Assembly: GCA_027483445.1 (NCBI GenBank)
Contig: JAIXUS010000071.1
Location: forward strand, 1-64,000
Length of the DNA: 64,000 nucleotides
Reading direction: 5' to 3'
DNA from: Bacteroidota bacterium
GTDB lineage: Bacteria > Bacteroidota > Bacteroidia > M30B66
Below, piece after piece: positions 1-64,000 of the stretch. Each line of letters opens with the position of its first letter. The stretch's first letter is position 1. Position numbers and translations under genes: made by a program. The notes beneath the pieces are model-generated. The model searched no databases. It was not told the origin of the DNA and saw only the letters and a list, made by a program, of their open reading frames with translations.

Positions 1-672
1 AGAGGAAGTTCAATAACACTGTCCGTTAACGGTTCGCGCATAAACGCTGGTTGGGTTTGGTGACCGAAAGTTATCAGTTCACCACGAAATTTCCAAAGGA
101 CCGAGAGCTCAAATTTTCTCCAAAAACCCAACTGGCGATTATGCGCTGTTACATGCCGGCATTTGTCCACATACATTGGTAGTAATCTGTTTGGGCGAAT
201 TGAGACAGTCAACATTGCCTCAAAAGTAGGCTCGCGAGAATTCCAGGATTGATGATTCAGCTTTTCATTTTTTCATCATGGAGCGGCGCATTTTATTCCG
301 CAGAAAAGTCAGCCCATTTAAAATTTAGTCCTAGCGCCGATCATTCAGCGATTCAATTGTCAGCCAGTGAATATTTGTTCAGCTGTTGATTTCAGCAAGT
401 GCAAACATTTCAGCCGGCGCGGTTTGTTCAATTGTCCTTTCGTCTTGGAAATAATTGAGTCAACTCGATTTAAAGAAATCAGCAAGCGCCGATTTTATAA
501 TTGTCCTTTCACGTTTAAAATATTCAGGTCTGCAAATTGAGTCAGCAAGTTTTAAAAATCCAACCGGCGCGATTTTCTATTTTTCAATTCGCCGCGGAAA
601 ACGAGCGAAAGAACACTCACAATGCTGGCATGTAACATGTTCATTTTTATGAAGATGGCAGAACGCCGCAGA

Positions 673-888
673 ATGGAGTTTTTAGGGAAAAGAGTATCCA
701 CCCTTGATGAATTAAAACACGAAGGATTTGGAGGCCCTAGAATTGGATTTTCCAGTTATAACGATTGGGATAAATTCATTCAGGACGAATTAAAATACAC
801 CGATGATCCGAAATGGATATCTGAGCTAAACAAATGGAAAGCCCTGTATCCACAGTTCAATAATCACAATCAAATTTCACTTTTTTAA
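673..888 (+). CDS. Hypothetical small protein
   Basis: ORF; start moved to ATG 673 (MEFLGKRV...); directly upstream of the leader motif of the next gene. Confidence 0.5.
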   Translation: MEFLGKRVSTLDELKHEGFGGPRIGFSSYNDWDKFIQDELKYTDDPKWISELNKWKALYPQFNNHNQISLF

Positions 889-899
889 ACCCACTCAAA

Positions 900-1706
900 A
901 TGAAACAAATTCCGATTTTATTCAAACCAGAAATGGTGAAGGCCATTTTAAATGACCTTAAAACACAGACTAGACGAGTCATAAATCCACAGCCGGCAGT
1001 AAGTGAAGCTCGTTATGACGGGACATTAGTTGATATGGACGAAAAGCTTTATCATTTTTTGGAGCATACAGAGAACGGCGACCCATTTGAGAAATACTAT
1101 AACTTAGGTCTATGCCCATACGGCAATACCGGAGATGTGCTTTGGGTGAGGGAAACGTGGATGCGTTTACCTAGAGCAGGATTTTATGCTTACAAGGCAA
1201 GTCACCCATCATTTGAAAAAGGTGAGCTCAAGAATAATCTTTTACACGAGTATGGATATAGATGGAAACCATCCATCCACATGCCGAAGGAAGCCTGTAG
1301 ATTATTTCTTGAGAATAAGAATGTACGTGTTCAGAGAATTAGTCAAATATCCGATGAAGATTGCATTGCCGAGGGAATTGAGTTTGTTGGCGAGGATTTA
1401 ATAGCAGGCGGAGAGATGTATCGTGGTAAATGGTACCATAACTATGGGAAATATGGATATACTTTTTTAAGTCCCCGTGATAGCTTTATCTCGCTTTGGC
1501 AGTCAATTAATGGAGTTCCTAAGCCTATTCAGATAGTAATTGACGGAAAGCTTAAAACTATTGGATATATAGTTTTCCCCTTCAATGAAGAATACGCAGA
1601 GCCTTTTTCCGGATTAACAAAATGGAGAGGTAAACCACTTACTGTTGCTACTAACCCTTGGGTTTGGGTGATTGAATTTGAAAGAATGAAAGGGGGTGTG
1701 AAATGA
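900..1706 (+). CDS. ASCH-like phage protein
   Basis: N-terminus MKQIPILFKPEMVKAILNDLKTQTRRVINPQP and GDVLWVRETW resemble phage ASCH-type proteins. Confidence 0.7.
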   Translation: MKQIPILFKPEMVKAILNDLKTQTRRVINPQPAVSEARYDGTLVDMDEKLYHFLEHTENGDPFEKYYNLGLCPYGNTGDVLWVRETWMRLPRAGFYAYKASHPSFEKGELKNNLLHEYGYRWKPSIHMPKEACRLFLENKNVRVQRISQISDEDCIAEGIEFVGEDLIAGGEMYRGKWYHNYGKYGYTFLSPRDSFISLWQSINGVPKPIQIVIDGKLKTIGYIVFPFNEEYAEPFSGLTKWRGKPLTVATNPWVWVIEFERMKGGVK

Positions 1707-2221
1707 ATCGTCACGCAATATTTTCCCCATCCGGTAAATACCGATATGTATTAATTCGGACTTGGGATCCTACACTGGAATCTGTTGCATTTATAATGCT
1801 TAATCCTTCAACAGCAGACGAAAAAAAAGATGATGCTACAATTAGGAGGTGTATTGGATTTACGAAGGATTGGGGCTTTGGGAAATTAGTTGTATTGAAC
1901 CTTTTTGCTATGGTTGCCACAAAACCCAAAGATCTGCTAAACGAATCCAATCCTATTGGAAATGACAATGAAGCCTTTATTCAATCATTTACGAAGGATT
2001 CAAAGTTTATTATCTGTGCGTGGGGTAATTCATTGATTGTAAAACAGCTTTTGAAGAAGTGTCCTAATTACAAACCATTCAAAAACCTAAAACATCCACT
2101 GTTCTACTTGGATTTATGTAATGATGGAACCCCTAAACATCCTCTCTATTTACGGAAGGATTTAAATCCAATCCCTTTCCATTATTCGAGAGTTTCACTT
2201 ACAAAATACGGCGAGTTATGA
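1703..2221 (+). CDS. DUF1643 domain protein
   Basis: FIMLNPSTADEKKDDATIRRCIGFTKDWGFGKLVVLNLFA is characteristic of DUF1643. Confidence 0.85.
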   Translation: MNRHAIFSPSGKYRYVLIRTWDPTLESVAFIMLNPSTADEKKDDATIRRCIGFTKDWGFGKLVVLNLFAMVATKPKDLLNESNPIGNDNEAFIQSFTKDSKFIICAWGNSLIVKQLLKKCPNYKPFKNLKHPLFYLDLCNDGTPKHPLYLRKDLNPIPFHYSRVSLTKYGEL

Positions 2222-3678
2222 CAAAATCAATCATTGATGTTACCGACCAATTTTGCGGTGCCGGAGGCAGCTCTCAAGGCGTGAGAAACTTTAGCCGCCG
2301 TATTGGTGGTGGTGTAGAGGTAAAACTTGCCTTAAATCACTGGAAGCTTGCCATTGAAACACACAGCACCAATTTTCAAGAAACACTGCACGACTGCACG
2401 GATATTTCCGCATGCGACCCACGTCGTTACCCGAGAACCTCAATTCTCATTACATCACCCGAATGTACAAATCACAGTTTGGCGAAAGGTCAAAAACAGG
2501 TAAAGGCCCAGCTGGATTTGTTCGATTCCGGCAAGCTCGATCCGGCAGCCGAAAGGAGCCGGGCAACGATGTGGGATGTTTGCCGATTTGCAGAGTATCA
2601 CCAATATGAGTGCATAATCGTCGAGAATGTTGTTGATGCCCGTAAATGGATTATGTGGGAAGCCTGGTTAAAGGCAATGCATTTGTTGGGCTACAGGCAT
2701 AAATGTGTGTACTTAAATAGCCAGCATTGCCATCCAACACCACAGAGCCGAGATAGAATGTATGTTGTGTTTTGGAAAAAAGGGAACAAGGCCCCAAAGC
2801 TTGACTACACGCCTCGGGCATACTGTCAGCAGTGTGGAAATGATGTAAATGCTATTCAAACTTGGAAACGCCCTGATGTTAAATTTGGGAAATACAAGCA
2901 GCAATACTTGTATCGTTGCCCGGTGCATGGATGCGTGGTAGAGCCATACTATTACGCAGCATTTAATATCATTGATTGGAGCGATAAAGGGAAGCGAATC
3001 GGCGACCGAAAGAAAGCTCTTAGCGATAACACCCTTCGACGGATTAAACATGGTTTGCAGAAGTATGGCAACCAAGCCTTGACGGTTGCTAATTATAATT
3101 CAGGTTATTGTAAACCCTCTTATGAACCTATCGGAACATTAACAACTTCTGGTCAGATAGGAATAGCAATGCCTTTCATAATAAAAGGCGAACACACCCT
3201 GATGAATGGCTATGTAAAGTCTGCAATGGAGGCGGCGCAAACACAAACGGTTCGGCAGTCGATGGGAATGGTTTTCCCGAGCATAATCGAGATGAATAGA
3301 ACTGGAGAATGTAAGCCAGCAACAGAGCCAACAGCAACAATAACAGCCGGTGGGATCAACCATGCAATAATACAGCCTGAAAGCCTTAAATCCTTTTTGG
3401 CATACAACTACTCCGGTAACCAGGTTTCTCGGATTACCGATCCTATTGACACCGTTTCGACCGTCGATAGAGCAGCCATTATTCAAAACATCGACGAGCT
3501 GGTTGAGAATTGCTATTACCGCATGATTAAACCACACGAGGTAAAGCTTGCAATGGCTTTCGATAAAGACTACATAATTCTCGGCGACGGCAAAGCACAA
3601 GTGAAACAATGCGGTAATGCTGTAACGCCACCGGTCATGGAGTGGTTGGTGGAGCAGTGTGTAACGTCTTTAATGTAA
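2218..3678 (+). CDS. C5 cytosine DNA methyltransferase
   Basis: Motif I DQFCGAGGSSQG, SPECTNHS in place of PCQ, VENV, QSRDRMYVVF, C-terminal QCGNAVTPPV. Confidence 0.93.
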   Translation: MTKSIIDVTDQFCGAGGSSQGVRNFSRRIGGGVEVKLALNHWKLAIETHSTNFQETLHDCTDISACDPRRYPRTSILITSPECTNHSLAKGQKQVKAQLDLFDSGKLDPAAERSRATMWDVCRFAEYHQYECIIVENVVDARKWIMWEAWLKAMHLLGYRHKCVYLNSQHCHPTPQSRDRMYVVFWKKGNKAPKLDYTPRAYCQQCGNDVNAIQTWKRPDVKFGKYKQQYLYRCPVHGCVVEPYYYAAFNIIDWSDKGKRIGDRKKALSDNTLRRIKHGLQKYGNQALTVANYNSGYCKPSYEPIGTLTTSGQIGIAMPFIIKGEHTLMNGYVKSAMEAAQTQTVRQSMGMVFPSIIEMNRTGECKPATEPTATITAGGINHAIIQPESLKSFLAYNYSGNQVSRITDPIDTVSTVDRAAIIQNIDELVENCYYRMIKPHEVKLAMAFDKDYIILGDGKAQVKQCGNAVTPPVMEWLVEQCVTSLM

Positions 3679-3719
3679 AACAGCGCAGGACTGATTTCCT
3701 GAATAACAAGCACAACACA

Positions 3720-3959
3720 ATGGATAGCGTATACAGAATTGCATCATCTGAAAAGATTGGTGGAAATTTTTTCACTGTCGGTAAAAAGTCGAAAGTCACA
3801 GAAAAAATATTCTGGGATATTGTTGAGAAAAATGTAAAGTACATAACTCGAAATCAACCGAACAAATTTTCTGAAACACTTGAATTAGTTAAAAGTCACC
3901 TTATGAAAAAGGAAGCATTGACAATTGGCGATACTTGGTTTAAAATTTCAAATAGATAA
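3720..3959 (+). CDS. Hypothetical small phage protein
   Basis: ORF start moved to ATG 3720, after the repeated leader. Confidence 0.55.
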   Translation: MDSVYRIASSEKIGGNFFTVGKKSKVTEKIFWDIVEKNVKYITRNQPNKFSETLELVKSHLMKKEALTIGDTWFKISNR

Positions 3960-3999
3960 CAGCGCAGGACTGATTTCCTGAATAAATACAATCAAAACA

Positions 4000-4323
4000 A
4001 TGGATAACACCGAAAAATTAAACTGCTGGGCAGTGGTAGAGCTTATGGGCCACCAAAAGATTGCCGGACACATTTCTGAAACAACTGTTGCCGGCGCTGC
4101 GATGCTTCGCGTTGATGTGCCGGAAACAAAGACAAAGCCTGAATTCACTCGATTTCTTGGCGCATCGGCTATTTATGCCATTAATCCATGCACTGAGGAG
4201 TTTGCTCGCCAGTGCTGTGAGGCTCTCGACCTGAGACCTGTTCAAATCTGGGAAGTTGACCGGGAAATTCAAAAGAAGGTAGAAGAGCGTGTTAACTGGA
4301 GATTAGAACAACATAATCACTAA
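4000..4323 (+). CDS. Hypothetical phage protein
   Basis: ORF (MDNTEKLNCWAVVELMGHQKIAGHISE...) preceded by the same 28-bp leader as 3720. Confidence 0.7.
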   Translation: MDNTEKLNCWAVVELMGHQKIAGHISETTVAGAAMLRVDVPETKTKPEFTRFLGASAIYAINPCTEEFARQCCEALDLRPVQIWEVDREIQKKVEERVNWRLEQHNH

Positions 4324-4358
4324 CAGCCTTGGACGGGCTTTGTAAAATCCAAAACAAA

Positions 4359-4604
4359 ATGCTAGAATTTTTAGGTAAAAAAGCAAAAGACAAAATCACA
4401 GGGTTTGAGGGGATAATCACCTCAAAGCACATTTACTTAACTGGATGCAATCAATATGGTATCCAGCCCCCTGTTGATAGCAACGGCAAAATTCCCACTG
4501 TAGGATATTTTGATGAGGGTAGAATTGAAATCATCGGTGAGGGAATAGCCCCCAGTGATGTTGTTGCTGATCAAAAAGGATGTGATTTTCGAGAGCATCC
4601 ATAG
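4359..4604 (+). CDS. Hypothetical small phage protein
   Basis: ORF start moved to ATG 4359 (MLEFLGKKAKDKITGFEGII...). Confidence 0.65.
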   Translation: MLEFLGKKAKDKITGFEGIITSKHIYLTGCNQYGIQPPVDSNGKIPTVGYFDEGRIEIIGEGIAPSDVVADQKGCDFREHP

Positions 4605-4614
4605 TAGTTCGGTC

Positions 4615-4650
4615 AATCACAGGATGCTTGCTGAAAGGCATCCTGTGATT
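4615..4650. terminator. 13-bp perfect hairpin between convergent genes, terminator-like without a T tract
   Basis: AATCACAGGATGC / GCATCCTGTGATT with a 10-nt loop. Confidence 0.5.
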
Positions 4651-4692
4651 ACTGATAACGTTCTCATGCCATGATCTATTAAGAGTTGATTT

Positions 4693-5103
4693 TTAATTTC
4701 TCATCAGTTCCATTAAATTATTTCCTTCTATATCTCCTAAGTTATCACCAAGAATTTCGGTTGCTATTGGTTTGAAAAATTCATTGAAATCGCTCGATTT
4801 ATCAATCACTTTATTGTCTGTCATATCAATTAGATAAAACATTCGATTAGCTCCTTGATTTGTTTGATAAATATATCTTGCAATTTCGTATTCATTATCT
4901 TTGTTTACATCAGTGAATTGAGAAACTATTGAATAGTGCACCGGAAGGCAAAAGATATCTTCCTTTAGTTTTTCGATTTCGTTCATTTTTTTTAGATTGT
5001 GGATTCCGAAATATGATTCGTCAATTATTGCTTTAACCTTATCCTCCTTTGAAGTACAAGAGGTAAAAACCATAATTAGAGTCGAGAAAATTATTTTTTT
5101 CAT
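4693..5103 (-). CDS. Hypothetical lipoprotein (accessory gene)
   Basis: ORF with N-terminal MKKIIFSTLIMVFTSCTSK lipoprotein-type signal. Confidence 0.65.
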   Translation of the reverse strand: MKKIIFSTLIMVFTSCTSKEDKVKAIIDESYFGIHNLKKMNEIEKLKEDIFCLPVHYSIVSQFTDVNKDNEYEIARYIYQTNQGANRMFYLIDMTDNKVIDKSSDFNEFFKPIATEILGDNLGDIEGNNLMELMRN

Positions 5104-5144
5104 TCTTGTTTGTTAAATTTGTTCACCTTTTTAATTCAAAAAAC

Positions 5145-5456
5145 ATGCCAATTGATTACAAAATATATCATCCAAAGTGGAAGCTTATTTCCCGTTTAAT
5201 TCGATTTAAACGTGCTCAGAATAAATGTGAATGGTGTGGGGCTGAAAACTATCAGCCTCACCCATTAACGGGTTCAAAAGTGATTTTAACCGTTGCTCAT
5301 ATTGACCGGAATAAAGACAACAACCGATTTAACAACCTTGCAGCTCTATGCCAACGGTGCCACCTGAATCATGATAAGGAGCAGCATGTGGCAAACAGGA
5401 AGTATAAAGAAAACCAGCTTTCTATAGACTATTGCGTTTCAAGAGAAGCCTTGTAA
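5145..5456 (+). CDS. HNH endonuclease family protein
   Basis: CEWCG, VAHIDRNKDNNRFNNLAALCQRCHLNHD; start moved to ATG 5145. Confidence 0.85.
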   Translation: MPIDYKIYHPKWKLISRLIRFKRAQNKCEWCGAENYQPHPLTGSKVILTVAHIDRNKDNNRFNNLAALCQRCHLNHDKEQHVANRKYKENQLSIDYCVSREAL

Positions 5457-5824
5457 TCAAGAAACTGTTTAATACGTCTAGCATTTAAATCATATAGTTT
5501 AACTGCTAATTCTTCAGCTTTGCTAATCTCTATATTGTAAAATGAAGTGTAAAGATTACCAAGCCTCGCACTGCTTTTTTTGTTGCTGTATTTGTTATAC
5601 AAATCAACTATTTCTTCAGCGTAATAATAATTGTTGTTTGCTTCATATACATCTCTAAAATACTGATCAAATTCTGGGCTTATTGAAATGTGATCAAAAT
5701 AAACTTGAGCATACTTCCTTTTTTTATTGATTATCACATAAGGAATCATTTCCTTTTTGCATTTCTCAAACCATTCATTCGCATCGTCAACATCGTTGCC
5801 TTTGATTATTTCAAATTTTTTCAT
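5429..5824 (-). CDS. Hypothetical protein (accessory gene)
   Basis: 131-aa ORF in the minus-strand accessory cluster. Confidence 0.6.
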   Translation of the reverse strand: MKKFEIIKGNDVDDANEWFEKCKKEMIPYVIINKKRKYAQVYFDHISISPEFDQYFRDVYEANNNYYYAEEIVDLYNKYSNKKSSARLGNLYTSFYNIEISKAEELAVKLYDLNARRIKQFLDYKASLETQ

Positions 5825-5825
5825 A

Positions 5826-6323
5826 TTAAAATTTTATGTATTCAGATTTTACAAAACCAATATTGTCGTTTTTCGGATTTTTCACTTTTATCCATCCGGT
5901 TTTTTCTTCCAAGATGATAAGTTGGTCATTTAATTTAAGCTCTTCCAGTATGCTTGAATTAGTATTTGGAGTCTCCCTTAAATTTAATGATTTGGATTTT
6001 ACATAAACCGTTTTTCCAACCTTGGAATAATATTTATTGTTTGAATTTCTTTCAGAGTCTCTATATCCATTTGATTTTTTATTTGTTGACACACGATTGC
6101 TGTAATTATAGCTTCTTCCTTTACTGCTACCTGTACAAACCCCGCAGGTGCCTCCATTACTACAGTGCTTGCAGCTTGAACAATTAGAACAAGCTGTGCA
6201 GTTATCAGAACCAGTACACCGAGCTTCCTTTGCATCACAGCATGAAGCTATTATCTTTTTTGATTGGGCGTTTAGGCTTATTGCCACGAATAGAAGTAAA
6301 ATGGATAGGTATCTAGCTTTCAT
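5826..6323 (-). CDS. Secreted Cys-rich SH3b-like domain protein
   Basis: Signal peptide MKARYLSILLLFVAISLNAQ; Cys-rich segment; SLNLRETPNTNSSILEELKLNDQLIILEEKTGWIKV SH3b-like. Confidence 0.75.
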   Translation of the reverse strand: MKARYLSILLLFVAISLNAQSKKIIASCCDAKEARCTGSDNCTACSNCSSCKHCSNGGTCGVCTGSSKGRSYNYSNRVSTNKKSNGYRDSERNSNNKYYSKVGKTVYVKSKSLNLRETPNTNSSILEELKLNDQLIILEEKTGWIKVKNPKNDNIGFVKSEYIKF

Positions 6324-6405
6324 CTTATTTTGATTGCTTAGGTCTGGCAAAAATTTATAGTTTCAGTTTACAAATTACTGCGCTTGCAGAAAAGAAAAAT
6401 TGAGA

Positions 6406-6766
6406 TGGACACGATGGACACATGGACATAGAATTTTTATATAGTAGATTATCAATGTATTATATATTTCGAGAGGTTGTTTTGATGCCTGTTTTGTGTC
6501 CATCTGTGTCCATGTATGTCCAAGCATGTCCAAAAGTGGTTTGGACACAAACACCCCTCCCGTGGACACACATGGACATAAGCCTTTTTTGAGTGCAAGC
6601 CTAAAATTCTATGAATCAAACAGATGTAAGGTTTGTGTCCAAATGTCCATCGTGTCCAACGAAAAAACATGAAATTTTTGAAGCCGATTCAATTTGAAAT
6701 TGATTGAAGCCCTTCATCTTATTGATGATGTTAAAAACAGCCTGATAAGAAAAATTGAGATGGACA
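6406..6766. repeat. Iteron-like array of TGGACA/TGTCCA (7 copies on each strand)
   Basis: TGGACA at 6406, 6415, 6423, 6542, 6563, 6573, 6761; TGTCCA at 6497, 6507, 6517, 6527, 6636, 6644, 6653. Confidence 0.85.
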
Positions 6767-6800
6767 AGAATAATTGAGTGGTGCGCGTATTTTTGGGATA

Positions 6801-7322
6801 ATGACAGTCAAAGTAAGATTCGACCTGATTGCAAACTGTTATCTAAAGGAGCGGTATCCTGAAGGCATTCGCTACGATACCACAGATAACCTCACTATAT
6901 TTTTGTTTAGCCTGTTTCGTAAGCCAAAGCCCGGAGAAATTAATCGTGATGAAAGTGATGGGGTGTTGATTATTCTATCTGATCAGTGGGTGCATGATGG
7001 CCGGATATTTATTTCCGCTTCATCGGTTAAGTCGGCGAAACTGTTCGTTGAGAATTTTGTCAAGGACCAGCTTTTCCATGAGCTTGAATTACTCCTGGTT
7101 AATACACCACACAAAAGGTTCCGGGGAATAAATTTCTGCATCGATAACTTTATGAATCGATACGGCCTCGACAAAGCTGCCGATCGCGAACGATTTAAAA
7201 AAGCGTTTTATCGCCACCGCCAAAAGATTGAAAAAATTTCGGGCAGTTTTGTCCCCTCGCGTCCCCTCGACTTAAACACTAATGTTCCTTACCATGGATA
7301 TCCTTCACCAGCCTCTCGATAA
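6801..7322 (+). CDS. Hypothetical phage protein
   Basis: ORF start moved to ATG 6801 (MTVKVRFDLIANCYLKERYPEG...). Confidence 0.65.
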   Translation: MTVKVRFDLIANCYLKERYPEGIRYDTTDNLTIFLFSLFRKPKPGEINRDESDGVLIILSDQWVHDGRIFISASSVKSAKLFVENFVKDQLFHELELLLVNTPHKRFRGINFCIDNFMNRYGLDKAADRERFKKAFYRHRQKIEKISGSFVPSRPLDLNTNVPYHGYPSPASR

Positions 7323-7761
7323 TATAGGAGGCAACCACCGTTCAATCTGGATTCTGCCAGCTTCAAAAGCTCCGGCATTCATTCAGGTATCTAAACTCAA
7401 TGTAATTACTGGGTTGAATCTATCCACTTGGAATAAGATTGATTTCACCTTCGATTCACTGAGCTTCGAACAAACACCGTTTACCTTCGAGGGTGAGGAT
7501 GGATTTCTGAAAGTTCTCGAAGGGATGATTCCTAAAGATCGTATCGAGGTAACACGCATACTGAACAAGTATCGAAACTCGATGGTGGTGGTGGTGTTTC
7601 AGGATCGCAACGGAACCAAGCGCCTTATAGGATCTAGGCAATATCCGGCACTGTTTACATATATAATAGGTAATGGCCCAAAGCCATCTGACCCAAATAT
7701 GTATAGAGTGACCATCCAACAGGCTGACCGCGACGAAGCCCCTTACTACTCAATAGAGTAG
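7294..7761 (+). CDS. Hypothetical phage protein
   Basis: ORF overlapping the preceding gene; start at ATG 7294. Confidence 0.65.
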   Translation: MDILHQPLDNIGGNHRSIWILPASKAPAFIQVSKLNVITGLNLSTWNKIDFTFDSLSFEQTPFTFEGEDGFLKVLEGMIPKDRIEVTRILNKYRNSMVVVVFQDRNGTKRLIGSRQYPALFTYIIGNGPKPSDPNMYRVTIQQADRDEAPYYSIE

Positions 7762-7816
7762 TGTCCTTTGTTCGCCATTTGTGGCCAATAATCTTTGTGG
7801 CCTCTTTAAGCTGCAA

Positions 7817-9172
7817 ATGGCGAAACAACTCATTCATGCCCTCGCAAGAGGATTGTGGGCAATGAACCCCGAATATGCGGAGGCTCAACTGCCTTACATT
7901 CATGGGTTGCTTCGCGGCAATGATTCATCGAATTTTTCTTTCAATGGCAAACTAAACGGCAATGCCCTTCCCTACATCGTAGCGGGAGGGCAAACTGTTT
8001 TTTTGGAGGCTGATACTTGGTACGGAAAGCAGCAGATGAACAGCATTCCGGCTGGATCTGTGGTAGTAGTGCCACTTTCCGGTCCAATCATGAAGGAGGA
8101 TTACTGCTTCACTCCCGGCAGTATGACCATCGCTCGATGGATTACCCAGCTGGCTCAGAATGGCAATGTGAAAGGTATTGTTCTTTCGGTTGATTCGCCA
8201 GGCGGTATGGTTGACGGCACTCAAACACTTGCTGATGCCATCAAATACGCCGCTAAAATCAAATCGGTTAAATCCTTCATCAACGATGGGATGGCATGTT
8301 CAGCCGGATACTGGATACCTTCGGCATCCGATGAAATCGTAGCTTCCAGAGCCACCGACACCATTGGCTCAATTGGAGTTTACGTTCAGCTTGCAGATTG
8401 GGAGAAATACTACCTCGATGAGCATAACCTTCGAGTGATCTCCATTTATGCCGACCAGAGCGATGAGAAGAATTCAACCTATATCGAGGCGCTCAAAGGC
8501 AACGATAAACTGATTAAGCGGGAAATGCTTAATCCACTTGCGGATGCCTTCATCAACGCGGTTAAAACCAACCGTGCCGGTAAGCTCAACCTGAGCGCCG
8601 GTGATCCATTCCGAGGAAAGGTTTACATGGCCGAAGAGGCTAAAGAAATTGGCCTTATAGACCGCATCGCATCACTCGAAGAGGTGATCGATGGTATCGC
8701 TTCGAGCAGCTCATCAAAATCCACGCACTTAATCCAATCCAATACCATGAAGAAGTTCTCTATCAGCGGGAAGCTTGCTAGCCTTTTCGCGTTCCTTAAA
8801 ACTGATGCTCCGGCCGCTGATGCCTCCAAAGAGGTTGAACTTTCGGATGATCAAATGGCCTCTGTTTTCGAAAAAGCGAATGCCGCTATTGGCCTCGAAG
8901 CACAGGTTAAAACACTTGGCGAACAGCTCCAGGCTGCCAATGAGGCGAAAGCGACATTGGAGGGCACCGTAGCCACACTCACCAAGGATAAAGAAACCCT
9001 TGGCGGTCAGGTAATATCGCTTAAAGCGGATGTTGAAAGCCTCAAGGGAGCACCCGGTGCAGGCCCTCACCAAGTATTCCGCAAAGGAGCGGATTCAGAT
9101 CCAGGAAATCCAACTGCAGGCCCAGGCCAAACTTCGGTTGATGCTGAGGCAAAATCTGCCGCAACTGCCTAA
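7817..9172 (+). CDS. S49-family (SppA/ClpP-like) prohead protease with C-terminal scaffold-like region
   Basis: VVVPLSGPI, VLSVDSPGGMVDGT, GMACSAGYWIPSASDEI; Ala/Glu/Lys-rich coiled C-terminus. Confidence 0.85.
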   Translation: MAKQLIHALARGLWAMNPEYAEAQLPYIHGLLRGNDSSNFSFNGKLNGNALPYIVAGGQTVFLEADTWYGKQQMNSIPAGSVVVVPLSGPIMKEDYCFTPGSMTIARWITQLAQNGNVKGIVLSVDSPGGMVDGTQTLADAIKYAAKIKSVKSFINDGMACSAGYWIPSASDEIVASRATDTIGSIGVYVQLADWEKYYLDEHNLRVISIYADQSDEKNSTYIEALKGNDKLIKREMLNPLADAFINAVKTNRAGKLNLSAGDPFRGKVYMAEEAKEIGLIDRIASLEEVIDGIASSSSSKSTHLIQSNTMKKFSISGKLASLFAFLKTDAPAADASKEVELSDDQMASVFEKANAAIGLEAQVKTLGEQLQAANEAKATLEGTVATLTKDKETLGGQVISLKADVESLKGAPGAGPHQVFRKGADSDPGNPTAGPGQTSVDAEAKSAATA

Positions 9173-9214
9173 ATCACTTGTATTCAATCCCTGTTTTACC
9201 AATAATAACGACAC

Positions 9215-10132
9215 ATGTCTGCCTTAACTATCAGCCTTTCTAACGAACTTGCCGAGTACGGCGGAAAGTTCTTCGCGCAAATGGTTAACAATGCCCAGTT
9301 TATGGACGATGTTATCTTTATGCGCAATGTTAAAACCCCCGTTGCGCTGCCAAAGCTCAACATTAATGGGGAGCCTCGCCCATACCGTGCAGATGATGAC
9401 TTTGCAGGAAACACAATGCAAATCAGTGATCGCGAATTGATTGTTTATCAATCAAAATGGGATTTCAATCACATTGATCCTGAAGTGTTGCGAAACACTT
9501 ATTTGGCAAAAGTGGAGGCTAAAGCTTTGGACCCTCAGAAAATCCCATTCAGTCAATTTGTGACCGGCGAAATCGTTCGCAACTACATGGCTGCGATCAA
9601 CGACAAAACCTTCTGGTTGGGTGTTCGTAATGCTGCCGGTACAGGTGCCGCTTCAATCTTTACAGGTTTCGGAACCAGACTTGCCGAAGCCATCACTGCT
9701 GATGAGATTGAACCGATTGTAACCGGTGCCATCACCGATTCAAACGCTGTTTCGAAAATTGACACCTTCCATGAAGAGCTTCCAGCCTACATGAAAGATC
9801 GCGAAACCATCATCTACTGTTCATGGAACGTATTTGAGAAATATCGCCGCAATTACCGCGCAGCTCACGGGTTTACGTTTGATCCTAATCCAACAGGTGA
9901 ATATCGCCTTGATGGAAAGCGTTCAACCCTTGTTCCTCGCAGCTGGATGGGAACATCACAGCGACTTGTTTGTGTTGCCGCTGAGCAAAAGAACATGTAC
10001 ATGGGCTTAGATTCAGATGGTGTGAAATTGTACCCAACAATTAAACACAACCTGATAATGGTTCGTGCAATGCTTCCTATCGGAGCGCAGTGGGCTGATC
10101 TCAGTGCAGTATTCTGCAACGACCAGGCTTAA
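9215..10132 (+). CDS. Putative major capsid protein
   Basis: Directly downstream of the protease/scaffold gene; size and position fit a capsid protein. Confidence 0.7.
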   Translation: MSALTISLSNELAEYGGKFFAQMVNNAQFMDDVIFMRNVKTPVALPKLNINGEPRPYRADDDFAGNTMQISDRELIVYQSKWDFNHIDPEVLRNTYLAKVEAKALDPQKIPFSQFVTGEIVRNYMAAINDKTFWLGVRNAAGTGAASIFTGFGTRLAEAITADEIEPIVTGAITDSNAVSKIDTFHEELPAYMKDRETIIYCSWNVFEKYRRNYRAAHGFTFDPNPTGEYRLDGKRSTLVPRSWMGTSQRLVCVAAEQKNMYMGLDSDGVKLYPTIKHNLIMVRAMLPIGAQWADLSAVFCNDQA

Positions 10133-10165
10133 TCCTCCTTTTCCTTTCACCAATACACTACTCTC

Positions 10166-10561
10166 ATGTCAGAATTGAAAACTCAGGCCGAACTCGAAAA
10201 ACTGAAGAAAGACGAGTTGGTCGCCCTGGTACTCCAGATCCGGGATGAATACAAAAAGAAACTGGAGGAAGTCGCATCTGCTGATGTGATTAAACTGCAA
10301 GAAAAACTCGATGCATCTGAGACAGCCAACAAAGAGCTGACAGATGATCTCGTTCGTGTAAACGCCTTGCTGGCTAAATCCGAAAAGAATTCGAAGGCAG
10401 AAGCTGACGTTATTACTCACGGAAATACCAGCATCCGCATTTTGTCGCGCCAGTTCAGATTCCAAGGACGTCTAATCACTCCTGAGGTGTTGAAGGCTGA
10501 CAAATCCATAGTCGATGCACTTATTGAAGAAGGGTGCGCGCTCATTGAAGTTGTTAAGTAA
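10166..10561 (+). CDS. Hypothetical coiled-coil phage protein
   Basis: ORF with Glu/Lys/Leu-rich N-terminal half. Confidence 0.65.
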   Translation: MSELKTQAELEKLKKDELVALVLQIRDEYKKKLEEVASADVIKLQEKLDASETANKELTDDLVRVNALLAKSEKNSKAEADVITHGNTSIRILSRQFRFQGRLITPEVLKADKSIVDALIEEGCALIEVVK

Positions 10562-10573
10562 TCCCCTAAAGCC

Positions 10574-11701
10574 ATGAATTTACAGAATATCAGAGGCCTT
10601 CGCGGGGCTGACAACATGCCGGGAATCGCGGTTGAAATTTTCGCGGCTCCCAAAGAGTGGTTTGAAACCATTCAAAGGCCGGCCGCCGATGATGTGGTGA
10701 TTGCCCAAAGCCACGTTTTTAAGCCCGGGCGCTCATTCCTCTCGATTTACAACTCCCTTAAATCGGGTGAGTTTAAATCTGAACCTAAAGGTGGTATCGA
10801 TGGCCGTTATCAGGAGCAAATGGTCGAAGTATTTGTACCTGGCATCCGCCCTGAAGTGATGCGCGTTGCTCGCATTCTTCAGAATGTTGAATGCATTGTG
10901 ATGGTTCGCGAGAATAACGGTAAAGTACTTCAATTAGGGTCTGCCGAGTATCCTGCTTACATTAGCTTCAGTTCAACCACAGGAAAGGCTGGATCAGATG
11001 ATGTTGCCGGGTACAACATGAAGGCTGAATCCTTCGGTATCGCAACGCTGTTCTATACAGGAGCTCTTCCGGTGCTGGCTGATGGTGCAATTGCCAACGG
11101 CGTTGGATCTGTTGTGATGCCTCTCATTGGTTTGAACACCGGAAAGGTGTTCAAGGCCAGCCTTAGCCTGGGTAATGCTGGAATCACTATTGGTTCTTTT
11201 GCGCCTCAGGATGGAGATACTGAAGCTGATCTTGCACAAGGATTGGCGGATGCTATCGTTGCTGCCGGAATTCCGGGTGTAACCGGTGCGACCGCATCTG
11301 GAAACACATTGAATGTGAACGTTGTTGGAACATCGTTCAACGGATGGAACCTAAACGTGTTGGCCACAGATTCAGCGTTTACCGGTGAGGCTTCACTCAC
11401 CATTGGTAACAGTGGTGCTGAAGGTGATACCATTTCTGTAGCCTTGTCGTTCGGTGGATTTGTAGTTCCACTTGGTAGCGTTACACGCCCTGCAGGTGCT
11501 TTGAGTACATCAGGCCTCGCCTCTTTGGTGGCTGCAGCCTGTGATCCTAACCCATTCAGCTTGGATGTTGTGGCTGATTCTTCTACGGTTAAATTCACCG
11601 TGGCAGATGCTAACGATCCAACGCTTGATGGCGCCTTCCTGGTTGTAAACGTAACCGGTGGAATCACCGACACCTCAAACCTTACTCAGAGAACTTTCTA
11701 A
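10574..11701 (+). CDS. Putative phage tail structural protein
   Basis: Large structural ORF after the capsid gene, Gly/Ala/Thr/Val-rich C-terminal half. Confidence 0.55.
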   Translation: MNLQNIRGLRGADNMPGIAVEIFAAPKEWFETIQRPAADDVVIAQSHVFKPGRSFLSIYNSLKSGEFKSEPKGGIDGRYQEQMVEVFVPGIRPEVMRVARILQNVECIVMVRENNGKVLQLGSAEYPAYISFSSTTGKAGSDDVAGYNMKAESFGIATLFYTGALPVLADGAIANGVGSVVMPLIGLNTGKVFKASLSLGNAGITIGSFAPQDGDTEADLAQGLADAIVAAGIPGVTGATASGNTLNVNVVGTSFNGWNLNVLATDSAFTGEASLTIGNSGAEGDTISVALSFGGFVVPLGSVTRPAGALSTSGLASLVAAACDPNPFSLDVVADSSTVKFTVADANDPTLDGAFLVVNVTGGITDTSNLTQRTF

Positions 11702-11725
11702 GACATACTTTTTGCTTTGTGATGG

Positions 11726-11760
11726 ATCCCGATTGCCGAAAGGTGGTCGGGATTTTTTTT
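11726..11760 (+). terminator. Rho-independent terminator
   Basis: ATCCCGA...TCGGGAT stem followed by a run of T. Confidence 0.85.
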
Positions 11761-11771
11761 ACTTTTATCCC

Positions 11772-11858
11772 GCGACATCAACACAGGGAAAAATATTACC
11801 CCTGGGAGAACCTCTGTGTTGATGTCGCAGTTAATACCGTAGCTCTCAGGGGTATTTT
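11772..11858 (+). promoter_or_regulatory. Interleaved inverted repeats, candidate pseudoknot leader
   Basis: GCGACATCAACACAG (11772-11786) pairs with CTGTGTTGATGTCGC (11814-11828); TACCCCTG (11797-11804) pairs with CAGGGGTA (11847-11854). Confidence 0.6.
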
Positions 11859-11862
11859 ATTT

Positions 11863-12102
11863 ATGGAACTCGACGAAACTCAAATTCAATTACGCATCGA
11901 TAATTTCCTTCGGGAGTTTGAAGCCTGTCAAGCCAGTGAATGCGAACGTTTTTACCGAGTTTCTGAACTGTGCGACCTGATGCAAAAGCGCACCGGTATT
12001 CTCCCAAATGAGTTTTTGATAACCGAATCGCTCACACGATTAGCATTTCAACCTGTTCAAATAGAGGATGAAGTGCTTTACCCGATTCGCCCCGTCCTTT
12101 AA
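11863..12102 (+). CDS. Hypothetical small phage protein
   Basis: Start at ATG 11863 directly after the structured leader; upstream extension to 11719 reads through terminator and leader. Confidence 0.6.
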   Translation: MELDETQIQLRIDNFLREFEACQASECERFYRVSELCDLMQKRTGILPNEFLITESLTRLAFQPVQIEDEVLYPIRPVL

Positions 12103-12133
12103 CAGCCATCCATCGCCGCCGAAATTTGCGGCT

Positions 12134-12766
12134 ATGATCGCCGAGATTGAAGATTATCTCCGAAATTCATCCAATTACACCCGAGGTTGTGAGCTGCTCA
12201 AAAAGTTCGCGCCCGATTCGCCATTGCATGGATTACTGGGCTCTGGGGAATCTACATTCACCCGGGGAAAACTTTCCGCAGCTCTTCAATCCATCAGCAG
12301 CCAGCATGAGGTAGAAACGCCCGAGGATAAACTTCCACCGCTCAAAGCTTTTAGAACCCTATCCGAATCAAAAGTGATGCGGATAGACTTCGCCAAGCTG
12401 CCCGATTCGCTCAAAGAGCAGATGAAGGAGAAGAATGCCCTATTTAAGCAGTCGGCCGAGCTGCACAGGATGCTCTCCATGGATATCTCCAACGCTGAGC
12501 GCTACTCCATGGCCATGCAGATCCTGTCCAACTTCGACCGTATCGATAAAATCTGGAAGGATGCTGAGGCCTTCCAGCAGCATGGTATCCTTCCAGTGGC
12601 CTCGAAGCCCGATGCCGGAGAAAGAACCGCCCTCGACCTTGCCCGGTTGCTGGAAAACTTAAAGAAAAACGCCTACAAAGTGAAGGATAAACCCGAGCGC
12701 ATTGAGCGATACAAGGAGCTTTGTGCTCAAATTGAGGAGGTGGAAGATGCTCTTCGCAAAAGATGA
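12134..12766 (+). CDS. Hypothetical phage protein
   Basis: ORF, start moved to ATG 12134 (MIAEIEDYLRNSSNYTRG...). Confidence 0.65.
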   Translation: MIAEIEDYLRNSSNYTRGCELLKKFAPDSPLHGLLGSGESTFTRGKLSAALQSISSQHEVETPEDKLPPLKAFRTLSESKVMRIDFAKLPDSLKEQMKEKNALFKQSAELHRMLSMDISNAERYSMAMQILSNFDRIDKIWKDAEAFQQHGILPVASKPDAGERTALDLARLLENLKKNAYKVKDKPERIERYKELCAQIEEVEDALRKR

Positions 12767-13316
12767 ATTCAGATCTCGCGCCGAACAGACCACCCGCGTA
12801 TTTGCCGGAGGTACATCGCCGCATGTAACCGCAGGGGCAAAAGCCCTCAAATCTGCATTGCCCGAAGTTCTGCCTGATTCCGTCTATCACTACGTTTCCC
12901 GCGCTAAATGGTCGATGCATGACCTCCTTCAATACCTGTTATCCTTCACCGGTCCGGCTGATGTTTACTTCACCACTTGGAACATTACCATGGGGCCGGC
13001 CACCTTACTGATGGAACTCAAACGCGCAGGGCTCATTCGATCGCTGCATGCGGTTGTGGATTCTCGGGTGAAGGTAAACGCACCCGAAGCCCATCAAATC
13101 CTAATGATGAATGCCGATTCGCTCAAATTGGCCAAGGTTCACGCCAAAGTGATGGTAATACACAATGAGTTCCATTCTGCTGTGGTGGTGAGCTCGCAGA
13201 ACTTCACCAACACCAAACGCATCGAGGCCGGAGTAATCGACACCCACGAACAAACAGCCCTTTCTCACTTGGAATGGCTCAAACCCTTATTTACCGAAGG
13301 CAATGGAACTATCTAA
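12747..13316 (+). CDS. Phospholipase D-like (single HKD-type) protein
   Basis: KVHAKVMVIHNEFHSAVVVSSQNFTNTKRIEAGV resembles HxKx4D...GSxN, with Asp replaced. Confidence 0.65.
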   Translation: MLFAKDEFRSRAEQTTRVFAGGTSPHVTAGAKALKSALPEVLPDSVYHYVSRAKWSMHDLLQYLLSFTGPADVYFTTWNITMGPATLLMELKRAGLIRSLHAVVDSRVKVNAPEAHQILMMNADSLKLAKVHAKVMVIHNEFHSAVVVSSQNFTNTKRIEAGVIDTHEQTALSHLEWLKPLFTEGNGTI

Positions 13317-13590
13317 TGTAGAACTCGAACAGCTTGAAGATTTGGCCTATTCGCTGATGAAACTCAGTGATATCGCGGTTGTCCTCGAATTAGATGAAAC
13401 GCAGCTGTGTGAGGCTGCGTTAAATCCCGGAAACCCCGTCCATGCTGCATACCAACGCGGTAAACTCAGGTCAAAGGCTTCCATCCAGAAGGCTATCGTC
13501 GAAGCCGCCGCAAGCGGATCCACACCGGCCCAGAAATTGGCCTTCGACCTGATGACAATGCAGCAGGAGGAATTAGACCGAAAAACATGA
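13303..13590 (+). CDS. Hypothetical phage protein
   Basis: 95-aa ORF overlapping both neighbours. Confidence 0.6.
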   Translation: MELSNVELEQLEDLAYSLMKLSDIAVVLELDETQLCEAALNPGNPVHAAYQRGKLRSKASIQKAIVEAAASGSTPAQKLAFDLMTMQQEELDRKT

Positions 13591-14210
13591 GGATTCATAA
13601 CCTCTTACCTGAAGCGAGAAACAAAATGGAACGCATCTACAACTACGTTTGCGGAGCTGTAGAGGATTCTGGATTGAGTGATGACGAAAAGGCGCTCTTA
13701 GAGCGCTGCAATTTTGCCGATGATCTATTGCGCCAACGCCATACCGATTCGGCCGTTGTGCGCATGCTCCGGCTTAAATTCGGGGTGTCACAGGCCACAG
13801 CATACAACGATGTGGCGACCACCAAATACATATTCAGCAGCATTCCGCTATCTGAAAAGGAATACGGCCTTAAACTCATGCTGGAGCTGAACATGAAAGT
13901 GATTCAGAAGTGCATGGAGAAAGGCGATTACAAGATTGTACGTGAGCTGCAGGAAACCCGGTTGAAGATATTCGACCGCATTAAGGGTGTAGATGAACTG
14001 CGCGAGGAATTGTCCGGAAATAACCGTCAGTCGAACACCTTCATCCTTCGGGTTTCTGTGAGTGATTCAGGAGGTCGCCCAAGAGACTTGGACATGATGA
14101 AAGATATCCAGGATCTCGGTGATGATGAAGTTGAAATGATCAATAATCGGGTGAATTCTGCTTTCATACCCGATAGCCTGATAGCCCAAATCAAAAAAAC
14201 TGATGAGTAA
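13587..14210 (+). CDS. Putative terminase small subunit
   Basis: HTH-like RMLRLKFGVSQATAYNDV; directly upstream of TerL. Confidence 0.65.
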   Translation: MRIHNLLPEARNKMERIYNYVCGAVEDSGLSDDEKALLERCNFADDLLRQRHTDSAVVRMLRLKFGVSQATAYNDVATTKYIFSSIPLSEKEYGLKLMLELNMKVIQKCMEKGDYKIVRELQETRLKIFDRIKGVDELREELSGNNRQSNTFILRVSVSDSGGRPRDLDMMKDIQDLGDDEVEMINNRVNSAFIPDSLIAQIKKTDE

Positions 14211-15849
14211 CCACATCCCATTGAAGTTTAACCGGTACCAGTTGCTTTCGCATCTCAATTTTGGGACGCGAAACACCCACATTTGTGGCCGTGGTGTCGG
14301 TAAAACCACCAATATCGGATGGATAATGCACAACGTGGTAACTGACATGCCACGTTCAGCCAATGCACTTGTTTGCCGCACATACCTTCAGGCGCTCACT
14401 AGAACACTGCCGGCTGTTATTGCCGGCCTTGAAACATTCGGCTACCGGCTTGGTCGAGATTTTTTGGTAGGGAAAGAGCCGCCAAGGCACTGGGAACGGC
14501 CATATTTTCCACCGCTCAGTTATGAGCACTTCATCGCTTTTCCGAATGGTGCCGGATATCACCTGGTAAGTCAGGATCGAAAAGGAACAGCCCGAGGATT
14601 CAATATCGATTCATGGATTGCTGATGAAGGGCTAAATCTGATAAAACAAATGCTCGATGATGAGATTTCAGTGGCCAATCGCGGAAACCTTTCGCGTTTC
14701 GCTCATTCACGCTATCATCATTCTGAAACCATCGTAAGTTCACAGCCTATTCTTCCGGAGAGCAAATGGCTTTTGGAAGCTTCTCAATATTATCGCATCG
14801 GAGGGCAGGATTATGAAGATTTCAGAAATGAGCTGGTCGATGTGCTGATGAACATCATCGACGCGAACACCGAGGAAGAAATAGAGCATCACTGGCAATT
14901 TGCCAAGAAGCTCAAGCGTGAGTTCAAATTCTATCGGCATACCGATATCATTCCGGTGACCAATGAAAAGCTGACATCTTTCTTCATCGATGCAGATGTG
15001 TTCGATAACATCGAGAATCTTGGATGGAAGTACATCAGGCAGCAACGCGCCTCGATGAGTGATCTTACGTTCCGGGTGGAGATTCTCAATGCCATCTTCA
15101 CCATTTCTGAGAAAGGCTTTTATCCTGATTTGGCAGACCGCCACCTATACGATATCAGCGATTATTCTGCATTTGATGAACTGATCTACTCGGTTAATCC
15201 CGGTGAAGGTGTGAACTCGCTACTGGATCCTTCTATCAATCCGCAGATGCCCCTTCACATTGCTTGTGATTACGGGGGCTCGTTCAACTGTTTGTTGGCA
15301 TCACAGGAATACGTCGACGAAGAGCGCATCGTCTCTGAATTCTACGCTTACCATCCTGAGAAGATGGATAATGTGGTGAATCAGTTCATCAAATACTTTG
15401 GCTCGCACCCCAAGAAGGAGGTTCACTTTTGGTATGACCAAACGGCCATCGGTACCAGTGGTTTGATTGAGTTTAACTACGCTGATGAAGTTCAGCGTTT
15501 GTTGCGTCAGGCCGGTTGGGATGTTCGGCCCCATTACGTTGGAGCTGCACCACCACACCCTATTAAATACCAGTTTATCGGTAAGCTTTTGTCGGAACGA
15601 GATCCATCGCTACCAAAGGTGCGGATGCATCGCGAGAACTGTAGAGCTACCTACAATTCCATGCGTATGGTAGCCATAAAGCAAGGGCGCAATGGATTTG
15701 AGAAGGACAAGTCGCCTGAGAAGAAATCCTCAGTTGACCAGGCGAAAGCCCCTCACCTTAGCGATGCCTTCGATGTGCTGATGTACCACAAGCACGCCGA
15801 TAAGCAGCAGGGTGATAGCGGCTGGAGTGGGGGAGCGGTAGGGCTTTAG
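14203..15849 (+). CDS. Terminase large subunit
   Basis: Walker A-like CGRGVGKTTNIG, DSWIADEGLN, nuclease-region ACDYGGSF and LSDAFDVLMY. Confidence 0.85.
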   Translation: MSNHIPLKFNRYQLLSHLNFGTRNTHICGRGVGKTTNIGWIMHNVVTDMPRSANALVCRTYLQALTRTLPAVIAGLETFGYRLGRDFLVGKEPPRHWERPYFPPLSYEHFIAFPNGAGYHLVSQDRKGTARGFNIDSWIADEGLNLIKQMLDDEISVANRGNLSRFAHSRYHHSETIVSSQPILPESKWLLEASQYYRIGGQDYEDFRNELVDVLMNIIDANTEEEIEHHWQFAKKLKREFKFYRHTDIIPVTNEKLTSFFIDADVFDNIENLGWKYIRQQRASMSDLTFRVEILNAIFTISEKGFYPDLADRHLYDISDYSAFDELIYSVNPGEGVNSLLDPSINPQMPLHIACDYGGSFNCLLASQEYVDEERIVSEFYAYHPEKMDNVVNQFIKYFGSHPKKEVHFWYDQTAIGTSGLIEFNYADEVQRLLRQAGWDVRPHYVGAAPPHPIKYQFIGKLLSERDPSLPKVRMHRENCRATYNSMRMVAIKQGRNGFEKDKSPEKKSSVDQAKAPHLSDAFDVLMYHKHADKQQGDSGWSGGAVGL

Positions 15850-15871
15850 CCCTGAATTATAGGTATAGTAG

Positions 15872-15900
15872 ACCCCGAGCAGGCATGCTCGGGGTTTTTT
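15872..15900 (+). terminator. Rho-independent terminator after TerL
   Basis: ACCCCGAGCA..TGCTCGGGGTTTTTT. Confidence 0.9.
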
Positions 15901-15902
15901 GT

Positions 15903-16066
15903 TGTGCCCCTCGAAAGGAGGTGGGCACTGGATGGCGGTCGCCATAGCGGAATCGCTGAAACCCCCGTAAATAGGGGCTTTCAGCGCATAGGAGCCCGTC
16001 CATATACCGAAAAACGCCCCCTCGGGCGGCCGCCGCCCCCCGCAGGGCGTGGCGGGGTGCGAAGCC
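15903..16066. ncRNA. GC-rich structured element, candidate ncRNA or repeat, function unknown
   Basis: Hairpins GTGCCC..GGGCAC and CGCTGAAA-CCCC..GGGG-C-TTTCAGCG (15954-15986), plus a very GC-rich block from about 16015 to 16060. Confidence 0.4.
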
Positions 16067-16519
16067 AAATGTTCACTTCTGCACCGCGAAAAACGGGCAT
16101 AAGTGACACATTTACTGGTATTTATATTTTGGAGGTGTAGAAAATTGACACAGAAACCCCGAAAAAATGTTGTAAAGTTTTGATTTTCAGGCAGTCATTT
16201 TATGTTTTCAAGCCCTAAAAATTTGGTCAAGTCGGTTGAATGCCCTATCTTTATTGGAGAATCCAACAAACAAGGAGGTAATACACAGACAGTCAGTTGA
16301 TTGAAAGGATGAAGTTTGCCCATTTGCAAGCTCCCCACAGCCCTAAAACAAAGAAACCGCCAAAGGTTGCAGCCCTTGACGGTTAGTGCTAAAAACCCAC
16401 TCAAATGAATTCTTAACGATGACAAAAGTACGGATAATTTCCCGAAACCCTCAAACCTGCATCACATCTATTGAATTGATGCCGTTTACCCGCCTGTTAA
16501 ATCAAAAAACTGACTTGAT

Positions 16520-16963
16520 ATGACAGCGAGAGAATTAGTGCCAGTTTACAAACGTTCAGAGTATGCACCTGACGTTGAATTTATCACAAATACATTTCAG
16601 GCAGCGCGTTATTTGCGCTCACTGTATCCACTCGATGAATTGGAAATGCGGGAGCGATTCTATGCGGTTTACCTTACGAGGAATCATAAGGTGTTAGGCT
16701 TCCGACTTATTAGCGCGGGTGGTATCTGCTCAACTGTAGTAGACGTTCGATTGATAATGCAGGGCGCACTTTTGACAAATGCCACAGGTATTTTAATATG
16801 CCACAACCACCCATCAGGGAACAAAAACCCGTCAGAGCAAGATTTGAGCATAACAAAGACCATTTCTGAGGCCGCAAAGGTCATGGATTTTCAACTCTTA
16901 GACCACATCATTTTGACTCCAGGGCCGGACTTCTATTCATTCTGCAATGAAGGCAGACTTTAA
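16520..16963 (+). CDS. RadC-like JAB domain protein
   Basis: ICHNHPSGNKNPSEQDLSITKTISEAAKVMDFQLLDHIIL. Confidence 0.92.
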   Translation: MTARELVPVYKRSEYAPDVEFITNTFQAARYLRSLYPLDELEMRERFYAVYLTRNHKVLGFRLISAGGICSTVVDVRLIMQGALLTNATGILICHNHPSGNKNPSEQDLSITKTISEAAKVMDFQLLDHIILTPGPDFYSFCNEGRL

Positions 16964-16983
16964 ACTTAAACCCACTCAAAACC

Positions 16984-17322
16984 ATGACACCAATTCAGAC
17001 CCAAATCGCGGAGCTTAAGGACATTCACGAGCGCCGCCAATTTTTGAAAACCCTTTCAACTGCTGTTAAACCTTTAATTGCAGAAGGAACATTTGAGAAC
17101 GTTAATGATGCCATCACAGGCGCTATTTATAGCCTTGAAGGCCATACAACCCTGAAAACCTACGAACAATGGAAGTCAGAGGGAAAGCAGGTGAAAAAAG
17201 GGGAGAAAGCTCTTTTCGTTTGGGGAAAGCCAAAGCAGAAAGACAAAGCCGAGGAAACAGACGAAAAAGCCGATAAATTCTTCCCCCTGTGCTACTTATT
17301 CTCTAATTTGCAGGTGGAGTAA
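16984..17322 (+). CDS. ArdC N-terminal-like (DUF1738-type) short antirestriction-related protein
   Basis: TTLKTYEQWKSEGKQVKKGEKALFVWGKP; no metallopeptidase domain. Confidence 0.8.
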   Translation: MTPIQTQIAELKDIHERRQFLKTLSTAVKPLIAEGTFENVNDAITGAIYSLEGHTTLKTYEQWKSEGKQVKKGEKALFVWGKPKQKDKAEETDEKADKFFPLCYLFSNLQVE

Positions 17323-17344
17323 GGGAAAGCCCTAGAAAGTTCGT

Positions 17345-17370
17345 CAGATGGCTTGAAATCGAGCCGTCTG
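17345..17370. repeat. Hairpin, 9-bp stem
   Basis: CAGATGGCT / AGCCGTCTG (one G-T pair), loop TGAAATCG. Confidence 0.6.
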
Positions 17371-17373
17371 GCG

Positions 17374-17406
17374 GCTTCTTTCTTTGGAAGACCCAAAGAA
17401 AGAAGC
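17374..17406. repeat. Hairpin, 14-bp perfect stem
   Basis: GCTTCTTTCTTTGG / CCAAAGAAAGAAGC. Confidence 0.8.
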
Positions 17407-17435
17407 AAAGAAAGGCCCTAGCGTTAACATTAGTA

Positions 17436-17600
17436 ATGCATCAACATATTACAGTCGGTCAATACATTAGAGCCCTCCGGGTGCTCGCCCAGAGATATTC
17501 GGAAAAAGGAGAGCTTCCGTTTGAAATAGAACTATTTATAGAAGAAGAAGAGACATTTTTGCTTCTTTTTCCCAAAGAAATGTTAATGCCTGATGATTAA
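17436..17600 (+). CDS. Small acidic protein, 54 aa (below the ORF-track cutoff)
   Basis: Open ATG..TAA: MHQHITVGQYIRALRVLAQRYSEKGELPFEIELFIEEEETFLLLFPKEMLMPDD. Confidence 0.5.
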   Translation: MHQHITVGQYIRALRVLAQRYSEKGELPFEIELFIEEEETFLLLFPKEMLMPDD

Positions 17601-17702
17601 TGTCATATAAATTATTAAATTATGTTAAAATACTGCCATAATTGTAGTTAAATTTATTTGGTATAAAATTAGGATAGGAGTGTTAACCAAATTTTCGTTT
17701 CT

Positions 17703-17912
17703 ATGAGACAATTTTCAAAAGTGCTGTTAGTCGCGATAGCGATTCTCACAGCAACCGGTAGTCTTTCTGCCGGAGGAGACACCAAGTCGAACGCTGGGGA
17801 CAAAAACGTTCGAACTCCAGAACCCAAGGTGAAGGAGCCTTGCGTTACCGTGAAAGGGTTTTCTGAAAAAAGCGGAAAAGGACATGGAGTAGCAATTACA
17901 ATCCGCTACTGA
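17703..17912 (+). CDS. Small exported protein
   Basis: Signal peptide MRQFSKVLLVAIAILTATGSLSAGG; followed by a terminator. Confidence 0.6.
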   Translation: MRQFSKVLLVAIAILTATGSLSAGGDTKSNAGDKNVRTPEPKVKEPCVTVKGFSEKSGKGHGVAITIRY

Positions 17913-17937
17913 AATTGATTTTGTTTGATCCAATGAA

Positions 17938-17960
17938 AGCCAGCCTAGCTGGCTTTTTTT
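17938..17960 (+). terminator. Rho-independent terminator
   Basis: AGCCAGC-CTA-GCTGGCT followed by T run. Confidence 0.9.
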
Positions 17961-18015
17961 GTGTCCTTTCTATAATCTGACTGTGGATTTATTCTTGCAT
18001 CGACAATACTGCTCG

Positions 18016-18579
18016 ATGCACGATCCGCTTGTTAATCTCGGTGAATCTGAACTTTTAATCTGTTCCATCTTTGACGGGAAAGGATTGTTGCTTTATGGTA
18101 ACAAACTTTACCAACGGTTATTTCGCGGAACGATGGGTGAAGATTGGCTAAAGTTTGTTTGGCCAGCGGATGCTCATAAGGTTGAGAGCCTTTGCCTGAA
18201 GGCTAAACAACACCCGGGAAATTTATTTGGCACCACAATCAAAGCATTTACCACCGGACACCTCTGGGCAATGTTCGCCTTCGAGCTTTACCTGCGCGAT
18301 GATGGCAATATCGGAGTGGTAGGGGTGAAGCTTCCTGATGATGTGTCAGCCTCGCAGTTGGAAGCTGACCAGCTACGCGCCCAACTGCGGGAAATTGCCT
18401 TCATCCAATCGCACGAATTTCGGCCACCGGTCGCCCGAATTCTGGGCCTTTCAAACATGGCCGCCAGCTCCACCGACATGGAGGAAATCAAACGCTACGC
18501 CCTTCTGATGAAATCCTCCGCTGAGGAGATAGATAAATTCATCCATGAGATCACCACCCGCACCAAAACAGACAAGTAA
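18016..18579 (+). CDS. PAS-like plus HisKA (DHp) protein without HATPase domain
   Basis: LREIAFIQSHEFRPPVARILGLSNMA H-box and second helix; ORF ends with no N/G1/G2 boxes. Confidence 0.75.
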   Translation: MHDPLVNLGESELLICSIFDGKGLLLYGNKLYQRLFRGTMGEDWLKFVWPADAHKVESLCLKAKQHPGNLFGTTIKAFTTGHLWAMFAFELYLRDDGNIGVVGVKLPDDVSASQLEADQLRAQLREIAFIQSHEFRPPVARILGLSNMAASSTDMEEIKRYALLMKSSAEEIDKFIHEITTRTKTDK

Positions 18580-18757
18580 ATGGCAGAGATTAATAAACGC
18601 ATGGAAAAAACACTGGAAGTCTCAACTTCCAATCGCCTTCCTGTTGACAATAAGCTTTCTGGCAGCATTCAGGATAATCGACAAAGCGGATTGGGTGCCC
18701 TACCTGACAGCCTTCGCAACATTTTACAGTTTAACCCTCAAATCCAAATCCAAATGA
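18545..18757 (+). CDS. Small membrane protein, holin-like
   Basis: Two hydrophobic segments (LPIAFLLTISFLAAF, WVPYLTAFATFYSLTL); overlaps the upstream gene and ends in ATGA. Confidence 0.6.
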   Translation: MRSPPAPKQTSKWQRLINAWKKHWKSQLPIAFLLTISFLAAFRIIDKADWVPYLTAFATFYSLTLKSKSK

Positions 18758-19308
18758 AAACCCTTGTAGGTTTATTGGCGATCAGCCTCTGCATGCAGAT
18801 GTCCGCCCAGGTGATGGTGAAGTCCGAGCCACAGAAATCGGATATTATTTTGTCTGTCCAAGACACAGGCTATTCCCCCGAGGTGATAGAGATCACCGCA
18901 CTGCCAACCGTTGACCAAACGTTTATTGTGGAAGATTCAGCGCCGGCCTTAGCCGTTGTTGAATCAACCGCCATCGATGCGACTCACCGGCCGTTTGTGC
19001 TTATCAATGGAGATACCTTTTACCTTGATGATCCTGCCCTTGCCGATGGAATTCATTTGCAGTACAATGTAGAGCAGCCATTATCAGACACCTTTATTGA
19101 TAGGGTACCGGTGATAAAGCCTCCACAATCGAGTGAAATTCGGTCTATTGGTAACCTGAAAACCCATTTAAGGCCCGTCGAGCCGCCCATTAAGACAGCT
19201 CAGCGAGAGGTCGAACATAGCGCACCCGACCAACCCGACTGGCCAGCCGTCGCCGTTACCTCGCTATCGACGGTAATCTGGGCACTCACTCCACTATTCA
19301 AAGGGTGA
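18754..19308 (+). CDS. Exported protein with signal peptide and C-terminal hydrophobic segment
   Basis: MKTLVGLLAISLCMQMSAQ start with ATGA overlap; C-terminal VAVTSLSTVIWALTPLF. Confidence 0.65.
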   Translation: MKTLVGLLAISLCMQMSAQVMVKSEPQKSDIILSVQDTGYSPEVIEITALPTVDQTFIVEDSAPALAVVESTAIDATHRPFVLINGDTFYLDDPALADGIHLQYNVEQPLSDTFIDRVPVIKPPQSSEIRSIGNLKTHLRPVEPPIKTAQREVEHSAPDQPDWPAVAVTSLSTVIWALTPLFKG

Positions 19309-19703
19309 GAGCTTTACTTCTGATCGCAGCGGTGCTCCTTTCGGGGAGCATCGCCGCACAGAACTACCGGGTGAAGGCCGTTTCTGCTAATGGTCGCGAT
19401 ACCTCATTGAGTAATACCTACAAAACAAAGCCAGGGAAACCCCGGCAAACAACGGTGTGGATTCCAACTGTATTCACGCCCAACCTCGATGGATTAAATG
19501 ACCTGTTCGCCCCCATTGTGATGGAAGCAGATTCATTTCACTTCGAGATTTTTACCCGCGAAGGTCAATTTTTGACTTCGCTCAAAGCCGGAGAAACTTG
19601 GAAAGGTTCCGGCGTTTCATCATCGTTTATTTGGCTTGCCAAGTGGAAAGACACCACAGGAAAGTGGCATAAAGAAGCCGGAGTGATGCATGAGGTGAGG
19701 TGA
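19305..19703 (+). CDS. Small secreted protein with T9SS type-B (gliding-motility-associated) C-terminal-like domain
   Basis: Signal peptide, then IPTVFTPNLDGLNDLFAPI...FEIFTREGQ...FIWLAKWKDTTGKWHKEAGVMHEVR. Confidence 0.75.
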   Translation: MRALLLIAAVLLSGSIAAQNYRVKAVSANGRDTSLSNTYKTKPGKPRQTTVWIPTVFTPNLDGLNDLFAPIVMEADSFHFEIFTREGQFLTSLKAGETWKGSGVSSSFIWLAKWKDTTGKWHKEAGVMHEVR

Positions 19704-19726
19704 TTTTCTCCCCCAAAGATTTTTCT

Positions 19727-20254
19727 CTAAATAAGTGCCGCAATCTGCTGTATTTTAATGGCAAACTTTTCTTTTACTTCTTCTTCCATGTAGCCATCCC
19801 TCAAGTAAATACGGATTTTTTTGATTTTATGGTTTTTTAATTTTCCCACAAATTCTTTATCTACATTCCATAAAAGGTCTAACCCAGGAAGTTTACTGCC
19901 TGCAAAACCTGTAGCTCCGCAACCAATACAAGAAACATGATAATCTGTATTGGTTAATTTAATTACTTCAGTGTTGTCTAGCATTATCATTAGGTTTTCT
20001 CCGGGGGGCATGCTAAACACACTAAGCAACATGAATTTAAAATTGAATCTAAGTGTGTCATTTTTTCTCTCAAATCTTATATATGCACCGATGTCTGATT
20101 TACTTATCGCTTTTTCCCAAGACGTTCGAATTATTTTGTCTTTTGTGAATTCGTCAACATAGTCTTCTGCAATCTTTTGAGAAAACGCTGTGTTGCTGAC
20201 AACCATAATCAGCATTAGAAATACAACCTTAAGTTTTCCTGATACTTTTTTCAT
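19727..20254 (-). CDS. Exported hypothetical protein (accessory gene, opposite strand)
   Basis: Signal peptide MKKVSGKLKVVFLMLIMVVSNTAFS. Confidence 0.65.
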   Translation of the reverse strand: MKKVSGKLKVVFLMLIMVVSNTAFSQKIAEDYVDEFTKDKIIRTSWEKAISKSDIGAYIRFERKNDTLRFNFKFMLLSVFSMPPGENLMIMLDNTEVIKLTNTDYHVSCIGCGATGFAGSKLPGLDLLWNVDKEFVGKLKNHKIKKIRIYLRDGYMEEEVKEKFAIKIQQIAALI

Positions 20255-20348
20255 GATGTTTTGTTTTTGATTGTCGCAAAATAATCAATAATAAACCATC
20301 GGTCCATGTCCTTTCGTAGCCTTGGAGTAGGTCTGAAATTCGTCCCCG

Positions 20349-20621
20349 ATGGCGATACTTCAAGACGTACTTCAGGCGATGGATTCCTATACCGAAACCG
20401 GTGATAAGGTTTGCTTTGACCTTGAATATGTAAGCTTTGACCGTACCCGACGAAAGGGAGGTGATCTGGTTTCACTTACCGGAGTTCAAAAGGTTGGTTC
20501 GACCTTTAATCAGCGCGACCGCCAAATGATCAATGTGAAGGTCCCCGGCTCTTCACATCACCCTTTCCCCATCCACATCAGGCTAATCACAAAGTTCAAC
20601 GGAGAGAAAGTTTACTGGTAA
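20349..20621 (+). CDS. Hypothetical phage protein
   Basis: ORF directly abutting the portal-like gene. Confidence 0.6.
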   Translation: MAILQDVLQAMDSYTETGDKVCFDLEYVSFDRTRRKGGDLVSLTGVQKVGSTFNQRDRQMINVKVPGSSHHPFPIHIRLITKFNGEKVYW

Positions 20622-21916
20622 TGGTAGCAGAATTCGGACATGGCGTATTTGTCGCCTATGAAACTGGGGTAATTATGTCCCCGATGGGCACCGCTCCACG
20701 CGTAGCAGTGCCCGACGACTTTGAGTCACCATTCGAATGGGTGAGCTGGGGGCGTAATAATCTATTCCCACAAGATGTTGTTAAAGCCGCCGAACCGTCT
20801 ACCATCATCGGCCCTGCAATATCCAAGCAGGTAAAGCTTTCCTATGCCAACGGTATTCGCGCTGTAAAGCGGAAGATTGTTGAGGATAAAGAGGTGTTTG
20901 TTCCGGTGATTGATAAGGATTTCAATGATTTCTATCGGAACTCAAACCTTCCGCTCTACATCATGGAAGCGATGTCTGACCTCTACTGGTTCCTCAATCC
21001 CTTCCCGAATTTTGTGCTTTCACGCGACCGGAAAAAAATCGTTCAGCTCTTCGAGGAAGAAGCCTGTTATTGCCGCTGGGGGAAGCCGGATGAGAAAACT
21101 GGATTGGTTCGGAAATGCTTCATTTCCGCTAACTGGGAGAAAGGAACGCCACCGGAGGATGAGATTCTAAAGGTGGATGTGATTGATCCTTATTTTGACC
21201 CGGTTCGGCAAATCCGAGAGCATTCGGCGCACCGTTACGTTTACCCGCTTTCGTTCCCTTCTCCAAACCGCCATTATTACCAACTGGCGCCCTGGAATGC
21301 TGCCATCACATCTGGTTGGTTGGCCTTCTCACTTCAGATTCCAAAGTTCAAAGAAGCGATGATGAAAAATCAAATCGCTGTGAAGTATCACCTTGAAATT
21401 GATGAGGCATACTGGCCATTGCACTATGAGGGTTGGAACGAAAAAAAAACTGAGGAGAAGAAAACCCTCAAAACACAGTTTCTCGATGAGTTTAATAAGT
21501 CGCTTGCGGATACCAAGAATGCTGCAAAAACAATCATGACGGCTTTCCGGATAGACAAAACGGGCAATGAGCGCAGCCTGTGGAAGATTACCCCAATTGA
21601 CGACAAAATTAAATCGGGCATTTATGTGGAAGATTCTCAGGAAGCATCTACACACCTGATGAACGCAATGGAACTCGACCCGGCAATCTTCGGAAATGGT
21701 CCGGGGAAAAATTTCGGATCCGGATCGGGCTCCGACAAAAACGCGGCATACAACCTTTACATGGCATCGGTAAAACCCTTCCATGACCTGATTCTCGCAC
21801 CGCTCTATGTGGTTCGCGATTACAACGGGTGGGATCCAGAGCTCGAATTCGAGTTCCGTACCACCTTCATGAGCAGCTCTACATCTGGCAAACCCACAAT
21901 GGAACCCGCTAACTGA
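20621..21916 (+). CDS. Putative portal protein
   Basis: Size, position and N-terminal WVSWGRNNLFPQDVVKAAEPSTIIGPAISKQVKLSYANGI. Confidence 0.65.
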   Translation: MVAEFGHGVFVAYETGVIMSPMGTAPRVAVPDDFESPFEWVSWGRNNLFPQDVVKAAEPSTIIGPAISKQVKLSYANGIRAVKRKIVEDKEVFVPVIDKDFNDFYRNSNLPLYIMEAMSDLYWFLNPFPNFVLSRDRKKIVQLFEEEACYCRWGKPDEKTGLVRKCFISANWEKGTPPEDEILKVDVIDPYFDPVRQIREHSAHRYVYPLSFPSPNRHYYQLAPWNAAITSGWLAFSLQIPKFKEAMMKNQIAVKYHLEIDEAYWPLHYEGWNEKKTEEKKTLKTQFLDEFNKSLADTKNAAKTIMTAFRIDKTGNERSLWKITPIDDKIKSGIYVEDSQEASTHLMNAMELDPAIFGNGPGKNFGSGSGSDKNAAYNLYMASVKPFHDLILAPLYVVRDYNGWDPELEFEFRTTFMSSSTSGKPTMEPAN

Positions 21917-22908
21917 TGATATTCTTTAAAACACAATCGGAATTTGCGGAGTTTGTGCCCATCGGGATGAAACTCGATCCGGAGTTCACCAAGCTTCCGG
22001 CACAAATTCATTCTGCCCTGAGCCAGTTTGTTCGCAAGGAAATAGGAAGCGCTTTCCTGATGGAGTTGCACTCGGCCTATGACAATGCCACAGAAACCAT
22101 TTACCAGGCAGAAGCGCGGGCATTGCTTCAGAAAACGCTCGCAAACTTTGCCGTTGCGCTCTTTATCCCCAAACACAAAGTTCAGCTCGATTCGTCTGGC
22201 GTTCGCGAGGTGGAGGATTCTGACAGAAAAGGCGCGAAGCCCTACGATACCAGCGAAGCGATTAAAGCCTATGACCGAGATGGATGGGCAGCATTGGAAG
22301 AATTGTTGGAGTATCTCGAATCCAATCGTGCACAGTTCCCAACCTGGGCAAGCTCTGTAGAGTCGACATTGTTCTCTCGCTCATTTGTCCGAACCACGGC
22401 CGACCTTGAGCAATACTCCGGCATCAGACTTTCGCGCCGCTTGTTCAAGCGCATCAAACCGCACCTGTCCATGGCCGCGCGCGCCGGAGTGGTGCCCGTT
22501 ACCGGTGCCCCGTTCTATGAAGAGTTACTTAATCAGCATCTTGCCGGTAATCTTACACCTGAGAACGCCAAACTCATTGAGTTTATCGGACTCATTGTCG
22601 CCAATGGCGCCTTGAAGTCAGCCATGGCCTTGCTGCCTGTAGAGATTTCGGAAGATGGGGTAACCGTAGCCGCTAATACCTCTAATGCGAACATGGTAAG
22701 AACCCGCACGGCTGCCGATGATCAGCTTATTGCCAACGTCGCCAATGAAGCTGAGAAGATTTACAACGAGCAAATCAGCAGCCTTCTCGGTTTTCTGCAA
22801 ACTAATGCTCAGAGCTATCCTCTATTTATCGCCTCCGGAGCTTACCGCCCTTCGTCGAATGGTGCCGCTTTCACAAATAACCCCGATTCACCAACCATAA
22901 TGTTTTAA
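21916..22908 (+). CDS. DUF6712-like phage protein
   Basis: Conserved-looking head/tail region protein following the portal. Confidence 0.6.
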   Translation: MIFFKTQSEFAEFVPIGMKLDPEFTKLPAQIHSALSQFVRKEIGSAFLMELHSAYDNATETIYQAEARALLQKTLANFAVALFIPKHKVQLDSSGVREVEDSDRKGAKPYDTSEAIKAYDRDGWAALEELLEYLESNRAQFPTWASSVESTLFSRSFVRTTADLEQYSGIRLSRRLFKRIKPHLSMAARAGVVPVTGAPFYEELLNQHLAGNLTPENAKLIEFIGLIVANGALKSAMALLPVEISEDGVTVAANTSNANMVRTRTAADDQLIANVANEAEKIYNEQISSLLGFLQTNAQSYPLFIASGAYRPSSNGAAFTNNPDSPTIMF

Positions 22909-22910
22909 CC

Positions 22911-23279
22911 ATGCTTAGATTCATTAAAAAGTGGCCATTAGTCGCCATGTTCATCCCACTGTTATTGTTTGTTTTCTTTTCTGGTCCTGCCTTGGCATAC
23001 GTCGACCGATGGCTAGTTGATTTAACGGGCGAAGAAAGCCTTATTCCGGTGAGTTCCCTTGTCATTTTCGCCATGGGAATATTCGCATGGATGGCTTCGC
23101 TTGACTTGAGTTTCGCCGCCATCAAGTTTAACCTCGACTTCCTTTTCGACTACTACTCAAACCTTAAACAATGCAAAGAAGACTTCCTTTCGCAGTCCGG
23201 CTCATTCCGGCTTTGGTATTTATTTGCCTGGGTAGCACTTTTAATGCTCACCTTCTCGCTTCTGATTGCAGCGCTCTAG
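22911..23279 (+). CDS. Putative holin-like membrane protein
   Basis: Three hydrophobic segments, upstream of the endolysin gene. Confidence 0.55.
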   Translation: MLRFIKKWPLVAMFIPLLLFVFFSGPALAYVDRWLVDLTGEESLIPVSSLVIFAMGIFAWMASLDLSFAAIKFNLDFLFDYYSNLKQCKEDFLSQSGSFRLWYLFAWVALLMLTFSLLIAAL

Positions 23280-23773
23280 AGCAGCGGATTCACGATCTGG
23301 CCGTGGCCGACCTCGGTGTTCGCGAGAAAACCGGCCGCAATGACCATCCGCTCATCGCAAAGTGGAATCGCCGCGTAGGAGTGCCGATAAATTCTCCGTA
23401 CTGTGCTAGCTGGGTAGTGAATAAGCTACTTGATGCCGGAGTAATTGAAGTACCGCTAACGGCGTGGAGCCCTTCACTTTTTCCCAAACACGCACGGGTA
23501 ATGTGGGCCGGTGTGCTCATCCCGGGAAAAAAGCTCAGGATGATGGATGTTCTGGGGATGTGGTTCAAATCGCGAAAACGCATTGCCCACGTTGGATTCT
23601 TTCTCTATACCCTTGGAGATCACATCCGCTCAATCGAAGCCAACACATCCACCACAGCCGTTTCCGGAAGCGCCGAAGATCGTGATGCCACCACTGGCGG
23701 AGGTGTGGTCTACAAAACCCGACACCGCCGCGCCTGGTACGGCGCTTCATCATTTAAAAACTGTAAACCATGA
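23171..23773 (+). CDS. Exported CHAP/NlpC-P60-like endolysin
   Basis: Signal-like N-terminus; GVPINSPYCASWVVNKLL and IAHVGFFL give Cys and His motifs. Confidence 0.75.
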   Translation: MQRRLPFAVRLIPALVFICLGSTFNAHLLASDCSALEQRIHDLAVADLGVREKTGRNDHPLIAKWNRRVGVPINSPYCASWVVNKLLDAGVIEVPLTAWSPSLFPKHARVMWAGVLIPGKKLRMMDVLGMWFKSRKRIAHVGFFLYTLGDHIRSIEANTSTTAVSGSAEDRDATTGGGVVYKTRHRRAWYGASSFKNCKP

Positions 23774-24387
23774 TTTCGCTAAGGACAATAACAATTACCG
23801 CTTCGATATTTATAGCCCTTCTGCTTATTGCCGTTGGATTGGAGTTCTGCAACCAAAGGAAGGAGAACCGGCGATTGTCGCTCAATAACCACTCACTGAT
23901 GGCCGAGCGCGATTCGCTTAACGGCATCGCTTACACTCGCTCGATGACCATTCGGGAAATGAAGCAGTATGAGGATACTCTTATTCAGCGCCTTCAGCTC
24001 GAAAACATCTCACTCAAACGACTGAATCGTGTTACGGAAATGAAGGTGAGTTCGTCGCGGAAGAATGTACCGGCAAGGTGGAAGCCTGATACGCTCAAAT
24101 TGCCCGGCAAGATTGATACACTTTACCCCGGCCGCTTTATCAAGCTCAATACCGGATGCATGAGCACATCGGTTTTCTCCCCCGAAGGTTCCGACACCGC
24201 TTACATCTCAGCGAGCTGCGATGTTTCTGGATTGTTGGCCATATACCAGGGCAAGCGCATCCGACAGCGGTATTTGTTCGGCCTTCCCATTTGGCGCACA
24301 GGCCCAAGAGCCACAACAGCACAATTCGTTTCTGATTGCGACAGCCTTCAGGTTATCATCCGTGATATTGAGATTCGCCATGATTGA
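23770..24387 (+). CDS. Rz/i-spanin-like protein
   Basis: N-terminal TM helix then coiled-coil, immediately after the endolysin. Confidence 0.55.
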   Translation: MISLRTITITASIFIALLLIAVGLEFCNQRKENRRLSLNNHSLMAERDSLNGIAYTRSMTIREMKQYEDTLIQRLQLENISLKRLNRVTEMKVSSSRKNVPARWKPDTLKLPGKIDTLYPGRFIKLNTGCMSTSVFSPEGSDTAYISASCDVSGLLAIYQGKRIRQRYLFGLPIWRTGPRATTAQFVSDCDSLQVIIRDIEIRHD

Positions 24388-25177
24388 CGTGGAATTCAAA
24401 TATGAGAAGCCTTCCGGTGAGGGTTTTCAGGTAATTCGATCAACGAAATTCCGCTGGCCGGAATCGCTCGACGAGCTCACCGCCGATCAGTACGTGCGCT
24501 TTATTGAATTGCTTGAAAAACAGCAACTTGAAGACGTGGCTAAAATCAACTTGTTTTTCGCCATCTCTGGGTGCTCGAAGTGGTTTGTTCTTCGCCGCAT
24601 GCGCCCCGATGAATTCAAAACACAGGTGATTCACGGGCTTGTCGACCCACTTTTAGAGTCTAATTCGATGAAAGAAGGGCTGATGATGCATGCGTTTCGT
24701 GGGATGGTTGGGATGGATCAGTATTTTTCCAACTTCACTTGGGGCCAATTCTGCCTCGTTGATGCCTATTTCACCAAGTATCAGCAAGGATTGACAGATC
24801 TTTTAGATTCCATTTGCGCGCTGATTTACGTTCCTTCAGGAAATCAGTTCGATGCAGAAAAAGCAGACGACTACCTTACATTTTGGAGCGAACAGGCGCA
24901 CTACTTAAAACGCGCTGTTTTGCTCAACTTCTCCATGATAAAGCGATTCATAGCCGAAGATGGATGGTATCCAAAGCTATTCCCAAAACCTCAGGCCGAG
25001 AAAGCTCTAGAGGCATCGGTTACTCCTAAAGATGTCGATTACCAGGAGCTCACCATCGGCCTTTCCGGTGGGCCATTTGGACCGCGAGAATTGCTCGACC
25101 GCGAGCCTGTTCACAATGTGCTCAAGTATATCGACATGCAGCTCTCTAAATCGAAACCTAAGCCGGGTAAATCATGA
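24380..25177 (+). CDS. Hypothetical phage protein
   Basis: Start moved to ATG 24380 (MIDVEFKYEKPSGEGF...). Confidence 0.65.
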   Translation: MIDVEFKYEKPSGEGFQVIRSTKFRWPESLDELTADQYVRFIELLEKQQLEDVAKINLFFAISGCSKWFVLRRMRPDEFKTQVIHGLVDPLLESNSMKEGLMMHAFRGMVGMDQYFSNFTWGQFCLVDAYFTKYQQGLTDLLDSICALIYVPSGNQFDAEKADDYLTFWSEQAHYLKRAVLLNFSMIKRFIAEDGWYPKLFPKPQAEKALEASVTPKDVDYQELTIGLSGGPFGPRELLDREPVHNVLKYIDMQLSKSKPKPGKS

Positions 25178-25659
25178 ATAAAATCCTATCAAAAACAGAC
25201 TTTGTAGCATTCATGCGCAAAGTGAGCGATGAAGCCCTTGTTGGAGTTGAAGGATACACAGGGTACGATAGTCACGTTTTCCGTTCTTACGAAGAGGCGA
25301 AGGCGAAACTCGATAATGGTCAGCTTAAATGGCCGGCAATCCAGATGGGCAGGATTTCAGGTCGCGGATCCGGTAAAATGGATTCCAATTTCGACATCAA
25401 ACGGGTATCGTTTGCCGTGCTTTACCCTGCCGGAGATCAGGATTTTGAACGCGAGGATGAAGCAGTTGACAAAGCCTTGGAAGTTGGTTGGAAGCTGATT
25501 GAGCGGATGCTTAAGTATGCCACTCGAATCGACTATGTTCAGCGATTTTCGCTTGATTCAATTACCTACGACGAGGTGCGCTCTATGCTCGACCAGAGCG
25601 CCGGAGTTCAATTTAATCTTGAGATTGGTTCGCTTCGAAACCTTGACAATGAATTCTGA
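25174..25659 (+). CDS. Hypothetical phage protein
   Basis: Overlapping late-operon ORF. Confidence 0.65.
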   Translation: MNKILSKTDFVAFMRKVSDEALVGVEGYTGYDSHVFRSYEEAKAKLDNGQLKWPAIQMGRISGRGSGKMDSNFDIKRVSFAVLYPAGDQDFEREDEAVDKALEVGWKLIERMLKYATRIDYVQRFSLDSITYDEVRSMLDQSAGVQFNLEIGSLRNLDNEF

Positions 25660-25662
25660 ACC

Positions 25663-27219
25663 ATGGCCAGCGCAATCACACCGATAAAAAGCCCTTTTTT
25701 TTCTCGCGACGAACTCAAATTTGACGTTCGTTCGGACATGTTTGTGCCACCATTTTTAGCCACCGGTTGGATAAAACTCAACGGTGTTCCTGCAGATGGC
25801 GCTCAATGGAAGTTTATCTCTCCCAAAGGGAGTTTTACCCTGACTTGGAAAAGCGCTGTTTTCTTAGCAAACTCTCAGGTTTTAATTGGTGCGGATGAGT
25901 TTTTTTGCCACCAAAACGCCGTTGCTTTTCTCAATAATCACTATCTATTCAATAGATATTGGGTGGCCGATTATGATGGTCCGAATTTTCGGATATCCAT
26001 AACCCCTCGCAGCTATGGCACCGATTTCGCTTTTACCGACTCGGTATTTACCGCGCCGACCACATCGAACTTTGCTCCAGGTAGTAATCCAATCAATAAT
26101 CTGCAGGTTGGTATAATCCTTCGCAAGCGCTCTGATTCAAATGAAGAAGGTGATATATTTTTTGAATCCACTTCTCCCATCACCGGCGACACCAACTCGA
26201 CATTCTTTCGTCTGGAACGGGCCCTGCATAGCCTTACCGAGTTCACTCCCCCGGGGATTGTCCAAACTGAGGTGTCGGAAGCCACCGGCCACATGGCCAG
26301 ATATGATATCGCCCTCTATGATGTGTTTGGGGCGCCGCCCGTTCAATCGCCACTTTCCAAAACCACCAATCGAATAATCGTTCGCGGAGGTTCGCGCGTT
26401 GAGAACTACACACTTTGGGAGAATTTCCTGACGGATTTCTTGGTGGGCGACCAAAACGGAGTGCTTCACAATACCACTGTTCGGTATGCGACGCCCATTC
26501 AAGAGCTCTATACCTACTGGCTAAACGGTTGGGGCAATGACTCGTTTCAGCTATTCTACACCATTGCTTTCAATGATGGCACCCCTGCAGCTACTTTCTT
26601 GGTTGACACTTTTACTGCTGCACTTCATACTGTTCAAATTCTGCCCTGCGGAATTCGGAATACTGAGGTTATGGAGCAGCTTGAAATTATGGATAAAACC
26701 ATTGATGATGTAGCTTCAATCTTCTTTGGTTTACGCACACAGTTTACTGGTGCACTGGTGGCCAATATTGGAGTGATTTACCCGGAGGAATCGAAGTATG
26801 GCGAGAAATACTTCCTCTTCGAGAACTCTTATTCTGGTGCCGAGGTGGTTCGCCTTACCGGCACTCATTCAGAAGGCATTGAAGTGAGCAAAGAGGTGTA
26901 TCGGAAGTTGGACATTCCGGAAAGACACTGGAAGCGCCGAAAAATCGCATCACGTAAACTGCATTACCGGCAAGTTTACAAATGCTCAACCGGACTGCGA
27001 ACTTGGGAACAAATGCTCAACCTCATTGACCTGGTACTTTCCGAAAACGTTTGGGAAATTGACTACACGACATCAGTTCGCATTCCCATTGAAATTGAAC
27101 CGGGAACCTTCACCCTTCGCCAGTTTAACCGCGATGGCCAGCACTTCTTTGGATTTTCCTTCGAATACGCGCGCGCCTACGAGGATGAGTCAACCGGATT
27201 GCTAAATAACTTCTTCTGA
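25663..27219 (+). CDS. Hypothetical phage structural protein (baseplate/tail region)
   Basis: 518-aa late-operon ORF. Confidence 0.6.
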   Translation: MASAITPIKSPFFSRDELKFDVRSDMFVPPFLATGWIKLNGVPADGAQWKFISPKGSFTLTWKSAVFLANSQVLIGADEFFCHQNAVAFLNNHYLFNRYWVADYDGPNFRISITPRSYGTDFAFTDSVFTAPTTSNFAPGSNPINNLQVGIILRKRSDSNEEGDIFFESTSPITGDTNSTFFRLERALHSLTEFTPPGIVQTEVSEATGHMARYDIALYDVFGAPPVQSPLSKTTNRIIVRGGSRVENYTLWENFLTDFLVGDQNGVLHNTTVRYATPIQELYTYWLNGWGNDSFQLFYTIAFNDGTPAATFLVDTFTAALHTVQILPCGIRNTEVMEQLEIMDKTIDDVASIFFGLRTQFTGALVANIGVIYPEESKYGEKYFLFENSYSGAEVVRLTGTHSEGIEVSKEVYRKLDIPERHWKRRKIASRKLHYRQVYKCSTGLRTWEQMLNLIDLVLSENVWEIDYTTSVRIPIEIEPGTFTLRQFNRDGQHFFGFSFEYARAYEDESTGLLNNFF

Positions 27220-29453
27220 TGGACGGGGTAAAGATTGGAGATGAATTTTTAGATCCGCCATTCGATGCGGAAATTGCCGTTGAGCTTAACCTTGGAATCT
27301 TCGATGAAGAAGTTATTCCAGGATCTCTGACATTTCCCAATAATTTCCCGGCCACCGAACGCAACAATCGTATATTTAAACACAGCCACCACATTGACGT
27401 TGCGCCTAAAATTGACATTTTAGAAGGTGTATTTTATCTGATGGGAAATCCCATCGATCGATGCAAGGTTTTGCGCCTGGAATCGACCAAAGATGTGCAC
27501 CGGGTATCGATAATCCTGAACGGCCTTTCTGTGGATTTGAAAGGAATGAAGATCAAAGACATTAAACTGGATAGGTTTAATGCCAGCTTTGACACCCTTT
27601 CCGAACTGGTGAGCTACATGAATGACTGCAATCAGCTTGGCGCTGACTCGCTTTTTGTGTGGCCCAGAATACGCAACTCCAAAGGCTTTGAAGGCCTTGA
27701 AAATGCAGGGTATCTCCTCGATCATTTCGACGGTATTCTCAATCGTTGGACATCGGCTACAGAAATCACTCCTTATTCGGAGGATTCCGCTGTTGACCGC
27801 CATTTCCCCCGCTATTTTTTCTCCCCCAAAATTCGTGAGCTCATTCTGCTTAAATCTCTCTTTGCGCAGTTTGGGTATAGCATTGAAGGCACGTTCGTAA
27901 ATGACCCCGAACAGAACGAACTGAGCTTCTACACGAATCGCCTTGTAAAATGCGACCGCCGCGACATTATTCAGGTATCCACCCCTATTTACAACGGTGA
28001 ATACTACACCGATAATGAGGTAATAAACTGGCCGGGATACTCTATTCCTTTCGAATCGGTTCACATGCCAACACCTTCGGTTGGGCAAACTGTGTCAGAT
28101 CAAGACTACAACTCAGCAGTTGATATAATTCCGGGCAGAACAAAGATTCTGGTGGAGAAGTCGCGCAAATATCGTGTTGGTGCTAAAGGAGTAGTAAACA
28201 CAACGGCCACTGCTATTGCCGCCAATATCTTTATAATGGCGCCCGTTGGGCCAAACGGCACATTTACCTTCGTGGGAATGTACCCGGTGTTTATCACTTT
28301 TGTAACCCCTGAGCAGGAGACTGCTTTTGAATTTTCCACTGAAATTGACCTTCCAAACGCGCCTTCAATCTGGGATTTACCCAATGAGTTGGCAATTGTT
28401 GTGGGTATTCAAACGCCGTCCGATCCAAATGCCTCAATAAGCGACTTTATCGTTCAAGTGGCAGAGGTGACCGACAGCCCTCAATACGTAATTGAACCGC
28501 TAGAGGCTGCCCAATTCCTTCCTGATATCACAGTGGAAGATTGGCTGATATCTCTCAAATCAACCTTCAACCTTCGCTTTGGATTTAATCCATTCAATAA
28601 GAGCGTGATTATTGATTACAAATCGAAGTCGCTAAATGCACCGATTACCGTTGTTGATGCCCGAATGTCGGATGATGTTCCGCTGAAAACCATCACCCGT
28701 AAAACCGGCTACACATACTCATTCCCATTCGATAGTGCTCCCGGTGGATATTCAGAGGATAAGATTTCTGCATTGACCAGAGATAAACTGGCCGGATATT
28801 CACCCGATGATGTTTCTGCCGGGAATAGGCTATATGCAAGCCCTGTTGATGGCATGATTTACCGACACGTATCGATATCATCGCCGATGAATCGCTACTT
28901 CTACGGTGACCAGGTAATTGGTGATGGATCTACACAAGTTGAAATTCCTTCGCGAGTGCCGATGTTGATGGATATTCTGCCCGACGATGGCCGCCCTGGG
29001 CAGCTTCAGCCATTTATTGAAATGCCACTCATAGCGCCGCGATATGAGCAAATTCCAGAGCCGTTGCAGTTTCTGTTTATAACCTATTACCGCGGCTTTG
29101 TAGAGAACCAAGCCGGCACGGCAACACTTCCAGCTGCATCTTCTTTGGCGACCGCTCCCAATGGAGACTCCATCGGCAACATCGAACTGTGGTTCAATTC
29201 AGATCGTCCAAAATCTCTTTACAACCTGTTTTTTCGCCGTTGGAATTCCTTTGAGAATACCACCGAACGCCTTCGAGATCTGATTGAACTCGATTTCGAG
29301 CTCATTCAGAAATTCTACACCCACCAGTTTCGGCTTCTCAATACTGTTTTTGTGCCGGATAAACTTCTGTTTACCGTGAAATCTGGAGTAATTGACAAGG
29401 CCGAAGTGGAGATGTACCGAAATAATTACGAGTATGAGCCGCCGCAGCAATAA
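27219..29453 (+). CDS. Hypothetical large phage structural protein (baseplate/tail region)
   Basis: 744-aa late-operon ORF. Confidence 0.6.
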   Translation: MDGVKIGDEFLDPPFDAEIAVELNLGIFDEEVIPGSLTFPNNFPATERNNRIFKHSHHIDVAPKIDILEGVFYLMGNPIDRCKVLRLESTKDVHRVSIILNGLSVDLKGMKIKDIKLDRFNASFDTLSELVSYMNDCNQLGADSLFVWPRIRNSKGFEGLENAGYLLDHFDGILNRWTSATEITPYSEDSAVDRHFPRYFFSPKIRELILLKSLFAQFGYSIEGTFVNDPEQNELSFYTNRLVKCDRRDIIQVSTPIYNGEYYTDNEVINWPGYSIPFESVHMPTPSVGQTVSDQDYNSAVDIIPGRTKILVEKSRKYRVGAKGVVNTTATAIAANIFIMAPVGPNGTFTFVGMYPVFITFVTPEQETAFEFSTEIDLPNAPSIWDLPNELAIVVGIQTPSDPNASISDFIVQVAEVTDSPQYVIEPLEAAQFLPDITVEDWLISLKSTFNLRFGFNPFNKSVIIDYKSKSLNAPITVVDARMSDDVPLKTITRKTGYTYSFPFDSAPGGYSEDKISALTRDKLAGYSPDDVSAGNRLYASPVDGMIYRHVSISSPMNRYFYGDQVIGDGSTQVEIPSRVPMLMDILPDDGRPGQLQPFIEMPLIAPRYEQIPEPLQFLFITYYRGFVENQAGTATLPAASSLATAPNGDSIGNIELWFNSDRPKSLYNLFFRRWNSFENTTERLRDLIELDFELIQKFYTHQFRLLNTVFVPDKLLFTVKSGVIDKAEVEMYRNNYEYEPPQQ

Positions 29454-29874
29454 TATCTGGTTTCAATTTAATCGCCGGGTAATTGAATGGACTCGCGAAA
29501 CGTTCGACGAGCAGAGCAAAGCCCTGCAGCGTGCCATAAAAAAAGGCACCGACCGAACAGTTTCATCCCTTCAATACGTCAATTCGAGAGATACCGGCAT
29601 GGTAAACTATGCCGGATTTCGATTCGAAAAGACGGCCATCTACATTGAAAAAGGTGTGGGTGGAGTTTACAAAGTAGACCCCAAAGGCTCGGGCATTGTG
29701 GTTCGGAAAACACCCGGGCCGATAAACCGCCAAAAAGCGCCTTGGCTTGCCCCTGTGATGGAAAAGCGCCTGGCATTGCTCACTGAATTGGTATCTGAAG
29801 AATGGGCAAAAGTTGTGGGACAAACCACAGCCGAAACCCTTGAAAATACTGTCAAACTTAAAGGCATTCGATAA
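29434..29874 (+). CDS. Hypothetical phage protein
   Basis: Start moved to ATG 29434 (MSRRSNNIWFQFNRRV...). Confidence 0.6.
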   Translation: MSRRSNNIWFQFNRRVIEWTRETFDEQSKALQRAIKKGTDRTVSSLQYVNSRDTGMVNYAGFRFEKTAIYIEKGVGGVYKVDPKGSGIVVRKTPGPINRQKAPWLAPVMEKRLALLTELVSEEWAKVVGQTTAETLENTVKLKGIR

Positions 29875-32800
29875 TGTCAGACGTAACGAACAGCGCACGG
29901 GTAAACGTGTACATTAACGGGCAATCGGGGATTGCGGAGATTGAAAAGCTTGAACGCAAGATGATCAAGCTTGGCAAAGAAGTTAATCGGGTAGGGAAGG
30001 ACTCTGAACTTGGGCGCAAGCTTCAGGCTGAGATGCGCCTAGCGCAAGGTGAAGTTGATAAGCTGGCTAAAAAAATCAACCTCTCTACGATGTCGATTAA
30101 ACAGCTTTCCTCAGAAGCAACACGCCTTCGCCGCTTACGCGACATGGCGCAGCCAGGAACGCAGGAGTTTGTTCGCCTAAATCGGGAGCTCAAAGCCGTA
30201 AATGACAGAATGCGCGTGGTTCAAACCGGACTTGGTTCTTTTGGTCAGGCTTGGAAAATGGTGTGGGATCAGATGAAAGGCTTCAACCTTGCGCTGGTTG
30301 GAATCTTTGCCGGGAATTTGATTTTCACCTGGTTCAAAGATGTTATTCGTGGAGCCTCTGACTTGAGCGACCAAATGGCCGACATTCAGAAGACCACAGG
30401 AATGACAAAGCGAGAAGTTCGGGAGTTAAATAAAGAATTCTCCCAACTTGATACCCGAACGCCAACAAAAGATTTGCGCGAAATGGCCATCGTCGCAGGT
30501 CAACTTGGAATTGCCAAAGAGGATATTGCCGCATTTGTGAAGTCTGTCGACACAGCAAATGTGGCTCTTGGGGATGAATTTACCGGAGGTGCCTCGCAGG
30601 TTGCCGAAGAGCTCGGAAAGCTCAGAAACATATTCACCGACCTGAAATCAGAAAGAGTAGACCAGGATCTACTCAGAATCGGTAATGCCTTCAACGTCTT
30701 AGCTGCTGAAGGCGCAGCAACAGGACCGGTAATGTCCGAGAACTCAAACCGGATTGGCGGTTATGGTATCCAAGTCGGCCTTACCACCGGACAGGTGATC
30801 GGACTTGCAGCAGCTCAACAGGAGCTCAACATCGCATCCGAGCGCGGTTCAACCGCCATCATAAGGATTCTTCAGAAAATGCTTCAAGAGGTTGAGACCT
30901 TCTCCGAAGTTGCCGGATTACCGGTTGCCGAATTCAAAAAGATGCTCGACACCGACCTTTTTGGCGCGTTCATGAAAGTTGTGGAAGGCTCTCGAAAAGT
31001 CGGAAACTCAAACACCAAACTTGCCGCAATTATTGATGAACTAGAAGTTAGTGGAGCCGGAGCATCAGAGGTATTCGCCAAGTTCGGAGCGAACGTTGAG
31101 CTTGTTAAACAAAAGGCTGATTTAGCTACCAAATCGCTTGGAGGAACTCAATCCATCATGGATGAATTCCGGCTTAAGAATGAGAACGCCGCGGCAGCTG
31201 CAGAAAAGATTGGAAAGGCAATTTCCGGATGGTTCACTCGGAAATTCGTTGAGCCAGCTGAGCGATTTTTAGTTTGGCTTGGAAAGGCCACCGGTTTGAT
31301 TACCTCAATGACTGAAAAGCTACAGGCTGAACGCACGGAGCTTGTTTTAACAGAAATGAAGCTTAAGGATGTAAATCTTAAGCAGGAAGATAGAGTTAAA
31401 CTCATCCAAGAGCTTCAGAATAAATACCCTCAATACCTTGGAAATCTCGATGCTGAAACGGTTAAAAACGACGAGCTTTTCCGGGCAATTCAGAAGACCA
31501 ATAAAGAGCTGGTAAACCGAATTATTATTTCAAAACGACAGGAGGAAATTGACAAGCAAAGCGAGGAAATCGCTAAAAAGCTTGAGCGTCGTTTAGAGTT
31601 GGAGGACCAACTAGCCACTAGGATTGCAAAATTGGTTCAGGAAAACTCTAAACTAAAGATTCCCGAAGGCGACCTTCAAACACAGGCTACATCTATACTT
31701 GCGCAGCTTGAGGCTGCAGGGCAGAAAAACTACTCTTTGTTCTCTGATTATATGAGAATAACCCGCGCCCTTCGCGATTATCAAGATGTTTTGGCTTTGG
31801 AAAACGCAGAGACTGAAAAGGGTAATAAATTGATTCAGGCGCGTGCTGAATTACTCAAAAGATTGGGCATCGAGGAGGAGAAATCAAGCCCAAGCGAGCA
31901 AGTTGTTGCTCCAGTTGCTGCGACTGGTCAAATAGCTTTTGATTTTTCAAAAGACGAAAAAAAAGAAAAGAAAAAGAAAGAGCCTTTTAAATTTGATTTA
32001 TCAAAGCTTGGAGAATACAAACAGCAGATTGAGCAATTTTATAACGATGTTTCTCTTCTTTACGCCACAGACAGAGAAATTGCCATAAATGAAGCGACTC
32101 GTAAATACGACTCTCTTCTCGATAAAAACTGGCATTTACAGCAGGAATTACTCGCTGCAATTTGGACCGGAGATAAAAAGGAACGTGCGGCCGCCCAAAA
32201 GCAGTTGGCAGCTTTAATGCGTGATGAGGAAGCTATTTATGCTCAAAGAGCAGAAGCAGCAGGAAGAGCAGAAGCAGAAATTAATCGAAAAAGAGCAGAG
32301 GCTCGATTGGATGCTGAAAAGCAGATAAAAGCAGCACTACTTACTCCTCAACAGGCTGAAATTGCCCAAGCACTTGAGCACTATAATTTGTTGATTGAAC
32401 TTGCTAAACAATACGGCATAGACTATACCAAACTTGTTGAAGCAAGGGAGAAAGCGGTTAAAGAAATAACTGAAAAACACCAGAAGGAAACAGAAAAAGC
32501 GCAGCAAGAAAGAAATCAGCGAATTGTGGATACTGTGGGACGGTACACAACAGAGGCTATTAATATCATCAACCCTATTGTTCAGTCAATAAACAACTTT
32601 GCAGAACGCCAAATTCTTGAATCAGATAGAGTAGCCCAGCAAAGGATGGCGAACCTTGATAAAGCGCGTGATAGAGGGTTAATTACTGAGCAACAATACC
32701 AAGACAAGAAGCTTGCACTTGAAAAGAAGCAAGCCAAAGAGATTGGAGCAATAAAGCGGAAACAGGCTATTGCCGACAGAATAGCGGCAACCGCTTCGGT

Positions 32801-33557
32801 TGTGTTTAATACCGCTCAGGCGATTATGGAAGCAGTGGCCATGAGTCCAACTACAGGTGGTCTTCCCTGGTCAGCTATTGCAGCAGTTGTTGGCGCAGCT
32901 CAAACAACAGCAATTTGGAGCGCCCCGATGCCTCAGTATCGCAAAGGTTTGGCCGGTATTCCGGGCGGCCCTTCACACGAAAACGGCGGTTTGGATATTG
33001 TAAACAGCCAAACAGGGCGCAAAGTGGCAGAGATGGAAGGGGGAGAGCCCTACATGATACTTTCAACATCTACCTACGCGAACAATGGAGCTCTGATTGA
33101 TAAATTAATTCGTGCCTCGCTTTACGAAGGCGGTCGCCGTTTGTCGGCTGATGAAATAATCAGTGCCGCGCCTTCTATTCGGATGCCTTCTAAATCTGCT
33201 GTGAGCAGTGGAATGTTCCGCGATGGTGGAGTAATGCGTAGCCCTAAACGAAGATCTTCGATGACCTCTGAAATGCGCCAATTTATTGCCGCCGTTCAAT
33301 CGTTTACCGAAGCCGTTTCTAAGCCTGTTCGCGCTGAATTGGTTTACCGCGATTTGCGCGAAACTGAAGAAGAAGAAAGTCGCATTCGCTCGCTGGCCAA
33401 CATCGGAAGCTCGAAAGCTCGTCCGGTAGCAACACGAAGTTCATCAACCACACAGACAGTAATTGTGAACCAAGGCGGAAGCACTGAGCCGGGTCCGGCC
33501 GGTCCTCCCGGAGCCGATGGAACTGGATTAGAATTGTACATGTTTAATAACTCTTGA
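29874..33557 (+). CDS. Phage tail tape measure protein (TP901-like) with collagen-like C-terminus
   Basis: 1227 aa; SDQMADIQKTTGMTKREVRELNKEFSQLDTRTPTKDLREMAIVAGQLGI; coiled-coil; GPAGPPGADGTG near the C-terminus. Confidence 0.92.
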   Translation: MSDVTNSARVNVYINGQSGIAEIEKLERKMIKLGKEVNRVGKDSELGRKLQAEMRLAQGEVDKLAKKINLSTMSIKQLSSEATRLRRLRDMAQPGTQEFVRLNRELKAVNDRMRVVQTGLGSFGQAWKMVWDQMKGFNLALVGIFAGNLIFTWFKDVIRGASDLSDQMADIQKTTGMTKREVRELNKEFSQLDTRTPTKDLREMAIVAGQLGIAKEDIAAFVKSVDTANVALGDEFTGGASQVAEELGKLRNIFTDLKSERVDQDLLRIGNAFNVLAAEGAATGPVMSENSNRIGGYGIQVGLTTGQVIGLAAAQQELNIASERGSTAIIRILQKMLQEVETFSEVAGLPVAEFKKMLDTDLFGAFMKVVEGSRKVGNSNTKLAAIIDELEVSGAGASEVFAKFGANVELVKQKADLATKSLGGTQSIMDEFRLKNENAAAAAEKIGKAISGWFTRKFVEPAERFLVWLGKATGLITSMTEKLQAERTELVLTEMKLKDVNLKQEDRVKLIQELQNKYPQYLGNLDAETVKNDELFRAIQKTNKELVNRIIISKRQEEIDKQSEEIAKKLERRLELEDQLATRIAKLVQENSKLKIPEGDLQTQATSILAQLEAAGQKNYSLFSDYMRITRALRDYQDVLALENAETEKGNKLIQARAELLKRLGIEEEKSSPSEQVVAPVAATGQIAFDFSKDEKKEKKKKEPFKFDLSKLGEYKQQIEQFYNDVSLLYATDREIAINEATRKYDSLLDKNWHLQQELLAAIWTGDKKERAAAQKQLAALMRDEEAIYAQRAEAAGRAEAEINRKRAEARLDAEKQIKAALLTPQQAEIAQALEHYNLLIELAKQYGIDYTKLVEAREKAVKEITEKHQKETEKAQQERNQRIVDTVGRYTTEAINIINPIVQSINNFAERQILESDRVAQQRMANLDKARDRGLITEQQYQDKKLALEKKQAKEIGAIKRKQAIADRIAATASVVFNTAQAIMEAVAMSPTTGGLPWSAIAAVVGAAQTTAIWSAPMPQYRKGLAGIPGGPSHENGGLDIVNSQTGRKVAEMEGGEPYMILSTSTYANNGALIDKLIRASLYEGGRRLSADEIISAAPSIRMPSKSAVSSGMFRDGGVMRSPKRRSSMTSEMRQFIAAVQSFTEAVSKPVRAELVYRDLRETEEEESRIRSLANIGSSKARPVATRSSSTTQTVIVNQGGSTEPGPAGPPGADGTGLELYMFNNS

Positions 33558-33558
33558 T

Positions 33559-33948
33559 ATGAGTCAACCGATTTTTGCTCAAGTTCCCGAAAGTAAACTG
33601 GCTAAACTTACCGCTGCATACAACGACAGAACAGGAAACGCAGCCGGTTTGGTTGAGCTTCTCACCGCCGCAACAAATGGAACGAAGGTGACCCAAATTG
33701 CCGCAAAAACATCCGGCAATCAGGTAGCCAGCTCTTTATTGATATTCATCACCGATACTGCAGGAGCTAATCCAACGCTATTCGATGAGATTATCCTTCC
33801 GGCAGTAACCGCTTCCAACACTTTGCCGTCGAGTCGCAATGTGGCAATGTACGACGACCTTCAGCTTAAAGACGGTCAGAAAATAATGGTTGGTGCCACA
33901 GTGTACACCTCTCCAATTAATGTAATTGCTCAAGCAGGAGACTTCTGA
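33559..33948 (+). CDS. Hypothetical phage tail-region protein
   Basis: ORF after the tape measure gene. Confidence 0.6.
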   Translation: MSQPIFAQVPESKLAKLTAAYNDRTGNAAGLVELLTAATNGTKVTQIAAKTSGNQVASSLLIFITDTAGANPTLFDEIILPAVTASNTLPSSRNVAMYDDLQLKDGQKIMVGATVYTSPINVIAQAGDF

Positions 33949-34769
33949 TGTTTTTAGGATTTCCCCGAAAAGCCTTTGTGACCAAGCTCACTCCAACGCG
34001 CAAGATTGCCAACGTTGGAGCTGTGGCCGATTTAGATGTAAACCGGTTTGTGATAGCGGCCGGCATCACAAATCACACCGAGCAAACAGCGCTTTATCAG
34101 CTTGTGTTTTCTCTTAAAAACTTAGGCCTTTGGGCTAAAATCCGCGCGCTTTGGCCAATGGTTGGAGGTTCGGCCGTATCGTGTTCCTTTAATCTGAAAA
34201 ACACTGGTTTGTTCCAGAGCACATGGATAAATGCACCTTCATTCAGCTCGAATGGTGTGTTGGGAAATGCTGTAAATCAGTATGGCCTTACCGGGTTTAA
34301 CCCTGCAGTTCAATTGCCAGTTAACAACTGTGGATTGGGTGTTTACGTTAGAAACAGCGGTTCGGGAATCGCCTTCGGTGTTCGGGCATCGGGTGGAGGA
34401 GGCGTGTTTTCAATTACTCCACAAATTGCCGGAAACGTGGTAATCTCTAACGCCACTGCTTCATTTGCCGGAGCGACCGCAAACATTGGCTTCTTTTTTG
34501 GTTCCAAAACAGCCGATAATCGAGTGAGAACATTCCACAATGGATTGTTTTGCCAACAATCGCCAACGGCATCTGCTACAGCTCTGCCTAGTGCTCAGGT
34601 TGGTATCCTTGGGGAAATTCAGTCAGCTTCAGGAACGCCGAACTCCGCATTGCTTTCTAATCAACAGGTGGCACTGGCAATAATTACTGAGCTTCTCACC
34701 GATTTGGAGGTTCAGCAGTTAAACTCTATTGTTACTCAGTTTCAAACTATTCTAGGTCGCCAAGTATGA
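33948..34769 (+). CDS. Putative tail fibre/appendage protein
   Basis: Gly/Ser/Ala-rich beta-type sequence at the end of the late operon. Confidence 0.5.
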   Translation: MFLGFPRKAFVTKLTPTRKIANVGAVADLDVNRFVIAAGITNHTEQTALYQLVFSLKNLGLWAKIRALWPMVGGSAVSCSFNLKNTGLFQSTWINAPSFSSNGVLGNAVNQYGLTGFNPAVQLPVNNCGLGVYVRNSGSGIAFGVRASGGGGVFSITPQIAGNVVISNATASFAGATANIGFFFGSKTADNRVRTFHNGLFCQQSPTASATALPSAQVGILGEIQSASGTPNSALLSNQQVALAIITELLTDLEVQQLNSIVTQFQTILGRQV

Positions 34770-34978
34770 CATTCGCCGTTGTTTCAGCTCAGTTGGCCAA
34801 CACCTACCAAGGTTACCAGAAAGGTGTTCACATGGTTGTTTTTTTGGAGCTGAAAACCGGACAATGGGCAGCGCCTGTTGAAATGGTAGATATAATGCCT
34901 GAGATATTTATTGAATACGAAACACGCGAAATCATGCCCGTGGAATTCGTTTCAGATCCGAACTCAGATTTGCAATGA
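34766..34978 (+). CDS. Hypothetical small phage protein
   Basis: ATGA overlap with the preceding gene. Confidence 0.5.
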   Translation: MTFAVVSAQLANTYQGYQKGVHMVVFLELKTGQWAAPVEMVDIMPEIFIEYETREIMPVEFVSDPNSDLQ

Positions 34979-36205
34979 TGGCAGCTTCTCCTTCACGGCA
35001 TCGTTGCTAAACAACCCTAAAGATTTTAGGTAGGCGTTTGTAGATCCTGGATCTTGATGGCCGAGCTGCATGCCCAATTCGGCGACCGTCATTCCGGCGC
35101 GGTAACCCATCACCGCGAAGGTGTGTCGCCATGAATACAACGTGTATTGTTTGGGATACTTCAGTGGAGCAAGGACCTTCCTTCGAAAGTTCTTTCCGAA
35201 CTGTTCGGGAGATACCATAACAGGCCCCGGCTTCTGCATTATCGAAAAAATGTAATACTCCTTTGGACAGTTTAGCCATCCCCACTGCTCAATGAGTTCG
35301 GCCAGTGCCGGGTGAACCACCACTTGGCGCATCATTGAATTTTTGGCCCAAAGCCGGCTGATGTGGATTTTATCCGGTCCATCAGAATAGATGTCTTTTA
35401 TCTGAAGGTGAGCCAGCTCTGTGGTGCGGCATCCGGTGTAATACATAAATAAAGAAAGGCGCAGCATGTTGCTTTCCTTCGACTTCATGTAATCAATCAG
35501 CTCTCGTTGCTGCACCTCATTAAATGCGACGTTGCGCCCTTTCCCCGATGATGGCTTACTGAGTTTATTCCAGGGATTGATTTCGACCATCTCTAAATCC
35601 ATCATTGCGTTCCAAATGGATTTAAGCGCATTGATGCAATTGTTGTGAGTTCTATTCGATAGCCCTTGAAATTTCAAGATGAACATCGAAAAGTTCTGGC
35701 AGTCTATCAGCTTGAAATCCTTCACCAACATTTTGTCTCGATTCTGCGAGGTTAAATAACCTTTGAGCTTGCGAACCGCATCTTTGTATGACTTGTAAGT
35801 GCTAGTCTTAAAAATTGATTTGGTGACTAAAATTGCGGAAAGGGCAGAGAACAGAGTTTGCTCTTCTTCCTTTCGCTTTTCGGCCACTTCCGGCTCCAAC
35901 ACTTGTTGGATTTCTGCCCTAGTTGGGTCATAAACACAGCCTGATGCTAAAAGGTGCTCAATCTGGCGACACAGCTCCTTGCAGATTGCATCGAATTCTG
36001 AGTGTTTTCGGTAGTCGTTTATCTGGTAACACTTAAACACTCTAACCTTCTGCTGAAGCACATCAAAAGCTTGCCAACGTATGTACAAACGCTGATCTGT
36101 AGAGCTTTTATCAGGTATCACCAACCTAGGAGAAACATATCGAGTTGCAGCCATTGATTTGCAAAATCCAAGTCCTTTTAAGAAGGTGTCGCTAATCCAC
36201 TCCAT
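34964..36205 (-). CDS. Tyrosine-type site-specific recombinase (phage integrase)
   Basis: YYTGCRTTELAHLQIKDI, YSWRHTFAVMGYRAGM, LGHQDPGSTNAYLK; start at ATG 36205. Confidence 0.92.
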   Translation of the reverse strand: MEWISDTFLKGLGFCKSMAATRYVSPRLVIPDKSSTDQRLYIRWQAFDVLQQKVRVFKCYQINDYRKHSEFDAICKELCRQIEHLLASGCVYDPTRAEIQQVLEPEVAEKRKEEEQTLFSALSAILVTKSIFKTSTYKSYKDAVRKLKGYLTSQNRDKMLVKDFKLIDCQNFSMFILKFQGLSNRTHNNCINALKSIWNAMMDLEMVEINPWNKLSKPSSGKGRNVAFNEVQQRELIDYMKSKESNMLRLSLFMYYTGCRTTELAHLQIKDIYSDGPDKIHISRLWAKNSMMRQVVVHPALAELIEQWGWLNCPKEYYIFSIMQKPGPVMVSPEQFGKNFRRKVLAPLKYPKQYTLYSWRHTFAVMGYRAGMTVAELGMQLGHQDPGSTNAYLKSLGLFSNDAVKEKLPSLQI

Positions 36206-36228
36206 AATGTAGTGGTTAGCGACACCTT
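36183..36228. repeat. Inverted repeat spanning the integrase start
   Basis: AAGGTGTCGCTAATCCACT / AGTGGTTAGCGACACCTT, one-base bulge, 9-nt loop. Confidence 0.85.
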
Positions 36229-36264
36229 TGCGCTGAAACCTTTGGTTATCAGCATTTTTACGAG

Positions 36265-36338
36265 TGTCCCCGGGGGGATTCGAACCCCCAACCAACAGAA
36301 CCGGAATCTGTCATTCTATCCAGTTGAACTACGAGGCC
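36265..36338 (-). tRNA. tRNA-Arg (anticodon CCG), phage attachment site
   Basis: Cloverleaf read by eye: ACAGA-TTCCGGT-TCTGT anticodon arm, GGGGG-TTCGAAT-CCCCC T arm; acceptor has a G2-A71 mismatch. Confidence 0.9.
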
Positions 36339-36388
36339 AATCGGGGCGCGAAGGTAATAAAGATTCTGCTCCGAGCAAGAATCAAATG

Positions 36389-38410
36389 TTAGTTCATGTC
36401 TTTCAGCTTCTTTTCTAGCTCAAAAAGCTCGTCGCGTAGGCGTGCAGCTTCCATAAAGTCCATTTCTTTAGCGGCCTTTTCCATGTTTTTGCGCGTTTGC
36501 GCGATGGCTTTTTGCAGCTGCTCCTTCGACATGTATTGCACCACTGGATCAGCAGCTACAGAGAGACGCTCATTTTCAATATACGCCCGCTTACCGCCTC
36601 TGCCCGACGATTCACCGCTACGCGCAAAAATGCTCTCCGTCGATTTTTTAATTTGCGTAGGTGTAATTCCATGCTTCAGATTGTAGGCAATTTGCTTCTC
36701 CCGTCGTCGATTGGTTTCTTCAATGGTCCGCTGCATCGAATCAGTCATCACATCGGCATACATAATCACTCTGCCATTCACGTTTCGGGCCGCCCTTCCT
36801 ACCGTCTGTACCAACGAGCGCTCCGACCGCAAAAAACCTTCTTTGTCGGCATCCAATATGGCAACAAGCGAAACTTCAGGTAAATCAAGGCCTTCACGAA
36901 GTAAATTTACACCTACCAGCACATCAAACTTGCCCAGGCGAAGGTCACCCAATATTTCTACCCGTTCCAACGTATCAACATCCGAATGAATATACCGACA
37001 ACGAATGTGCAATCTGGTCATGTATTTCGTCAACTCCTCAGCCATTCGTTTCGTCAATGTTGTTACAAGCACCCGCTCATCGCGTTTAATAACCTCATCC
37101 ACCGCATCCAATAAATCATCAATTTGGTTTTGACTAGGGCGAATTTCAATCACAGGGTCTAGCAGCCCTGTCGGGCGGATAAGTTGTTCTACAACTACGC
37201 CACCACTTTCCGCAAGCTCATAATCGGCAGGGGTTGCGCTCACATAAATAATTTGATTCTGCAAGGCCTTGAATTCCTCAAACTTCAATGGTCGATTGTC
37301 CATTGCTGCCGGCAAACGGAAACCATACTCTACCAAATTTTGCTTCCGCGATAAGTCACCATGGTACATCGCCCTGATTTGTGGAACAGTTACGTGGCTC
37401 TCATCAATAACCATTAAAAAATCATCAGGGAAATAATCAATTAAACAAAATGGCCGAGTGCCCGGCAAACGACCGTCAAAATACCGCGAATAATTCTCAA
37501 TTCCACTACAGTAGCCTAATTCGCGCATCATTTCCATGTCATAATTCACCCGGTCTTCCAGGCGTTTCGCCTCCAGAAATTTTTTTTCAGACCTGAAAAA
37601 ATCAACCTGTTTTACGAGGTCATCCTGAATTTCGTGAATGATATCAAGCATGCCCTCTTTTTTCGCCACATAAATGGTTGAAGGGTAAATGATGACCTCA
37701 TCCAATTCTCTGTATGTTGCGCCAGAAATGGGATCGATCGTTTCAATTTGTTCTACTTCATCTCCAAAAAAATAAATTCGATAGGCAATATCAGCACTTC
37801 CGATAAATACGTCCACAGTATCACCCTTAACCCTGAAAGTGCCATTCTTAAACTCCTTTTCAGTTCTCGAATACAAGGCACTAACCAAGAGGTGCAAAAA
37901 TCGATTTCGACTAATGATTTCACCTCGCTTTAATTTGATGGTATTACTTCGGATATTATCCGGATTTCCCATACCATAAATGCAGCTCACCGATGAAACA
38001 ACGATAACATCTCTTCGCCCGGAAAGCAATGATGTTGCCGTACTTAACCTGAGTTTTTCAATTTCATCATTAATCGATAAATCTTTCTCTATGTAGGTAT
38101 TCGTAACAGGAAGATAGGCTTCCGGTTGATAGTAATCGTAATATGAAACGAAATATTCAACCGCATTCTCAGGGAAAAATGTTTTAAATTCCTGATATAG
38201 CTGTGCTGCCAGTGTTTTATTGTGACTTAAAATAAGCGTTGGGCGGCCAGTTTCTTTAATTACGTTTGCAATAGTAAATGTCTTCCCCGAGCCGGTAACT
38301 CCTAATAAAACCTGCGCCTGATCACCTCGTTCAATACCTTCCTTAAGTTGGATGATGGCCTGCGGCTGATCGCCTGTAGGAATGAAGTCGGAAATAAGGC
38401 GGAATGACAT
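36389..38410 (-). CDS. uvrB: UvrABC system protein B
   Basis: GVTGSGKTFTIANV, VSYYDYYQPEAYLP, GVNLLREGLDLPEVSLV, C-terminal UVR motif. Confidence 0.98.
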   Translation of the reverse strand: MSFRLISDFIPTGDQPQAIIQLKEGIERGDQAQVLLGVTGSGKTFTIANVIKETGRPTLILSHNKTLAAQLYQEFKTFFPENAVEYFVSYYDYYQPEAYLPVTNTYIEKDLSINDEIEKLRLSTATSLLSGRRDVIVVSSVSCIYGMGNPDNIRSNTIKLKRGEIISRNRFLHLLVSALYSRTEKEFKNGTFRVKGDTVDVFIGSADIAYRIYFFGDEVEQIETIDPISGATYRELDEVIIYPSTIYVAKKEGMLDIIHEIQDDLVKQVDFFRSEKKFLEAKRLEDRVNYDMEMMRELGYCSGIENYSRYFDGRLPGTRPFCLIDYFPDDFLMVIDESHVTVPQIRAMYHGDLSRKQNLVEYGFRLPAAMDNRPLKFEEFKALQNQIIYVSATPADYELAESGGVVVEQLIRPTGLLDPVIEIRPSQNQIDDLLDAVDEVIKRDERVLVTTLTKRMAEELTKYMTRLHIRCRYIHSDVDTLERVEILGDLRLGKFDVLVGVNLLREGLDLPEVSLVAILDADKEGFLRSERSLVQTVGRAARNVNGRVIMYADVMTDSMQRTIEETNRRREKQIAYNLKHGITPTQIKKSTESIFARSGESSGRGGKRAYIENERLSVAADPVVQYMSKEQLQKAIAQTRKNMEKAAKEMDFMEAARLRDELFELEKKLKDMN

Positions 38411-38508
38411 ATGGCAAAATTAGTATATCTTGTCATCCACGGTAGTGAAAAATCATGAAAACAATGCGGGTAACAACATATCCTTAACTTGCCGCTTTAT
38501 TCCTGGTA

Positions 38509-39627
38509 ATGACTTCAATTGACAATCCCGTCAGACGATCGCTCAAACATGGTGATGAATCGCTGGCCATACGCAAGCTCCTCGATTTAAGTTATGAATC
38601 GAAAAAAGGTGAATTTCAGCAAAAGGCCATTGAATTAAGTCGGAATTTCCGAGCCAATAAGAATGATTCATGGAAGGAGGAAGCGGCTTTGCTATCCGAT
38701 CAAATTTGCAGTGAACCATTTACCCCTTTTAATCCTCAAAAGCTGATTAAGGCCGTCGGAATCTCCAAGAAATACAAGGGTTCCGACTTTAAGCTCAATC
38801 CGGTGAATCTTGAATTGAACCAGGGTGAAGTTTTTGGCTTGGTAGGTGAGAATGGAAATGGAAAAACAACATTATTGAGAATTCTTGCCGGACAGCTCAA
38901 ATTAGATGAGGGTTCCTTAAGCTTTCCTTCACTTGGAGCGGTTGATGGCTTCTCAATACGTGGTCGCGTGGCATTTATTCCACAAAGAATTCCGAGGTGG
39001 TATGGTTTTTTGCGTGATAATCTTGTTTTTTCGGCTGCATTGTCCGGGCACTACGGTCATGAAAACTCCTTGATGGTCGATTTTATGCTCGAGCGTTTGA
39101 ATTTAGCACCTTACGCTAATCTCACATGGGACCAGATTTCAAGCGGATACCGAACGCGATTCGAGTTGGCACGAATACTATTGTTCAAACCAGGTTTATT
39201 AATTCTCGACGAACCTCTGGCCAATTTAGACATCAATGCCCAACAAACCATACTAAGCGACCTTCGCGATTTGGCCATTTCCAAAAGAAGTCCGATGGGA
39301 ATTATACTCAGTTCCCAGCAATTGCATGAAGTTGAAAAAGTGGCCGATGCAGTAATTTTTATTAAGAATGGAGGATGTTTTTATCAGTCTCAATTAGATG
39401 AAATAAATGAATCGGTTATTGAACTTGAAACACCTGCGTCTCGTGAACAGTTGGAAGAAATCTTTACGTCGGATACAACCCGAATTCGCTACAATGGAAG
39501 CTATTTTAGTGTGAGCTCTTCAAGTCTTTCCGCGACTCAAATACTTGAAGAGTTAATTAAGCATAAAATTTCCATTCAATATTTCAGAGACATTACTCAA
39601 TCCACAAAGCGATTTTTCAACGCATGA
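38509..39627 (+). CDS. ABC transporter ATP-binding protein
   Basis: GENGNGKTTLLRIL Walker A, LLILDEPLANLD Walker B. Confidence 0.92.
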   Translation: MTSIDNPVRRSLKHGDESLAIRKLLDLSYESKKGEFQQKAIELSRNFRANKNDSWKEEAALLSDQICSEPFTPFNPQKLIKAVGISKKYKGSDFKLNPVNLELNQGEVFGLVGENGNGKTTLLRILAGQLKLDEGSLSFPSLGAVDGFSIRGRVAFIPQRIPRWYGFLRDNLVFSAALSGHYGHENSLMVDFMLERLNLAPYANLTWDQISSGYRTRFELARILLFKPGLLILDEPLANLDINAQQTILSDLRDLAISKRSPMGIILSSQQLHEVEKVADAVIFIKNGGCFYQSQLDEINESVIELETPASREQLEEIFTSDTTRIRYNGSYFSVSSSSLSATQILEELIKHKISIQYFRDITQSTKRFFNA

Positions 39628-41144
39628 TACGTAAATTGTTTTCGCTCAATCGACCCTTGGTTCCAAGTTTTCTGAAAAAGATGGATGTCAGACTCATGGC
39701 CAATTATCCGCTACTTTGGTCTTTAAGAGTACATCTTGTTTTGTGGTACACATTAATTCTAGCATTATTTACTGCTGGCTATTTCTTTCTAAAACCTGAT
39801 GATCCAAGGCAAGATTCTGAAGTTTATTTTCCGATAAGCGTAATGGTCATTCTCGCTTTAATCTCAACTGTTGTTTGGCTAATATTTTTGCTTCGCTTTA
39901 ATGTCTTCAAGCGTTTTGGTCATTACAAATCATGGCATGCTTGTGTCAGCTTTACAGCTTATTTTATTAGTGCTCTGGCTATTTTTTCGCTTCCTTTTTT
40001 ACCCGCATTAATTGAAGATTACAGAGCCACACAAGCGTTTAAACCCCAAGAGATTGTTGAGGAGGTGAATGCAATGAATGTTCAGCTTGCTCATTTAACA
40101 TATGATTCCTTAATTACAGAATGGTACAGAGATACTGTACTGGTCAATGATACCCTTGCAGAAAAAGGCCGAAGTTTGGATTCGGAATCCTACACCGAGC
40201 TTGAGTATTCTATGGATTCTGCCGGTTATAGGAAAGTCGTCAACCGAATTTATTGCGGAAAAAGGATTATTCAGGGAGATAGCTTTCAGGTTTTAGCCCG
40301 CAATAGTTTCGTTTTCTTTGAGGTTCCCGATTACCAGTTCATTGAAGTGGACGGTCGTTTGGAAGCAATTAGTGGTGTTGAATTCCTCAGACCTGAGCCG
40401 CTCTATTTTAAGATTCATAAAGAACATCCTAACATCAATCTTGAAGAGGCCTCTAATCAATACTTTGAATGGATGAGAAAATATAGTAACCCCGAATATG
40501 GGCTACAATATGTCAATGGAGTAATCGAATCTTCTTCAAGGTATCGTGAGGCATTCGATGCCAATACTCCATTTTACCTTGCACAGTATAGAATTCAGGC
40601 TGTAGAATCAGGAATTGAAAACATCGTAGACCGACAGTTTTTTATTTCTGTTTACAACAAGGATGTTATGCTGCGCTTTTGGTTGTATCCATCATTTTTT
40701 CTGGCCATTCTTGTCTGGATGTTTCGGCATTCCACTACCAAAATATTTTTTCTTTCCCTTTTGGTTGGCTTCATAGTTTCAGTTTTGGTAGGTGTATTCA
40801 CGGCATTGTTTAACTTGAGTTTATCAGAGTCGCTTGTTTTTCAACTCATGATTTGGGGTGGATTTTTATCCCTTTCATTTCTATCCTCCAATGGCATGCG
40901 CAATGCCATCCGTGGTATTGGGTTGAATTTAACTTTTTTAACAGTGTTTTTTATTCCTTTATTGGTTCATGTGATATACTGGGATTCACAACCTGAGTGG
41001 CCTTACAGTTACAGTATTTATTCGCAAGCGCAGGCGGAATCTATGGCCAGGGCCGAGTGGATAGGAGCTGTATTGGTACCGATATTTCTTTACTTTATTG
41101 CATTTCCGCTTTACCGGAATTGGTATTCATCACCGGAAGCATGA
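39624..41144 (+). CDS. Membrane protein, probable ABC permease partner
   Basis: Multiple TM segments; overlaps the ATPase gene. Confidence 0.7.
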   Translation: MIRKLFSLNRPLVPSFLKKMDVRLMANYPLLWSLRVHLVLWYTLILALFTAGYFFLKPDDPRQDSEVYFPISVMVILALISTVVWLIFLLRFNVFKRFGHYKSWHACVSFTAYFISALAIFSLPFLPALIEDYRATQAFKPQEIVEEVNAMNVQLAHLTYDSLITEWYRDTVLVNDTLAEKGRSLDSESYTELEYSMDSAGYRKVVNRIYCGKRIIQGDSFQVLARNSFVFFEVPDYQFIEVDGRLEAISGVEFLRPEPLYFKIHKEHPNINLEEASNQYFEWMRKYSNPEYGLQYVNGVIESSSRYREAFDANTPFYLAQYRIQAVESGIENIVDRQFFISVYNKDVMLRFWLYPSFFLAILVWMFRHSTTKIFFLSLLVGFIVSVLVGVFTALFNLSLSESLVFQLMIWGGFLSLSFLSSNGMRNAIRGIGLNLTFLTVFFIPLLVHVIYWDSQPEWPYSYSIYSQAQAESMARAEWIGAVLVPIFLYFIAFPLYRNWYSSPEA

Positions 41145-41273
41145 AACTTTATAAGTGAATCGAAAAATACTGTGGTTTAATCCGAGTTTATTGTAGGTTT
41201 TCTTCTACGGGAGAAATCAATTCCACTTCAACATGCAGTCTCGAGAAATCGTGTATAGTCGACAATAGGGTAT

Positions 41274-41609
41274 TTAAGAAATTCCCGACCTTAACTCGAC
41301 TAGGAACTGTTTGATTTTATTGAGTTTTTCTGCAATCTCGGCTTCGCCTTCTATGCTCTCTTTTCCGCCTTTTAACTTCTGTCGCGCGCCCTCTAAAGTA
41401 TACCCACGTTCTTTCACCAAATGATAAATGGCTCTGAAGTTTTGTAAGTCATCTTTGGTAAATAAACGATTCCCTTTTTTGTTTTTTCGGGGTTTAATGA
41501 TATCGAACTCTTTCTCCCAAAAGCGAATGAGTGAAGTATTCACCTGAAACAATTCAGCTACTTCGCCAATACTATAAAACAGCTTATCATTTTCTTCCTC
41601 AGAAAGCAT
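41274..41609 (-). CDS. MerR family transcriptional regulator
   Basis: YSIGEVAELFQVNTSLIRFWEKEFDIIKPRKNKKGNRLFTKDDL. Confidence 0.9.
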   Translation of the reverse strand: MLSEEENDKLFYSIGEVAELFQVNTSLIRFWEKEFDIIKPRKNKKGNRLFTKDDLQNFRAIYHLVKERGYTLEGARQKLKGGKESIEGEAEIAEKLNKIKQFLVELRSGIS

Positions 41610-41694
41610 AGTGTGTCATTAGGTATTCAAATATAGTTTCTTCAGCAATACTTCTTAATTGTTTGGCCATTATATTTTATCCGGAATGAACAAC

Positions 41695-44577
41695 TTATCG
41701 TGGCGGAATTCCTGGCATCGGTGGGCCTTCCGGGAATCGTCCTTCTTTGTTTTCGGTATTGAGTGTTGGAAACTTTCTTAAGGTGTAAGTAAAGGTAAGC
41801 ATGAAGTATCGATTCAAAACCCTTGTCCTCACATCTTCAATATACGTCTCCGTTACAGTTCTGTTGATAGAGTTGTTTTGATTCAAAATATCAAATGCGG
41901 AAAATTTTAGCTCTCCCGATTGATTTTTCAGAAACCTCAAGCCAACATAGGCGTTCCACAATAGAAATTGTTGGTCAAAACCGCTACCCAGACCTAAGAA
42001 TTGATTGTAGGTGAAATCAGAGTTTATAACCAACCACTTTACAGGAATCCAGTTGATTTTAGCATTTCCTGAGTGAATCTGATAATTGTTGTTCAATTGC
42101 GGCTGCAATGTATTGGTTACCGCATTCCAGCCTCCGGTGTATGATAAAGTAAAGTCAATTTTGGGGTTGATGTTAGAAGCCAGAACAGCTCCTGCTGTAT
42201 AATTAGCCGTTGAAGTTTCATTCATGCGACCATTAATCATACCCGGTGTTCGTAAGTAGTTTCCGCCTCCCTGAATATTCAATGTGCTTTTAATCCACTT
42301 CAGAGGCATGCTGTAAGTGAGTAATGAACGATACGTTTGATACCCATCTAAATTTACGGGTCTGCTTAATTGAGCACCCGGTCTTAAACGAATTCCCCCA
42401 TACACCATGGTATCACTTGTTGCCACTAATGAGGAATTTCCAATATAGTCGTTGGTAAATGAGGCCGATCCATTAAAAAACAGAGAGCGTCCGCTTTCAG
42501 TGCTGGTTGTTCCAAATCTCACAGTAAGTGATTGCGACAACTCCTGATTCAAATCTGGATTTCCCGTGCTTAATTGAAGTGGATTAGAATTGTCGGGAAC
42601 AGCCTGAAGCTGACTAACAGTTGGGGCATTGGTGTTGGTTCGGTAAAAAATCCGAATGTTTGTCGCCCGGCTAAATTTGTAATTCAACATGGCAAAAGGC
42701 AGGATATTTCTAAATCTGCGTTGAAGCTCAAATGTGCTCGGAAAAAACTGATTGTTTTGCAAGGTGAATTCCTGAGCATTCACCGTAAGAACGCCCATTA
42801 ATTTCATGCTTCGAAGTCTCAATCCAATGCCACCTCGTTGTGTCGACTGCAAATTGTCAAATCGATTGCTAAGTAGCGAATCTAAACGATTAAACTCGCC
42901 TGAGTCCGGATCTTTGCGATTTGTTGTTCGGTCAGAAAAATTAAATGTATACGATGGAGAATAATTTACAAAGAGTTGCAGTGCCTTGCCCAAGGGCTCG
43001 GTATACATAACATTGGCAGAATATGTTTGACTGTTGGCGTAATTGTCGCCACGTTGACTAAACTCAAGAGTGCTGTCGGGTTGGAAAAATTGATTTATTG
43101 TGCTTAACTGGCTGCCTCCGGGTCTTTCCGACCAGTCTAAATTTAAGGCCACGGAAACAGTTCTGCCCTGTTTTTTAAATTTATGCCGGTATAAAATATT
43201 ATTATTGACAGTATATGGTGTATTAAAACTGCTGTTTCGGGTTTGTGTGTTGCTTAACAGTGAATCAGAATTAATTTGCGTGTTTCCATCCAGTCTAGCC
43301 GCATTCTGGTTGCCTTGCCAAGAAATACGCGGTGTATAAATAATTGAATTGAGTGAATCAATGGTATATTCAAAACGAAGGTTTAAGCGATGGTTTAGAT
43401 TATTGCTCCAGGAGCTGTTGCTCTCTTCATACCGCTGAGAAGTGGAATCGTTTAAAAAGAAGTTCCGCGCTGTTTGTTTATCAGTCTCGTTAAAGGTGTT
43501 ATTGAAAAAATAAGACGCTTGTAGTTTCAAACGCTTTGAAAGTGAGTCGGTGTAGTTAATTCCGAATGAATGAGTTGTATTGATTCCATTGCTCTGACTT
43601 ACCATGAAGTTCGAAGGATCATTTGCTCCCGGAACCATGCCCATCATTCTCATCATACCGCCGCGTCCGCCGCCTCCACCCATGCCGCCCATTCCACCAC
43701 CACTGCTTCCGCCAGTGAGCCCAACAAGGTCTTGCGATGAAAAGTTCTGTTGGTTAATATTATTGCTTTGACCTAAAATCGTTATTCTCCGGTTTCCTTT
43801 GAAGCGATTGTAATTCAGCCCTGCATTAAATCGATTTTCTGTTCCTGCCCCAGCATAAAATTTCCCAAAACTGGCATCTTTAAGCCCTCTTCCTCTTGTA
43901 ACTACATTGATGGCTTTACGCGCATTTCCATCATCAAAGCCGGTAAACTGGGCTTGGTCGCTCAGCCTGTCAAATACTTCAATCTTTTCTACCACTTCAG
44001 CCGGTAAATTCTTGAGTGCCATCGATGCGTCATCACCAAAAAATTCTTTGCCATCAATTAAAACTTTCTGAACAGTTTCACCGCCTACTTTTGCCTGACC
44101 ATTTTCAACAGTAATTCCGGGCATTTTCTTTACAAGATCTTCCAATGTAGCATCAGGGTTTGTCTTAAATGCATCAGCATTGTATTGAACCGTGTCGCCT
44201 TTTTGTTCTGCTCGAACCTGTGTGCCTTCAACCTCCAATTCCTTGAGCTGCTTACTGGAAGTCTTTAAGGAAATTATTCCTAAATTTTTATTTTCACTCA
44301 GAAATATAGGCCGACTATAATTTTCATAGCCTAGGAAATTCAATTTCAAAATATATCTTCCACTGGCTGCATTTAGTTTAACTCTACCCTCAATATCAGA
44401 GTTTGATCCAGTAATAAATACTGAATCGGTATTCAGTAATATAGCTGATACTCCAGGAATAAACTCGCCGGTTTTTTGATCTTTTATCTGTAATTCTAAA
44501 TTATAATTCTGCGCATTTAGCTTGGCTAAACAACACAACATTATGGCTACACATGTAGCTAAATGAATTTTCCTCAT
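41695..44577 (-). CDS. TonB-dependent receptor-like outer membrane beta-barrel protein
   Basis: Signal peptide, carboxypeptidase-regulatory-like N-terminus, plug-like GITVENGQAKVGGETVQKVLIDG, long beta-barrel. Confidence 0.9.
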   Translation of the reverse strand: MRKIHLATCVAIMLCCLAKLNAQNYNLELQIKDQKTGEFIPGVSAILLNTDSVFITGSNSDIEGRVKLNAASGRYILKLNFLGYENYSRPIFLSENKNLGIISLKTSSKQLKELEVEGTQVRAEQKGDTVQYNADAFKTNPDATLEDLVKKMPGITVENGQAKVGGETVQKVLIDGKEFFGDDASMALKNLPAEVVEKIEVFDRLSDQAQFTGFDDGNARKAINVVTRGRGLKDASFGKFYAGAGTENRFNAGLNYNRFKGNRRITILGQSNNINQQNFSSQDLVGLTGGSSGGGMGGMGGGGGRGGMMRMMGMVPGANDPSNFMVSQSNGINTTHSFGINYTDSLSKRLKLQASYFFNNTFNETDKQTARNFFLNDSTSQRYEESNSSWSNNLNHRLNLRFEYTIDSLNSIIYTPRISWQGNQNAARLDGNTQINSDSLLSNTQTRNSSFNTPYTVNNNILYRHKFKKQGRTVSVALNLDWSERPGGSQLSTINQFFQPDSTLEFSQRGDNYANSQTYSANVMYTEPLGKALQLFVNYSPSYTFNFSDRTTNRKDPDSGEFNRLDSLLSNRFDNLQSTQRGGIGLRLRSMKLMGVLTVNAQEFTLQNNQFFPSTFELQRRFRNILPFAMLNYKFSRATNIRIFYRTNTNAPTVSQLQAVPDNSNPLQLSTGNPDLNQELSQSLTVRFGTTSTESGRSLFFNGSASFTNDYIGNSSLVATSDTMVYGGIRLRPGAQLSRPVNLDGYQTYRSLLTYSMPLKWIKSTLNIQGGGNYLRTPGMINGRMNETSTANYTAGAVLASNINPKIDFTLSYTGGWNAVTNTLQPQLNNNYQIHSGNAKINWIPVKWLVINSDFTYNQFLGLGSGFDQQFLLWNAYVGLRFLKNQSGELKFSAFDILNQNNSINRTVTETYIEDVRTRVLNRYFMLTFTYTLRKFPTLNTENKEGRFPEGPPMPGIPPR

Positions 44578-44745
44578 GGTTTAGTTTGACGATGCAAATG
44601 TAGACCATTTCGGAAATAGAGGGTTTAAATCCAAGTTGTTGTTTCCCCATTTTGCTTTTACACATCAGGAAAAATAGGCAATAAAGCCACACATTGCTGA
44701 ATTAGCAATGGATGCAGAATAAACAATTTCGATGAAATTGTGAGT

Positions 44746-46563
44746 TCAGTATTTCAAGATTGATTTGGCTTTCTGCCTTATGTTCACGGGCATTTCTACC
44801 GGTGGAGCATGAAAGGGTTTAATTCGAGCATCTACAAGTAAAGGACCTTCACAACCCCAATGTTTGTTGATTTGGAACGATTTAACTCCATATACATCAT
44901 GCGAAGGATTGGATCTTGTAAAGGTAACCCAAAGCCAATTCCCCAATCTTTCGCTCACAAATTGGGAATCATCACACACTGTAATCATCGGGAATTGCTC
45001 TACCCATTCTACTGGAATCGTAGCACACAATTGTTCAATTTCTCGCTTGGCGGTTTCATAGTTGGAGAATCGCGGACCTCGAATGGCTAGTACGCCGGGA
45101 AACACGATTTGAACATCACCAAACACTTCGGGGAGATTTTCATGAACCGGAACCTGATCTCCAAGCGTTCTTCTCGGCTTACCACATGCCGCTAAAACGA
45201 GTTTTGAACCTGTATTCAAGCCATCGCCGCTGTAATCTAAGGTATCTATGCTGGTTTGTGTGTGGAAATGTAAGTCGCGGCGCAGGTCGATGCGCTCGAG
45301 TATATGCCTGAAGAAGGCTTCCTCGTGGTGTGTGGTTAGCTTCGGATTGTCTTGTTTCGCTGCAATGAAAAGCCATTTTGCCAAACTCAATTGCCCCGTT
45401 CCCAGAATATGGTTCGATATTGTAAGCAGTTCTGCCGGACGGTTATCACCTTGTAAATAAGGTGTATAACGCTCTGAGCCAATGGCGAGCAGTAAAGGGT
45501 GAACTCCGGCAGCATCAACAGCATGAACTTCATGCACACCCGGAAGTTCATGCTTGATTGCTCCTCCCGTGAGCTCATGAATCAGCGCTCCAAAAGCCGT
45601 ATCTTCTTGAGGTGGACGGCCAACAACAGTGAATGGCCAGATGGCATCTTTTCGGTGGTAAACCTTTTTAACACGCATCAACGGAAATGGATGCGTTAAG
45701 CTATAATAGCCTAAATGGTCGCCAAATGGGCCTTCGGGCTTGTTTTCGTTAGGATATACTTCGCCTGTAATTACAAAGTCTGCATCCGAACTGATGCAAA
45801 AGCCATCCTCATCATAAAAATATCTGAAACGTCGATTATTTAGGGCTCCTGCAAAAGTCATCTCCGACAAACCTTCCGGTAAGGGCATAACTGCGCTCAG
45901 AATATGCGATGGAGGCCCTCCCACAAAAATGCTCACCTTCAGCGGCAAACCCCGCGCATTGGTTTTTGTTTGATGTACGCCAATACCACGGTGAAGCTGA
46001 TAATGCAACCCAATTTCTTGGTCCTGAATATATTCATTACCACCCAGTTGAATTCGATACATGCCTAGGTTGGCATTCATAATTCCGGGCTTGTCGATGT
46101 CTTCGGTGTACACCGCAGGAAGCGTCACAAACGGTCCGCCATCCATTGGCCAGTGTACAATTTGAGGAATATCAGAAATGCGACATTCTCCAAAGGCAAC
46201 AGGTTTGCTCCAGCGCGATTTCAACGGCAAAGCCTTGATGGCTAAAAAGGGAATCGCCAAATTATCGAGTGGCTTTTTCAAAGCCTGCATGGGGTCATTC
46301 TTAAGAGCAATTAGCTTTTGAATGTCCTTCCAGGTATCACGAAACATGAATTTACTCCGATCAATGTCGCCAAATAGATTGGATACCGCCGGAAATTTTG
46401 AGCCTTTTACACGTTCAAAAAGAAGAGCTTTGCCACCTCTTTCGAATTCTTCAAGGTGAATTGCCGACATTTCAAGATGCGGGTCTACCTCCTCGCGAAT
46501 GCGTTTTAAATGTCCGTTTTTTTCAAGATCTGCAATGCAATGCGAAAGACTTTTATATCCCAT
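44746..46563 (-). CDS. UbiD family decarboxylase
   Basis: FGDHLGYYSLTHPFPLMRVKKVYHRKDAIWPFTVVGRPPQED. Confidence 0.93.
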   Translation of the reverse strand: MGYKSLSHCIADLEKNGHLKRIREEVDPHLEMSAIHLEEFERGGKALLFERVKGSKFPAVSNLFGDIDRSKFMFRDTWKDIQKLIALKNDPMQALKKPLDNLAIPFLAIKALPLKSRWSKPVAFGECRISDIPQIVHWPMDGGPFVTLPAVYTEDIDKPGIMNANLGMYRIQLGGNEYIQDQEIGLHYQLHRGIGVHQTKTNARGLPLKVSIFVGGPPSHILSAVMPLPEGLSEMTFAGALNNRRFRYFYDEDGFCISSDADFVITGEVYPNENKPEGPFGDHLGYYSLTHPFPLMRVKKVYHRKDAIWPFTVVGRPPQEDTAFGALIHELTGGAIKHELPGVHEVHAVDAAGVHPLLLAIGSERYTPYLQGDNRPAELLTISNHILGTGQLSLAKWLFIAAKQDNPKLTTHHEEAFFRHILERIDLRRDLHFHTQTSIDTLDYSGDGLNTGSKLVLAACGKPRRTLGDQVPVHENLPEVFGDVQIVFPGVLAIRGPRFSNYETAKREIEQLCATIPVEWVEQFPMITVCDDSQFVSERLGNWLWVTFTRSNPSHDVYGVKSFQINKHWGCEGPLLVDARIKPFHAPPVEMPVNIRQKAKSILKY

Positions 46564-46674
46564 ATTCTCCTGCTTCGAGCGCCACTAAGGTACTCAACAG
46601 TCGAAAGATAAAATGGTTTTAATGAGAAAGGTAAAGTAACAAGCGCCGAAGTTGATTGCCTCCGGCGCTTGTTA

Positions 46675-47766
46675 TCATTTGGTTCTTACCATAACGGTTG
46701 TATTGTTGTTTACAGAACCTCCTGCATTTTTTATTTTCTGCTGAATTTCAGCCCGGCGCAACTGCAAATCCAATTCCCGGTCTTCTTTTTCGCGCTTTGC
46801 CACTTCTGCAAGAACGATTTTGTAATTCACAGTTAAGTTTAAATAGAATTGAACTGTGGGTTCTACCATGTCAGAATTAAGCACTACATCAAATTGCCCA
46901 TACGGTACTTTTTCATAATACACGGTTTTATTTTTCTCGGCATAATTTATTTCAACAGGCTTTTCTTTAATGCCCATTTTCTTCGATTTTAATTTCGGAG
47001 CTACTGTATGGGCTGCGGTATACTGCACGTAGCGTTCCATTGGATAAACCGAACCTTGTGCCGTGGCATATTGCTGGGCTTCGAGCGTGAAGCCCATATT
47101 GGTATACGACTTTACCTTCTCATTTATGATCTCTTCAGCCTTTTGGCGCAATTGAGCATAAATATTGTCCATGTTCGATACATTGTAATCAATCTTAACA
47201 AGATCATAGATTTCAGCTTTTGCGGCCGCACTGATCAGATCATTCAAGCGATCATGCTCGGTAAATAACACATGAATATTTTTTTTCATTTCAAAACCAC
47301 TGGGAATTTCATTAAAGGTTTTTGAATACACTTTTTCGGTCGACTCAAATTCATATCTAGGAACCATTGAAATAAAGTCTACATGCGTGTTCTTAAGAGA
47401 AATTCCTACTTTAAGTAGCTCCTCAAATACATTATTCAATCTTACATCCATTAATGAATCCGTTTCCTCAATCGTTTCCCCAACCTGTGTAATGCTTAAA
47501 ACAGCAACGTAAGAGGTGGCCTTCATGTTAATCATTACATCAGCTTTGATGGGTGTAAGAGAATGCCCCATCGATACCGGGGTTAGATTTACACCTTTGG
47601 GTGCGTTGTGTTGTAGAAATGATTGATTGCCGTAAGCATCTCCATAAATTTGATTTCCGGAAGAGTTTGGCGAAGCCACCACTGCGTTTCCTGCCGATTG
47701 AGCGTGTATGCCGATGAAGCTGGTTAGGCAAAACAAACCCGAAATAAAAGTGCGTTTCATGTTCAC
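46675..47766 (-). CDS. SIMPL-domain-like exported protein
   Basis: Signal peptide; ALTVxG-like and coiled C-terminal features. Confidence 0.6.
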   Translation of the reverse strand: MNMKRTFISGLFCLTSFIGIHAQSAGNAVVASPNSSGNQIYGDAYGNQSFLQHNAPKGVNLTPVSMGHSLTPIKADVMINMKATSYVAVLSITQVGETIEETDSLMDVRLNNVFEELLKVGISLKNTHVDFISMVPRYEFESTEKVYSKTFNEIPSGFEMKKNIHVLFTEHDRLNDLISAAAKAEIYDLVKIDYNVSNMDNIYAQLRQKAEEIINEKVKSYTNMGFTLEAQQYATAQGSVYPMERYVQYTAAHTVAPKLKSKKMGIKEKPVEINYAEKNKTVYYEKVPYGQFDVVLNSDMVEPTVQFYLNLTVNYKIVLAEVAKREKEDRELDLQLRRAEIQQKIKNAGGSVNNNTTVMVRTK

Positions 47767-47847
47767 AAAGTTTTAGGTCGGGCCTTATGCCATTCTTAAA
47801 ACCAGGTTCAATTGTGGTGAATCAATTTTGGTTGAGTATAAAAAAAA

Positions 47848-47882
47848 CACCCGAAATGCACGCTAAACGCGCATTTCGGGTG
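47848..47882 (-). terminator. Terminator of the aconitase gene
   Basis: CACCCGAAATGC / GCATTTCGGGTG with A-run on the plus strand (T-run on minus). Confidence 0.85.
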
Positions 47883-47904
47883 AATAAAAGAGACTACCGC
47901 GACC

Positions 47905-50172
47905 TTAGTTGGCTACGCCAGCTTTGATGATATTCAGTGCCGCACCGGCCTTAAACCACTCAATTTGCTGTGCGTTGTAGCTGTGGTTTACCAAAATACT
48001 GTCTTTCGAGCCATCGGCATGATTGAGCACCAGTTCGAGGGCTTTGCCCGGTGCAAAACTCGTGAGCCCATTGATGTCGATCTTGTCGTTTTCCTGAATC
48101 TTATCGTAATCGGCTTTATCGGCGAAGGTGAGCGCCAACATACCTTGTTTTTTAAGGTTGGTTTCGTGAATGCGGGCAAAACTCTTCACCAATACAGCAC
48201 GAACGCCGAGGTGACGAGGTTCCATTGCAGCGTGTTCGCGGCTTGAGCCTTCGCCATAGTTTTCATCTCCCACCACAATCGACCCAATTCCAGCGGCTTT
48301 GTAGGCGCGTTGAGTAGCCGGAACAGGACCATATTCGCCGGTGAGCTGATTTTTCACGGAGTCTGTTTTCTCATTGTAGAAATTAACCGCTCCAATCAAC
48401 AGGTTGTTGGAGATATTGTCGAGGTGCCCACGGTATTTCAACCATGGACCAGCCATTGAAATATGGTCGGTAGTGCATTTTCCTTTCACCTTAATCAACA
48501 ACTTCAGGCCTTTTAGATCTGTTCCTTCCCATGCAGGGAACGAATCGAGCAACTGCAAGCGGTCGCTGGTAGGCGATACCATCACCTGAACCGAGGAGCC
48601 ATCCTCCGCAGGAGCCTGATAACCGGCATCTTCTACTGCAAAACCGCGGTTTGGAAGCTCGTCGCCGCTTGGCTCATCTAATTTCACGGCAACACCATCA
48701 GCATTGATGAGTGTGTCGGTGAGCGGGTTGAAGCTGAGGTCGCCCGCAATAGCCAGGGCTGTTACGAGTTCTGGCGATCCAACAAAAGCAAAGGTGTTGG
48801 GATTGCCATCTGCGCGCTTCGCGAAATTACGGTTGAACGAGTGCACAATGGTGTTTTTCTCCTGTTTCTCAGCACCCATGCGGTTCCACATACCAATGCA
48901 AGGACCACAGGCGTTGGCAAAAACCTTAGCTCCGATTTTGTCGAAAACTTCGAGGAATCCGTCGCGCTCTATGGTGTAACGCACTTGTTCTGAGCCTGGT
49001 GTAATGGTGAATTCCGCTTTTGGACTCAGCTTCTTTTCCGCAGCTTGGCGAGCCAGCGATACAGAACGGCTGATGTCTTCGTAGGAAGAATTGGTGCATG
49101 AACCGATCAAACCGACTTCTACTTTGGTGGGCCATCCATTCGCTGCAGCCACTTCTTTCATTTTCGAAATGGGCGTAGCTAAATCTGGAGTAAATGGTCC
49201 ATTGAGATGAGGTTCCAGCTCGCTAAGGTTGATTTCAATCACCTGATCGAAGTAGTTTTCCGGATTGGCATATACTTCCGGGTCGGCTGTGAGATGCTCG
49301 CGAATACCGTTGGCCAGTTCTGCCACTTCGGCGCGGCCTGTGGCTTTCAGGTAACGCTCCATTGAATCGTCGTAGCCGAACGTAGATGTTGTAGCTCCAA
49401 TTTCAGCGCCCATATTACAAATTGTGCCTTTTCCGGTACAGCTCATTGAAGTTGCGCCTTCACCAAAATACTCCACAATGCAACCGGTTCCACCTTTAAC
49501 GGTTAGAATTCCGGCCACTTTTAGAATTACATCTTTTGGAGACGTCCAACCACTCAATTTTCCGGTTAATTTAACACCAATAAGTTTTGGGAATTTCAGT
49601 TCCCAAGGTAAGCCCGCCATTACGTCGCAGGCATCAGCTCCACCCACACCAATGGCAATCATCCCTAAACCACCCGCATTAACCGTGTGCGAGTCGGTGC
49701 CAATCATCATTCCGCCGGGGAACGCATAATTCTCAAGTACAACTTGATGGATAATTCCCGCGCCAGGCTTCCAGAATCCAATTCCGTATTTGTTCGAAAT
49801 AGAGGCTAGAAAATCGTACACTTCCTTGTTCGAATTCACCGCCACATTCAAGTCTTCCGATGAGCCTACCTGTGCAGTAATGAGGTGATCGCAGTGTACC
49901 GAGGAGGGCACAGCAACTTTTTTTCTTCCGGCTTGCATGAATTGCAGAAGCGCCATCTGGGCCGTTGCATCCTGCATAGCTACGCGATCGGGCGCAAAGT
50001 CTACATAATCCTTCCCGCGTTCAAAGGCGCGCGATGCTGGATTTTCCCACAAGTGGGCGTAGAGGATTTTCTCAGAAAGAGTAAGCGGCTTGCCAACCAC
50101 ATTGCGGGCGGCGGCGATACGCGGGCCAAACTGGGCGTACACGTTTTTGATCATCTCAAGATCGAATGCCAT
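47905..50172 (-). CDS. Aconitate hydratase
   Basis: [45 protein letters not shown]. Confidence 0.97.
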
Positions 50173-50422
50173 GAATTATCTTTTTTAAGGTGTTGAAAAT
50201 GAGTTTGTTGAATACTTCACAATCTGAAGGCTAAACTACTCTATCTGCCGCGATTGTGCAAGCCTTCGATTATTTTTAGCAATTCCATTTTAGTGGCCAA
50301 TTGATGACCTCGGTATACAAATGGTTTCAGGATTGTTTTTCGCAGTAATTTGTTCATTATCAATGATAAACTACTGTCGTGATGGTATTGCAATAAACCT
50401 TCGTAACGCTCTTTTGAGTTGA

Positions 50423-50659
50423 TTACTTCACCGTGCAGCTGTAACCTTCTGATTCCTTGATCATTACATTCGTGCTCAGAATGGCTCTCCCGGTTACCGA
50501 ATTACGCCCGCACACTTCTTCGGTTTGGCCCTGGATTGTGCAACCAAACAAGGGATCAGATTGTGGATTGGTGCAAACACATTCGTAACATTTTTTACAT
50601 GAGGTGCTCGCCAAAACCGTTAGCAAGCCTACCACAACGGCAATTCTATTTCTCATCAT
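50423..50659 (-). CDS. Small Cys-rich lipoprotein
   Basis: Lipobox LASTSC and several Cys. Confidence 0.6.
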   Translation of the reverse strand: MMRNRIAVVVGLLTVLASTSCKKCYECVCTNPQSDPLFGCTIQGQTEEVCGRNSVTGRAILSTNVMIKESEGYSCTVK

Positions 50660-50792
50660 GGTGCGAAGATAGAAGGGTTTGCAGTTTATGGAATATTTTT
50701 TTGGGGGTGGATGACTGACTCATCCAAAAAAATGAAAAACATTTTTCCTTTTGGAGGATTGCGAAAAATGTTTCATTTTCGTGCTGCACTGT

Positions 50793-50808
50793 ATCGGTTT
50801 AAACCGAT
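50793..50808. promoter_or_regulatory. 16-bp perfect palindrome 3 bp upstream of the helicase ATG
   Basis: ATCGGTTTAAACCGAT. Confidence 0.6.
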
Positions 50809-50811
50809 TTT

Positions 50812-53118
50812 ATGAAAACTGATACACATTCTCTGTCTCCCGCCGATCAAGTGCGGGCGCTTGTTCACTTTAGCCAACAGCATGTATTCCTCACCGGCAG
50901 GGCCGGAACGGGTAAAACAACGTTGTTGCGTGCCATTTGCGACGAAACAGCAAAAAACTACGCGATTGCTGCGCCAACAGGTGTGGCAGCCATTCAGGCT
51001 GGAGGAGCAACGATTCATTCCTTTTTAAGAATGCATCCGCATACGTTTGTGCCTGATCCTGCTTACCACAGCCGGCCAAACCACCAGGTGGAAAACCCTT
51101 ATTCATTGAGCCGAAGCATGAAGCTCAGCAAGGATCGCATTAAAATTCTTCGTTCTCTGGAGCTTTTAATTATCGACGAAATTTCAATGGTTCGCGCCGA
51201 TCTCCTCGACGCCATGGATACCGTATTGCGGAAGTTTCGTGAAAGTCAGCTTCCATTTGGAGGTGTTCAACTGCTTATGGTTGGCGATTTATTGCAGCTT
51301 CCTCCCGTGGTGAAAGATGATGAAGCCCGCGTGCTGAGTCCATACTATCCTTCATTCTTCTTTTTTGAGTCCTGGGCCATCCGCAAAGCGGGCTACCTTT
51401 CTATTGAATTACAAACGGTGTATCGCCAAAACGACCCGGAGTTCCTGAATTTATTGAACGGCATCAGAGCCGGGCGAATTCAGCCTTCATGGTTAGAAAA
51501 GCTCGATAAAATGGTGCTTCCGCGTGAAGATTGGCCCGACGAAGGCTACATCGTTCTCACCACGCATGTGCATCAGGCCGATCGGATTAATTCAGAAAAG
51601 CTACAAAAGCTTCAATCCAAACCCTTTGTTTTAAAGGCAAGTATCGAAGGGGAGTTCCCTGCTGGGGCTTATCCAAACGATGTTGAGCTGGTTTTGAAGG
51701 AAGGAGCCCAGGTCATGTTCATTCGTAACAATTGGGAAGCAGGCTATTTCAATGGGAAAATCGGCTGGGTAGATGCCTGGGACGAGGAAAATCAGATGCT
51801 ATCCATTACTTCAGAAAATGGCGAGCATTACACCGTTTTTAGGGAAGAGTGGCAAAACAACCGCTACGTTTACGATAACAACAGTCAGAAGCTTAAACAA
51901 GAAATAGCCGGGAGTTTCTTTCAGTTTCCGGTGCGCTTGGCATGGGCCATCACCATTCACAAAAGCCAGGGGCTCACCTTCTCGCGGGCAGTTGTAGATG
52001 CCGGAGCAGCCTTTGCCTCCGGGCAGGTTTACGTTGCCTTGAGCCGCTGCCGAAGCCTCGATGGACTTATTCTGGGTTCTCCGCTCAACGAAAGTCAGCT
52101 TTTCCCAAACGTTCAAGTGCAGGCATTTATGGAGCATTTCCCGGAGCCATCAGCGGTTCTCGAGCAGTTGCATGAAGGCCAGCAGCAATACCTACAGAAT
52201 TTGGCTTTCAAAGCCTTAAATTTTAATTGGATTCGGGAGTTTCATTTTTCTGTTGCGCCGCTACTGCCGTCATTTCTCGTTTCGCTGTCGAACAATACCC
52301 ATGAACAACTAAAAACGCTAAGCAGCACATCGGCAGCCTTACAAAAGGTGAGCGATACCTACTGGCCTGTGCTGCGGCAAAGTATTGCTCAGGGTCTGAA
52401 CCAGGAAAGTGTAGAGCGGCTACAAGGAGCCTGTCATTATTTCCTCGAACAGCTCTATGAAAAAGTGGTTAAGCCTGTGTTTCAATTGGCCGCTACTGCA
52501 GAGGCTTTAGGCATGAAGGCGAAGCTGCGCAACGACTCCGAGCAATTGCGAAAAGCGATACCTTATCATCTCAAGCCTTTGGTTTATATGCCTTGTTTGT
52601 TTAGGGCTGTTCTGAATGATGACCCTGCTGGAATTAAGCCCGCTTTTGAATATCAATGGCAACAACATTTGCGCGAGCTCGAGCATTTGTACACGAGTGT
52701 GAGCCCGGAAAAGGAAGTGAGTGCTTCGCCATTACCTCCGTTGCGCAAAGGGAAACGTTCTGTTCACAAGCCTAAGCAAGGCGCTACGGTGCTCATTACA
52801 ACAAATTTATACCAGGAAGGGCATTCAATTGACGACATTGCGAAGCTCAGGCAGCTTACCGTTGGAACCATTCAGCACCATTTGGTTAAAGCGGTAGAAA
52901 AGGAGATTTTGAGCCTCGGGCAGGTGGTTAATGAAGCCCGCATCCAAGCAATAATAGACTTCACAGAGGAATTTCCGCCCGAAGCAAAAATGGGTGAAAT
53001 TATCCAGGCCGCCGGTAGTCAGTTTGCGCCTTATGAAATTCGACTTGCCCTATGGAGCCGTGGTAAATCGAATGCTGAGGCGATTATTCAGGAGGTTTCG
53101 GGTAGTGAGGAGACTTAA
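50812..53118 (+). CDS. PIF1-like AAA helicase with C-terminal HTH
   Basis: LTGRAGTGKTTLLRAI, IIDEISMVRADLLDAMD, AITIHKSQGLTF, YVALSRCRSLDGL. Confidence 0.93.
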   Translation: MKTDTHSLSPADQVRALVHFSQQHVFLTGRAGTGKTTLLRAICDETAKNYAIAAPTGVAAIQAGGATIHSFLRMHPHTFVPDPAYHSRPNHQVENPYSLSRSMKLSKDRIKILRSLELLIIDEISMVRADLLDAMDTVLRKFRESQLPFGGVQLLMVGDLLQLPPVVKDDEARVLSPYYPSFFFFESWAIRKAGYLSIELQTVYRQNDPEFLNLLNGIRAGRIQPSWLEKLDKMVLPREDWPDEGYIVLTTHVHQADRINSEKLQKLQSKPFVLKASIEGEFPAGAYPNDVELVLKEGAQVMFIRNNWEAGYFNGKIGWVDAWDEENQMLSITSENGEHYTVFREEWQNNRYVYDNNSQKLKQEIAGSFFQFPVRLAWAITIHKSQGLTFSRAVVDAGAAFASGQVYVALSRCRSLDGLILGSPLNESQLFPNVQVQAFMEHFPEPSAVLEQLHEGQQQYLQNLAFKALNFNWIREFHFSVAPLLPSFLVSLSNNTHEQLKTLSSTSAALQKVSDTYWPVLRQSIAQGLNQESVERLQGACHYFLEQLYEKVVKPVFQLAATAEALGMKAKLRNDSEQLRKAIPYHLKPLVYMPCLFRAVLNDDPAGIKPAFEYQWQQHLRELEHLYTSVSPEKEVSASPLPPLRKGKRSVHKPKQGATVLITTNLYQEGHSIDDIAKLRQLTVGTIQHHLVKAVEKEILSLGQVVNEARIQAIIDFTEEFPPEAKMGEIIQAAGSQFAPYEIRLALWSRGKSNAEAIIQEVSGSEET

Positions 53119-53406
53119 TTTTAGGCTTTGAAAAAGCTTCCTGGTTTTTGTGTGTTTGAAGTTTAAACTTCCTTCACAGTTGCTTTAAGCCATCAATAGA
53201 AGTTGTGGATGAACTCAGCTTCTTTTGGCATTGTAGCCGTTTTGGTGGTGTAGCGGAGGGTTTGTTTGGGTGATGACCATTTCGATCAATGGAGTTATTC
53301 GTTCACCTTTGCTTTTCGCCATTCACCGACTTGATTCTGCCTTTGGCCGAAATTCTATTGTCAGGTTTTACAGCTGATTCTACGTTTGCCACATCAATCA
53401 TTCATC

Positions 53407-54174
53407 ATGGAAACTACAGAAACAAAGGCTGCTCCTTCCCGATTTGAGAAGTCGCTGCGCAACGATCGCCTCGGAAAAATTGCCGGAGGTGCAGTGTTAA
53501 TTGCAATTGGAGTGTTGTTATTTCTCGATAAATCAGGGGTTAAATTCCCATACTGGTTGTTTAGCTTCGAGATGTTCCTTATTGCGCTTGGGTTGTTCAT
53601 TCTGGCTCGAAACGCATTCCGTAGTCCGGGCGGATTAATTATCATGCTTATTGGTGGTTTTTTCTTGCTCGACGATGTAATTCCGGGTTTTTATATTGGA
53701 CATTATTTCTGGTCATTAATAGTGATTGCTGCCGGTTTGTGGGTGATGTTTTCGCCCGGCCGTTCGGGGAGAAAGTGGAAAAAACAAGCGTACTCATTTC
53801 AATCGGGAAACGCTGATGCCGCCCCTGCCGATGCTGAATCGGTTGTTAACGGCACTACATTTTTCGGTGGAACAAAAAAAATGGTGAGTTCTCAGCATTT
53901 CCAAGGCGGGAAAGTGGAAACTTACTTTGGGGGAACCGAAATAAACCTTTCACAAGCCGACCTTCGTCAGCCGGCTGTATTAGAACTTACCCAAATGTTT
54001 GGAGGTACAAAAATAATTTGTCCTTCACATTGGGTTGTACAATCAGATATCGTGTCTATTTTGGGCGGTGTGGAAGACAAGCGTAAAGAAAGCCCCATTC
54101 CGCAAGACAATTCCAAAGTACTCATCCTGCGGGGAACTACAATCCTTGGTGGGGTCGACATTAAAAGCTATTAA
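53407..54174 (+). CDS. LiaF-like membrane protein (DUF5668 type)
   Basis: N-terminal TM repeats and C-terminal TFFGGTKK, FGGTEINLSQADL, ILRGTTILGGVDI. Confidence 0.8.
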   Translation: METTETKAAPSRFEKSLRNDRLGKIAGGAVLIAIGVLLFLDKSGVKFPYWLFSFEMFLIALGLFILARNAFRSPGGLIIMLIGGFFLLDDVIPGFYIGHYFWSLIVIAAGLWVMFSPGRSGRKWKKQAYSFQSGNADAAPADAESVVNGTTFFGGTKKMVSSQHFQGGKVETYFGGTEINLSQADLRQPAVLELTQMFGGTKIICPSHWVVQSDIVSILGGVEDKRKESPIPQDNSKVLILRGTTILGGVDIKSY

Positions 54175-54290
54175 ATGCGATTTCCCGGTCTGGCAAAACA
54201 TCGGTATGAAAGCAATTTCGTTCCGGTGTTTTGTTACATTTAGCTCCAAGTCGACTGGCTAATTCTGAGATAAGAAGAACCACTGCAACC

Positions 54291-55310
54291 ATGACCATGA
54301 ATCGTAGAATATTGGTTTTACTGCTCGTAAATGCCTTACTGTGGTTTGGATTGCATGTTGCGTTTTTATGGGGCAAGGTTTCCGACCCATGGATGGCCGT
54401 GTGGGACGCATTGAGTTTTTCAGGTCCATTAGCACTCATTCTTTGGATTTTATCGTTAAGCATTAGTTTTTACCGACCGTCGTGGCAAAAGGTGGGTTTA
54501 TTGCTGGTGATTTCGGCATCGAGCGCTTTTCTGGCACTCGCCATGTACCGGTTTATGCACAGCTTATGGCCGGCCTTAAATGTTTCGCTAAGCCGCTTCA
54601 TGAGCAATGGCGAAACCATGGTATTTGTAATTGCCTTTTTTCAATTGCTTTCATTTCTCCTGTTCGGAGGGATGATTTTAGACGACGAGGAACGCCATCA
54701 GCGCGATAAGCGCCGCATCGAATTAGAACAACTCGCAAGAGATGCCGAATTAAGTGGCTTACGTCTTCAATTACAACCTCATTTTTTATTCAATAGTCTG
54801 AATTCGGTGTACGCCTTGTTGCAAGATAACCCAAGTTTGGCGGGTAAAATGATTCTTTTGTTGAGTGATTTTTTCCGAAGTATCGTCAATAAATCCGATA
54901 AAAAAACGATTCCGCTTGCTGAGGAAATTCGCATTATTCGCATGTATCTCGATATTGAATCGATTCGCTTTGAGCATCGGCTACATCTACACTTTTCGAT
55001 CGATAAGGAGGCCGAATTAACAGAAATTCCTGCCTTACTTTTGCAGCCTGTTGTGGAAAATGCCGTTAAGCACGGCGTATACGGCACTCAAGAGCGGGTC
55101 GATATACACATTTTGGCCTCTATTTCTGGCGGATTTTTAAGCGTTGAAATTTCAAATCCTTTCATGGATTCCGCCCCGGTAGGCAAGGGGAGTGGCTTTG
55201 GATTAGACTCGGTTCGAAGGCGCCTGAGTTTACTGTATAATCGAAACGATTTGCTGGAAATTCGGAAGACGGAGGCTGTATTTACCGTAATCATTAAAAT
55301 TCCGGTTTAA
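54291..55310 (+). CDS. LytS-type sensor histidine kinase
   Basis: LRLQLQPHFLFNSLNSVYALL, LLLQPVVENAVKHGV, GSGFGLDSVRRRL. Confidence 0.93.
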   Translation: MTMNRRILVLLLVNALLWFGLHVAFLWGKVSDPWMAVWDALSFSGPLALILWILSLSISFYRPSWQKVGLLLVISASSAFLALAMYRFMHSLWPALNVSLSRFMSNGETMVFVIAFFQLLSFLLFGGMILDDEERHQRDKRRIELEQLARDAELSGLRLQLQPHFLFNSLNSVYALLQDNPSLAGKMILLLSDFFRSIVNKSDKKTIPLAEEIRIIRMYLDIESIRFEHRLHLHFSIDKEAELTEIPALLLQPVVENAVKHGVYGTQERVDIHILASISGGFLSVEISNPFMDSAPVGKGSGFGLDSVRRRLSLLYNRNDLLEIRKTEAVFTVIIKIPV

Positions 55311-56044
55311 TGGAAAAAATCATGAATGTAATTTTGGTTGATGACGAACCTCTTGCCCGGAAGTTGATTCGTGGTTTTTTGCAATCAGATTCACGATTTG
55401 CAGTGGTGGCGGAGTGTGGCGATGGCTTTGAAGCCATCAAGGCAATTAAGCAACTCAAGCCCGATTTAATTTTTCTGGATGTACAAATGCCCAGGCTGAA
55501 CGGATTCGAAATTCTTGAATTGCTCGATGAACCTCCACCCATCATTTTTACCACCGCCTTCGACGAATATGCCATCAAGGCCTTTGAGGCCGGCGCTATT
55601 GACTATTTACTCAAACCAATTTCGCCCGAACGTTTCGACAAAGCCATTCAACGTCTGTTTTCGCAAAATACATCAAGCAAAATTGCAGTACCTGCTTTAA
55701 ATGCAAATTGGTCGGGTACGCAGCGTATTGTAGTGAAAAATGGCGCCGACGTTAGGATTATTCCCTTAAACGAGCTGGTGTATATTGAATCGATGGATGA
55801 TTATGTGAAACTACACACCGAAAAGGAACGGCATCTTAAAAAGCAACCCTTGCAGCAGTTTGAAGACCAACTTCAGTCGAGCGGATTTGTGAGAATTCAC
55901 CGCACAATATTGCTCAATACTGCGTATTTACAAAAAATTGAGCCCATGGGTAAAGACCAGTATGTTGCGTTGTTGCGGAACGGACAACAGTTGCCGATTA
56001 GCCGTCAGGGCTACCAACGACTTAAGCTCTCACTTGGAGTGTAA
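55310..56044 (+). CDS. LytTR response regulator
   Basis: VILVDDEPLARKLI, LIFLDVQMPRLNGFE, C-terminal LytTR (FVRIHRTILLN). Confidence 0.95.
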   Translation: MEKIMNVILVDDEPLARKLIRGFLQSDSRFAVVAECGDGFEAIKAIKQLKPDLIFLDVQMPRLNGFEILELLDEPPPIIFTTAFDEYAIKAFEAGAIDYLLKPISPERFDKAIQRLFSQNTSSKIAVPALNANWSGTQRIVVKNGADVRIIPLNELVYIESMDDYVKLHTEKERHLKKQPLQQFEDQLQSSGFVRIHRTILLNTAYLQKIEPMGKDQYVALLRNGQQLPISRQGYQRLKLSLGV

Positions 56045-56048
56045 AAAA

Positions 56049-56073
56049 AAAGAGGGGTTTTGAGCCCCTCTTT
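56049..56073. terminator. Bidirectional terminator between convergent genes
   Basis: AAAGAGGGG / CCCCTCTTT. Confidence 0.85.
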
Positions 56074-56077
56074 CGAA

Positions 56078-57358
56078 TTAAATTTTGAACGCTTTTCGAA
56101 TTTCCTCCATCGAAGAATTGTTGTCCTTTAAAGCAAAAGGCAACTGTTCGGCAATGATGCTGAGGAGATTGAAAATATCTTCGAAGGTGTGATTTACCGT
56201 GAGTGGAATTCTTAGTCCAGTATTTTTATACGGCACACTCGGAAATACACTTAGATTAATGTAATACCCTTTGTTCATGATTCGGGTTACCATGTTGTAT
56301 CCAACGGCAGGCTTACCCACACCAATGAAGAATATGGGTGAATTGGATTCTCCAATAAGCGGAAGATTGAGCGATTTACAGGTTTCAACGAAATAATCGA
56401 CTCTTTTCTGCAATTCGTTTTGGTATTCCTTGATTTTTTCGCTCAGGTGCAATTTTGCCGAAGCCACGATGGCACCAAGCATTGGGGGCTGAATTGGGCC
56501 TGAAAATATAAATGTACCTCCGCAGTTGCGCACTTTTTGTTTCGTTTTGGCATCAGGAAAAACCAAAACACCTCCGCAGGCTGCAAAGCTCTTAGCCAAC
56601 CCCGCTACAAGAAAGAGGCGTTCGTGGAAGGGTTTCTGCGATAAAACATAGCCACGACCATGTTTTCCCACCCAGCCTGTGCCATGCGCGTCGTCGACAT
56701 ACAAATTAAATTGCGGATATTTATCCAGTAAGGCGTACAAGGCTTCTACCGGTAAGAAATCGCCATACATCGAGTACACGCCATCGGCCATGTACCAGAT
56801 TTTATCGTATTTGGCACTAAGCTCAACAATGCGTTCTTCGAGAATATCCATTCGGTTGTGGCGGATCAATTCAACATGAACACCTCTGGCTTTCACCAAT
56901 TGGGCGGCAGTTTGCACACAAGAGTGAACTTGAAGGTCGAGAATTACGGCATCACGATCGCCAACAAGCACCGGAATATTTGAGAGGTGCCCTAAAGTTA
57001 CCGTTGGAGCCAATAAAATGGGCTGTTCGAATATTTCCTCCAACAAGCGCTCCGCTTCGGTATACAATGTAACGCTGGCATAGGCTCGCGATGACGAAAA
57101 CTGTGAACCATACCGAGCAACCGCGTCCTGAACACCCTTCACCAATTCGGGGTGCTTTTCCAATCCTAGATAGGAGCATGAACCAAAATTGACCACCTCA
57201 CGTCCGCGAACGTGAATCAATCGTCCATCAATCTCCTCGTCTTGCAGTTCTAATTGCGCAATACCTAATCCCGACGAAATCTGAGTAACCTCATCAATGG
57301 TCTCCAGTACGTGTTCGTGCCGTGTTTTGCTTTGCTCTGTGATTTGCCCCTGGTTCAT
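56078..57358 (-). CDS. PLP-dependent aminotransferase, AONS/KBL/SPT-type
   Basis: GSCSYLGLEKHPE, LYVDDAHGTGWVGKHGRG, VAGLAKSFAACGG. Confidence 0.92.
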   Translation of the reverse strand: MNQGQITEQSKTRHEHVLETIDEVTQISSGLGIAQLELQDEEIDGRLIHVRGREVVNFGSCSYLGLEKHPELVKGVQDAVARYGSQFSSSRAYASVTLYTEAERLLEEIFEQPILLAPTVTLGHLSNIPVLVGDRDAVILDLQVHSCVQTAAQLVKARGVHVELIRHNRMDILEERIVELSAKYDKIWYMADGVYSMYGDFLPVEALYALLDKYPQFNLYVDDAHGTGWVGKHGRGYVLSQKPFHERLFLVAGLAKSFAACGGVLVFPDAKTKQKVRNCGGTFIFSGPIQPPMLGAIVASAKLHLSEKIKEYQNELQKRVDYFVETCKSLNLPLIGESNSPIFFIGVGKPAVGYNMVTRIMNKGYYINLSVFPSVPYKNTGLRIPLTVNHTFEDIFNLLSIIAEQLPFALKDNNSSMEEIRKAFKI

Positions 57359-57668
57359 ATCTGGTTGTTTTTCTAAAACATGTACCGAAATTCCACATTA
57401 TTAACAGGTAGGATTGGGTATGGATATTGAAAGATATGGACAGACTTATTAACAAGCTTGCAATTGAGTATACAACGGCTTGCTATTCTCAACAGTAGGG
57501 CTGGTTTACCTCGATTTTGTTTAATGGCAAAGGCTTTTGAGCGGGGTTTTTTCCTGATGTTTGGAATTATTTTCAGACAATGGCATGGGTGTTAATCCCT
57601 ATTTTTTATTTGCCAAATTCTCTAAATTACCAAAGAGCGACAGTGTTGAAATATTCCAATATATGCAT

Positions 57669-57998
57669 TTATTCCACAATCAGATATAAGCCCCAGCAGA
57701 TGAGCAGGCAAGCCAGGCAGGTGGGGCAGTAAAGCATCCAATAGTAATACTCGGGCGCGATATTGAAGAGAATAGACAAACAACCCATGAAACCAACGCC
57801 CCCACCGGTGAAAATCAGAATTAAGCCATTGCTGTAACGGGCAGCCCGCTTCTTTTTCTTCCATAACTCCACCATCTGCTGAATTTCTGCAGGGGCAAAG
57901 CCCTGATGACGCAGCTCCTGCTCTAACATCTCAACAGTATGAATTTCACGCAGGAAACGTTCCGGCAAAACCGGCTGAAGGGTTGAGCTCGTTTGCAT
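57669..57998 (-). CDS. Hypothetical small membrane protein
   Basis: Two C-terminal TM segments; start moved to MQTSSTLQP. Confidence 0.6.
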   Translation of the reverse strand: MQTSSTLQPVLPERFLREIHTVEMLEQELRHQGFAPAEIQQMVELWKKKKRAARYSNGLILIFTGGGVGFMGCLSILFNIAPEYYYWMLYCPTCLACLLICWGLYLIVE

Positions 57999-58183
57999 GT
58001 GAGAGGGTTTTCTACGAATGTAACTATTATTCAATACCCTACGCAAATTTTAGAGACTCTAGTTTTTCACAAGTCCTTGCTTGTTTCTGAAATTCAATTG
58101 ATTACACGTATTTTGAAGCGCGTTATCAGGCTTTTTCTTGCCTCAACCAACAGCATGTCGAATGGCTTACTTACTTTGCAGTC

Positions 58184-60604
58184 ATGTCGAAGTGGTTAGC
58201 CTTTCTGTTCAGCACCGGAGTATTAATCGCCTTGTTATTTGTGTATCAGCAAAAAACAGGTGTTTTGCCTCCGCTCGGACGCTTTTTCAGTCCCGCCGAA
58301 GGCTTCTGGGCCCAGGCCGAAGCCCTCGAACAAAATACCGCAACCGAACTCAAGCTTTCCGGGCTGAAAAAGCCATCCCGCGTGGTCTATGACGACCGAC
58401 TAGTGCCTCATATTTTTGCCGAATCGGAAGAGGACCTCTTTTTTCTCCAAGGATACGTTACCGCAAAACACCGGCTTTGGCAGATGGAAATGCAAACCCG
58501 CGTTGCCGAAGGTCGTCTGTCGGAAGTGATTGGTCCAAATCTGCTTCAGCGCGACCGCGAAATGCGCCGCCTTGGATTGAAATGGGGAGCCCAGCGATCT
58601 CTGGAGCTGATGATGCAGCATCCGCAAAGCCGCATGATTCTTCAGCAATACACCGCCGGTGTGAATGCATACATCAATAGCCTCGGTGTGAGAAGCATGC
58701 CGTTAGAATACAAACTGCTCGATTTTCGTCCTGAGCAATGGTCGCCGCTCAAATGCGTGTTGTTGGTGAAGTACATGTCGAACATGCTTACAGGCTACGA
58801 AACCGACTTCGAACTGAGCAATCTGGCCAAATTGTATGGAATGGAAACACTCAATCAGTTGTTTCCCGAATTTCCCGATAGCCTCGATCCTGTCATCCCG
58901 ATAGGGACAAACTACCTGCGAAATACGCCAGTGCACGCAAAACGCGACAGTTTGATTTCGCCCGCTTTAAGCCGCCTCGATTCGACCCTCCAACGCCCCG
59001 AGCCAGGCTATGGATCTAACAATTGGGCCATCAGCGGAGCCAAATCGGCTAGTGGAAAACCGATACTCAGCAACGACCCGCACCTTGGCCTGAATTTACC
59101 CAGCATTTGGTACGAAATCCAATTGCATGCTCCCGGACTTGATGTATATGGCGTGAGTATTCCCGGGGCGCCTTGCGTGATCATTGGCTTCAACGATAAT
59201 ATTGCCTGGGGAATTACCAACGCGGCAATGGATGTAAAGGATTGGTACAGTGTGCGTTTTCGCGATAAAAACCGAAAGGAGTATCTCTTCGACAGCACCT
59301 GGAAGCCCGTTAGAAGTTTGGTGGAACGGTTTGCTGTGCGCGGCGCGGAGCCTGTTTACGATACCATTTTGTTCACCGAGCATGGACCGGTAGCTTACGA
59401 CGACCGCTTTAGGCCATCGCCCGAAAAGGTGAATATGGCTTTGCGCTGGACGGCCCACGATTTTTCCAACGTTTTGTTGGCTTTTTACCAACTTAATCGC
59501 GCCACCGATTATGCAGGCTATGCCCGCGCTTTGGAGCAATTTGACAGTCCGGGGCAGAATTTTGTGTTTGCCTCAGCTTCGGGCGACATTGCCATCCGAC
59601 ACAATGGCCGTTTTGTTGACCGATACCCGCAGCAAGGCCGCTTTGTACTCGACGGTACCCGATCCGATCAGCTTTGGCGAAATTACATTCCATGGGCCGA
59701 TATTCCACAGGTGAAGAACCCGGAGCGAGGCTTTGTGAGCTCGGCCAATCAACACCCAACTGATGCCAGTTATCCGTATTACTACACCGGGGTTTACGAA
59801 TATTACCGAAACCGGCGTCTGAACGAGCTGCTTTCGAAAGTGGCAAAGGCAAAGCCTGAAGACATGATGCGGATTCAGACCGACAATTACAACCTCTGCG
59901 CAGCCGAAGTGCTACCCTGGCTTTTGGAGCGCTTGCCCGAAATGCGTTTTACTGCGGTTCAGCTGGAGGCGTTGAAATATCTGCGAAACTGGACCTACTT
60001 CAACGAAACCGATGCGGTGGCTGCGGTGTATTTCGAAGAATGGTATGAGCGATTCCGCCTTTCGCTATGGGACGAGTTCCAAACAGAATCGCGGAGCATG
60101 CTGATTCCCGGGAACTTCCAAACCTGGGATTACCTCAGGCGCTTTCCCGACTCGCCATTTATCGACAAACAAGGCACCCCCGAAACCGAAACGCTTCCTC
60201 AACTTGTGGTACGCTCTTTTGCTGATGCCGTTGCTGCCGTTGAGCAATGGAAACTGAAGAATCCACGCAAATCGCTCACCTGGGCGCATTACAAAAACAC
60301 CACAGTGAAGCACCTAAGTCAGCAAGCCGCATTTAGTGTCGACAATATTCCCATTGGCGGAAATGCCGGTATTTTAAATGCTACCAGTCATTCAAAGGGC
60401 GCCAGTTGGCGGATGGTTGTTGTTCCGGGCAGCGAAGGCGAGGCCTGGGGAGTTTATCCGGGTGGGCAGAGCGGAAATCCGGGTTCGCCCCATTACATCG
60501 ATTTTATAGATGAGTGGGCCGCAGGTAAGTATTTCAGTCTGTTAAAGTTGCAGCCCAATCAAAAACATCCACGCATTCAGTATGTCGAAACTGCAAAACC
60601 GTAA
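58184..60604 (+). CDS. Penicillin acylase family protein
   Basis: FLQGYVTAKHRLWQMEMQTR, GYGSNNWAISGAKSASGKPILSNDPHLGLNLPSIWYE. Confidence 0.95.
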   Translation: MSKWLAFLFSTGVLIALLFVYQQKTGVLPPLGRFFSPAEGFWAQAEALEQNTATELKLSGLKKPSRVVYDDRLVPHIFAESEEDLFFLQGYVTAKHRLWQMEMQTRVAEGRLSEVIGPNLLQRDREMRRLGLKWGAQRSLELMMQHPQSRMILQQYTAGVNAYINSLGVRSMPLEYKLLDFRPEQWSPLKCVLLVKYMSNMLTGYETDFELSNLAKLYGMETLNQLFPEFPDSLDPVIPIGTNYLRNTPVHAKRDSLISPALSRLDSTLQRPEPGYGSNNWAISGAKSASGKPILSNDPHLGLNLPSIWYEIQLHAPGLDVYGVSIPGAPCVIIGFNDNIAWGITNAAMDVKDWYSVRFRDKNRKEYLFDSTWKPVRSLVERFAVRGAEPVYDTILFTEHGPVAYDDRFRPSPEKVNMALRWTAHDFSNVLLAFYQLNRATDYAGYARALEQFDSPGQNFVFASASGDIAIRHNGRFVDRYPQQGRFVLDGTRSDQLWRNYIPWADIPQVKNPERGFVSSANQHPTDASYPYYYTGVYEYYRNRRLNELLSKVAKAKPEDMMRIQTDNYNLCAAEVLPWLLERLPEMRFTAVQLEALKYLRNWTYFNETDAVAAVYFEEWYERFRLSLWDEFQTESRSMLIPGNFQTWDYLRRFPDSPFIDKQGTPETETLPQLVVRSFADAVAAVEQWKLKNPRKSLTWAHYKNTTVKHLSQQAAFSVDNIPIGGNAGILNATSHSKGASWRMVVVPGSEGEAWGVYPGGQSGNPGSPHYIDFIDEWAAGKYFSLLKLQPNQKHPRIQYVETAKP

Positions 60605-60983
60605 ACGAAGGAGAGCCTTTTGGTTAATCCTGGCCGCCATTGCATTGGCTAGCCTGGCCACCCAGTTATTTCTGCCCTGGTGGACGCTTGTGCTGGTATG
60701 CTTTTTTGCCGGCTTTCTCTCCACGGGAATAATCCGTTTCCCCTTCTGGGCTGCATTTGGTGCCCTGTTTCTGCAATGGGGAGTATGGTCTGCTTTTATT
60801 GATCAATCGAACGGACAAATTTTATCGGCCCGCGTGGTTCAACTTTTTCCCGTTCCTCATCATTCCATTAGTTTAATTTTGCTTACAGCCCTCATTGGAG
60901 CGCTCATTGCCGGTTTTGCTGCCTGGAGTGGAGGAAGCCTGCGGAGAATCTTTGGAGTGGAAGACCGTTACAATCATTATTGA
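60582..60983 (+). CDS. Hypothetical membrane protein
   Basis: TM segments; overlaps the acylase gene end. Confidence 0.65.
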   Translation: MSKLQNRKRRRAFWLILAAIALASLATQLFLPWWTLVLVCFFAGFLSTGIIRFPFWAAFGALFLQWGVWSAFIDQSNGQILSARVVQLFPVPHHSISLILLTALIGALIAGFAAWSGGSLRRIFGVEDRYNHY

Positions 60984-61123
60984 GGCTCCTTTCGCAGTAG
61001 TTGGGAATTTATCGATAGTATCGACCGATGTGTTTGATTTTTGCCCGAATCAAAGTGTCACATTGGCAACTTTTTCCTACTTTTGCCGTTTCGTAAAATC
61101 ATCATCAATCACACCCGACTTTT

Positions 61124-61987
61124 ATGAGACAACTCAAGATTACCAAGCAGGTTACGAACCGCGAAACCGCATCACTCGACAAATACCTGCAGGAAATCGG
61201 AAAAGTTGAACTGATTACCGCCGAAGAGGAAGTAGAGCTTGCCCGTCGCATTCGTCAAGGCGATCAGGCAGCACTGGAGAAGTTGACCAAAGCAAACCTC
61301 CGCTTCGTGGTTTCAGTATCGAAGCAGTACCAAAACCAAGGCTTGAGCTTACCCGACTTGATTAACGAAGGTAACCTTGGCCTGATTAAAGCCGCGCAAC
61401 GATTCGACGAAACACGTGGTTTTAAGTTCATTTCCTACGCCGTTTGGTGGATTCGTCAGTCTATCCTTCAGGCATTGGCCGAGCAGAGCCGTATTGTTCG
61501 CCTTCCACTCAATAAAATTGGCTCAATCAACAAAATCAACAAGGCTTTTTCGAAGCTTGAGCAAGAGTTTGAACGTGAGCCTTCTGCCGAAGAAATTGCC
61601 GAACTGCTCGAACTCACCGAAAACGACGTGAAGGAGTCGATGAAAAACTCCGGAAGACACGTTTCAATGGACGCTCCGCTCGTTCAGGGCGAAGAAAGCA
61701 ACATGTACGACGTGTTGCGCTCCAACGATAGTCCAAGCCCTGAGGCCGGTCTCATCAACGATTCGCTGCGCAAGGAAATCGATCGCGCACTGTCAACCCT
61801 AACTTCCCGCGAGGCTGAGGTTATTAAGTACTATTTCGGACTCAATGGCGAGCATGCCATGACCCTCGAAGAAATCGGCGAGAAATTCGACCTCACCCGT
61901 GAGCGTGTTCGTCAAATCAAGGAGAAAGCCATCCGCCGCTTAAAACAAACCACACGAAGCAAAATCCTGAAAACCTATCTCGGGTAA
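61124..61987 (+). CDS. rpoD: RpoD-type primary sigma factor
   Basis: [63 protein letters not shown]-type region 4. Confidence 0.95.
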
Positions 61988-62004
61988 TCTATTTGCTTAT
62001 AACA

Positions 62005-62041
62005 TAAAGCCCCGTTCCTGTTGAGGTTCGGGGCTTTTTTT
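62005..62041 (+). terminator. Rho-independent terminator after rpoD
   Basis: AAAGCCCCG...CGGGGCTTTTTTTT. Confidence 0.9.
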
Positions 62042-62339
62042 TGGCCGGCCGCCATCTAAAGCTTTCGTGTAGCTGAGGCCACCTTTGTGGGCGCCGCGCT
62101 TTACACTCATAGCCCCGTTTCGCTGCGCTGCCCGGGGGCTATCCGTTTCAATCGCTGCCGGATAATTTATTTAACCACTCTCTTGGCCCAATGCCACTAA
62201 GCTTTGGCTGCAAGGTTAGCAAGCTCCCTCCTTCAATCTTTCTGGGTATCGAGTTGGGCAACGTTCATCATTTTCACCCAATTGTGGTATTCAGGGTACC
62301 GAAATAAAACACGAACCTTGTTCAACCTTAGATGTTTTC

Positions 62340-63665
62340 ATGCTACGACAACTTACTGCCATTGTACTGCTTTTCATCAGCAGCTACTGCCAAGCCCAAA
62401 CTTCGTGTTTCCCCAATGGAATAACATTCAACACCCAAAGCGATGTTGATAATTTTGCCACGCAGAATCCCCTGTGCAATCGCATTTCCGGGTTTGTTCG
62501 TGTTACGGGCGAGGTTTCAAACCTGCTCGGGCTGGCTCAACTCGACAGTATCGACGGGTACTTTATGGTTGCGCAGACTAACCTGCTCCAGAATTTACAA
62601 GGTCTCGAATCGTTACGTTTTATTGGTGGGGCTGTAACCTTCGACCAAAATCAACAACTTCAAACACTCAACGGACTTCAAGGAATAACCGCCGTAAATG
62701 GAGATCTTTGGATTACCGACAATCCAGCGCTCGACTCATTGGCCGGATTGAATAACCTTCAATCGATCGACGGCTTTCTCACCATCACATTCTGCCCTCA
62801 ATTACTGAGTTTAATGGCCTTGAGCAATGTACAAAGCATAAGTGGCGACCTTAATGTAATCAATTCCCTCAGTTTGCCTAGCGCTGCTGGTTTTTCAAGC
62901 CTGAGTAGTTTTGGAGGTGCCTTTAATTTTTATGGTGATTCTGCTTTAGTCGATTTAGGAGAATTTCCCCTGTTAACTGCTGTTGGCGCTGAGTTTCAAT
63001 TAAGTTACAATCCTGCTTTAACCTCTATTGCCGGACTTTCTAATTTAAGTACCGTTGCGGGTGGTGTTGAAATATCTGAAAATCCAGCCTTACTTGGTAT
63101 TGAGGGCTTGCAACAATTGGAATCGATAGGTGGCGATTTAGGAATTAAAAACAATTCAAATTTGCAAAACGTATCCGCTTTTGAGTCGCTTTCAGCAATT
63201 GCGGGTGAATTAGAAATTGTTGGAAACACGAGTTTATCTTCCTTGCAGGGATTGCAGCAAATCAATCCAGCCACAATCGAAGCCTTAGTGATTAGCAATA
63301 ATGGCAGTTTATCTTTTTGCGCGTTGCCAAATATCTGCGCATATCTTGAAAATCAAACTGCCCCTGCATTTATCGATGCGAGCAATGCCAACGGCTGCAA
63401 TACCTCCGATGAAATACTCCAGCAGTGTGTGCTTAACATACCTGAAGCCACGCAAAAACAGCAGTTTGAGCTATATCCGAATCCAACAAGTAATGTTTTG
63501 AATGTACCTGAGGTGGAAGCTGGGCCATACGAAATCACCAATCTTTTCGGACAGTTGGTCTATACCGGCTATTTTTCAGGCCACGCGATTGATATTACCG
63601 GACTATGTGAAGGCGTGTATATTTTGAATCTTCACCAACGAAAAACCCGGTTTATCAAGCAGTAA
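62340..63665 (+). CDS. Secreted leucine-rich/receptor-L-domain-like protein with T9SS type-A sorting signal
   Basis: Signal peptide; repeated LxxLxxLxxIxGxLxI; C-terminal FELYPNPTSNVLNVP...GVYILNLHQRKTRFIKQ. Confidence 0.88.
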   Translation: MLRQLTAIVLLFISSYCQAQTSCFPNGITFNTQSDVDNFATQNPLCNRISGFVRVTGEVSNLLGLAQLDSIDGYFMVAQTNLLQNLQGLESLRFIGGAVTFDQNQQLQTLNGLQGITAVNGDLWITDNPALDSLAGLNNLQSIDGFLTITFCPQLLSLMALSNVQSISGDLNVINSLSLPSAAGFSSLSSFGGAFNFYGDSALVDLGEFPLLTAVGAEFQLSYNPALTSIAGLSNLSTVAGGVEISENPALLGIEGLQQLESIGGDLGIKNNSNLQNVSAFESLSAIAGELEIVGNTSLSSLQGLQQINPATIEALVISNNGSLSFCALPNICAYLENQTAPAFIDASNANGCNTSDEILQQCVLNIPEATQKQQFELYPNPTSNVLNVPEVEAGPYEITNLFGQLVYTGYFSGHAIDITGLCEGVYILNLHQRKTRFIKQ

Positions 63666-63674
63666 AGAATAAGG

Positions 63675-64000
63675 TCAGGGCTCGAAAATATAGTTTCCCC
63701 GCGCGTCTGATTTCCATTTTAATGCTTGAGGTTGCTCAACTAAACGATTGTACCCAACCTGCAGGCTTTTCCAGAATTGATAATGCAGGTTTTGCTTCTC
63801 CTTTGCCAGTCGTTCCTCGCTGAGCTCAAATGGAAAAATGTAAACCGGTATTTTACTTTGTCTATTGTTTCGAGCATAAACCGCCAATAAATACAAGGGC
63901 TCAATAAGTTGGTCGGTCATCGGAAGGCAACCAATGGTTACGCATTTTCCGTGAATAAAAATATCACCGCCTAGGTCTTTAGCACTGCTCCGCTTTCGAT
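63675..64000 (-). CDS. L,D-transpeptidase (YkuD) family protein, truncated by the window end
   Basis: Upstream in-frame sequence to the window edge reads DLGGDIFIHGKCVTIGCLPMTD, the YkuD HG...GC motif. Confidence 0.8.
   Translation of the reverse strand, partial: RKRSSAKDLGGDIFIHGKCVTIGCLPMTDQLIEPLYLLAVYARNNRQSKIPVYIFPFELSEERLAKEKQNLHYQFWKSLQVGYNRLVEQPQALKWKSDARGNYIFEP

Follow-up and report, generated by a model that had tools for sequence, protein, structure and literature searches.

A short piece of intergenic DNA with fourteen copies of one hexamer on both strands raises the question of what these repeats do. The preliminary description of the window (the whole stretch of 64,000 nucleotides that was analysed, whose base 1 is the first base of contig C84) offered four readings: a replication origin, a partition site, a regulator array or a recombinase/transposase-type end. 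It counted 14 copies of TGGACA/TGTCCA in about 360 bp, seven on each strand, and all of them are exact copies within 361 bp, between positions 6406 and 6766. The order it gave along the array (three forward, four reverse, three forward, three reverse and one forward) is borne out by the hexamer positions. Spacing within the groups is mostly 8–10 bp, as described, with exceptions of 15 and 21 bp around 6542. That this is close to one DNA turn is weakly true; the best fit is a period of 9.2 bp (R=0.66), and 10.5 bp gives R=0.52. The features of the array are as follows, with their state in L347, the locus of a close relative.

6406, 6415, 6423, 6542, 6563, 6573, 6761, plus strand: forward hexamers
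6497, 6507, 6517, 6527, 6636, 6644, 6653, minus strand: reverse hexamers
6392–6411 (copy 1) and 6747–6766 (copy 2), plus strand: 20-bp direct repeat AAGAAAAATTGAGATGGACA
6406–6428, plus strand: iteron group 1, three TGGACA (6406, 6415, 6423); two exact and one degenerate in L347
6429–6496, no strand: AT-rich spacer between iteron groups 1 and 2, candidate melting region
6497–6532, minus strand: iteron group 2, four TGTCCA at 10-bp spacing; partly degenerate in L347 (CGTCCA, CGTCCA, TGTACA)
6542–6578, plus strand: iteron group 3, three TGGACA (6542, 6563, 6573); one exact copy in L347
6636–6658, minus strand: iteron group 4, three TGTCCA; all three kept in L347, spacing unchanged
6761–6766, plus strand: iteron 14, within copy 2 of the 20-bp direct repeat; no iteron aligned in L347
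6375–6569 and 6452–6670, both minus strand: short ORFs across the array, 64 and 72 aa

The array is exceptional through its clustering and not through the number of hexamers, which in the whole window is at chance level (27 observed, 29 expected). Markov shuffling of the 36.3-kb prophage region, repeated 60 times, gave maxima of 4–7 copies for any hexamer clustered on two strands within 361 bp, against the 14 observed. Triplets of the hexamer with gaps of 1–8 bp occur at this sole site in the assembly, and the cluster is unique in the genome. The spacer at 6429–6496 holds the AT-richest stretch of the array (a 60-bp AT fraction of 0.75 at 6421–6480), and its ATAGATTATCAAT-like core is kept in L347. 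The repeat AAGAAAAATTGAGATGGACA had been noticed at both ends; both copies are exact, and the 20-mer is absent elsewhere in the 4.26-Mb assembly at up to two mismatches. It is probably a local duplication in the lineage of the window, because it is single in L347. The array has no good ORF, as the preliminary description said: L347 differs from the window over the region of the two short ORFs by indels whose lengths are not divisible by three. An Rfam scan gave sub-threshold eukaryotic chance matches only.

The host of the array is most likely a prophage of about 41 kb, derived from a temperate tailed phage and integrated in a tRNA-Arg gene. Its landmarks in the window are listed here.

900–1706, plus strand: early gene, phrog_874; homologues between primase and array in L347, L193 and L197
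6774–7322, plus strand: first gene after the array, 182 aa, without known family; 50% identical homologue at the same place in L347
14203–15849: large terminase, 548 aa, without family match and assigned by similarity to relatives and synteny with MZ447863
34964–36295, minus strand: prophage integrase, of the tyrosine type; L347 has a homologue with 48% identity
36264–36338, minus strand: tRNA-Arg(CCG), where the prophage is attached; right prophage end (attR side)

The integrase gene overlaps the tRNA-Arg gene. The left end of the prophage lies outside the window; positions 1–7000 were searched for the tRNA end and no copy turned up. Early genes before the array encode a DUF1643 protein, a C5 methyltransferase and an HNH nuclease, and the head-maturation protease and other structural genes follow it. 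The array is a real, conserved element that sits at the early/late boundary. Minus-strand accessory genes at 4693–6350, which include a Cys-rich SH3-domain protein (5826–6350), share their slot with different minus-strand genes in L347 (12523–15005); this slot is probably a cargo region. A 17-bp sequence, TTAGGTCTGGCAAAAAT, at 6338–6354 is identical in L347:15037–15053 and adjoins the array. It lies just upstream of accessory genes that are unrelated between the window and L347, and it is possibly a promoter or control site of the cargo-gene slot.

When viral contigs were scanned motif-first for TGTCCA triplets at close spacing, at least 120 stretches matched, and 38 two-strand TGTCCA arrays were among the matches listed. 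SF3 helicase genes (VapE, D5 or DUF5906) were present at 22 of these 38 listed loci, as a rule with the array at that gene's 3′ end, against 1 of 15 two-strand arrays in the permuted-hexamer control; the HMMs were seeded from TGTCCA loci, which favours the TGTCCA set. This association is suggestive of an origin, and we therefore predicted a primase-helicase in the missing left part of the prophage. Single-protein searches of the viral contigs with 6774–7322 and 7781–9172 gave no matches. The Pfam VapE family was not found in the genome. Three DUF5906 proteins of about 770 aa, all on contig C67 (113134, 206145 and 216404), have no TGTCCA array nearby and were rejected as the initiator; they probably belong to other mobile elements. 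The 1016-aa primase of the relative L193 was also rejected, as the genome holds only a partial match to it, on C46.

The initiator gene is outside the window, and a candidate was found at the end of contig C86, which was reached by searching with the tRNA end. The order there is host RsmE, an attL-like tRNA fragment, repressor-like and Cro-like ORFs (so named from layout and appearance, with no Pfam match), small genes, a 746-aa protein and the contig end.

C86 near 109,745: attL-like tRNA copy CCCCGGAGGGATTCGAAC, with one mismatch to the attR side
C86 about 111,745–113,985: 746-aa primase/SF3-like helicase

The 746-aa protein matches phrog_22657 and phrog_1139 'DNA primase' (1.9e-26). Its matches to DUF927 and PriCT_2 are weak and below the cut-off, and no Pfam SF3 family was above the cut-off. 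Aligned homologues keep a P-loop, a Walker B-type acidic motif, a TGNE-like sensor and a conserved arginine, and from these motifs and homology we read the protein as a probable SF3-like helicase. Phages of Microcystis, Cellulophaga and Flavobacterium have homologues that carry the annotation primase, helicase or Toprim-domain protein. A contig scan of genomes with the C86 primase gave no relatives.

C86 and C84 are unjoined in the assembly. Because both contigs end in a dispersed integron-type repeat that is present at 29 places, we infer their physical join from synteny. L347 carries both parts in continuous order, which places the C86 primase and the window in a single phage layout. The L347 locus is the best of the 80 primase loci described below, with a primase 48% identical along its full length. 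In L347, tail genes and integrase like those of the window are followed by the C86 early genes and primase, early-gene homologues, a TGGACA array and late-gene homologues. The homologues between primase and array correspond to 900–1706, 1703–2221 and 5106–5456 of the window (the last is the HNH gene, 77%), and those after the array to 6774–7322, 7282–7761 and the protease. Hence the search for the array in relatives, which the preliminary description had proposed, shows that it is not absent from all of them. The L347 array has six exact TGGACA, three on each strand, plus degenerate copies at aligned positions. Iteron bases are identical at 56 of 72 positions (78%), against 170 of 334 (51%) for the remainder of the alignment across this intergenic DNA. 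The distance between array and primase is about 6.2 kb in L347 and at least 6.6 kb in the window phage.

A protein-first search is free of the bias of the motif-first scan. Six aligned primase homologues were used as the query against viral contigs, independently of any motif, and gave 80 loci. An array was counted where at least 7 copies of one hexamer lay on two strands within 400 bp. Such arrays occur in 65 of the 80 primase loci and in 0 of 80 shuffles. In 53 of the 80 loci the strongest array is close to the primase stop codon (array start from 700 bp before to 1200 bp after the stop), and in several others it is displaced by 1.2–5 kb. Among named phages with a homologous primase, Microcystis phage Mea-Yong924-1 (MZ447863) has nine copies of TGTCCG, which differs from TGTCCA by one base, and they lie just ahead of the RadC gene. 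The Flavobacterium phages laban6-1 and 1H (Duneviridae) also have two-strand arrays, with the iteron CTCAAC in place of that of the window, and there the array lies directly behind the 3′ end of the primase gene. The records shown for these three phages carry no origin annotation. Cellulophaga phage Ingeline_1 was examined and no array was found. More distant relatives in the structural genes have AGTCCA ten times (L193) and TGTCAA nine times (L201), both upstream of a 7282-like gene, and the relative L197 has GCCCGA ten times. In a VapE-first set, 48 of 80 loci carry arrays, compared with 2 of 80 shuffles, with a crude stop-codon assignment. TGT appears in 16 of those 48 arrays, and a TGT rule for VapE phages was dropped. 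A limited literature search for iterons with VapE or for primase-adjacent phage origins gave no match, and a prior description may exist.

TGT (ACA on the other strand) is part of the iteron consensus in 62 of 73 arrays and occurs in 27 of the 36 distinct top hexamers, against 11.5% of all eligible hexamers. The remaining triplet varies; it is CCA in the window and AGA, AGT, AGG, CCG, CAA, TGC and others elsewhere. Among 38 non-redundant primases with a TGTNNN iteron, the triplet tracks only one part of the protein once overall similarity is corrected for, residues from about 638 to 698 (partial r of 0.31–0.33, with other protein windows at or below 0.21). This maximum was reached in 0 of 300 label permutations and was located there in 188 of 200 bootstraps, in a partial Mantel-type test that can be liberal with related sequences. 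This statistical comparison points to an iteron-reading domain at the C-terminus of the primase. We tentatively suggest, at a little under even odds, that the primase family uses an evolvable code. A fixed TGT would be combined with a variable triplet picked by about 60 residues near the C-terminus, the whole array would be rewritten when this domain changes, and the origin could move several kilobases from the initiator gene.

One of the closest known architectures is that of the satellite phage P4. There the alpha protein has a primase and an SF3 helicase in one initiator and reads DNA with its C-terminal part, and ori and crr hold short iterons (GGTGAACA, with TGT on the other strand). The window phage would share such an initiator, the short iterons and, as the co-variation suggests, the C-terminal reading of DNA. 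In contrast to alpha, its primase has no Toprim domain and is not an alpha homologue, both by Pfam; the iteron sequence is also different and the predicted origin is displaced. In PICI/SaPI origins, two iteron sets flank an AT-rich region directly 3′ of the initiator gene, and the pri-rep-ori function of EcCICFT073 was tested on plasmids (PMC6092414). As in these elements, the predicted initiator is carried by the element and has a primase function (PMC6092414), but the window phage is a full tailed phage and not a satellite, and its primase is of a different family. We propose that the array works like P4/PICI origins. It has element-specific clustered short iterons (14 in 361 bp), groups 1 and 2 flank the AT-rich 6429–6496 (AT 0.75; the same layout is seen in L347), and the element encodes a predicted primase/SF3-like helicase initiator (with no Pfam SF3 above the cut-off). 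However, the array is not immediately 3′ of the initiator gene but about 6–7 kb away, at the early/late boundary.

The archaeal plasmid pRN1, which has been compared with P4, also has its origin downstream of a primase-SF3 initiator gene, and the initiator has a C-terminal DNA-binding domain (PMC4234260). Unlike the array, the pRN1 origin has no iterons and is a stem-loop of about 100 nt, which still functions when moved elsewhere on the plasmid (PMC4234260). Distance from the gene is therefore no objection in itself. The PLE satellite is likewise linked to a phage and has iterons that its own initiator recognises, but that initiator is a RepA_N protein with no predicted primase/helicase activity, and the iterons are longer (PMC7145576). 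Plasmid-type iterons are direct repeats of 17–22 bp with a Rep_3/RepA-type gene; the window core is 6 bp in both orientations, and no Rep gene was recognised next to it.

We conclude, with a probability of roughly 0.87, that the array is the replication origin of the temperate phage in tRNA-Arg, at which the C86 primase would bind, melt the DNA and load. This reading rests on the array itself, its conservation in a relative, its association with the primase family and the co-variation of protein and iteron, which together strongly support the first of the four readings. Upon induction, the 746-aa primase/SF3-like helicase would bind the TGGACA iterons through its C-terminal domain and assemble on both sides of the AT-rich spacer (6429–6496). 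The assembled protein would melt the spacer, load as a helicase-primase and prime synthesis, leading to theta replication. Against an origin, the array is about 6–7 kb from the primase gene, whereas most relatives have it directly 3′. The GC-skew check proposed in the preliminary description was uninformative, with no clear switch at the array.

The regulator array of the preliminary description would be an operator, at which a phage regulator binds the hexamers and controls the late operon from 6774, the divergent minus-strand genes, or both. The array stands directly before the first late gene in the window and in L347, promoter-like matches lie over the left iterons (5 found, 1.9 expected), and the adjoining 17 bp at 6338–6354 are identical in L347. 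As the sole function this is unlikely, since 53 of the 80 homologous loci have their array behind the primase gene, the iteron sequence tracks the C-terminal part of the primase, and fourteen copies over 360 bp exceed what a simple operator needs. Bordering the late operon, the array DNA may still have a regulatory function as a second role alongside the origin.

Clustered short repeats near late genes would also suit a parS-like partition site or another segregation or packaging site, and arrays adjoin terminase genes in L011, L021, L024 and others. We regard this as very improbable. Nothing favoured the partition site of the preliminary description: no ParA/ParB was found among the ORFs scanned (Pfam and PHROGs, covering part of the small ORFs), and the element, a prophage, is integrated and encodes a tyrosine integrase. 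The predicted terminase of the window (14203–15849) is about 7 kb beyond the array. Slightly less probable still is a third alternative, in which the array is either an end used by a transposase or recombinase or a set of repeats that expanded locally and has no function. The flanking 20-bp direct repeat had given reason to consider such an end, but the repeat is single in L347, where the iterons are conserved. The array is also internal to the prophage, with the right end at tRNA-Arg (36264–36338) and the attL-like piece on C86, and the tyrosine integrase at tRNA-Arg is about 29 kb away. A functionless expansion is at odds with the relatives, in which the same architecture is maintained with other hexamers; decay or drift would not give this result.

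For the window, a repeat cluster that had no explanation can now be read as a predicted origin, whose proposed initiator is identified on another contig. Of greater interest is the family-wide pattern. Most temperate phages have no mapped origin, and a two-strand cluster of one hexamer, usually just past the primase gene, gives a candidate origin in about four-fifths of the family members, among them named phages of Flavobacterium and Microcystis with no origin in their records. If the C-terminus does pick the three variable bases, the family would be a natural series of matched initiator/origin pairs. Origin specificity and switching would then be directly testable, and the pairs could give plasmid replicons for poorly tractable bacteria.

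The early region of the related prophage L193 also holds a reverse transcriptase gene (PF00078; L193:5737–6900) between primase and iteron array, possibly a retron-like or defence cargo. Integron-type DNA occupies positions 1–636 of the window, with an attC-like repeat of about 125 bp at 27–151. A leader region there is 94% identical to DNA (L158:3164–3772) just past a 593-aa integron-integrase-like ORF on contig C55, and the similarity ends at 636, where the phage genes start. The same integron-type repeat closes C86 just after the primase gene (L339:14087–14206). This is either an integron cassette array without integrase inside the prophage or a chimeric assembly at this point, and an integron-type insertion may lie between the primase and the early genes of the prophage.
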